Source: Spirochaetaceae bacterium (GTDB taxonomy: Bacteria > Spirochaetota > Spirochaetia > B11-G9). Taken from it: a DNA stretch of 34,368 nt. Position numbers and translations under genes: made by a program. The notes under the pieces were generated by a model. That model was not told the DNA's origin, did not search any database, and was given only the letters and a program-made list of their open reading frames with translations. The DNA lies in assembly GCA_015493635.1 (NCBI GenBank), contig WGCU01000099.1, positions 1 to 34,368 on the forward strand, in the 5' to 3' direction. This document shows positions 1 through 34,368 of the stretch, piece by piece (position 1 is the stretch's first letter; every line of letters begins with the position of its first letter).

Positions 1-102
1 CTTAATCCGGATGATTATCTTTTAAAGGTGTTTGAAAGAGCTCCGCTGATAAAAACTTCAGAAGAGTGGGAGAGCCTTTTGCCCTGGAGTATTGGGAATT
101 GA
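1..102 (+). CDS. IS66-family transposase, C-terminal fragment (cut by window edge)
   Basis: The first 33 codons are open from base 1 to a TGA at 100-102. The peptide has LNPDDYLLKVFERAP followed by EEWESLLPW. This is the usual C-terminal ending of IS66-family transposases: a 'LNP-x-x-YL...A' block, then 'W-x-x-LLPW'. Only the end of the gene is visible, so it cannot be said whether the element is intact. It lies 117 bp upstream of the mnmE start, so the element or its remnant borders the tRNA-modification operon. Confidence 0.75.
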   Translation, partial: LNPDDYLLKVFERAPLIKTSEEWESLLPWSIGN

Positions 103-120
103 CATTTTTGCTTCTTTTTT

Positions 121-149
121 TGTCAGGGTGTGGTTAAATTGACGGTTAC
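121..149. repeat. Candidate right terminal end of the IS66-like element
   Basis: Shortly after the transposase stop, the plus strand ends in GACGGTTAC at 141-149. Read on the other strand it begins GTAACCGTC. IS66-family elements typically begin with GTAA and carry their terminal inverted repeat a short distance after the transposase stop. The matching left end and the 8-bp target duplication would lie outside the window, so this is inference from position and the GTAA start. Confidence 0.35.
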
Positions 150-218
150 TTGAAATTTGTATCCCGGCCTGATAAAACCTTTATGTGTAAGTATACCCTG
201 AAAGTAGTGAAGGAGTCT

Positions 219-1583
219 ATGATAGACCATTTTTATGATACCGGTGATTCCATTGCCGCCCTGGCAACCCCCTGGGGGGAAAGTGCTCTCGCTGTAATAC
301 GGACAAGCGGAGATAACTGTGTTTCGCTGTTTTCTACGGTATTCTCACGTTCTGAGGCTGTCCGTGATGCTGACGGGTTTACCATGCACTTTGGATATAT
401 CCTGGACCCGGAAACGGGGAAACGTATCGATCAGATAACAGCAGCAGTGTACCGGGCTCCTCGAAGTTATACCGGACAGGACAGCGTTGAGATTTTCTGT
501 CACGGGTCTCTGCCCGGGATTCAGTCAATCATGAAGGTTTTAAAAAAGCACGGCTTTCGGGATGCGGCTCCCGGTGAGTTTACCATGCGTGCTTTTTTAA
601 ATGGAAAGATGGATCTGAGTCAGGCTGAGGCAGTTGCTGAAATTGTAGAGGCTAAATCGTACCATGCCCATACTCTTGCCCTGAACCGGCTTTCCGGCGG
701 GGTTTTTAAAAGAATTGACAAGGTTAAACACCGTCTTTTAAACTTTATGAGTTCCGTGGAGGTACAGCTTGATTATCCTGATGATGAGATAGGAGGTGAT
801 ACCCTTCTTCCTTCCTCCCCGGTTCTGGAAGCGCAGGAGGAATTAAAAACACTCCTGGATAGTTATGCTGTCGGCAGATTATACCGGGAGGGTATTACCG
901 TTGCTCTTGCCGGCGGAACAAACGCGGGTAAATCATCGTTGTTTAACCTTTTTTTGAGAGAAGACCGTTCCATCGTATCGGAAATTGACGGTACGACCAG
1001 GGATTATATTGAAAGTTGGATAACCCTGCAGGGAATCCCCCTACGGCTTTTTGATACAGCGGGGCTGCGTGAAGCACGGCACCCTGTAGAGAAAGAAGGG
1101 ATAAAGCGCAGTTCAAAAATAATTTCAGAGGCAGCGGTGGTTCTCTATGTTATTGACGGGGAGAAGGGCCTTTCAGATGAGGAGGAAGAGAAGACTGCCC
1201 AGTACCGGAAAGACAGAAGATATCTTTTTCTGTGGAATAAGGTTGATGGAAATGTGAAAGCTGCCCCCTTATGGGCATTGCCGGTAAGCGCCGTAACGGG
1301 GGAGGGGTTTCCTGAGTTGGAGAAGCAGCTGGCGGCACGTATTATCGGTGAAAAACTCCCGACAGACGGTGTTATGATTGATTCGCTGCGGCAGAAGGAG
1401 CTTCTTGAGAAGGCATACATTGCTTTAGGAGAAGTAGAAAGGGGGATGGCTTCCGGCGTTTCTCTGGATGGTGTTGCTGTGGATCTTAAAGATGCCTTGG
1501 ATGCTCTCGGAGAGATAACCGGTGAGGTTACCTCCCGGGATATTCTTGATACCATCTTCTCAGGATTCTGTGTGGGGAAGTGA
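219..1583 (+). CDS. mnmE: tRNA-modification GTPase MnmE (TrmE)
   Basis: MnmE works with MnmG to install the (carboxymethyl)aminomethyl group on wobble uridine 34 of tRNAs, using a methylene-tetrahydrofolate-derived carbon and GTP hydrolysis. The 454-aa product has the N-terminal folate-binding region (about residues 1-125) and a G domain inserted in a helical domain. G-domain motifs are G1 GGTNAGKS (232-239), G2 GTTRD (258-262), G3 DTAGL (279-283) and G4 NKVD (340-343). The protein ends in FCVGK, matching the conserved C-terminal Cys motif. The ATG at 219 was chosen because family homology begins there and AAGGAG lies at 210-215, although the spacing is short. A TTG at 150 in the same frame would add 23 unrelated residues at the edge of the IS-like sequence. 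It is followed after 1 bp by mnmG. Confidence 0.97.
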
Positions 1584-1584
1584 T

Positions 1585-3435
1585 ATGGATTTTGATACAA
1601 TAGTAATCGGCGGCGGTCACGCGGGAATTGAGGCCTCTCTGGCTTCGGCCCGCCTTGGGTCGAAAACCCTCCTTATAACCCAGAGCCTTGATGCGATTGG
1701 ACGCCTGTCGTGTAACCCGGCGGTGGGAGGACTTTCCAAGGGGAACATTGTCCGGGAGGTTGATGCTCTCGGTGGTGAGATGGCAAAACTTATCGATGCT
1801 ACCATGATCCAGTTCCGTATTTTAAACCGCAGGAAGGGTCCTGCTGTTCAGGCTCCCCGGGCACAGGCGGATAAATTTTCCTACAGCAGGTTAGCAAAAG
1901 AGACCCTGGAATCGCAAAGAAACCTCAGCCTTTTTCAGGATACGGTTGTTGATTTTATTGTAACTGCTTCCGGGACGAAAATAGAAGGTGTTGTAACTGA
2001 ACGGGGAAATACCTTTACCGCGAAGACAGTTGTTCTGACAACCGGGACCTTCATGGAAGGAAAGATCTTTATCGGTGAGTATCAGGCTTCTTCCGGCCGG
2101 CTGGGGGAACCCGCGGCAGTCGGACTGGGAACAAACTTGAGAAAAAGAGGGTTTGTCCTGGGACGGATGAAGACAGGTACCCCTGCCAGGGTTGCCCGGT
2201 GGTCTCTGGATTTTAACAAGATGGAAATTCAGGAGGGGGACCGCGAGATGCTGCCCTTCTCATTTTCCCATAAAACGGTAGACCGTCCCTCCGTTCCCTG
2301 CTATATAACCTTTACCAATCCAGGGACACATGCTGTTATCAATACAAATATGCTCCGCTCACCGCTGTACGGCGGCGATATTGTAGGTAAAGGCCCCCGT
2401 TACTGCCCCTCCCTGGAGGATAAGGTTGTGCGGTTTCCTGACCGGGACCGGCATCAGATATTTGTTGAGCCCGAGGGCCTCGGCAGTGAGGAAATGTACC
2501 TGAACGGTATATCATCATCTCTTCCCGAGGACGTGCAGGCCGATTTTCTCCGCACCATACCGGGGCTGGAAAACGTTGTTATCATGCGGCCCGCCTATGC
2601 TGTGGAGTACGATTATATGGACCCCACTCAGCTCTACCCCTCCCTTGAGACCAAAAGAATAGCGGGCCTTTTTGTAGCGGGCCAGACCAACGGAACCTCA
2701 GGTTATGAGGAAGCCGCCTGCCAGGGGCTTATTGCCGGAATAAACGCGGCACGCAAGCTCCGGGATAAGGATCCGTTGATACTTTCCCGGGCCGAAAGTT
2801 ACACAGGGGTTCTTATTGATGATTTAGTAACCCTCGGGACGGAGGAACCGTACCGGATGTTTACCTCCCGGGCGGAGTACCGGCTGAATCTGCGGCACGA
2901 TTCAGCGGATATCAGACTCCTTCCCATCGGTCACCGGATTGGACTTCAGAGTGATGAAAGTATGGAGCGGCTGCAGGAAAAAATAACGGGGATTGAAGAA
3001 ATCAGGGAGCTTCTGGCAGAAAGAAGACTGAAAGAGAATGATCTGAATTTGATGCCGGAGAACTTTACTCCTCATCTCGGAAAGACATTCAGTCAGATTC
3101 TCAAAAACCCGGATGTGAGAATGGGAGATTTTTTTCCTCTTGAGAAACGCCTTGAACACTACCCGAAGGAATGGATTACCCACGCTGAACTTGATATTAC
3201 GTACGAGGGATACATCAAACGCCAGGAAAAACAGGTTCATAGATTTAAACGGATGGAGAAGGTGAAAATTCCCTTTGATTTTGACTATGATCTTATTGAC
3301 GGAATTTCAGCTGAATCAAGAGAGAAATTGAAAAGGATCAAACCCCTTTCTCTTGGTCAGGCTTCCCGAATATCCGGTGTCCGCACTTCTGATATTGCGG
3401 TTCTTATGGTTATCCTGGGACGGAAAAGCAGCTGA
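1585..3435 (+). CDS. mnmG: tRNA uridine-5-carboxymethylaminomethyl modification enzyme MnmG (GidA)
   Basis: This is the FAD-dependent partner of MnmE in wobble U34 modification. The 616-aa protein is close to the family's usual size. It starts [14 protein letters not shown], with the Rossmann dinucleotide-binding GGGHAG at residues 9-14. The family signature around [11 protein letters not shown] is near residue 270, and the C-terminal helical MnmE/tRNA-binding domain ends in an [15 protein letters not shown]-type segment. The ATG at 1585 lies 1 bp after the mnmE stop with GGGGAAG upstream at 1574-1580. A longer in-frame reading from 1522 would overlap mnmE and lacks homology. It overlaps rsmG by one base (TGATG), so the three genes are probably translationally coupled. 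Confidence 0.97.
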
Positions 3436-4070
3436 TGGATGTACCGGGATTTTTAAAACAAGGACTGGATGCAATAGGAATAGACTATACCGATTCCGAT
3501 GTTACGCTGCTTGAAACATATATACGCGAGATAACAGTGTGGAATAAAACCCATGGACTTGTTAAGGCGGAAGGGAGAGACTTAATCATCAGGCATATCT
3601 TTGATTCTCTTGCCCCTCTTCCGCTGCTGCAGCAGATGAATTTTACGACAGTGGTCGATGCTGGTTCAGGAGCGGGGCTTCCCGGAATACCCCTTGCTGT
3701 TTTCTTGAAAGATAAAAAAATGACACTTATAGAACGCTCCGCCAAACGTTCAGGATTTTTGCTTAATGCGGTCAGTATTCTGTATCTTCGTGGCAGGGTT
3801 TCACTGTGTGAAGCACCGGTAGAAAAGGTAACAGAACGTTTTGATGTTGTTGTTTTTAGAGCCTTCAGACAGTTTGAAGAGTTCTACAAACCGCTGATGA
3901 ATCTTCTCCATACCGGCGGGGTTCTTTTTGCGTACAAAGGGAAAAAAGAAACCATCCTTCGGGAAATAAAGACAATTCAGAACGGTACCGATGCAGAAAT
4001 AATAAAAATAACCGTACCGTTTCTGGAAAATGAACGTCACATTCTTAAATTACGGAAGAGTCATCAATAG
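3435..4070 (+). CDS. rsmG: 16S rRNA (guanine-527-N7)-methyltransferase RsmG (GidB)
   Basis: RsmG is a SAM-dependent methyltransferase that modifies G527 of 16S rRNA in the 530 loop. The 211-aa product shows the family's N-terminal helical segment with WNKTHGLVK (residues 36-44), the RHIFDSLA block (53-60) and the SAM-binding VDAGSGAGLPGIPLA loop (74-88). It forms an operon with mnmE and mnmG, a common bacterial arrangement. It starts inside the mnmG stop (TGATG). Its last 26 bases overlap the 3' end of the convergent TPR gene, and no rho-independent terminator is visible between them. Confidence 0.95.
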   Translation: MDVPGFLKQGLDAIGIDYTDSDVTLLETYIREITVWNKTHGLVKAEGRDLIIRHIFDSLAPLPLLQQMNFTTVVDAGSGAGLPGIPLAVFLKDKKMTLIERSAKRSGFLLNAVSILYLRGRVSLCEAPVEKVTERFDVVVFRAFRQFEEFYKPLMNLLHTGGVLFAYKGKKETILREIKTIQNGTDAEIIKITVPFLENERHILKLRKSHQ

Positions 4071-5424
4071 AATTGAGTTTTTTTACCAGTTCGGACTTTT
4101 CAACGAGATCAATAAGCCGCGCTTCCACAAACTGACGGGCTCCTTCGGTAAAGTCTCCCGCCGTTAAGCAGTATGCCCTGCCGGCTCGAACCTCTTTACT
4201 CTTCGCGTACAGGTCCCTTAGTATAAGTTCACCGATCTGCCCGGTGGAACGGATGTACCGGAACAGAATGATATCCTCCCATTTCCTGGTGCTTACCTCT
4301 GCAAGAATATCAGCATAGTCTTTCTTGCGGACGGAAATATCGGTAATTTTAATCCGTGCTCCCGGAAAAAAGGTGGCAGAGAGCCGTCTGCAGAGGGTAA
4401 CAAAATCAGACGTCGGAGCTATAAGGTACGTCTGAAGATTCTTGTTGGAATTCAGTTCCTCGTATTTTTTTATGAGGGCTTTTACATCTTTGTAGTCCGG
4501 TGTCTCTTTCCGTATTTCTTTTAGATAGGCCAGAGCGCGGGAAATATTCTGTAAATGTATGTAGGTTACAGCCAGCCGGTACTGGAGTTCCCGTTTTAAA
4601 TCACTTTTAATATTCTCATGTTTTAAACCAATTTCATAGTCCATAACAGCTTTCTCATACTGGTTTTTTTCACTATGAATGGACCCGGAGAATAGTGCTG
4701 CGTGGGGGCCGATCTCGGGATCCGGCCGGAGATGAAGAAAAATCTTGAGCGCCTGATTTTCCTGTCCTACTTTACGGTAACTCTGAGCCAGGTAGAACAG
4801 TGCTTCTTTGTCTGTCGGATCAGCTTCTATAACCTTTCTCAGGAGCAACGCCGCTTCCTTCATTTTGCCTAGTTTAAAAAGGCTCTGCCCCAGATATTTA
4901 GAACACTCGGGATGATCGGGGTTTTGTTTTCGGGCCTTAATGAGGAGTGAAGCTGCTTTTTCAAACTGTTTCCGCTTGAATTCAAGAACTCCAAGGTTAA
5001 AATCAACATCAAAAACATCCTGTTTCATACCCCTGCAGATCATGAGAGCACGATACGCATCATTGATTCTGCCAAGTTTTAACGCACAGAGAGCGTATCT
5101 TAAGGTTATATCAAACTCATCAAGTTCAGAGTCCGTTGCGCAAAGGTCGATAAGCATCCCGTAAGATCGGAAAGCCTTTTCAAACTGTCCCTCGCTGAAA
5201 GTGTGGTCGGCAACGGTTTTTAATGCCTGTCCGTCTTTCGGATTCTGAGACAGCCTTTTGTTGGCTTCTTTTAGTAGTACAGACGTTGATTGCGCGCGTT
5301 TTTTTCGCTTTTTTCTGCCCTCTCCGGAATCTTCCTTATTTCTTTGGGAGAACATGACGAAAATAAAAAGGGCGCCTATGGTAATAACACCGACAGGTAT
5401 CAGAATGAGGTAAAGTGAGTCCAT
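4045..5424 (-). CDS. Membrane-anchored TPR protein with Mrr-like (restriction-endonuclease fold) C-terminus
   Basis: This 459-aa protein begins MDSLYLILIPVGVITIGALF, a single N-terminal transmembrane anchor (about residues 3-24) followed by a very basic stretch (RKKRKKR). Residues about 45-330 are a run of tetratricopeptide repeats with the typical A-x-x-x-Y/F-G-x-A pattern. The last ~110 residues (WEDIILFRYIRSTGQIGE ... GRAYCLTAGDFTEGAR ... LIDLVEKSEL) resemble the Mrr_cat nuclease-like fold, including the 'ITT-x-x-F-T-x-x-A-x-x-A...LID-x-x-x-L' ending. The usual (D/E/Q)-x-K catalytic lysine is not evident, so it may be a non-catalytic binding domain. The ATG at 5424 was chosen over a longer reading to 5601, which would cover the intergenic region and the divergent gene. 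No Shine-Dalgarno sequence is visible (see its promoter). Function is not established. Confidence 0.8.
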   Translation of the reverse strand: MDSLYLILIPVGVITIGALFIFVMFSQRNKEDSGEGRKKRKKRAQSTSVLLKEANKRLSQNPKDGQALKTVADHTFSEGQFEKAFRSYGMLIDLCATDSELDEFDITLRYALCALKLGRINDAYRALMICRGMKQDVFDVDFNLGVLEFKRKQFEKAASLLIKARKQNPDHPECSKYLGQSLFKLGKMKEAALLLRKVIEADPTDKEALFYLAQSYRKVGQENQALKIFLHLRPDPEIGPHAALFSGSIHSEKNQYEKAVMDYEIGLKHENIKSDLKRELQYRLAVTYIHLQNISRALAYLKEIRKETPDYKDVKALIKKYEELNSNKNLQTYLIAPTSDFVTLCRRLSATFFPGARIKITDISVRKKDYADILAEVSTRKWEDIILFRYIRSTGQIGELILRDLYAKSKEVRAGRAYCLTAGDFTEGARQFVEARLIDLVEKSELVKKLNSIDDSSVI

Positions 5425-5430
5425 AGGGCA

Positions 5431-5459
5431 ATTATGAAGGACTATTAAAGGGAAGTCAA
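5431..5459 (-). promoter_or_regulatory. Sigma-70-type promoter of the TPR gene, predicting a leaderless mRNA
   Basis: On the minus strand, TTGACT (5459-5454) and CATAAT (5436-5431) are separated by exactly 17 bp. The ATG starts 6 bp after the -10 box. Transcription would therefore begin at or next to the start codon, which agrees with the absence of a ribosome-binding site. Confidence 0.55.
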
Positions 5460-5483
5460 TAAATAAAATATGTTGACAAAGTA

Positions 5484-5489
5484 TATAAT
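5484..5489 (+). promoter_or_regulatory. Candidate -10 box (TATAAT) for the DnaK-SBD/LysM gene
   Basis: A perfect TATAAT lies 38 bp upstream of the TTG start at 5528, in the 103-bp divergent gap. Its -35 region (about 5461-5467) is only A-rich. A TTGACA at 5473-5478 is too close (5 bp) to pair with it. The -10 assignment is therefore tentative. Confidence 0.3.
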
Positions 5490-5527
5490 GGGAATTAGTC
5501 TTAATGATATAGAAGGATGGTAATGCT

Positions 5528-6493
5528 TTGAGTGAAGAAAAGATTGGTATTAAGATTGCTGACGGTACATATTTCCCCGTTTTAGAGGAGAATTCTTCCA
5601 AAAGAAAGCGGCTGATTCTTACAACAGTGAATGATAATCAGTCAAATGTACAGATTGACCTGTATAAAGGGGAAGGGGATGAGTTTTTAAATCCTTCCTA
5701 CGTAGGAAGCTTAACGATTGACAGCATAGCTCCCGTGGAAAAAGGTACTCCTGAAATAGAATTAAAAATTGGTATGAATGACGAAAATGTTCTTGATGCA
5801 GTCGCGAAAGATCTGGCATCGGGGACAGAAGAGTCCCTCAGTGTCAGTGTTGCGTCATTACCGGATGAAAGTACGTATGATGTACCTGAGTTTTCTTTAG
5901 ATGAAGATTTTGATGAAGATGAGAATCTTGATGAGAGTCTTTCCCTTGATGAAGAGGATTTTGATGAGGATCTTTCCGCCGGTGAATATAGTGATAAACA
6001 TATTGGAGAACAGGAAATTCCTGATAATGAAGAATTTGATCATGTGGAAACTGACCGGATACAGGATAAACAGAAGCGCCGGTTTCATCCTGTATTAACT
6101 GCTCTTCTTGTCCTGGTCTCCCTTCTCCTGTTAGCAGGTCTTGTCTATTTTCTCTACAACAGTTTTTCCGGAAAGGAGGCTCCTTCCCTCCAGGCTGAGA
6201 AAAAAGGCACCACTCCGGCAATAACCGCTCCTCCTGCACCGCAGAAGAAGGCGCCTGTAACAGCAGCAGCTCCTGCAGCGGCCGTAAAAACTCCCGTAGT
6301 GTCGGAAGCAAAAAAAACTGATGTAAATGACAAAGGGGTATGGTACAGAATACGCTGGGGTGATACACTCTGGGGCATATCATACTCTTTTTACAGTTCA
6401 CCGAAGTTATATGCTAAAATTGCCAAAGAGAATAAAATTAAAAACCCTGATCTTATTTTTGCTGAAACAAAGATATTTATACCGAAGGAATAG
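5528..6493 (+). CDS. DnaK substrate-binding-domain-like / transmembrane / LysM fusion protein
   Basis: The protein has 321 aa. Residues about 15-110 read like the beta-sandwich peptide-binding domain of Hsp70/DnaK: VNDNQSNVQIDLYKGEG, then VGSLTIDSIAPVEKGTPEIEL, then LDAVAKDLASGTEESLSV. These match DnaK's 'ADNQ-x-x-V-x-I-x-x-x-QGE', 'LG-x-F-x-L-x-x-I-x-PAPRG-x-P-x-IEV' and 'VSAKDK-x-TGKE' blocks. No ATPase domain is present. A strongly acidic linker (120-180), a basic patch, one transmembrane helix (about 189-210), an Ala/Pro/Lys linker and a C-terminal LysM domain (about 272-319, WYRIRWGDTLWGISYSFY) follow. The predicted topology is a cytoplasmic SBD with LysM in the periplasm binding peptidoglycan. 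The TTG start is supported by GAAGGA at 5512-5517 and by homology starting soon after. It is followed by a lytic transglycosylase and uppP, pointing to a cell-wall role. Confidence 0.8.
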   Translation: MSEEKIGIKIADGTYFPVLEENSSKRKRLILTTVNDNQSNVQIDLYKGEGDEFLNPSYVGSLTIDSIAPVEKGTPEIELKIGMNDENVLDAVAKDLASGTEESLSVSVASLPDESTYDVPEFSLDEDFDEDENLDESLSLDEEDFDEDLSAGEYSDKHIGEQEIPDNEEFDHVETDRIQDKQKRRFHPVLTALLVLVSLLLLAGLVYFLYNSFSGKEAPSLQAEKKGTTPAITAPPAPQKKAPVTAAAPAAAVKTPVVSEAKKTDVNDKGVWYRIRWGDTLWGISYSFYSSPKLYAKIAKENKIKNPDLIFAETKIFIPKE

Positions 6494-8567
6494 CCTTCTC
6501 TTTATTTTCTTCATTATTTCCCCCTCCTTTCATCTTTCTGCCCTTTCTCTTCTTCCCCCGTCTGAGAGTTTTTTTAAAGCGCTTATGCTGCAGAAACAAA
6601 GGTCTGCATCCCCGTCGGAAATAAACGGTTTACTCCGGCAGTCATCAATTTCTGCTCCGGAACCGATAAAAACAGAAGCCCGTACAGCTCTCCTTAAAAC
6701 GCTGGAAAAGGAAGGAGATGTTTCCTCCGCTCTTGTTCTTGGAGAGACTTTTTTGAAAAGCGGTTCACTTCCTGAAAAAATTGTTCCGGTCCTTGCGGGG
6801 ATACTGTACCGGCATGACCGCTATGAGGAGGTGTACCGGCTTTTAAGCAGAACCGGCTGCTTTGAAAATAGTGATCTTCTCCGCTACCGGGTTCTGGTAT
6901 GGGGACGATTGAAAAAGAAAGACTGGCACAAGGTATTTACCGGTTTTCTCATCACTTTTCCCGGAGACCGTTCCGGCAAGGGAAGATTCACCCGGATACA
7001 GGAAGAATGGATAAAGAACGGTCTCATTCAAAAGCTTACATCTGGAGAGAGATTACTCCTTTCGGTTAAAGTGCTGTCTGAGAGGAGAAACTATCATAAA
7101 GCAGGAGAAAGGGCTCTATCCTTTTTACGTATGGAAAAGAGCCTTGGAAAACCTTCCGGTCTTTTAACGCCGGCTGTTCTTGATGAATTGGTAAAAATAA
7201 CAGCCCGTTCCAGCAGTACAGGAGATATCCTTGACATATTTTCCGCACTTATTGCACGTGCGGAAAAGGGTTTTTATTCCCGGAAAATAACAGCACATCT
7301 TCTCTGGGGAGCAGGGTATCTATCAGAAAAAAGACATGCTTTTCATGCTGCCGCAGGTTTTTATAAAAGGGGTCTCGTGTATGCGGGTAATGTCTTTTAC
7401 GATAAACAGCTTTGGTACTGGTTTGCGGCAGAACTGCGGATCTCCTCCGTAAAGGCCCTTGGGTATGTGGATTTCCTGACAGAGAACTGGCACGATCCCG
7501 GATATTTTTCAGATATTCTTTCAGATTTTACGACAGTTCTTGTACGTAACAGCAGATGGAAAGATATTAATACACTTGTTATAAAGCTTCAGGGAAAGGC
7601 TGGAGGGGATGTTCTTTCCCGTCTTTCCTATCTGGCCGCCCGGGGAGCGGATAAGGGGTATTTCAGTGCTGATGATGCTGAAATATTGCACTGGTACGCT
7701 GCTGCTATACGTGAAGGCAGGGGCGTTGCTTCCGGGTTGTACTATAAAATTATGGCACAGGCCGCCTTACAGAAGCATAAAAACCCATCATCAGGAAAGG
7801 ATTTCAGGATTTTTATTTCTGATGACAGCTCAAAACCGCCAGCTTTCCGCGGGTACGATCAGCTTCTTGCCGGAGCAATGGAGTATGATCTTCCGGAATA
7901 CGGAAAGGAGGTTATTGATGAATACTCCAGCCGGTTTTCTCTTCCCGGGATCAGACTTTTTACCCGGTTTTTACAGGGAAAAGGTGATTATCTGGATTCC
8001 ATCCGGATTATGAGCCGGTATGCGGCGCTAAATGGCTACCGGGTTACGGGAGATGACGTTAAAATCCTGTATCCTCAGGGGTATCGTGATATAATTTCTG
8101 CTGTGCGGAAAAAGGAACATCTTCCTGTACCTGTTTTTACTGCGCTTATAAGGGAGGAGAGCCATTTTTCTTCAACCATCGTTTCCTCAGCAGGAGCAGT
8201 AGGCCTCAGTCAGCTTATGCCGTCAACGGCTGAAGATATTTCCCGGCGAATGGGGCTGGGAAAGGCTGACATTACCCGCCCGGATGTTAATGCGGCCCTT
8301 GGCGGGTGGTATCTGGGAAATCTTTTGGGAAGGACTGATACGGTTCTTGATGCTCTTTTTGCATACAACGGCGGTTTGACAAGGGTCCGCCGCTGGAAAA
8401 AGACATACGGAATGCTTCCTGAGGATCTGTTCCTGGAGGTTCTTCCCTACAAGGAAACGAGTCTGTATGGCCGTAAAGTCCTTGTATCAGCGGTTGTTTA
8501 CGGATATCTTTATTTTGGACTAGCACCTGGAAAGGTGATACATTTATTTATGGATAAGAGGTTTTAA
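6459..8567 (+). CDS. Soluble lytic murein transglycosylase (Slt70-like)
   Basis: It cleaves the MurNAc-GlcNAc bond of peptidoglycan, forming 1,6-anhydro ends, in the periplasm. The C-terminal SLT domain carries ALIREESHF (catalytic Glu about residue 567), AGAVGLSQLMPSTA and AYNGG, the three standard goose-lysozyme-fold motifs. The ~500 preceding residues are helical and TPR-like, resembling the Slt70 doughnut scaffold. The start is uncertain because no good ribosome-binding site is visible. TTG at 6459 gives a plausible signal peptide (KQRYLYRR then LLFIFFIISPSF). ATG at 6411 in the same frame would only add residues. All options overlap the LysM gene, suggesting translational coupling. The gene ends 2 bp before uppP. 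Confidence 0.88.
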   Translation: MLKQRYLYRRNSLLFIFFIISPSFHLSALSLLPPSESFFKALMLQKQRSASPSEINGLLRQSSISAPEPIKTEARTALLKTLEKEGDVSSALVLGETFLKSGSLPEKIVPVLAGILYRHDRYEEVYRLLSRTGCFENSDLLRYRVLVWGRLKKKDWHKVFTGFLITFPGDRSGKGRFTRIQEEWIKNGLIQKLTSGERLLLSVKVLSERRNYHKAGERALSFLRMEKSLGKPSGLLTPAVLDELVKITARSSSTGDILDIFSALIARAEKGFYSRKITAHLLWGAGYLSEKRHAFHAAAGFYKRGLVYAGNVFYDKQLWYWFAAELRISSVKALGYVDFLTENWHDPGYFSDILSDFTTVLVRNSRWKDINTLVIKLQGKAGGDVLSRLSYLAARGADKGYFSADDAEILHWYAAAIREGRGVASGLYYKIMAQAALQKHKNPSSGKDFRIFISDDSSKPPAFRGYDQLLAGAMEYDLPEYGKEVIDEYSSRFSLPGIRLFTRFLQGKGDYLDSIRIMSRYAALNGYRVTGDDVKILYPQGYRDIISAVRKKEHLPVPVFTALIREESHFSSTIVSSAGAVGLSQLMPSTAEDISRRMGLGKADITRPDVNAALGGWYLGNLLGRTDTVLDALFAYNGGLTRVRRWKKTYGMLPEDLFLEVLPYKETSLYGRKVLVSAVVYGYLYFGLAPGKVIHLFMDKRF

Positions 8568-8569
8568 TT

Positions 8570-9367
8570 ATGACGTATCTCAACGCGGTTATTCTTGGTG
8601 TAGTGCAGGGAATAGCGGAGTTTCTTCCTGTATCAAGCTCAGGGCATCTGGCAGTTCTTCAGCACTTTATGCATCTGGGAGATGTCCCCCTCCTTTTTGA
8701 TGTTCTCCTACATGTCGCTACTCTTCTCGTTGTCTGTATTATTTTTTATAAACGGCTCTGGGCCCTTATAAAATCGTGGCCGTCTCTATTTAAGAAGAAT
8801 AAAACAGATGATGAAAAAGAAAATCTGCGTCTTACCGGTGTTATTCTTATAGCAACCTTTTTTACCGGTCTTCTTGGTCTGTTTATCGAGAAACTTCAGG
8901 TTGATCAGTACGTTACTGTCATCTACATCCTGTTTATAGTAACCGGTGTTATTCTGCTGGCCGGCAAAAAGTGGGGAGGCTCTGACGGATACACGAAAGT
9001 CGGTATAAAGCATGGTGTTATAACCGGTATCGCCCAGGGTTTCGGAGTCCTCCCGGGGATTTCACGTTCAGGTATTACTATTTCCGCCGCCCTTCTTTCC
9101 GGAATGACCCGGGAAAAAGCGGGAGAATATTCGTTTCTCATCTCGATTCCCGCTATCCTTGGAGCACTTATTCTGCAGTTGAAGGATTCAGGAAGCCTCA
9201 TGAGCAGTGTTGGCACGGGAACAATAGCCGCTGGAATGATAAGCGCTTTTGTTGTAGGATTGATAAGCCTGAAGATTCTGCTCAGGCTTATCCGTAAAGG
9301 GAATCTTTACGTTTTCAGTTTTTATCTAATTCCTCTGGGAATTGCAGGATTAATATTTTTACGGTGA
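8570..9367 (+). CDS. uppP: Undecaprenyl-diphosphate phosphatase UppP (BacA)
   Basis: This integral membrane enzyme dephosphorylates undecaprenyl diphosphate to recycle the lipid carrier for peptidoglycan and other polysaccharides; overexpression classically confers bacitracin resistance. At 265 aa with about eight hydrophobic helices it has the family size. Both signature loops are present: GIAEFLPVSSSGHL (residues 14-27, catalytic Glu17) and GVLPGISRSGITIS (159-172, Arg166). The ATG at 8570 follows the transglycosylase stop by 2 bp with GAGG upstream. The neighbours (LysM protein, transglycosylase, FtsK) fit a wall-growth and division cluster. Confidence 0.96.
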   Translation: MTYLNAVILGVVQGIAEFLPVSSSGHLAVLQHFMHLGDVPLLFDVLLHVATLLVVCIIFYKRLWALIKSWPSLFKKNKTDDEKENLRLTGVILIATFFTGLLGLFIEKLQVDQYVTVIYILFIVTGVILLAGKKWGGSDGYTKVGIKHGVITGIAQGFGVLPGISRSGITISAALLSGMTREKAGEYSFLISIPAILGALILQLKDSGSLMSSVGTGTIAAGMISAFVVGLISLKILLRLIRKGNLYVFSFYLIPLGIAGLIFLR

Positions 9368-9374
9368 GGTAAGG

Positions 9375-11603
9375 GTGCAAAAAGGGCGGCTTTCAGTATA
9401 TACAGCGATTTTTCTTGTTTTATCAGCGTTTATAACACTTCTTATGCTTATCCCGCCGATGATATCCGCATTGTCGGGGAAAAGTATGCCTGCCGGAGCT
9501 TTCGGGTCGTTTTTGTTCGGCAGTTTTTCCTATGCGGCCCTGTATATCCCGTCATATTTTATTATCAGTGCTGTTCTTGTTATAAAAGACCGTTTTAAAG
9601 TTTACTACAGTATTCTCCTCCTGCTGTCAATTGTTCCCTTTTTAACACTGGCATTGTTTTTCCATGTTCTTCTTGGTGACAAGGGGCCGCTTTCAACGGT
9701 TTTAGCAGCGATGTTCGGAGAAAAAGAGGGTGCTTTTCTTCTTCTGCTTGTTTTTTTTGCGGAGATACTGGCTCTTTTTGTCATCTACCTGAAACGTGCC
9801 GGTGATTCTGGAGTTGAAAGGGGGAAAAAGGAGGCACCGCTGCGGCTTCCCGAACCAGAGGTGCCCATTGAACTGCCCTCCAGGCTGCCTGCCGAATTAC
9901 CGGATGTCCCTGAATTTAATAAAAACGATATTTTTGCTGACGATGATGAACCGGCCGATGAAATTGAAGATGAAATTGAAGATGAAATTGATGATGAAAT
10001 TGATGATGAAGTTGATGATGAAGTTGATGATGTAACTGTGGATGATTTTGAAGATGTTCCAGGGGAGCAGTCCGGTTCCGGTACTGTTGATGAACCGGTG
10101 GAACCCCTAAAAAATCCTAAGCCATCTTTCAAGCTTGAAATTCAGAAAGTACCTGCCGGGGATGGGCATTCTGTACCGTACAAAGTGCCGGCCGATGAAA
10201 TACTGAATGATTATTCGAATGTTCATTACTGGATTATTGACGAAGAAACGAGGAAGGCTGCGGATGTTCTTAAGGAGACCCTTGAGGAATTCAAGATTAA
10301 GGCGGAAGTTACCGGCATCAAGAAAGGCCCGGTTATAACGATGTTTGAAATACTGCCGGCACCCGGTGTGAAGTTGTCCAAAATTGTCAATCTGGCGGAT
10401 AATATAGCTTTAAGGCTTGCTGCTTCCAGGGTGCGTATCGTTGCGCCCATTCCCGGGAAACACGCCGTCGGTATAGAGGTCCCCAATAAAAAACGCGCTA
10501 TTGTCTCATTCAAGGAGATGCTTTCAGATGATATATTCAACAATCCCGGCATAGATATACCGGTAGTTCTTGGGAAAGATATCACCGGAGAGTCTCAGAT
10601 TGTGGATCTTGTACAGACTCCCCATCTTCTTATAGCCGGTGCGACAGGATCAGGTAAATCCGTCTGTGTCAATGCAATTATCTGCTCGATTCTGTATAAG
10701 CGGAAGCCCGAGGATGTCCGGATTATTCTTATTGATCCCAAAATTGTGGAACTGAAACTGTACAATGATATTCCCCATCTTCTTACTCCGGTTATAACCG
10801 ATCCAAAACGGGCTTTTCAGGCCCTCCAGTACTGTATCTATGAAATGGAACGACGGTATTCCCTCCTTGATGCTCTTGGTGTCAGGGCTATCGGGGCGTA
10901 CAATAAAAAAATCAAGAAAGGAAAGTACGCTGCGGAGAAACTGCCGTACATCGTTGTTATTGTAGATGAGTTTGCAGATCTCATTGCCACATCGGGAAAG
11001 GAGCTTGAGTCCACCCTTGCCCGGCTTGCCGCCATGGCCCGGGCGGTGGGAATCCATCTTGTGCTGGCTACGCAGCGTCCGTCTATTGATGTTATAACCG
11101 GGCTCATTAAGGCCAATATTCCGAGCAGGATAGCTTTTATGGTAGCTAATAAAATCGATTCCCGGATTATTCTTGACGCAGTCGGAGCCGACAAACTCCT
11201 TGGAAAGGGAGATATGCTCTTTTCCTCTGCCTGGGATCCTGCTCTCGTACGTATACAGGGAGCGTTTGTATCGGATGAAGAGGTCGAACGGCTTACCGAC
11301 TATGTTAAAACTCTGGGAGAACCTGACTACATCGATGAAGAAATATTTTTTGATAATGAAGAACAGGATCAGAGTAATGAAGCATACACAACCAACGATC
11401 CGCTTATGGAAAAATCTATTGAAATTGTAACAACAGCCGGAAAAGCATCCGCGTCGTATCTGCAGCGCAGGTTGAAAATAGGGTACAATCGTGCCGCACG
11501 GATCGTTGAGGAAATGGAAGAACGGGGGATCGTTGGTCCCCAGAACGGGAGCAAACCCAGAGAAATAATACATATTCCTGAAAAGTACAGAGAGAACAAC
11601 TAA
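9375..11603 (+). CDS. ftsK: DNA translocase FtsK/SpoIIIE
   Basis: This septum-located ATP-driven DNA pump clears chromosome from the division site. The 742-aa protein starts at a GTG with GAGGTAAGG just upstream. About four N-terminal transmembrane segments span residues 8-137. A low-complexity acidic linker (195-218) follows, encoded by a 12-bp repeat. The RecA-type motor has Walker A GATGSGKS (422-429) and Walker B VDEFADL (Asp531/Glu532), with the ATQRPSIDVITG motif after it. The C-terminal gamma winged-helix domain (about 672-735; SYLQRRLKIGYNRAARI) reads KOPS-like sequences. The linker is short compared with E. coli FtsK, closer to SpoIIIE. The next gene starts directly after its stop. 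Confidence 0.95.
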   Translation: MQKGRLSVYTAIFLVLSAFITLLMLIPPMISALSGKSMPAGAFGSFLFGSFSYAALYIPSYFIISAVLVIKDRFKVYYSILLLLSIVPFLTLALFFHVLLGDKGPLSTVLAAMFGEKEGAFLLLLVFFAEILALFVIYLKRAGDSGVERGKKEAPLRLPEPEVPIELPSRLPAELPDVPEFNKNDIFADDDEPADEIEDEIEDEIDDEIDDEVDDEVDDVTVDDFEDVPGEQSGSGTVDEPVEPLKNPKPSFKLEIQKVPAGDGHSVPYKVPADEILNDYSNVHYWIIDEETRKAADVLKETLEEFKIKAEVTGIKKGPVITMFEILPAPGVKLSKIVNLADNIALRLAASRVRIVAPIPGKHAVGIEVPNKKRAIVSFKEMLSDDIFNNPGIDIPVVLGKDITGESQIVDLVQTPHLLIAGATGSGKSVCVNAIICSILYKRKPEDVRIILIDPKIVELKLYNDIPHLLTPVITDPKRAFQALQYCIYEMERRYSLLDALGVRAIGAYNKKIKKGKYAAEKLPYIVVIVDEFADLIATSGKELESTLARLAAMARAVGIHLVLATQRPSIDVITGLIKANIPSRIAFMVANKIDSRIILDAVGADKLLGKGDMLFSSAWDPALVRIQGAFVSDEEVERLTDYVKTLGEPDYIDEEIFFDNEEQDQSNEAYTTNDPLMEKSIEIVTTAGKASASYLQRRLKIGYNRAARIVEEMEERGIVGPQNGSKPREIIHIPEKYRENN
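9957..10028 (+). repeat. Six tandem 12-bp repeats in the ftsK linker
   Basis: Six head-to-tail units of the form GATGA(A)(A/G)TTGA(A/T) run without interruption. Two units read GATGAAATTGAA, two GATGAAATTGAT and two GATGAAGTTGAT. They encode a repeating D-E-I/V-E/D acidic tetrapeptide in FtsK between the membrane domain and the motor. Pairwise identity of neighbouring units suggests stepwise slippage or duplication; copy number could vary between strains. Confidence 0.9.
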
Positions 11604-12392
11604 ATGAAATATGCGATAAAGAATCTTGAACTGGTGTCTGAAACCGAAGTTGTCGTACCTCTGACGAATAGAGAGGTCTTTTTTACCTTCAGCGTGTACG
11701 AATCCATCATTTACAGGAACGGAGTCCTGAAAGATCCGGAAGAGCATCTTGATCGGTTCCTGGAATCTGCGAGGATACTTCGCTTGTCTCATTCATTTGA
11801 AAGAGAGGGTATTCTGGCAAGCCTCCGTATACTCATAAAGAAAAATGAAACACCTGCCGGAACCGTTAAACTGCAGCTCATCGGCGGTCAGAATCCTCTG
11901 CTCTTTGCTTTCACGGGCCCCCTGCCCCTCTACCCGGCAAAGTACTATACGGACGGGGTAAAGGTGGTCTCCTATTCAGGTGAACGGATTATGCCGAGGG
12001 TTAAATCAAACTGCCTTCTGCTGAATTACCTTGCCTCCCGTTATGCTTCCGAAAATGACGCTCTTGACGCTCTTCTTGTCAACAGGGATGGTAATGCTCT
12101 GGAAGGTTCCCGGTGCAATCTTTTTGCTGTCAAGGATTCAACACTGTACACGGCAGGAGATAATGTACTGTTCGGGGTAACCCGGGGGCGAATTATTGAC
12201 CGGGCAAAAAAAACGGGCTATTCTGTTTCCTATACGGAATTATCCCTGGAGGATCTTAAATCAGCCCTTTACGATGAGGTTTTTATTACGAGTACAAGTA
12301 TGGGTGCTGTACCGGTACGGATGATTGATGATATAATTATAGGAAGGAGCTTTTCTGTTACAGCGTTTTTTAATAAAAATGGAGGATTATAG
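11604..12392 (+). CDS. PLP-dependent aminotransferase class IV (subfamily unclear)
   Basis: Class IV enzymes include branched-chain aminotransferase, D-amino-acid transaminase and 4-amino-4-deoxychorismate lyase. This 262-aa protein has the Schiff-base lysine in RIMPRVKSNCLLLNY (Lys134), the EGSRCNLFAV block (Glu167 region), the phosphate-binding FGVTRGRII segment and the late TSTSMGAVPV loop. The short length favours a lyase-like or D-amino-acid subfamily, but no motif seen here settles it. D-amino-acid transamination would suit the neighbouring wall genes; that is inference. The ATG immediately follows the ftsK TAA. Confidence 0.85.
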   Translation: MKYAIKNLELVSETEVVVPLTNREVFFTFSVYESIIYRNGVLKDPEEHLDRFLESARILRLSHSFEREGILASLRILIKKNETPAGTVKLQLIGGQNPLLFAFTGPLPLYPAKYYTDGVKVVSYSGERIMPRVKSNCLLLNYLASRYASENDALDALLVNRDGNALEGSRCNLFAVKDSTLYTAGDNVLFGVTRGRIIDRAKKTGYSVSYTELSLEDLKSALYDEVFITSTSMGAVPVRMIDDIIIGRSFSVTAFFNKNGGL

Positions 12393-12397
12393 GTTTT

Positions 12398-13342
12398 ATG
12401 GAATCCCGGGAACCAACCATCGTTGTTCCTTTTTCTGAAGATTGCTCTGGAACTGTCTGCCAGGATATTTTTATCTATCTGCGTCCTGAGACAAACGGTA
12501 TTAAAACGGAAAGCGCCATTATGCGGGGGGTAACAAGTACCGAGGAACTGCGCAGGCATATTGAGTTGGCTTATCTTGCCAATCTGCCTGGAGATTTTCT
12601 CATGAAGAAAGGGGTTGTAAAAAAGCACTATAAAACCCGGGTTCTCTTTGCGTACTACGGAAAAGAGATTTTCACTCCCTATATGAAGCAGGAATTCTTT
12701 AACTATTTTGGAATAAATATCCAGAATGCGGATGTTATGGGAGCATACCGGGCCATGGATCGTATGAATATTTCCGCGGATGAACTCTTTAATCTCTGGG
12801 TCTCTGAAGGAAATATGCTACAGGTAAACGGCCAGACGATAAAGAGAATAGGGGATAGTTATGTTGTTAATAATGATATCCCCGCAATTATAGATAGAAA
12901 TAATAACAAGACGGATATAGCCGTCATGATTTTTCGTACAGATTTTTTTGGAGAAGACTTTTATAATGTTATTCTGCGGATGACGGATATCCTTATCGAA
13001 GAGGGAATTCTGGATTCCAGAAGTAAATTCAGTCATGTTTTTCACTATTCAAAAGGGCCCTTTGAGCAGATACTCGACGCTGTTGGGTTCCTGTATGATG
13101 AAAAGGGGGATCACCTGCCTCTGGAAAAGATACGGTTCTACCGGTATTTAAAGAAGAGAGGATTTGACAGGTTGAAAATAGAGCATGCGTTGAAAGACCC
13201 TATTTTTCAGTTCCCTTTTGATGATACATACGTGGAAGATTCCATATTTAACAAAACGAAAAATTTAGGATATCCTGAATCCCTGGAAATGATGAACTCC
13301 GCGAGAGCCCAGGTATTTTTGGATATCTATGACGTTCCGTAA
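12398..13342 (+). CDS. Unrecognised conserved-looking protein
   Basis: I do not recognise this 314-aa protein. It starts at ATG 12398 with GGAGGA at 12380-12385. It has no signal peptide or transmembrane segment, so it is probably cytoplasmic. Visible features are an N-terminal beta-rich stretch (TIVVPFSED), a block LPGDFLMKKGVVKKHYKTR, a segment YFGINIQNADVMGAYRAMD, and a basic C-terminal region (YRYLKKRGFDRLKIEHALK). It is sandwiched 5 bp after the aminotransferase and 17 bp before a DEAD-box helicase gene, so it is surely co-transcribed. Codon use looks like its neighbours, with no sign of transfer. A nucleic-acid or ribosome-linked role beside the helicase is only a guess. Confidence 0.75.
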   Translation: MESREPTIVVPFSEDCSGTVCQDIFIYLRPETNGIKTESAIMRGVTSTEELRRHIELAYLANLPGDFLMKKGVVKKHYKTRVLFAYYGKEIFTPYMKQEFFNYFGINIQNADVMGAYRAMDRMNISADELFNLWVSEGNMLQVNGQTIKRIGDSYVVNNDIPAIIDRNNNKTDIAVMIFRTDFFGEDFYNVILRMTDILIEEGILDSRSKFSHVFHYSKGPFEQILDAVGFLYDEKGDHLPLEKIRFYRYLKKRGFDRLKIEHALKDPIFQFPFDDTYVEDSIFNKTKNLGYPESLEMMNSARAQVFLDIYDVP

Positions 13343-13359
13343 ACAGAAAGAGAGAATGA

Positions 13360-14958
13360 ATGAAATTTACAGACTTTACGTTAGATGAATCGTTACTGAA
13401 AGGGATAGAAAAAGCCGGGTTTACCGAGTGTCTCCCCGTTCAGGAAGAAAGTATGAAAGAAACCCTTGCAGGGAAGGATGTCAGTGTCCGTTCCCAGACA
13501 GGGTCAGGAAAAACCGCGGCATTTATGATTCCGATTCTGCAGTATTACTGCATTACTCCCGCTTCGGAACGGGTAAAAACCATCATTATTGCTCCTACAC
13601 GGGAACTTGCGGTGCAGATTGAAAGTGATGCCCGGCTGCTTGGCTCCGGGATGAAGTCGCTTTCTATCGGCTGTTTCTACGGAGGGGTAGGGTACAAACA
13701 GCAGGAGAGTGCTCTCGTTAAAGGGGTTGATATTATCATTGGTACCCCGGGGCGGCTCATTGATTTCGGGAAATCGGGAAAGATTAATTTTAAGCAAATA
13801 GGGAAGGTCGTTATAGATGAAGCGGATAGATTGTTTGATATGGGGTTCTATCCGGATATCAAAAAAATGATGCGCATGCTTCCTCCCCGGACGAGCAGAC
13901 AGACGATGCTTTTCAGTGCGACGTTAAGCAACCGGGTCAGGAATATTGCCTGGGAGTTTATGAATATGCCGGTGGAGGTTGAAATTGAACCGGAGAATGT
14001 GACGGTGGAGGAAATATCACAAGTGCTCTATCATGTAAGTACCCGGGAAAAGATGCCCCTCCTCCTGGGACTCATGGAAAAACTCCAGCCGAACAATGCC
14101 ATTATTTTTACCAACACAAAACATGCTGCTGTTGAGATATCTGAGCGGCTCAAACGTAATGGCTACCATGTCATGTATATTATGGGAGATCTTCCCCAGA
14201 AAAAGCGTCTGTCAGTGATAAAAAAGGTAAAGTCCGGAGAGGTCCGTTTTCTTGTTGCGACGGATGTTGCCGCGAGAGGTCTTCATGTGGACGATCTAGA
14301 ACTTGTTATCAATTATGATCTCCCGGAGGATTTTGAGAACTACGTACACCGGATTGGCCGGACAGCCCGGGCCGGGAAGTCAGGAAAGGCGATCTCTTTC
14401 GCTTGCGAGAAATATGTGTACGGGCTGGAAGCTATTGAAAAGTATATCGGTTTTAAAATACCTGTTGAATGGGCTGATGATACCCTGTACAAAAAGGATA
14501 AAACCGCCGGCGTCCGTGTAACCGCGGGAAGAGAGAGAAAACCGCAGGGAAGAGCATCCTCAAGAGGACCCGGATACGGGAGGCGGACTTCGGGAAAAAC
14601 GTCCGGTCCCCGTACTGCCGGCGCATCACGGAAACCGGCCCCGTCGGCGAGGCCGTTAAGGCCGGTAAATTCAGTGAAAACAGCGAAGCCGGCGCAGCAG
14701 CAGACTTCGCGGCCGGCGGTTAACAGGAAAACCGCAAAACAGGTAAAACCGGTAAAATCAGCAGAGAAATTGTCTTCCGGTATGAATGCTGAAGAAAGGC
14801 TGGCCTACTACCGTGCCAAGTACGGTGAGAACTTTTCCTTTTCCGATTCCTCAGGGACGGTATCCGAGACGGTTCCTGCCGCGTCATCAGAAACATCCGG
14901 GAGAAAAGATCCCGGGAGAAAGGGCTTTTTTACAAGGCTGTTCAGGAAAAAGGAATGA
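13360..14958 (+). CDS. DEAD-box ATP-dependent RNA helicase (RhlE/CsdA-like) with long basic tail
   Basis: This enzyme unwinds RNA duplexes in ribosome assembly or mRNA turnover. All motifs are present in order: Q-motif around FTECLPVQ (21-28), I SQTGSGKT (45-52), Ia APTRELA (78-84), TPGRLID (129-135), II DEAD (153-156), III SAT (186-188), V ATDVAARGLHVDDL (300-313) and VI HRIGRTARAGK (330-340). Residues about 385-500 form a low-complexity Arg/Lys/Pro/Ser/Ala tail, likely for RNA binding. A short ordered-looking motif (AEERLAYYRAKYGENF) and a terminal FFTRLFRKKE follow. The stop overlaps the next start (ATGA). Confidence 0.95.
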   Translation: MKFTDFTLDESLLKGIEKAGFTECLPVQEESMKETLAGKDVSVRSQTGSGKTAAFMIPILQYYCITPASERVKTIIIAPTRELAVQIESDARLLGSGMKSLSIGCFYGGVGYKQQESALVKGVDIIIGTPGRLIDFGKSGKINFKQIGKVVIDEADRLFDMGFYPDIKKMMRMLPPRTSRQTMLFSATLSNRVRNIAWEFMNMPVEVEIEPENVTVEEISQVLYHVSTREKMPLLLGLMEKLQPNNAIIFTNTKHAAVEISERLKRNGYHVMYIMGDLPQKKRLSVIKKVKSGEVRFLVATDVAARGLHVDDLELVINYDLPEDFENYVHRIGRTARAGKSGKAISFACEKYVYGLEAIEKYIGFKIPVEWADDTLYKKDKTAGVRVTAGRERKPQGRASSRGPGYGRRTSGKTSGPRTAGASRKPAPSARPLRPVNSVKTAKPAQQQTSRPAVNRKTAKQVKPVKSAEKLSSGMNAEERLAYYRAKYGENFSFSDSSGTVSETVPAASSETSGRKDPGRKGFFTRLFRKKE

Positions 14959-16511
14959 AAACAGCGGAAACAAAATACATTATCGGGGTTGACGCGGGAG
15001 GGTCCGGAGTCAGGGCTGTTCTCTTTGATTTTGACGGAAAGGTTCAGGCACAGGCCTTCAAAGAGGTGCGGACGCTTCATTCTGAAGATGGTGCGACGGA
15101 GCATGACCCCCATGAGCAGTGGCAGGCGCTTTTGAAGGTCCTGCACACGCTTATTACGGATCATACCGGCGGACCTGAAGAGATTGAAGCAATAGGTCTC
15201 AGTGTCCAGAGAACGACCTTTACCCTCTGGGATTCAACGACAGGGGAACCCTGCTGTAATTTTATAAGCTGGGCAGATGTCAGAGCTGCTGAAACGACAG
15301 AGCGGATGAATAAAAACCTCCGGTGGAATTTAGTAAAACTGGCAGCGTTTCTTGTAAGCAAAATAACCCGGAACACGATGCTTACCGCGACAGGGATGCT
15401 GAACTTTGTTACCGACCATGCATTGACACGGCTCCGGTGGCTTTTCGATGTACGCCCGGACATATACGCACAGGCAAAAAGGGGAGAACTTCTGTTCGGA
15501 ACGCTGGATACCTGGTTTGTGTACAAACTGTCCGGAGATAAACTGCATGTAACCGATACTTCCAACGCGGCATCCACTTCACTCTACAATTCCTTTGAGC
15601 TGAAGTGGAATCCTGTTTTTTGTAAACTTTTTGGGATACCCATGGGAATTCTGCCTCAGGTCAGGGAAACAGCGGATAATTTCGGCAGTACCGCCCCTGA
15701 ACTTTTCGGAGGGAGAGCTATTCCTGTCAGGGCGGTTGTGGGAGACCAGATGTCCGCCCTGTTCGGCCACCGGTGTTTTTCCCGGGGTGATGTAAAAATA
15801 TCCCAGGGTTCCGGTTCCTTCGTGGATATAAACATGGGGTATAAACCAAAACTTTCCCGCCGGGGTTTGTTTCCGCTTATTGCATGGACCCTGAAAGGAA
15901 AAACAACATACATGCTTGAGGGGTATATGGCCACAGCAGGCCGTCTTATTGACTGGCTGGGTCAGGGACTCGGGTTATCAGATACACCGAAAGTGCTGAA
16001 TGAGCTTGCGGAAAAAACAAAAGATTCCGAAGGAGTTGTGTTTGTTCCCACTCCGTCAGGTATTCGTTTTCCCTATTTTCAGCCTACTGCGCGGGGAACC
16101 ATTTTAGGACTTTCCCTGAATACTCACCGCAGACATGTTGCCCGGGCGGTCATACAGGGAATGTCCATGCGTATTGTTGATATACTGGAAGGTATAATAA
16201 AGGATACCGGAATTTCTATTACCGGTATAAAGGCGGACGGCGGAGTGAGCCGGTCTGATGTACTGCTTCAATGTGTTTCTGATCTATCAGGTTACCCTGT
16301 CGCGCGGTCTAGAGAGTATGAAATGGCAGCTGCGGGAGCGGCTTACTTTGCAGGTTTATCCTGTGGCGTGTGGAAGGATATTGATGATATCAAAGGACTT
16401 GATGCTGCGTATGATACCTTCTCTCCCGGTATAACCATGAATGAGAGAACAAAAATAGTAAAACGCTGGAATAAAGCTTTAAAAGCGGTTTTAAGGAGTT
16501 ACTATGCTTAG
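14955..16511 (+). CDS. FGGY-family carbohydrate kinase, substrate unknown
   Basis: FGGY kinases phosphorylate sugars or polyols such as glycerol, xylulose, ribulose or gluconate. This 518-aa protein has the N-terminal phosphate loop GVDAGGSGVRAVLFD (11-25), the QRTTFTLWD...NFISWADVR region (85-110), VGDQMSALFGH (about 262-272) and the C-terminal KADGGVSRSD adenine/phosphate loop (about 427-436). Glycerol kinase has QRE at the substrate-contacting position and keeps GDQ; here the Glu is replaced by Thr. It may therefore act on something other than glycerol. It overlaps the helicase by 4 bp (ATGA) and plsC by 8 bp. The plsC neighbour hints at polyol or glycerolipid metabolism without proving it. 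Confidence 0.88.
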   Translation: MKTAETKYIIGVDAGGSGVRAVLFDFDGKVQAQAFKEVRTLHSEDGATEHDPHEQWQALLKVLHTLITDHTGGPEEIEAIGLSVQRTTFTLWDSTTGEPCCNFISWADVRAAETTERMNKNLRWNLVKLAAFLVSKITRNTMLTATGMLNFVTDHALTRLRWLFDVRPDIYAQAKRGELLFGTLDTWFVYKLSGDKLHVTDTSNAASTSLYNSFELKWNPVFCKLFGIPMGILPQVRETADNFGSTAPELFGGRAIPVRAVVGDQMSALFGHRCFSRGDVKISQGSGSFVDINMGYKPKLSRRGLFPLIAWTLKGKTTYMLEGYMATAGRLIDWLGQGLGLSDTPKVLNELAEKTKDSEGVVFVPTPSGIRFPYFQPTARGTILGLSLNTHRRHVARAVIQGMSMRIVDILEGIIKDTGISITGIKADGGVSRSDVLLQCVSDLSGYPVARSREYEMAAAGAAYFAGLSCGVWKDIDDIKGLDAAYDTFSPGITMNERTKIVKRWNKALKAVLRSYYA

Positions 16512-17229
16512 AAACCTTTTTTTCTATACCATGTTTTCCCTCACCCTCGTTCCTTTCTACCTGGCTCTTGTTGTTCCGGTATGGATATTGAGGGTTTTAA
16601 AGAAGAAGGAAACGGAAAAGAGGTTTGTAAAGCGTTTCAGCCTGTACTATTTCAGGTTTGTCATGAAGTTAACCGGAAGCCGTATTTCGGTAGAAGGGCT
16701 GGAAAATCTGCCTGATCCTTCAAAGCACAGTATCTGCCTGGTAAGTAACCATCAGAGTTATTTTGATATCCTGCTTATCGAAGCATACATCCCGTTTCTG
16801 GTGGGTTTTGTTGCCAAGAAAGAGCTTGGGAGACTTCCTGTTCTCAGAACATGGATGAAAGAACTGGGGTGTGTTCTTATTGACAGAAGCAGTTCACGGT
16901 CGGCAATTGAAGCAATAGGTAAAGGCGTTGAATCCATCAAAAACGGGAATCCTCTCGTGCTGTTTCCTGAAGGGACAAGGAGCAGAAGTCAGAAAATGAA
17001 TACAATCAAACCGGGAAGTTTGAAACTTGCAATCCGGTCCCGGGCAGTTATCGTTCCTATAACAGTTAACCATTCATACAGGATCTATGAAAATCAGTCG
17101 CGAGTTAAAGCAGCGGATGTATCGATGGTTGTACATAAACCATTGTATCCGCCGTCTGAAGAAAATACATCCCGGGTGCTTGCGGATAAACTTCAAACCA
17201 TCATTGAAAGCGCACTCATAAAAGATTAG
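16504..17229 (+). CDS. plsC: 1-acyl-sn-glycerol-3-phosphate acyltransferase (PlsC)
   Basis: It transfers an acyl chain to lysophosphatidic acid to form phosphatidic acid, the second acylation in phospholipid synthesis, at the inner membrane. The 241-aa protein has a hydrophobic N-terminal segment (about 5-30), the catalytic H-x4-D motif NHQSYFD (His83, Asp88) and the substrate-binding FPEGTRS motif (154-160). AAGGAG precedes the ATG at 16504, which lies inside the end of the FGGY gene. The stop overlaps by 4 bp the end of the convergent 68-aa gene, and this is the last gene of the long plus-strand run. Confidence 0.94.
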   Translation: MLRNLFFYTMFSLTLVPFYLALVVPVWILRVLKKKETEKRFVKRFSLYYFRFVMKLTGSRISVEGLENLPDPSKHSICLVSNHQSYFDILLIEAYIPFLVGFVAKKELGRLPVLRTWMKELGCVLIDRSSSRSAIEAIGKGVESIKNGNPLVLFPEGTRSRSQKMNTIKPGSLKLAIRSRAVIVPITVNHSYRIYENQSRVKAADVSMVVHKPLYPPSEENTSRVLADKLQTIIESALIKD

Positions 17230-17432
17230 CTTTTCCGGTTATCACTTTTCCTTCTTTTGAGATATCCTTTTCTTATAAGCTCTTCATACGTAGTATTGCT
17301 GATAAAAATACGAATCTGCTGAAGAAGTTTTCTTTCTTTCCTGTGTTCCAGATTCTTTATTACTCTGCGCATTACCGGATCAGCAGCGGTAAAATCTTTC
17401 ATTGTTACTAATACTTTGTCAAGAAGCCCCAT
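17226..17432 (-). CDS. Small basic protein of unknown function (68 aa)
   Basis: The product begins MGLLDKVLVTMKDFTAADPVM and is rich in Lys/Arg (LEHRKERKLLQQIR, KGYLKRRK), mostly helical and soluble by appearance. It fits neatly between plsC (4-bp tail overlap) and the hsp20 terminator, filling a gap in an otherwise compact region. There is no Shine-Dalgarno sequence. A TATGAT (minus strand, 17449-17444) lies 11 bp upstream of the ATG, so a leaderless transcript is possible. The start context AACAGCATG is the same as at the UMP-kinase gene. I recognise no family. Confidence 0.55.
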   Translation of the reverse strand: MGLLDKVLVTMKDFTAADPVMRRVIKNLEHRKERKLLQQIRIFISNTTYEELIRKGYLKRRKSDNRKS

Positions 17433-17448
17433 GCTGTTACTCTATCAT

Positions 17449-17476
17449 AAAAAAAACTGCCCTGAAACAGGGCAGT
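17449..17476 (-). terminator. Rho-independent terminator of hsp20
   Basis: A 9-bp perfect stem (ACTGCCCTG / CAGGGCAGT, 17456-17476) with a 3-nt loop is followed, reading the minus strand, by eight consecutive T. It begins 5 bp after the hsp20 stop codon. Confidence 0.92.
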
Positions 17477-17481
17477 TCATA

Positions 17482-17898
17482 TTATGCGGCTTTTATTTTT
17501 ATTGATTTTGGTTTTTTCTCCGGTTTCTTACTGATTTCAAGGGAGAGAACACCGTTTTTAAATGTTCCGGTAATAGAATCAGCATCCGCATCTTCAGGGA
17601 GAATAAAGTTTCTGGAAAATGAGTAGCTGCTACGTTCACGAATCAGGTATGTATCTTTCTTTTCTTCCTTTTTCTCTTCTTTTACTGTTGAGATAAAGAG
17701 ATTCCGGTTCTCAACCTTTACCTCTACATCTTTCTCTGTTAATCCGGGAAGCTCCGCCTCAATAACGTAGCTGTTTTCATTTTCCTTGATATCGACATTG
17801 GGTATGCGTGTTTGTAACCTGTCAGTACCAAAGAATTCTTCCATGGATCTGTCAAAATCTCTGAAAAAATCTGTCGGTCTTTTTGCTAAATATGTCAT
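17482..17898 (-). CDS. Hsp20-family small heat-shock protein
   Basis: This is an ATP-independent holdase chaperone that forms oligomers and keeps unfolding proteins soluble. The 138-aa protein has a short N-terminal arm (FFRDFDRSMEEFF), an alpha-crystallin domain (about 35-125: PNVDIKENENSYVIEAELPG, then FILPEDADADSI, then GTFKNGVLSLEI) and the C-terminal I-x-I tail motif (IKI). A strong GGAGGTG ribosome-binding site precedes the ATG. It is monocistronic, with its own terminator and an exact sigma-54-type promoter 44 bp upstream of the start codon. No CIRCE element (TTAGCACTC-N9-GAGTGCTAA) was found, so HrcA control is not indicated. Confidence 0.96.
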   Translation of the reverse strand: MTYLAKRPTDFFRDFDRSMEEFFGTDRLQTRIPNVDIKENENSYVIEAELPGLTEKDVEVKVENRNLFISTVKEEKKEEKKDTYLIRERSSYSFSRNFILPEDADADSITGTFKNGVLSLEISKKPEKKPKSIKIKAA

Positions 17899-17941
17899 AA
17901 TACACCTCCGTATTTGGTTTTTTATGTTTCATCTATAATAA

Positions 17942-17957
17942 AGCAAAAAGTGTGCCA
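17942..17957 (-). promoter_or_regulatory. Sigma-54 (RpoN) -24/-12 promoter of hsp20
   Basis: On the minus strand the sequence is TGGCAC-ACTTT-TTGCT. It matches the consensus TGGCACR-N4-TTGCW at every defined position, with the invariant GG and GC dinucleotides correctly spaced. The start point would be near 17931, giving a 33-nt leader that contains the GGAGG site. Sigma-54 promoters need an ATP-driven enhancer-binding activator, which fits the dyads upstream. Confidence 0.8.
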
Positions 17958-18005
17958 AAAATCAGTTTATATATAAATGTATGTATTATAAAGAATTATA
18001 TAGTA

Positions 18006-18023
18006 TTTGAATTTGTATTCAAA
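18006..18023. promoter_or_regulatory. Dyad A upstream of hsp20
   Basis: Perfect inverted repeat TTTGAAT-TTGT-ATTCAAA (7-bp arms, 4-bp spacer), centred about 84 bp upstream of the inferred sigma-54 start. It lies beside an AT-rich stretch (17963-18005) that could bend. Its half-site differs from dyads B and C, so it may bind another protein or be chance in AT-rich DNA. Confidence 0.35.
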
Positions 18024-18040
18024 CAGTGTTGTTCTGATAG

Positions 18041-18057
18041 TGAGTCAAGCTGACTCA
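18041..18057. promoter_or_regulatory. Dyad B, candidate enhancer-binding-protein site
   Basis: Perfect 17-bp dyad TGAGTCA-AGC-TGACTCA, centred about -118 from the inferred hsp20 start. It shares the 7-3-7 layout and most half-site bases (TG-W-R-TCA) with dyad C, which is centred exactly 40 bp away. Confidence 0.55.
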
Positions 18058-18080
18058 TGGAGTCAAAACCATATTTTTAT

Positions 18081-18097
18081 TGTATCAAAATGATACA
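18081..18097. promoter_or_regulatory. Dyad C, candidate enhancer-binding-protein site
   Basis: Perfect 17-bp dyad TGTATCA-AAA-TGATACA, centred about -158 from the inferred hsp20 start and 5 bp past the patatin-gene stop. It has no T-run on the minus strand, so a terminator role for the patatin gene is weak. Its similarity to dyad B supports a paired operator or enhancer. Confidence 0.5.
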
Positions 18098-18102
18098 TAT
18101 AA

Positions 18103-20319
18103 TCATTGTGCAAACCCGACAGTGAGGTGATACAGAAGTCCGCCGGTAAACGTTGAATATAACGCGGACAACTCTACCGGTCCGATAATACTGTTGTAAT
18201 TGTATTTTATACCGATTCCAGCAGGATAAGCGGAAAAATTCAGTAAATTTTCCATGGAGTTATCCGTGTTTCCGGCACTGAAGAACAGGGAGAGAAATTG
18301 GCTTGCTGATAGTTTGTATCTGAAAGAAAGATTCAACGCCAGAGCATTGGAACCGGCCAAATCAAAATGATGCAGAGGACTCAAAGGAATATTACCGAAG
18401 AGAGGGTAAGAAGTAATATCGCCAAGATAGAAATACTGGGATAGGGGTACGTTGATTCCATCTGAAAGACCAAGGGAAAATGAAGGCTCAATTGTAAAAC
18501 GGTTAAACAGGGTATATGAATAGTTACCGTCCAATCTTCCAAGAACAGAATGAGGAAAGCTGCTCTCCTGGAGATCAAAACCGGGGTTGAAGTTGTACAG
18601 ATATTTGGCTCTTATAGTAAAAAAAAGCCCGCGGGTAGGAAAGAGGGGGTCATCCCGGGTATCCGCTTTAAGGTAAATTTCAGGTTGAAAAATAACCTCG
18701 GATAAATCTGCAGCATTGATATACGTATAGTTAATACCTGCTCTTACCTCGAAGAGCAGAGAACCTGCTATTTCAGATTGTGCATATACAGTAAGGTTCA
18801 ATAAGGAATAGTTAAATGGAAAGGAATGTAATACCGTATCGGAGCTGTAGAGGTTTATATTCAAACGGGAAGCATCGAGGGATATCCCTACTGCCGGTGT
18901 GAGCTTTTTCATTGTTGCAGGGAAAAATTCATAGGACAGTGCTGCTGAAGGATTTTGTGAAAGCTGACCGGAAAAGGAGAGCTTTGCATTCGGGATAAGA
19001 AAATTGAGTGAAGTAAATTTAAAAGGTAAAACAGCCTGATATTCTGTATCATACTGTACCCCCACTTTAAAAAATGTTTCACTCTTTTCCTTGAGCCTGA
19101 TTATCAGAATATTTTTAGTACCTTGTTTTATAATTTTATAATTGACATATTTGAAATACCCTGTTCCGTAAAGCTTGGACAAAGCTGATGTTAGACTGTC
19201 CCTCGTACAGCTCTTCCCTGTGGTGCATGAAAGATACTTTCGGACAAAGGAAGAGCTTATGTGTGACAGCCCCTTTATTGTGATGCTGTCGAATTTCAAT
19301 GAAGTTTTTACCGGAGCTGCGGTTCTTTTCCCTTGAGGAGGATACTTACGGTAAAACCGGGCAAGCAGCTGGATCTCGGAGCGTTTTTTTTCCGCTGCGG
19401 TTTCTCCGCTTGCAATAATTCCCCTGTATTTATTAAAACTAAAGAGACCGTATGAAGATACATCCGGTTCAATGAGAATATCACAGAGTTTTTTTGTCTT
19501 CTGATAACGGTCAAAAGCACTGAGGAACATGGTTTGTGTCAGTACATTCGTTAGTGTGGTAAGTTCTTTCTTTGCTCTTATGCCGGTGAATGAACCAATA
19601 ATTATATCAGGATGAAAAATTTTCTGCATCAGGTCGGTAGGAAAGTTGTCCCGTATGCCGCCGTCAATGTAGGGAACACCATCAATGCTTTTGGGAGTAA
19701 AAACCGAGGGTATTGCCATGCTTGCACGGACTGCATCGGGAAGGTATCCTTCTGTAAAGATCTTTGTTTTCCCATTTTCGAGATTTACTGCAACACAAAA
19801 AAACGGAATAGGCAGTTTTTTAAAATCATGAATACCGTATGACTGCCAGGCTTCATAGTAGTTGAGGAGTTCCATAATGTGCTGTCCGCCGATAAGGGCC
19901 CCCGGAAGAATAAATTTCCTGTTTTTCAGGGAAAACTCCATGAAATACTTTCCTGCATCCGTTTTTTCAGACATGGGTGTATTTCTGTATGTAACCCTGT
20001 TACTGATTATGGAATCCCAGTTTTGGCTGTATACTATATTCTGTATTTCGTCCGCGCTGTATCCCAGGGCATAGAGACTTCCGATAATACTGCCCATGCT
20101 TGTTCCTGCAATATAATCAGGCCGAATCCCCTCTTTTTCCAGGTAGTGTAATACACCGATATGTGCAAAGCCTTTTGCGCTGCCGCCGCTGAGAACAAGC
20201 CCTACTGTTGGACGGTGCTGTAGCGCGGAGAGTTTTTTCCTTAAATCGCCATCCAGAGAAAAGAGCGATGCATGGATACATACAATCCCCGTGAGAAGGA
20301 AGAGAAGAATTCTTTTCAT
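18103..20319 (-). CDS. Patatin-like phospholipase with POTRA and outer-membrane beta-barrel (type Vd autotransporter-like)
   Basis: The 738-aa precursor has a signal peptide (about 1-21). A patatin domain follows with oxyanion loop GGSAKG (45-50), nucleophile GTSMG (Ser74) and DGG dyad residue (Asp219 in YIDGG). From about 345 to 415 there is one POTRA-like domain (FDSITIKGLSHISSSFVRKY ... YFKYVNYKIIKQ). Residues about 420-738 are an Omp85/BamA-type barrel with alternating strands and the TRDDPLFPTRGLFF motif typical of the superfamily. This is the architecture of PlpD-like proteins: a lipase delivered to or through the outer membrane. It ends in LTVGFAQ rather than a terminal aromatic residue. 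The start overlaps the stop of the upstream hydrolase (ATGA), so they form one operon. Confidence 0.9.
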   Translation of the reverse strand: MKRILLFLLTGIVCIHASLFSLDGDLRKKLSALQHRPTVGLVLSGGSAKGFAHIGVLHYLEKEGIRPDYIAGTSMGSIIGSLYALGYSADEIQNIVYSQNWDSIISNRVTYRNTPMSEKTDAGKYFMEFSLKNRKFILPGALIGGQHIMELLNYYEAWQSYGIHDFKKLPIPFFCVAVNLENGKTKIFTEGYLPDAVRASMAIPSVFTPKSIDGVPYIDGGIRDNFPTDLMQKIFHPDIIIGSFTGIRAKKELTTLTNVLTQTMFLSAFDRYQKTKKLCDILIEPDVSSYGLFSFNKYRGIIASGETAAEKKRSEIQLLARFYRKYPPQGKRTAAPVKTSLKFDSITIKGLSHISSSFVRKYLSCTTGKSCTRDSLTSALSKLYGTGYFKYVNYKIIKQGTKNILIIRLKEKSETFFKVGVQYDTEYQAVLPFKFTSLNFLIPNAKLSFSGQLSQNPSAALSYEFFPATMKKLTPAVGISLDASRLNINLYSSDTVLHSFPFNYSLLNLTVYAQSEIAGSLLFEVRAGINYTYINAADLSEVIFQPEIYLKADTRDDPLFPTRGLFFTIRAKYLYNFNPGFDLQESSFPHSVLGRLDGNYSYTLFNRFTIEPSFSLGLSDGINVPLSQYFYLGDITSYPLFGNIPLSPLHHFDLAGSNALALNLSFRYKLSASQFLSLFFSAGNTDNSMENLLNFSAYPAGIGIKYNYNSIIGPVELSALYSTFTGGLLYHLTVGFAQ

Positions 20320-21248
20320 ACAGCGGTATGTTCGTTCAGAAACTGCAGGATCCTGTCAATAACCGCCTGCCGTGTAGAATCATAGATAAGGAGGCTGTGG
20401 TGTTCATGGTTAACAGCTCCTATATTTGTCAGTTTCATTTCAAGAAAGGTACTCTGTACCCTCCGGGAAATATGGTAGATGTTTTCTGAAGGTACCGTCC
20501 GGTCTTTTTTATCCTGAATGAGGAGGCAGGGTACTGTTATCTTACAAAGATCTCTATTAATTCGTTTCAGACCGAGTTTCAGGCTGTATGTCTGCCGGGG
20601 ATAGTTTCCTGAGTATCCCCTCCACCTTCCCCGGCCGTCAATGTTGTTTTCGCTTCCCTCTGCTACATTCGCAGGGTTAAAGCTTTTTATAAACCAGCCA
20701 ATGGTACGGACCATGTAGTACAATGGATTCTTTAATATTCCGTACCGTACTACACTATTAATGAAAACAGGTGCAGCAATGGTTACTATCGCGTCAGGAG
20801 CAGCTGTGGGAGAGGGAGAGAACTCTTCGGCAAGTTTCAATGTTAAAGCTCCTCCCATGGATGTACCGACAACGGCAAGAACGCGGTACTTTTTTCTCAA
20901 TTCAAGGTATACATCTTTAAGATACGCGTACCACTGGGAAAAGTTGGTATCCAGGAGGTCTTCCCATGTCGTTCCGAATCCCGGCAGCAGCGGAGCCGAA
21001 ACATCCCATCCTGCATGTGATACTATTTCTGCCGGCCACCGGTAAACAGCCGGGGTACTGGGAAAACCATGGACAAAAAGAATTACCTTGTCCGATTTTG
21101 TTTGCATGGTAAAAGACCCCGTTTCACTGCTCATAAGTCTGGATTCATCCGGAGGTGTATATCGGGGATTTTCATGGTAAAGGAAAGATGTTCCGTTAAG
21201 AATAATAATTATCAGTAATATCCCTATTGTACCTATAAAAACAATCAT
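20316..21248 (-). CDS. Membrane-anchored alpha/beta-hydrolase (carboxylesterase/monoacylglycerol-lipase type)
   Basis: The 310-aa protein begins with a hydrophobic anchor (residues 2-20) followed by a predicted extracytoplasmic hydrolase domain. It has the HGF oxyanion motif (60-62), nucleophile elbow GTSMGG (Ser130), acid in QDKKDRTVP (Asp249) and His in NHEHHSLL (one of 281-284). This is the Est30/monoacylglycerol-lipase arrangement of an esterase acting on acyl chains. AAGGAG lies 8 bp upstream of the ATG. It is translationally coupled to the patatin-barrel gene, so the pair probably acts on the same lipid substrates, one at the inner membrane and one at the outer surface; that is inference. 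Confidence 0.85.
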   Translation of the reverse strand: MIVFIGTIGILLIIIILNGTSFLYHENPRYTPPDESRLMSSETGSFTMQTKSDKVILFVHGFPSTPAVYRWPAEIVSHAGWDVSAPLLPGFGTTWEDLLDTNFSQWYAYLKDVYLELRKKYRVLAVVGTSMGGALTLKLAEEFSPSPTAAPDAIVTIAAPVFINSVVRYGILKNPLYYMVRTIGWFIKSFNPANVAEGSENNIDGRGRWRGYSGNYPRQTYSLKLGLKRINRDLCKITVPCLLIQDKKDRTVPSENIYHISRRVQSTFLEMKLTNIGAVNHEHHSLLIYDSTRQAVIDRILQFLNEHTAV

Positions 21249-21262
21249 CAGAATAATTCTCC

Positions 21263-21291
21263 TTGACAGATTCAGTTAAAGAGTAGAATAT
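21263..21291 (+). promoter_or_regulatory. Candidate sigma-70 promoter of the peptide-transport operon
   Basis: TTGACA at 21263-21268 is followed 17 bp later by GAATAT (21286-21291), or 15 bp later by TAGAAT (21284-21289). It lies about 35 bp upstream of the binding-protein start, whose leader has AAAAAGGAGATG. Confidence 0.45.
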
Positions 21292-21325
21292 CATAGTATA
21301 ACTATATTAAAAAGGAGATGAGCGG

Positions 21326-22885
21326 ATGAAAAGAATTTTTATTCTAATGTTGCTGTTTGTTGTTCTCGCTTCTTTTAGTTTTGCCAATGGTAAAACAGAA
21401 GAACCGACGACACTGGTTTACGGAACAACTGAAAAAGTAACGGATATGGACCCTGCTTCAGCTTATGACTTCCATACCTGGGAAATTTTTCAGAATATCT
21501 ATCAAGGACTGCTGGCCTATAAACCGGGAACAACGGAACTCGAACCCGGATTGGCTGAGAGCTATACGATAAACAAGGCTGGCGATGAGTATACCTTCAA
21601 ATTGAGGCAGGGCCTGAAGTTTACCGATGGAACACCCTTTGACGCGAATGCGGTAAAATGGTCCATTGACCGGGTTATGGCCCTTAAGGGAGATCCTTCC
21701 TGGCTCGTAACCGATTTTGTAAAATCTGTACAGGTTGTTGACAAATATACAGTGAAGTTTATTCTTCCCAGTGCTATTGCATATTTCCCTGCACTTGTTG
21801 CCACCGTACCCTACTTTCCTCTGAATCCGAATGTCTATCCTAAAGACAAGATTGTCCGGGATCCTTCGGAGATGAAAGGCGGACAGCTTGTCGGTTTAGG
21901 TGCGTATAAGGTAAGTTCATTTAAACGTGATGAGGAAGTCGTTCTTGAAGCTAATCCTGATTACTATGGGCAGAAACCAAAGGTTGACAGAATTATTATC
22001 CGCTATTTTGCCGATGCCACAACAATGAGACTTGCCCTTGAATCGGGTGAAATTGATCTTGCGTACAAAACACTTAATCCCTCGGATATCAAGGATCTGA
22101 GCGCTAATCCCAAATATACCACGAACAAACTTCAGGGTCCGTACATCCGGTATATCTGCTATGAAACATCAGAAAGTGTTTTCAAAGATAAACGCCTCCG
22201 GGAAGCGATGAGTGCTCTTGTAAACAGACCTGATTTTATTCAGAAAGTTTATCTTGGCCAGAATGCTCCTCTGTATTCCATGGTTCCCATGGGGATGATC
22301 TATCATACCGATGATTTTAAGACAGTTTATGGTGATGCCAATATTGCCAAAGCGGAGACGCTGCTGAAAGAAGCAGGATACAGTGCTGCTAAACCCTTTA
22401 CTTTTACCATGTGGTACACACCATCCCACTACGGTGATACTGAAGTTCACTTGGCAGAAGTACTGAAAGAACAGTTTGAGAAAACTCCCCTTGTAAAGGT
22501 TAATATTAAATCTGCAGAATGGGCAGCATACAAGGACAAGTGGAAAAACAAGGAAATGGCCATGTACCTCCTTGGATGGTATCCTGACTATATCGATCCT
22601 GATAACTATACTGCCGCATTTGCCGGAACGACGGGATCAAAAGGTATGGGAATAAATTTCTCAAGCCCCGAATGGGACGCCCTATTTACTAAAGAGCAGA
22701 CAAATCCCGATCCCGCAGTACGGAAACAGGTATTTGAAAAAGTCCAGAAAATGTGGACGGTTGACGTACCGACAACACCGCTCTTCCAGGGTAACCTCTA
22801 TGTTTTTACCAACAAGAATGTCAGCGGCGTAAAAATTGGCCCGACACTTATTTTCAACTACAATCAGCTGGAAATAACAAAATAA
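21326..22885 (+). CDS. Peptide ABC transporter, periplasmic substrate-binding protein (SBP_bac_5)
   Basis: This is the extracytoplasmic receptor that delivers oligo- or dipeptides to the importer encoded by the next four genes. The 519-aa product has a Sec signal peptide (RIFILMLLFVVLASFSFA, cleaved before NGKTEE). It lacks a lipobox cysteine, so it is probably soluble in the periplasm. The family 5 fold shows YGTTEKVTDMDPASAYD at the mature start, YQGLLAYKPG, the DGTPFDANAVKWSIDR block and LGWYPDYIDPDNY near the C-terminus. Binding-protein families of this type also take up nickel or sugars, so peptide specificity is inferred. A hairpin after the stop probably raises its mRNA level over the permease genes. 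Confidence 0.92.
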   Translation: MKRIFILMLLFVVLASFSFANGKTEEPTTLVYGTTEKVTDMDPASAYDFHTWEIFQNIYQGLLAYKPGTTELEPGLAESYTINKAGDEYTFKLRQGLKFTDGTPFDANAVKWSIDRVMALKGDPSWLVTDFVKSVQVVDKYTVKFILPSAIAYFPALVATVPYFPLNPNVYPKDKIVRDPSEMKGGQLVGLGAYKVSSFKRDEEVVLEANPDYYGQKPKVDRIIIRYFADATTMRLALESGEIDLAYKTLNPSDIKDLSANPKYTTNKLQGPYIRYICYETSESVFKDKRLREAMSALVNRPDFIQKVYLGQNAPLYSMVPMGMIYHTDDFKTVYGDANIAKAETLLKEAGYSAAKPFTFTMWYTPSHYGDTEVHLAEVLKEQFEKTPLVKVNIKSAEWAAYKDKWKNKEMAMYLLGWYPDYIDPDNYTAAFAGTTGSKGMGINFSSPEWDALFTKEQTNPDPAVRKQVFEKVQKMWTVDVPTTPLFQGNLYVFTNKNVSGVKIGPTLIFNYNQLEITK

Positions 22886-22900
22886 TCTTATCCTGAAAAT

Positions 22901-22926
22901 CCGGCTCCGGTAAGGAGCCGGTTTTT
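22901..22926 (+). terminator. Intercistronic hairpin after the binding-protein gene
   Basis: A perfect 8-bp GC-rich stem (CCGGCTCC / GGAGCCGG) with a 5-nt loop is followed by TTTTT. It starts 15 bp after the binding-protein stop, in the 68-bp gap before the first permease gene. It would act as a partial terminator or 3' stabiliser, giving more receptor than membrane complex. Confidence 0.85.
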
Positions 22927-22953
22927 AATACAAACAACGAAAAGAAAGAAATT

Positions 22954-23970
22954 ATGAAAGGATTATTACGATATGCTATAACGCGGATTCTTCTAACGAT
23001 TCCGATGCTCTTTATTTTGCTTACCATTGTTTTTCTTGTTCTCCGGGTAATGCCCGGTGATCCTGTATCAGCAATGCTGGGAGCACATGCTCCGGAAAAA
23101 GTGATAGAGCAGAAGAAAGAGGAACTGGGTTTGAATAAACCGATTATCGTCCAGTATGTAAACTACCTCGGACAGCTGGCACGGTTCGATCTTGGGAATT
23201 CCATGGTGCTTAAGCAGCGTGTGAGCAAACCGATACTGGAGAAACTTCCCGCAACCATTGAGTTAACCCTGTGGGGGCTGTTTTTTACCCTTCTTATTGG
23301 AATACCCCTTGGGGCGTACGCGGCAAACAAGCGTAGAACCGGCAGAGATTTCACCATCCGCCTTTACGGTAACATCGCATACTGTATTCCCGTATACTGG
23401 ATGGGGCTGATGCTTCAGCTTATATTCGGGGTATGGCTCAAGTGGCTTCCTGTTTCGGGAAGGACTAATCCCCGTATGCTGTCATCGGCTTTTTCAAAAA
23501 CAGGGTTCTATCTGATTGATACGCTTCTGGCAGGAAATATTCGCGCTTTCGGTGATGTAGCTGTACACCTGCTCCTCCCGTCATTGACACTGGGTATTGT
23601 TTTGTCCGGAATTTTTGTGCGGCTTACCCGGGCAAATATGCTGGATGTACTGAAAAGCGACTACATTCTTGCCGCCCGCGCCCGCGGTGTATCAGAGAAA
23701 CTTGTTGTGTATAAACACGGGCTTAAAAATGCGTTTATTCCTATTCTTACCATGCTCGGGCTGCAGTTTGCCATGCTTCTTGCCGGTGCAGTTTTAACAG
23801 AAACCACCTTTTCCTGGCCTGGAATGGGGCGGCTGCTGATGGAACGGATCTATCTGCGGGATTATCCTACCGTTCAGGGGGTTATTGTTGTTTTCGCCTT
23901 GATGGTAAGTGTTATTTCGCTGCTGGTGGATCTCCTTTATGCGGCAATAGACCCGCGTGTTAAGTATTAG
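22954..23970 (+). CDS. Peptide ABC transporter permease, OppB/DppB type
   Basis: This is the first transmembrane subunit of the importer, 338 aa with six predicted helices. It starts with the typical RRIL-like segment ITRILLTIPMLFILLTIVFLV. The RVMPGDPVSAMLG motif and the EAA loop coupling to the ATPases (DYILAARARGVSEKLVVYKHGLKNA) are both visible. There is only a weak purine-rich site before the ATG (AAAGAAAGAA). It is followed after 13 bp by the second permease gene. Confidence 0.94.
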   Translation: MKGLLRYAITRILLTIPMLFILLTIVFLVLRVMPGDPVSAMLGAHAPEKVIEQKKEELGLNKPIIVQYVNYLGQLARFDLGNSMVLKQRVSKPILEKLPATIELTLWGLFFTLLIGIPLGAYAANKRRTGRDFTIRLYGNIAYCIPVYWMGLMLQLIFGVWLKWLPVSGRTNPRMLSSAFSKTGFYLIDTLLAGNIRAFGDVAVHLLLPSLTLGIVLSGIFVRLTRANMLDVLKSDYILAARARGVSEKLVVYKHGLKNAFIPILTMLGLQFAMLLAGAVLTETTFSWPGMGRLLMERIYLRDYPTVQGVIVVFALMVSVISLLVDLLYAAIDPRVKY

Positions 23971-23983
23971 GTAAGGAAATATA

Positions 23984-24910
23984 ATGGAAAAGATTGATAA
24001 AACAGACAAGATGACCGTTCCTGGAGGCAGATATTCACCAGCTTCCCTCTTCAGCGGTTTTATAAAAAAGATTTCAAAAGCACATAAAACCTACGGCGTT
24101 GAATGGTGGATTATGATTGCGGGTATTGCCATTGTTCTTTTTATGATATTTATGGCGTTTTTCCCATATCTTCTTGCACCTTTTGGTCCTGAAAATCAGA
24201 GTACCGGTCCTCAGTTGGCTGCTCCCAGTGCCGCACATCCCTTCGGAACTGATAATCTTCAGCGGGATGTTCTTTCGAGGGTTATATACGGATCCCGTAC
24301 GATATTGGGGGTCGCTTTCGCGGCGGCGTTTCTCTCGTCAATTATCGGTATTCCTTTGGGGCTTATTTCCGGTTACGCAGGCGGTATTTTTGACAGGATA
24401 CTATCCCTTATCATGGATTCCATATATTCATTTCCGGGGCTTATTCTTGCTATCGCTTTTGCGGCCATGCTCGGTCCGGGAGTTATAAATATCACTCTGG
24501 CGGTTTCGGTTATTTACATTCCTACCTATTTCCGCCTTGTGCGGGGGCAGGTACTGACGCTGAAAGAGGAACTGTACGTAGAAGCTGCGAGATCAATAGG
24601 CGCGGGTGATTCTTCCATTCTTTTCAAGTATATTTTCCCCAATGTTATTGCGACTGTTGCCATTGTTTTTTCTCTTAACATCGCTGATGCCATTATGACC
24701 GAGGCAGCACTTTCATATATCGGTCTTGGACTGCCGGCAGGTATACCGGACTGGGGAATGGATATTTCAATTGGAAAAAGTTTTCTCCCTTCGGGAGTAT
24801 GGTGGATGATCACTTTTCCCGGACTTGCCATTATCCTTCTCGCCCTTGGGTTTACCATGCTGGGAGAAGGGCTTTCAGAAATTCTAAATCCGCGGCTGCT
24901 GGAGAAATAA
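23984..24910 (+). CDS. Peptide ABC transporter permease, OppC/DppC type
   Basis: This is the second membrane subunit, 308 aa. A hydrophilic N-terminal leader precedes the first helix (WWIMIAGIAIVLFMIFMAFF). It has the family's HPFGTDNLQRDVLSRVIYGSR segment and the EAA loop EELYVEAARSIGAGDSSILF. It ends with the GLS-x-x-LNPRL signature typical of OppC (EGLSEILNPRLLEK). TAAGGAA precedes the ATG. It is 10 bp from the first ATPase gene. Confidence 0.94.
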   Translation: MEKIDKTDKMTVPGGRYSPASLFSGFIKKISKAHKTYGVEWWIMIAGIAIVLFMIFMAFFPYLLAPFGPENQSTGPQLAAPSAAHPFGTDNLQRDVLSRVIYGSRTILGVAFAAAFLSSIIGIPLGLISGYAGGIFDRILSLIMDSIYSFPGLILAIAFAAMLGPGVINITLAVSVIYIPTYFRLVRGQVLTLKEELYVEAARSIGAGDSSILFKYIFPNVIATVAIVFSLNIADAIMTEAALSYIGLGLPAGIPDWGMDISIGKSFLPSGVWWMITFPGLAIILLALGFTMLGEGLSEILNPRLLEK

Positions 24911-24920
24911 GAGGAGACCC

Positions 24921-25892
24921 ATGGAACAGCCTATACTTGAAGTTAAAAATTTATCCATAGATTATCCAATAAGCATCGGAACGGTTGAAGCGGTGCGGGA
25001 TGTTTCCTTTTCCTTGAAAGAAGGGGAATCCCTCGGGTTTGTCGGAGAATCAGGATGCGGGAAATCCACCCTGGGACTTTCTCTCCTTCAGCTTCTGCGG
25101 CCGCCGGGGCAGATTGTAGCTGGGGAGATGTATTACTACGGTAAAGATCTTTTAAAAATGAAAGCAGAGGAAGTCCGTAAGCTCAGGGGAAATAATATTG
25201 CCATGGTTTTTCAGAACCCCCTTACGTCTCTTGATCCCCTCTATTCAATAGAGGACCAGTTTTTTGAGACCCTGAAAGAACATGAGCCGAAAATTACCCG
25301 GGAAGAGGCGGCAGAGAGAGCGGGAAAAGTTCTTGAGGATCTTTCCATTGACAAAGACAGACTGTACGAATATCCCCATCAGCTTTCAGGAGGTATGCGC
25401 CAGCGGATTATGATCGGCCTCGGACTTATTCTGGATCCTGATCTGTTGATAGCAGACGAGCCGACAACCTCACTGGATGTTATTGTTGAAGCGGGATTTA
25501 TAGATCTGCTGGCCCGGCTTAAAAAAGAGTACAACATTTCCCTTATTCTTATTTCCCATAATCTTGGCCTTGTCGCTGAAATAGCAGACCGGATAGCAGT
25601 TATGTACGGCGGTAAACTCATGGAAGTCGGAAATGCTGAAGATATCTTTGCCCGGCCCATGCACCCTTATACTGAAGGACTTATCGGATGTGTCCCGAAC
25701 ATCAAGATGGATCAGGAGAAACTGGTAAGTATGCCGGGCAGCCCTCCTGACCTTGTCAATCCTCCCTCAGGATGCCGGTTTTCACCGAGATGTCCAAAAG
25801 TTATGGATATATGTACCGAAAAGGAACCACCTTTAAAAACACACAAAGACGGCAGGCAGGTAGCCTGCTGGTTGCATGATGAGGCTAACTGA
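24921..25892 (+). CDS. Peptide ABC transporter ATP-binding protein, OppD/DppD type
   Basis: This ATPase subunit powers import. The 323-aa protein has Walker A GESGCGKST, Q-loop FQNPLTSLDPL, ABC signature LSGGMRQR, Walker B LLIADEPTTSLD and the H-loop SHNLGLVAE. The C-terminal Opp/Dpp extension contains the Cys cluster region CRFSPRCPKVMDICTEKEPP...CWLH, which in this family can bind a metal cluster. AGAGGAGACCC precedes the ATG. Its stop overlaps the next start by one base (TGATG). Confidence 0.95.
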   Translation: MEQPILEVKNLSIDYPISIGTVEAVRDVSFSLKEGESLGFVGESGCGKSTLGLSLLQLLRPPGQIVAGEMYYYGKDLLKMKAEEVRKLRGNNIAMVFQNPLTSLDPLYSIEDQFFETLKEHEPKITREEAAERAGKVLEDLSIDKDRLYEYPHQLSGGMRQRIMIGLGLILDPDLLIADEPTTSLDVIVEAGFIDLLARLKKEYNISLILISHNLGLVAEIADRIAVMYGGKLMEVGNAEDIFARPMHPYTEGLIGCVPNIKMDQEKLVSMPGSPPDLVNPPSGCRFSPRCPKVMDICTEKEPPLKTHKDGRQVACWLHDEAN

Positions 25893-26878
25893 TGGAAGAT
25901 TTAATTAAAATAAAGAACCTTAAAAAGAATTTCCCCGTACAGAAAGGCTTTCTTGATCAGCTTTTTGCCGGTAAAAAAAAGAGCTTTGTCCATGCGGTGG
26001 ATGATATTTCGTTTGAAATAAAAAAGGGTGAGGTTCTTGGCCTTGCGGGAGAAAGCGGTTCCGGTAAGTCAACCACCGGCAGGCTGCTTTTGAAACTTCT
26101 TGACCCGACTGAAGGGGTTATAGAGTATAACGGAGAAAACCTTGCGGTAAAAAGTTCGAAAGAGATGCGTATTTTCAGAGAAAAGATGCAGGTTGTTTTT
26201 CAGGATCCGAACTCTTCCTTAAGCCCGAGAATGCGGGTAGGTGATGCTATCGGGCACCCCTTGAAAATACACACCGCTCTTACTATGGATGAGAGAAAAA
26301 CAAGAGTTATGGAGCTGATGGAACGAGTAGGGTTAAGCCCTGCAAGCTTTCTCTACTACAAGTATCCTCATCAGTTATCCGGTGGTCAGAGTCAGCGTGT
26401 TGTTCTTGCCCGGGCTCTTGTGACCCATCCTGAGTTTGTTGTTGCTGATGAACCCATAGCCATGGCGGATGTTTCCGTCCGGGCAATGATTCTGGAGCTG
26501 ATGAAGGAGCTTAAAGAGGAGTTCAATCTTACGTATCTGTTTGTTACCCATGATCTTTCAACAGCAAAATATATCTGTGACAGAATTGCAATTATGTATC
26601 TGGGGCGGATTGTTGAAATTGGAAATACAAGAGAGCTGTTCGATCATCCCCATCATCCCTACACCAAAGCCCTTTTGGCTGCGGTTCCTGTTCCTGACCC
26701 GACCCAGCGGAGAACCGAGGAGATCCCCCGCGGAGAAATTCCCAGTGCTATTGATCCCCCTTCGGGATGCCATTTTCATCCCCGCTGCAAGTATGCCCGG
26801 CCTGAGTGCAGCCAGGGTCGGCCGCCGCTGAAAGAGGTCAGTGAAGGTCACTTTTCTTCCTGTATTCTGGAAACATAG
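25892..26878 (+). CDS. Peptide ABC transporter ATP-binding protein, OppF/DppF type
   Basis: This is the second ATPase of the heterodimer, 328 aa. It has Walker A GESGSGKSTTG, Q-loop FQDPNSSLSP, signature LSGGQSQRV, Walker B FVVADEPIAMADVS and H-loop THDLSTAKYI. The D-loop is ADVS where most paralogs have LDVS, a minor oddity. The C-terminal extension CHFHPRCKYARPECSQGRPPL carries the same Cys pattern as its partner. It ends 8 bp before the end of the convergent phosphatase gene, with no clear terminator between. Confidence 0.95.
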   Translation: MEDLIKIKNLKKNFPVQKGFLDQLFAGKKKSFVHAVDDISFEIKKGEVLGLAGESGSGKSTTGRLLLKLLDPTEGVIEYNGENLAVKSSKEMRIFREKMQVVFQDPNSSLSPRMRVGDAIGHPLKIHTALTMDERKTRVMELMERVGLSPASFLYYKYPHQLSGGQSQRVVLARALVTHPEFVVADEPIAMADVSVRAMILELMKELKEEFNLTYLFVTHDLSTAKYICDRIAIMYLGRIVEIGNTRELFDHPHHPYTKALLAAVPVPDPTQRRTEEIPRGEIPSAIDPPSGCHFHPRCKYARPECSQGRPPLKEVSEGHFSSCILET

Positions 26879-26886
26879 TTACTCTT

Positions 26887-27837
26887 TTATTCCCGGCGCG
26901 CCATCCTTAGTTTAATAAAAAGAGCGGGTGCACCGGCACTTACCCATAGACCGACAACTGCGTAGCGGATTATTCTGAGTATCATAAACAGACTGCTCTG
27001 TTCATCAGCAGTTACAAGATGGAAAATAACCTTCAAACCAAGGTAAAGAACAAATGTCAGAAGTATTCCTGATACGAAACGGAGTATTTTTGGCAGTATT
27101 CCTCCCCGTGTGCTGAACCGGATGTATCGTGATTCCAGGCTGAACCCGATAAGTCCGAAGGTGTATACCGATGCCAGGGCGGCATAGGAAAGAAAAGCTT
27201 TTGCATCTGTTATGGCAATCCTGAAAATGAGCAGAAATACTCCAAGGAGAAGTAGGGCGAGAAATATTTTGGTTGGAAGGGCGAGACTTCTCAGTATGGA
27301 TTCAAGGAATTTCTGGATAACTGGATACAGAAAAAGCACTATGATACCAAGCAGTGCACCGGCAAGGACATCTTCGGGATAATGCATACCGTGAACAAGG
27401 CGGCTCACTCCGGTAAGAACCATCAGCAGGATCATGATAACGGTAAATACCGTGTTCCCGGCTTCCCTGGCAAAAAATCCGAAAAGGGTAACTGCTCCCT
27501 GAGTGTGTCCTGAAGGAATCCCGTGGGAAGACAGAGGCGGCAGTGCCGGCACGATGGCTGGTGCTCCCGGTACGGTAACCTGGTACGGACGGGGCCGTGC
27601 CCAGAATGCCTTAAACCAGACGTTTACGAGGAATGATACAAGCATTAGCTGCATCAGCCGTTTCCCAACCTCCTTATGTATACACCAGTAGAAAAGAGGG
27701 AGAAGGATGAGAAAAACAACTTCATTAAAAAGATAGTTAAAGGGTAAAAAGAGGTTTGAAATGAATTCTGTACGCCAGCCCTGAAACCAGAGAACGATTG
27801 AATATCCAATTCCTGTTTCCAGAGTATGAAAAAACAT
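26887..27837 (-). CDS. PAP2-superfamily membrane phosphatase
   Basis: Integral membrane phosphatases of this family act on lipid phosphates such as phosphatidic acid or polyprenyl diphosphates, with the active site on the outer face of the membrane. The 316-aa protein has the three motifs in order: K-x6-RP (Lys76-Pro84, KAFWARPRP), PSGHT (108-112) and SR-x5-H-x3-D (Ser145-Asp156, SRLVHGMHYPED). It has additional C-terminal helices, making it longer than minimal PgpB-like enzymes. The ATG at 27837 was chosen because AAGGAGG lies at the right distance upstream. An in-frame ATG at 27888 would sit on the promoter region. The substrate cannot be told. Confidence 0.9.
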   Translation of the reverse strand: MFFHTLETGIGYSIVLWFQGWRTEFISNLFLPFNYLFNEVVFLILLPLFYWCIHKEVGKRLMQLMLVSFLVNVWFKAFWARPRPYQVTVPGAPAIVPALPPLSSHGIPSGHTQGAVTLFGFFAREAGNTVFTVIMILLMVLTGVSRLVHGMHYPEDVLAGALLGIIVLFLYPVIQKFLESILRSLALPTKIFLALLLLGVFLLIFRIAITDAKAFLSYAALASVYTFGLIGFSLESRYIRFSTRGGILPKILRFVSGILLTFVLYLGLKVIFHLVTADEQSSLFMILRIIRYAVVGLWVSAGAPALFIKLRMARRE

Positions 27838-27859
27838 GACAGCCTCCTTCTTTTGCGTG

Positions 27860-27888
27860 ATTGTACGTAATATTTCAAAAATCCTCAA
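27860..27888 (-). promoter_or_regulatory. Sigma-70 promoter of the PAP2 gene
   Basis: On the minus strand, TTGAGG (27888-27883) and TACAAT (27865-27860) are separated by 17 bp. The inferred start near 27853 gives a leader of about 16 nt containing the AAGGAGG site. Confidence 0.5.
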
Positions 27889-27894
27889 GATCTG

Positions 27895-27922
27895 TTGTTA
27901 AACGGGCTGTTTGGTATATACT
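27895..27922 (+). promoter_or_regulatory. Sigma-70 promoter of the SPFH/zinc-ribbon/TerB operon
   Basis: TTGTTA (27895-27900), a 16-bp spacer and TATACT (27917-27922) make a good sigma-70-type promoter. The inferred start is near 27929, with a leader of about 35 nt carrying AAAGGAG. The dyad at 27921-27935 overlaps the -10 end and the start point. Confidence 0.6.
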
Positions 27923-27935
27923 GTAAAAGTTACAG
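27921..27935. promoter_or_regulatory. Candidate operator at the SPFH operon start site
   Basis: Perfect dyad CTGTAA-AAG-TTACAG (6-bp arms, 3-bp spacer) covers the end of the -10 box and the inferred transcription start. That is the position of a repressor operator. Confidence 0.4.
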
Positions 27936-27963
27936 AGTAAAAACCTACAAAGGAGAAAAAGGA

Positions 27964-29082
27964 ATGGGATTGCTTGACAAGTTAAAAGGTGAGTTTATTG
28001 ATATCATCGAATGGACTGAGGATGGTTCTGATACAATTGCCTTCCGCTTTGAACGGTACGGAAATGAGATAAAAAACGGTGCGAAACTTACCGTCCGGGA
28101 AGGGCAGAGTGCTGTATTCATAAATGAAGGGCAGATTGCCGATGTGTTTGAACCCGGTATGTATGACCTTACCACTGAAAATCTTCCCATGCTTTCAACA
28201 CTGAAGGGATGGAAATACGGATTTCACAGCCCCTTTAAAGCAGAGGTTGTTTTTATAAGTACTCGGGAAATTACCGGCTTCGGCTGGGGGACTCCGGGAC
28301 CTTTCAGGATGCGTGACCCTGAGTTTGGTGTTCTTGAGCTTACGGCACGGGGGCATTTTTCATTTCATGTAATGGATCCGGTAAAATTTATTCGTAAGGT
28401 AGTGGGTACCGAAGGGGATTTTACAAAAGAGGAAATAGAAGACAGGCTGAGAAAGAAGTTTGTAACTGAGGCTATTTCAGGAATTGCGGAGATGAACAAG
28501 TCTTTCTACGACATGGCGCAGCACTATGACGAGATAAGTGAAATGCTCAAAGAGCGTGTTGATCCTACCTTCCTTGAACGTTACGGAATAGGACTGGATG
28601 ATACATCGGTGCAGAGTATTGATCTTACTGAGCGGTCTGCGGAAAAAGTGGAAAAGAGGGATGATATGTTTTTTGCTTCAGACCGTATGGGCATGTATGA
28701 AAGAAAGGCCCGGGCGGATGCAATGCTCGGTCTTGCGGGAAATGAAGGTGCCGGCGGCGGGATGGCTGCCGGTGGAATGGGCCTTGGTATGGGTATGGCC
28801 ATGGCGGGGCAGATGAGCGGTTCTCCCGGGCAGCAGACAGCAGGAAGAACGCCTCCTCCTCCGCCTCCTTCCGGCTATTTTCTGTATGTAAACGGACAGC
28901 AGTTGGGGCCGTATCCTGTACCGCAGATCCAGCAGATGATTACGGGCGGCCAGATCAACGGTCAGACGATGGTATGGCGGCAGGGAATGGCTGGATGGGC
29001 TGCTTTGCAGACAACACCAGAACTTGCCGGTCTTTTAAGCAGGGGAGGGCAGGTTCCTCCTCCCCCTCCTGTGCAGCAGTAG
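27964..29082 (+). CDS. SPFH-domain protein (YdjI / 'virion core protein' type) with C-terminal GYF_2 domain
   Basis: SPFH proteins scaffold membrane microdomains. This 372-aa protein begins MGLLDKLKGEFIDIIEWTED, the typical start of the Bacillus YdjI-like subgroup. It has the EGQSAVFINEGQIADVFEPG block and the GFGWGTPGPFRMRDPEFG segment. After the SPFH domain (about 1-255) come a Gly/Met-rich and poly-Pro linker and a GYF_2-like domain (about 302-355: YFLYVNGQQLGPYPVPQIQQ ... MVWRQGMAGWAAL), probably for protein contacts. The ATG at 27964 has AAAGGAG upstream; a longer reading to 27895 would start inside the promoter. It is 9 bp from the zinc-ribbon gene. Confidence 0.9.
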   Translation: MGLLDKLKGEFIDIIEWTEDGSDTIAFRFERYGNEIKNGAKLTVREGQSAVFINEGQIADVFEPGMYDLTTENLPMLSTLKGWKYGFHSPFKAEVVFISTREITGFGWGTPGPFRMRDPEFGVLELTARGHFSFHVMDPVKFIRKVVGTEGDFTKEEIEDRLRKKFVTEAISGIAEMNKSFYDMAQHYDEISEMLKERVDPTFLERYGIGLDDTSVQSIDLTERSAEKVEKRDDMFFASDRMGMYERKARADAMLGLAGNEGAGGGMAAGGMGLGMGMAMAGQMSGSPGQQTAGRTPPPPPPSGYFLYVNGQQLGPYPVPQIQQMITGGQINGQTMVWRQGMAGWAALQTTPELAGLLSRGGQVPPPPPVQQ

Positions 29083-29091
29083 GAGTTGTTA

Positions 29092-30183
29092 GTGGAAGAT
29101 AAAAAGATGGTCTGTAAAAACTGCGGCGGGGATCTTGTTTTTAATCCGGGAACCCAGAGTCTCAAATGTCCCTACTGCGGAACGGTAAATGAAAATCCTG
29201 ATACCGTTCCTGAAATCCATGAAGAACTTGATTTCCGGGAAGCACTGAACAAATTCCGGGATGCTGAAAATACGGTAAATATTCAAATGATAAAATGCCC
29301 TGCCTGCGGAGCAGAGGTAACCCTTGAAGAGAACGCGACAACAGCACAGTGTGATTTCTGCGGAACAAATATTGTTGCCGGCGGCAAAAGTCATAAGGTT
29401 ATGAAACCCCAGTATCTTCTTCCCTTCAAAATCTCTAAGGACATCGCGGTCAAAATATTCAGGGAATGGATTGTAAAAAGAAAGTTTGCTCCCGGCGGCT
29501 TGAAAAAATATGCAAGGCTGCCGGAACCTCTCAAAGGAATCTACTACCCCTTCTGGACGTACGATGCGGATACCCGGTCCTCCTATACCGGAGAGAGGGG
29601 AATCCACTATCAGCGGCAGGTTGAAAGAACTGACAGTGAAGGGAAAAGAACAACGGAAACCGTAACAGAAACCCGGTGGGTACGGGTCTCAGGATCGGTA
29701 AAACGGTTTTTTGATGATGTCCTTGTTCCTGCAAGCCGTACCGTAAAGGAAAAACTGGTCCGTAAGCTGAATGATTGGAATCTTAAGGATATGGTTTCTT
29801 ATAATGAAAGGTATCTTAAGGGCTTTAAAGCTGAATCCTATTCGGTAGATCTGGAGCAGGGATTCAGCCGAGCGAAGGAACGTATGGAAGAGGTAATACG
29901 GTCTGATATTAGACTTGATATCGGAGGAGATGAACAGCGGATACACCAGGTAAACACAGCCTATTCGAAGATTACCTTTAAATACATCCTTCTTCCTGTC
30001 TGGATTGTTGTCTACCGGTTCAAGGATGCATACTTTCAGGTTCTGGTAAACGGCAGTACCGGTGAGGTAGAAGGGGAACGACCTTTCAGTATCTGGAAAA
30101 TTATCGCCTTGATTCTTGCAATTCTTGCAGCAGGAGCCCTGGGATATCTGGTTTATTATCTGTTTCATAACGGGATTATATAG
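29092..30183 (+). CDS. Zinc-ribbon membrane protein (YdjG-like)
   Basis: The 363-aa protein carries two N-terminal zinc ribbons, C8-x2-C11 with C26-x2-C29 and C69-x2-C72 with C87-x2-C90. A middle domain follows (PQYLLPFKISKD ... LKGIYYPFWTYDAD ... KRTTETVTETRWVRVSG) and one transmembrane helix near the C-terminus (about 337-358, IIALILAILAAGALGYLVYYL). In Bacillus subtilis, YdjG is a membrane zinc-ribbon protein encoded beside the SPFH protein YdjI and a PspA homolog. This gene also sits directly after the YdjI-like gene. GTG at 29092 was chosen since AGGAG (29081-29085) is spaced 6 bp from it; TTG 29086 and ATG 29107 are alternatives. Confidence 0.85.
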   Translation: MEDKKMVCKNCGGDLVFNPGTQSLKCPYCGTVNENPDTVPEIHEELDFREALNKFRDAENTVNIQMIKCPACGAEVTLEENATTAQCDFCGTNIVAGGKSHKVMKPQYLLPFKISKDIAVKIFREWIVKRKFAPGGLKKYARLPEPLKGIYYPFWTYDADTRSSYTGERGIHYQRQVERTDSEGKRTTETVTETRWVRVSGSVKRFFDDVLVPASRTVKEKLVRKLNDWNLKDMVSYNERYLKGFKAESYSVDLEQGFSRAKERMEEVIRSDIRLDIGGDEQRIHQVNTAYSKITFKYILLPVWIVVYRFKDAYFQVLVNGSTGEVEGERPFSIWKIIALILAILAAGALGYLVYYLFHNGII

Positions 30184-30193
30184 GAGGTTGAAC

Positions 30194-31015
30194 GTGGAAA
30201 AATTAAACTTGACAGGGCCTGAGGCGGGTATAGCTCTTTCCTCCCTCGTTGCGTTCAGTGATGATAATCCTTCCGAGGAGGAAGGAGCAGTATTGAGAAA
30301 GTATTACCGGAGTGCAGATGCGGAAAGTTTTCAGATAAAACTTGAGAATGCAGGATATACGTATCCTTCTGATCTTTCTTCTCTTTTTCCCGTCCTTATT
30401 GATGTTTTAAAAACAACATCCCGGGAGTTTCAACTGCGTAGTCTTGCTGTGGGATATCTCCTTGCCCGGGCGGATGGTGTTTTTGATCAAGATGAAATGA
30501 ATCTTTTAAATAAAGCGGGGAGCGCCCTCGGTATAAGCCTGTATGAGGCAAAAGTATTTGCCGAAACACGACTCAAGGAGATAGATGAAACAACGGGGTA
30601 TGAGGATTTCAGGGAAGGGACGTATTCCGGTCCGGTTCTTGATCTAACCCTGGAGGAGGCGGGGGTTGCCTTAAGCATCCTTGTGGGGTTCAGTGATGAT
30701 GATCCTTCTGATGCTGAAGCAGGTGTTATGCGGGAGTACTTTTCAGCGGAAACGGTAACATCTTTTCTGGAAAAAATGAAGAAGTCTGGTCTTGCGTATC
30801 CTGAAGCGCTCCTTGATACTAAGGAGAGTATCCAGGCTGCGTTTTCCCGTGTTTCCAGAGATGCTGTCCTCCGGATCCTTGCTATCGGGTACAAGGTTGC
30901 AGCTGCGGACGGTACGGTTGATGAAATGGAAACCGGACTTCTGAAAGAGTTCTGCGAAACCTTTGTTATAGGGTTTGCAGAAGTAAAAGAGTACTTTAAG
31001 GCTGCTCCGGTCTGA
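30194..31015 (+). CDS. Tandem TerB-like domain protein
   Basis: The 273-aa protein consists of two copies of the same ~120-residue unit. Copy 1 runs from LTGPEAGIALSSLVAFSDD, copy 2 from LTLEEAGVALSILVGFSDD. Each ends with a TerB/DjlA-like segment (GYLLARADGVFDQDEM / GYKVAAADGTVDEMET) containing the conserved acidic 'ADG-x-x-D-x-x-E' helix turn that may bind a metal ion. TerB-like domains belong to tellurite and membrane-stress systems. The GTG at 30194 has AGGAGG six bases upstream; a longer reading to 30116 would lie inside the preceding gene. Its last 20 bases overlap the convergent UMP-kinase gene. Confidence 0.8.
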   Translation: MEKLNLTGPEAGIALSSLVAFSDDNPSEEEGAVLRKYYRSADAESFQIKLENAGYTYPSDLSSLFPVLIDVLKTTSREFQLRSLAVGYLLARADGVFDQDEMNLLNKAGSALGISLYEAKVFAETRLKEIDETTGYEDFREGTYSGPVLDLTLEEAGVALSILVGFSDDDPSDAEAGVMREYFSAETVTSFLEKMKKSGLAYPEALLDTKESIQAAFSRVSRDAVLRILAIGYKVAAADGTVDEMETGLLKEFCETFVIGFAEVKEYFKAAPV

Positions 31016-31700
31016 TGGTTGTACCTCTGAAGTCTTGACCCCGCAGGATTTTCTTCAGGTTGGGAATGTCCCTCCCTTCGGCTGTTATAACGGTAAGTCC
31101 CAGCTCTGCTGCCTTCCGCGTAGCCACCGGATCGAAGGGGACATTCCTGCCGGGAATCCAGGTATCTCCCACCAGTTTCCTCATTTCAGTCCATGTAAGT
31201 AATTCAAGGGGTACAGCGGAAGGATCTTTTTTAGGATCTGCGGAGTATACATGAGCAATGTTGGAAAGATTTATTACCGTAGCAGCTCCAAGATTTTCAG
31301 CCAGGAGAACCGAATCGTTGTCAGTGGAAAATCCGGGTTTCCACCCGGCGGCAATAAGAATCCTCCCTTTGAAGGAGGTAATTGAAGTGGGATCTGTTAC
31401 GACCGGCTCCCTGCAGTAATTCCCGAAAATGCCTTTTAAAAGTTCCGCGTTAAGCCGTGTTGCCATAATGCCTATCCAGTCCTGCTGGTCAGCATTGCCT
31501 TTTCCTGCTGTAATTTCCCTGTACGCTTTCTGATACTGCCGCGCGGGACTGCCGCCACCTATTATACATACAAGCTGGTACCTGTTGTCTTCTGCAAGAT
31601 ATTCTGTAACAGCTTCATGAAAACTTTTAATAAATGCCACATCGGGTTTTTCCGGGGCAACAATTGATCCGCCGACTGATAGTATTTTAATCTTCTTCAT
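30996..31700 (-). CDS. pyrH: UMP kinase, archaeal-type PyrH
   Basis: It phosphorylates UMP to UDP in pyrimidine nucleotide synthesis. The 234-aa amino-acid-kinase-fold protein starts MKKIKILSVGGSIVAPE, where GGS is the phosphate loop. It has CIIGGGSPARQYQ, VVTDPTS and the AAGWKPGFSTDNDSVLLAE motif, which is the archaeal/Borrelia subgroup form rather than the common bacterial PyrH. It is not next to tsf or frr, as bacterial pyrH often is. ATG at 31700 was chosen; a longer reading to 31739 crosses the promoter. There is no Shine-Dalgarno sequence, and the promoter predicts a ~5-nt leader. Another amino-acid-kinase substrate cannot be fully excluded. Confidence 0.8.
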   Translation of the reverse strand: MKKIKILSVGGSIVAPEKPDVAFIKSFHEAVTEYLAEDNRYQLVCIIGGGSPARQYQKAYREITAGKGNADQQDWIGIMATRLNAELLKGIFGNYCREPVVTDPTSITSFKGRILIAAGWKPGFSTDNDSVLLAENLGAATVINLSNIAHVYSADPKKDPSAVPLELLTWTEMRKLVGDTWIPGRNVPFDPVATRKAAELGLTVITAEGRDIPNLKKILRGQDFRGTTIRPEQP

Positions 31701-31711
31701 GCTGTTACTAT

Positions 31712-31739
31712 AGTATAAAAGTGGTGTATGCAACAACAA
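31712..31739 (-). promoter_or_regulatory. Sigma-70 promoter of the UMP kinase gene, near-leaderless
   Basis: On the minus strand, TTGTTG (31739-31734) and TATACT (31717-31712) are separated by 16 bp. The -10 box ends 11 bp before the ATG, so the transcript should start about 5 nt upstream of the start codon. Confidence 0.55.
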
Positions 31740-31754
31740 TTCAAACCTCCAAAC

Positions 31755-31784
31755 TTTACTTATTGGGTTTTTAATGCTATTTTA
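31755..31784 (+). promoter_or_regulatory. Candidate promoter of ftsH
   Basis: TTTACT (31755-31760), an 18-bp spacer and TATTTT (31779-31784) precede the ftsH ATG at 31790 by 5 bp. If used, the mRNA would begin at the start codon. Only AGG is available as a ribosome-binding site. It is weaker than the divergent UMP-kinase promoter. Confidence 0.3.
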
Positions 31785-31789
31785 GGACT

Positions 31790-33724
31790 ATGGAAGATAA
31801 AAACGGAAATGTGACACAGTCACAAAAAAATGACTCGCCATGGAATAAAGATCATAAAGTGACAGGTCCGGTTAAACACGAACCGCTCTTTAACATGAAT
31901 CCGAAACAGGTAAAATTCTCTTTATGGTTTTTCTTTTTTACACTGCTGACCATCATGGTAATAAATGCTTCTCTGGGACAGATGAAACAGACCGATAAAA
32001 CGATAAGTTTCAGTGAGTTTAAACAGAAAATAGAGAATGGTGAAATTACAAAGGTTAGAATAACACCAAAATTATATTATGGAACGTCTGAAACAGCCAG
32101 TAACCAGTCAAAAAAAGAAGCTCCAACCATTATTTATCAGGCTGTTCCTATAAACGATCCAACTTTTGTGCCCTTAATGGACAGCCACAAGGTTGATTAT
32201 TCTGCTGCTGCTGAGAAGAATCCATTTTTGATGAATTTCCTGCTGAGCTGGATTTTACCCTTTGCATTCATCTATATTATATGGAAACTTATGGCAGGTA
32301 AGATGGGTAATCTTGGTTCCAGCGTTATGAATTTCGGCAGGAATAAATCGATGATTGTTGCTGAAACCGATACTGGGGTAAAGTTTGATGATGTTGCCGG
32401 TGCGGAAGAATCAATAGAGGAGCTTAAAGAGGTTGTAGATTTTCTTGAAAATCCGGACAAGTATACGGCAATAGGCGGTAAAATCCCCAAAGGGGTTCTT
32501 CTTGTCGGTTCCCCGGGAACGGGAAAAACACTTCTTGCCAGGGCAGTCGCCGGAGAGGCAAAAGTTCCTTTTTTCAGAATGAGCGGTGCTGACTTTGTTG
32601 AAATGTTTGTGGGTGTCGGAGCCGCGAGAGTTCGTGATCTTTTTCATCAGGCCCGGGAAAAGTCTCCCTGCATTATCTTTATAGATGAGCTTGATGCTAT
32701 CGGGAAAAGCAGAGTCAACGTGGCTGGAGGAAATGATGAACGGGAACAGACCCTTAATCAGCTTCTTGTGGAGATGGACGGATTCGATTCCCGGAGCGGT
32801 GTTATTCTTCTGGGTGCAACAAACAGACCTGAAATTCTGGATCCGGCTCTTATGCGTCCGGGGCGGTTTGACCGGCAGGTGGTTATGGACCGGCCGGATA
32901 TTAACGGGCGGGAAGCAATTTTAAAGATCCATGTTAAAGATGTTAAACTGGCGGATTCGGTAGATCTTAACAAAATAGCACGGGCTACCCCTGGATTTGT
33001 CGGTGCTGATCTTGCGAATATTATAAATGAAGCGGCACTCATGGCCGTCCGGGCGGGAAGAAAAGAGGTCAGACAGGAAGATCTGGAAGAGGCCATTGAA
33101 AAAACTGTAGCCGGCTTGCAGAAGAAGAACCGTCTTATCAATCCGAAGGAACGGAAAATTGTAGCCCATCATGAAACCGGACATGCTTTAACAGCGGCCT
33201 TTACCCCTGAAGCGGATCCTGTCCAAAAGATCACCATTGTTCCCCGGGGAATCAGTGCATTGGGGTATACCCTTCAGACCCCGACTGAAGACAGGTTCCT
33301 TATGAGCAAAGAAGAACTTTTCTGTAAAATTGATGTGCTGCTGGGAGGAAGGGCCGCAGAACAGCTGATTTTCGGTGAGATATCAACAGGTGCCGCCAAT
33401 GATCTGACGAGAGCGACTGATATAGCGCGGAGCATGATTACCGAATACGGAATGAGTGACAAATTTAAAAACATGGTACTGACAAAACGGGGTTCTCAGT
33501 TTCTGGGGCCTGCAGCCCAGCCGGGAATGCAGCGGGAGTATTCAGAAGCAACGCAGCAGTACATTGACGAGGAAGTCGCGCGTATTCTTGAGGAACGGTA
33601 TGTGAGGGTTTTTAATCTTTTGAAAGAAAAGAAACCGGTACTTATTTCAATCGCGGAAAAGCTTCTTGAAGTTGAGACGCTTGAAGCTGATGAATTCTAT
33701 AAAATGGCAGGGGTCAAGGCTTAA
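31790..33724 (+). CDS. ftsH: ATP-dependent zinc metalloprotease FtsH
   Basis: This membrane-bound AAA+ protease degrades misassembled membrane proteins and regulatory substrates. The 644-aa protein has two transmembrane helices (about 43-62 and 147-167) flanking a periplasmic domain. The AAA module has Walker A GSPGTGKT (240-247), a DELDAIG Walker B and a second region of homology ([20 protein letters not shown]). The zinc-binding HETGH (His461-Glu462-His465) and the downstream [11 protein letters not shown] region with the third ligand Asp are present. The N-terminus is unusually extended and hydrophilic (about 40 residues before the first helix). It faces the UMP-kinase gene divergently. 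Confidence 0.97.
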
Positions 33725-33758
33725 AAGCCTGCCCCGATCCATTTACAAACATAATGTA

Positions 33759-34121
33759 TTAATGCTGGCTGTCGTGGCAGGATTCCGCAGAGGATATTTC
33801 TCCGGTAAGATATTTGTTCATAAGTTCTCCCACTGTCGGAGCGGAAGATGTTACTGCTTTTACTCCAAGCTGGGTAAACCAGTCTATTGCCCTGGGTCCC
33901 ATTCCCCCGGCTATGATAACGTCTGCTTTCTGATCCGCAATAAACTGGGGTACTACTCCCGGTTCGTGACCGTTGAAAAACGGGTTTTCCAGTGATTCTA
34001 TGGTTTTTGGTGTATTATCATCATCTACCGTAATAAATACATAGTAGGGGCACCGGCCGAAATGGTGGGCTGCTCTACTTTCCAGATCCTTGTTTTCTTC
34101 GCTTGCGATTGCTATTTTCAT
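33759..34121 (-). CDS. NifX/NifB-type (dinitrogenase iron-molybdenum cofactor) domain protein
   Basis: The 120-aa protein begins MKIAIASEENKDLESRAAHHFGRCPYYVF and has the family's ADVIIAGGMGPRAI core and a final EISSAESCHDSQH tail. Stand-alone members of this family occur widely in anaerobes without nitrogenase and may bind or carry Fe-S or Fe-Mo clusters. Cys and His residues are at both ends (RAAHHFGRC and SCHDSQH). No nif genes are in the window, so a role in nitrogen fixation is not implied. AAGGAG lies 8 bases upstream of the ATG at 34121; a longer in-frame reading to 34169 lacks a ribosome-binding site. Confidence 0.88.
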   Translation of the reverse strand: MKIAIASEENKDLESRAAHHFGRCPYYVFITVDDDNTPKTIESLENPFFNGHEPGVVPQFIADQKADVIIAGGMGPRAIDWFTQLGVKAVTSSAPTVGELMNKYLTGEISSAESCHDSQH

Positions 34122-34204
34122 CCATGACTCCTTTAATAGTTTGGATATGTGGTTATTCAAATATAACAAAGTAGAAGATAATATTTTTTGTCAATAGAAT
34201 CAAG

Positions 34205-34224
34205 CACCCTCTTCAAGGAGGGTG
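34205..34224. other. Hairpin in the gap before the last gene
   Basis: Perfect 7-bp arms CACCCTC / GAGGGTG with a 6-nt loop lie between the divergent NifX-like gene and the last partial gene. No T-run follows on either strand, so it is not a convincing terminator. It could be an operator or a transcript structure. Confidence 0.4.
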
Positions 34225-34257
34225 TACGACAATTTTGTTTATATATCGTTTTACCCT

Positions 34258-34285
34258 TTGTCAATCTGTTTTTTTGTGCTATACT
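34258..34285 (+). promoter_or_regulatory. Sigma-70 promoter of the last partial gene
   Basis: TTGTCA (34258-34263), a 16-bp spacer and TATACT (34280-34285) give an inferred start near 34292 and a leader of about 43 nt containing GGAGGGG. An imperfect dyad, ACTGGACG / CGTTCAGT (34283-34307), overlaps the -10 box and start point. Confidence 0.5.
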
Positions 34286-34329
34286 GGACGTATGTATTGC
34301 GTTCAGTATGACGTGTGCTATAATGGAGG
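34276..34329 (+). repeat. Pair of 15-bp direct repeats around the last promoter
   Basis: GTGCTATACTGGACG (34276-34290) and GTGCTATAATGGAGG (34315-34329) agree at 13 of 15 positions and start 39 bp apart. The first covers the -10 box, the second the ribosome-binding site. Confidence 0.6.
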
Positions 34330-34334
34330 GGACT

Positions 34335-34368
34335 ATGAATCAAATTGATAGACTCAATGAATTACAAA
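34335..34368 (+). CDS. Start of a gene running off the window
   Basis: An ATG at 34335 is preceded by GGAGGGG at 34325-34331 and a promoter about 50 bp upstream. Eleven full codons are visible (MNQIDRLNELQ), which is too few to name a family. Confidence 0.6.
   Translation, partial: MNQIDRLNELQ

Follow-up and report, generated by a model that had tools for sequence, protein, structure and literature searches.

A sigma-54 promoter of hsp20 in Spirochaetia with paired upstream dyads, the probable DNA target of an Rrp2-type regulator

Across the Spirochaetia, the small heat-shock gene hsp20 is almost always preceded by a sigma-54 promoter with paired dyads upstream, and the same arrangement is found at a gene for a sigma-70-family factor. 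It is very likely that the hsp20 promoter is switched on by an Rrp2-type regulator acting through these paired dyads, and that this control is shared with the sigma-70-family gene. On the comparative sequence evidence presented here, the dyads are probably the DNA site, so far missing, of the regulator that is known as Rrp2 from Lyme-disease bacteria. The window, that is the whole analysed stretch of 34,368 nucleotides, belongs to a 3.27-Mb metagenome assembly from the Spirochaetia (G000), and the closest named relatives of its Hsp20 protein come from Spirochaetales and Treponema. RpoN, whose presence in the genome the earlier note had left to be checked, is encoded there (PF04552 match, E=2.2e-56).

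From the letters of the window alone, the earlier note had read an exact sigma-54 -24/-12 box on the minus strand, a leader of 33 nt, two perfect 7-3-7 dyads centred 40 bp apart at -118 and -158, and an AT-rich stretch between dyads and promoter. All of these are found where it had placed them (Table 1). The distances -118 and -158 and the start site near 17931 assume that the C of the -12 GC element is position -12.

Table 1. Features of the hsp20 promoter region and its surroundings in the window.
Feature	Position	Strand	Basis
Likely intrinsic terminator of hsp20, hairpin AACTGCCCTG-TTT-CAGGGCAGTT and then a T run	17455..17477	-	sequence reading
hsp20, 138-aa small heat-shock protein with alpha-crystallin domain	17482..17898	-	Pfam HSP20 E=6e-27, ORF list
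Predicted 33-nt hsp20 leader, start site near 17931	17899..17931	-	inferred from position of the -12 element
Good ribosome-binding site of hsp20, GGAGGTG	17903..17909	-	sequence reading
Sigma-54 -24/-12 promoter TGGCACACTTTTTGCT	17942..17957 (17957-17942)	-	sequence; class-wide conservation
AT-rich stretch from promoter to enhancer	17958..18040	.	sequence reading
Proximal enhancer dyad TGAGTCA-AGC-TGACTCA	18041-18057, centre 18049, about -118	.	sequence; PWM 11.6 bits
Possible weak middle half-site TTTTGACTCC	18059..18068	-	full-site PWM -0.8; position suggested by relatives
Distal enhancer dyad TGTATCA-AAA-TGATACA	18081-18097, centre 18089, about -158	.	sequence; PWM 17.0 bits
Gene upstream of hsp20, for a patatin-like phospholipase with a fused POTRA/Omp85 barrel	18103..20319	- (as hsp20)	domain matches

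The promoter TGGCACACTTTTTGCT contains the -24 GG and -12 GC elements at the exact spacing of sigma-54 promoters. It is the sole match to TGGCAC-N5-TTGCW in the window, where 0.03 would be expected; the entire genome has just one other exact match. The dyad pattern TGWRTCA-N3-TGAYWCA is similarly rare: the two dyads, both perfect inverted repeats, are its only matches in the window (0 in 100 shuffles), and the genome holds three, two of them upstream of the window hsp20. The third (C87:4158) lies inside a coding sequence and was rejected as a regulatory site. The proximal dyad, GC-rich at its centre, gets a lower score than the distal one, and the possible half-site TTTTGACTCC between them falls where many relatives carry a third site in a 22+18 bp arrangement. 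Because a terminator-like hairpin with a T run follows the gene, hsp20 is probably transcribed alone. The patatin/POTRA/Omp85 gene ends 5 bp from the distal dyad; it is outside the hsp20 regulatory unit, since the neighbours of hsp20 vary between genomes. No activator gene was found beside hsp20 in the flanks of the locus. At the far end of the window (34336-34352) lies a 17-mer, TGAATCAAATTGATAGA, with at least 10 further occurrences. Most of these are close to the ends of contigs, so the 17-mer may belong to a repeated element at assembly breaks.

Promoter and dyads, which the earlier note had wanted followed into relatives, are both kept there. The comparison covers hsp20 orthologues from 59 relatives and from named records, with conservation judged over roughly 50 relatives that represent some 30 families; the relatives are non-independent samples, and box and motif searches use consensus thresholds. 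The strict pattern TGGCAY-N6-TGCW is present upstream of hsp20 in 33 of 35 spirochaete loci, at a distance of 53 to 133 nt from the start codon; in the remaining two the box is one base off the strict pattern. In total, the pattern matches 34 times in the 264 kb of these loci, both strands included. Nineteen of 20 further hsp20 loci also carry the box, the exception being a Borrelia-like genome (G026), and it is absent at both non-spirochaete hsp20 loci inspected (L005, L008). Run without a prior on the regions upstream of the hsp20 box, a de novo search for palindromic motifs yielded TGtGTCAtaaTGACaCA with a log-likelihood of 443, compared with 72-152 for shuffled sequences. The class-wide dyad consensus is TGtGTCA-WWW-TGACaCA, 17 bp in length. 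A specific half-site, as the earlier note had proposed, is strongly supported, but it is better written TGtGTCA, since the proposed TGWRTCA came from two sites only. At hsp20, most genomes have the outer dyads 40 bp apart, in arrays of two full sites or of three at intervals of 22+18 or 20+20 bp. The dyads lie some 80-180 bp upstream of the hsp20 promoter. In Treponema most sites appear when the view reaches further upstream; some loci of this genus have one recognisable site only, and L007 has none. In the closest relative (G003), a contig fragment (L159) still carries the box together with a dyad.

The same combination of dyads and sigma-54 box stands before a second gene. In two small genomes (G018 and G043), where all TGGCAY-N6-TGCW sites were considered, dyad pairs occur only before hsp20 and before a sigma-70-family gene; other dyad matches in these genomes are few, single and weak (below 10 bits). 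The product of the sigma-70-family gene has 284-290 aa in these two genomes. Of 59 genomes, 54 carry the gene, and 47 of 54 distinct upstream regions contain the -24/-12 pattern. Its promoters were outside the motif training. They nevertheless contain 93 dyad sites that score 12 bits or more, where 0.4 would be expected, and 43 of the 57 distances from one site to another come to exactly 40 bp. Identity is 65% among the sites and 31% among the 23-bp spacers between them, about what composition gives (0.306 vs 0.281 expected). The spacing is thus conserved though the spacer sequence varies, which argues for function and bears out the significance that had been attached to the distance of 40 bp at hsp20. 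In the genome of the window, the regulon was delimited by searching for the -24/-12 consensus, which gave 22 sigma-54-like boxes. Dyads precede three of them, so the genome-wide search that the earlier note had suggested adds two probable targets to the window hsp20. One is a tandem pair of further hsp20 genes (C2:8874-9724, L310), with the sigma-54 box TGGCATAATTTATGCA and the dyad-like site TGGATCGATTTGACACA. The other is the sigma-70-family gene (C55:25546-26449, L261/L318), which carries a sigma-54 box with one or more dyads and lies near an Rrp2 orthologue.

This Rrp2-type regulator on C55 consists of a receiver, an AAA+ domain with a GSFTGA loop, and a Fis-type HTH. It is encoded in an operon-like cluster in the order murG, cvpA-like, holB, PAS histidine kinase, regulator, and the sigma gene lies a few kilobases from the kinase/regulator pair in this and several other genomes. 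The order murG-cvpA-holB-kinase-regulator is also found in G018 and in the Borrelia-like G026, and in part in others; in G026 the rpoS gene belongs to the same run. The C55 regulator is 55-56% identical to its orthologue in the Borrelia-like genomes G026 and G048, where that protein is the sole activator. As judged from sequence and from this gene order, the C55 kinase and regulator are orthologues of Borrelia HK2 and Rrp2. That G026 is Borrelia-like we infer from its single activator among other features, in agreement with the published status of Rrp2 as the sole sigma-54 activator in Borrelia (PMC11109971) and with the published gene order, in which flgI and flgJ precede rpoS and rrp2 is the last gene of a putative rpoS operon (PMC1976401). 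Four NtrC-family proteins of the window's genome (L095, L096, L100, L106) have altered GAFTGA loops (GAFTNA, GSFTSA, GAFTDA) and may therefore be non-functional with sigma-54. We take AtcR of T. denticola to be a LytTR-type regulator. It was rejected as the identity of the C55 regulator; a literature search found AtcR in AtcS and LytTR contexts only.

The Rrp2-linked sigma factor on C55 is not RpoS. This assignment was rejected on the basis of a tree and of gene order, which place the C55 protein in a separate group and make a gene on C74, downstream of flgJ (L338:147-983), the orthologue of Borrelia RpoS, with 42% identity. The promoter of this rpoS gene has a sigma-54 box, TGGCATGAATCCTGCA, and no dyads. 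The -24/-12 box is present at flgJ-linked rpoS orthologues in 29 of 30 genomes, and no real dyads were found at these promoters in the 30 genomes, the lone 12-bit match overlapping the box. Because of this distribution, enhancer-less sigma-54 control of rpoS is, as far as sequence comparison can tell, old and general. Such a pattern fits the published enhancer-independent activation in B. burgdorferi, where Rrp2 needs no enhancer to activate rpoS and does not bind specifically near this gene, and where gel shifts and promoter deletions both failed to find an Rrp2 DNA site (PMC1976401). B. burgdorferi Rrp2 is needed for rpoS expression and is reported to be essential for viability. Compared with the Rrp2-RpoN-RpoS pathway of B. 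burgdorferi, the system described here is alike in its orthologous kinase and NtrC-family regulator (about 56% identity, gene order), in a sigma-54-dependent sigma-factor target, and in the sole-activator status seen in G026 and G048. It is unlike that pathway in having enhancer dyads and in its targets, hsp20 and a second sigma gene. In the Borrelia-like genomes hsp20 is without a sigma-54 box and rpoS without dyads, and dyad-type targets are missing in such form. A recognition-helix change from HRK to HNK was rejected as the cause of enhancer loss in Borrelia; G021 has HNK and a strong hsp20 dyad. Beside the flgF-flgG-flgJ-rpoS cluster of the window's genome lies an ORF for a tyrosine-recombinase-like integrase (L338:3392-4741).

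Which protein occupies the dyads has to be weighed against the number of candidates. The window's genome encodes 12 sigma-54 activators with strong AAA+ matches, dyad binding by the C55 regulator is a prediction, and another activator could share the site in this genome. That promoter and enhancer are real and a different NtrC-family protein among the 12 binds the dyads is nevertheless unlikely. The C55 regulator is the only one of them with reciprocal best matches in 14 of 14 relatives profiled (54-74% identity), whereas the remaining activators are without such a match in several dyad-bearing genomes. Moreover, four genomes with dyads at hsp20, at the sigma gene or at both (G018, G043, G013 and G038, the sites in the last being weak) have a single activator each, the C55 orthologue, and the other sigma-54 promoters of the window's genome, several of which adjoin other activators, are without dyads. 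By elimination, the C55 regulator is thus the candidate for the dyad-binding activator. The earlier note had gone further and suggested a dedicated sigma-54 activator for protein-folding or envelope stress. A specific activator is strongly supported; the 'dedicated' stress wording is unsupported, because the regulon also appears to include a sigma-factor gene. The likely activator is an old NtrC-family regulator present throughout the class.

The dyads might instead bind an unrelated repressor or activator, of the heat-shock or redox type, while the sigma-54 activator works from solution. There is precedent for the latter in the enhancer-free activation of rpoS by B. burgdorferi Rrp2 (PMC1976401), and flgJ-linked rpoS promoters are without dyads in 29-30 of 30 genomes. 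However, the hsp20 dyads lie upstream in the usual range of activators and not over the promoter, and dyads track the sigma-54 promoters of two unrelated genes at fixed spacing. The CIRCE element (TTAGCACTC-N9-GAGTGCTAA), which would point to CIRCE/HrcA control, is absent near the hsp20 promoter at up to three mismatches, as the earlier note had claimed. We therefore regard an unrelated regulator as highly improbable. Viewed alone, two dyads in one AT-rich gap could also coincide by chance, or represent terminator or palindromic noise beside a fortuitous -24/-12 match. This explanation has a negligible probability and is refuted by the comparative data: besides the result of the shuffles, motif and spacing are kept class-wide while the spacers are randomised.

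If the Rrp2-type regulator acts at the dyads, activation of hsp20 would proceed as follows. In response to an inducing signal, the kinase or another phosphate donor would phosphorylate the regulator, and its dimers would bind both 17-bp dyads via the Fis-type HTH. The spacing of 40 bp, or about four turns, would set the dyads near the same face of the DNA. Once assembled, the AAA+ ring would loop to the closed sigma-54 polymerase complex at 17942-17957 and open the promoter by ATP hydrolysis, so that hsp20 would be expressed and the sigma factor made in parallel. The same regulator and site array would control the sigma-70-family gene near the regulator and the tandem hsp20 pair.

Among the closest known systems, an architectural parallel is the NtrC/glnA enhancer of enteric bacteria, which likewise combines a receiver-AAA+-Fis-HTH activator with 7-3-7 dyads of 17 bp that lie over 80 bp upstream of a -24/-12 promoter. 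The NtrC site is TGCACCA-N3-TGGTGCA. In contrast, the half-site here is TGtGTCA and not TGCACCA, the spacing is fixed at 40 bp, and a chaperone and a sigma factor are targeted rather than nitrogen genes. The new element is an NtrC-type enhancer that has a half-site of its own, keeps one spacing and serves a chaperone together with a sigma factor. For small heat-shock genes as such, control by sigma-54 has precedents. The ibpAB genes of E. coli, distant relatives of the hsp20 studied here, also use sigma-32, which sets them apart. A sigma-54 promoter, as at hsp20, is reported for E. coli ibpB (cited in PMC4370416). A survey predicts sigma-54 control of IbpA-type genes, with a heat-shock cluster enriched in Bacteroidota and Planctomycetota; Spirochaetia are unlisted there for the heat-shock cluster (PMC12316311). 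Our literature search found no paper on sigma-54 control of hsp20 in spirochaetes and no description of an Rrp2-family binding site, which is weak evidence, as most subscription journals are outside its coverage.

It seems reasonably likely that TGtGTCA-WWW-TGACaCA is the ancestral target of the Rrp2 family, with a core regulon in Spirochaetia made up of hsp20 and the Rrp2-linked sigma-70-family gene and controlled via 40-bp pairs. Enhancer-less control of rpoS would then be a separate old branch, and Borrelia would have lost the enhancer targets and kept the rpoS branch and the HTH. If this is true, the loss of enhancer-bearing targets in Borrelia would explain why an Rrp2 site could not be found there. 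The concrete site and spacing rules are testable on Rrp2-type proteins and can be used to seek sites in pathogenic spirochaetes. The system also provides an example of an enhancer in which a spacing of 40 bp stays constant while the spacer sequence is randomised. For their small heat-shock gene, the Spirochaetia as a class would have in it another mode of control in place of sigma-32 or CIRCE.
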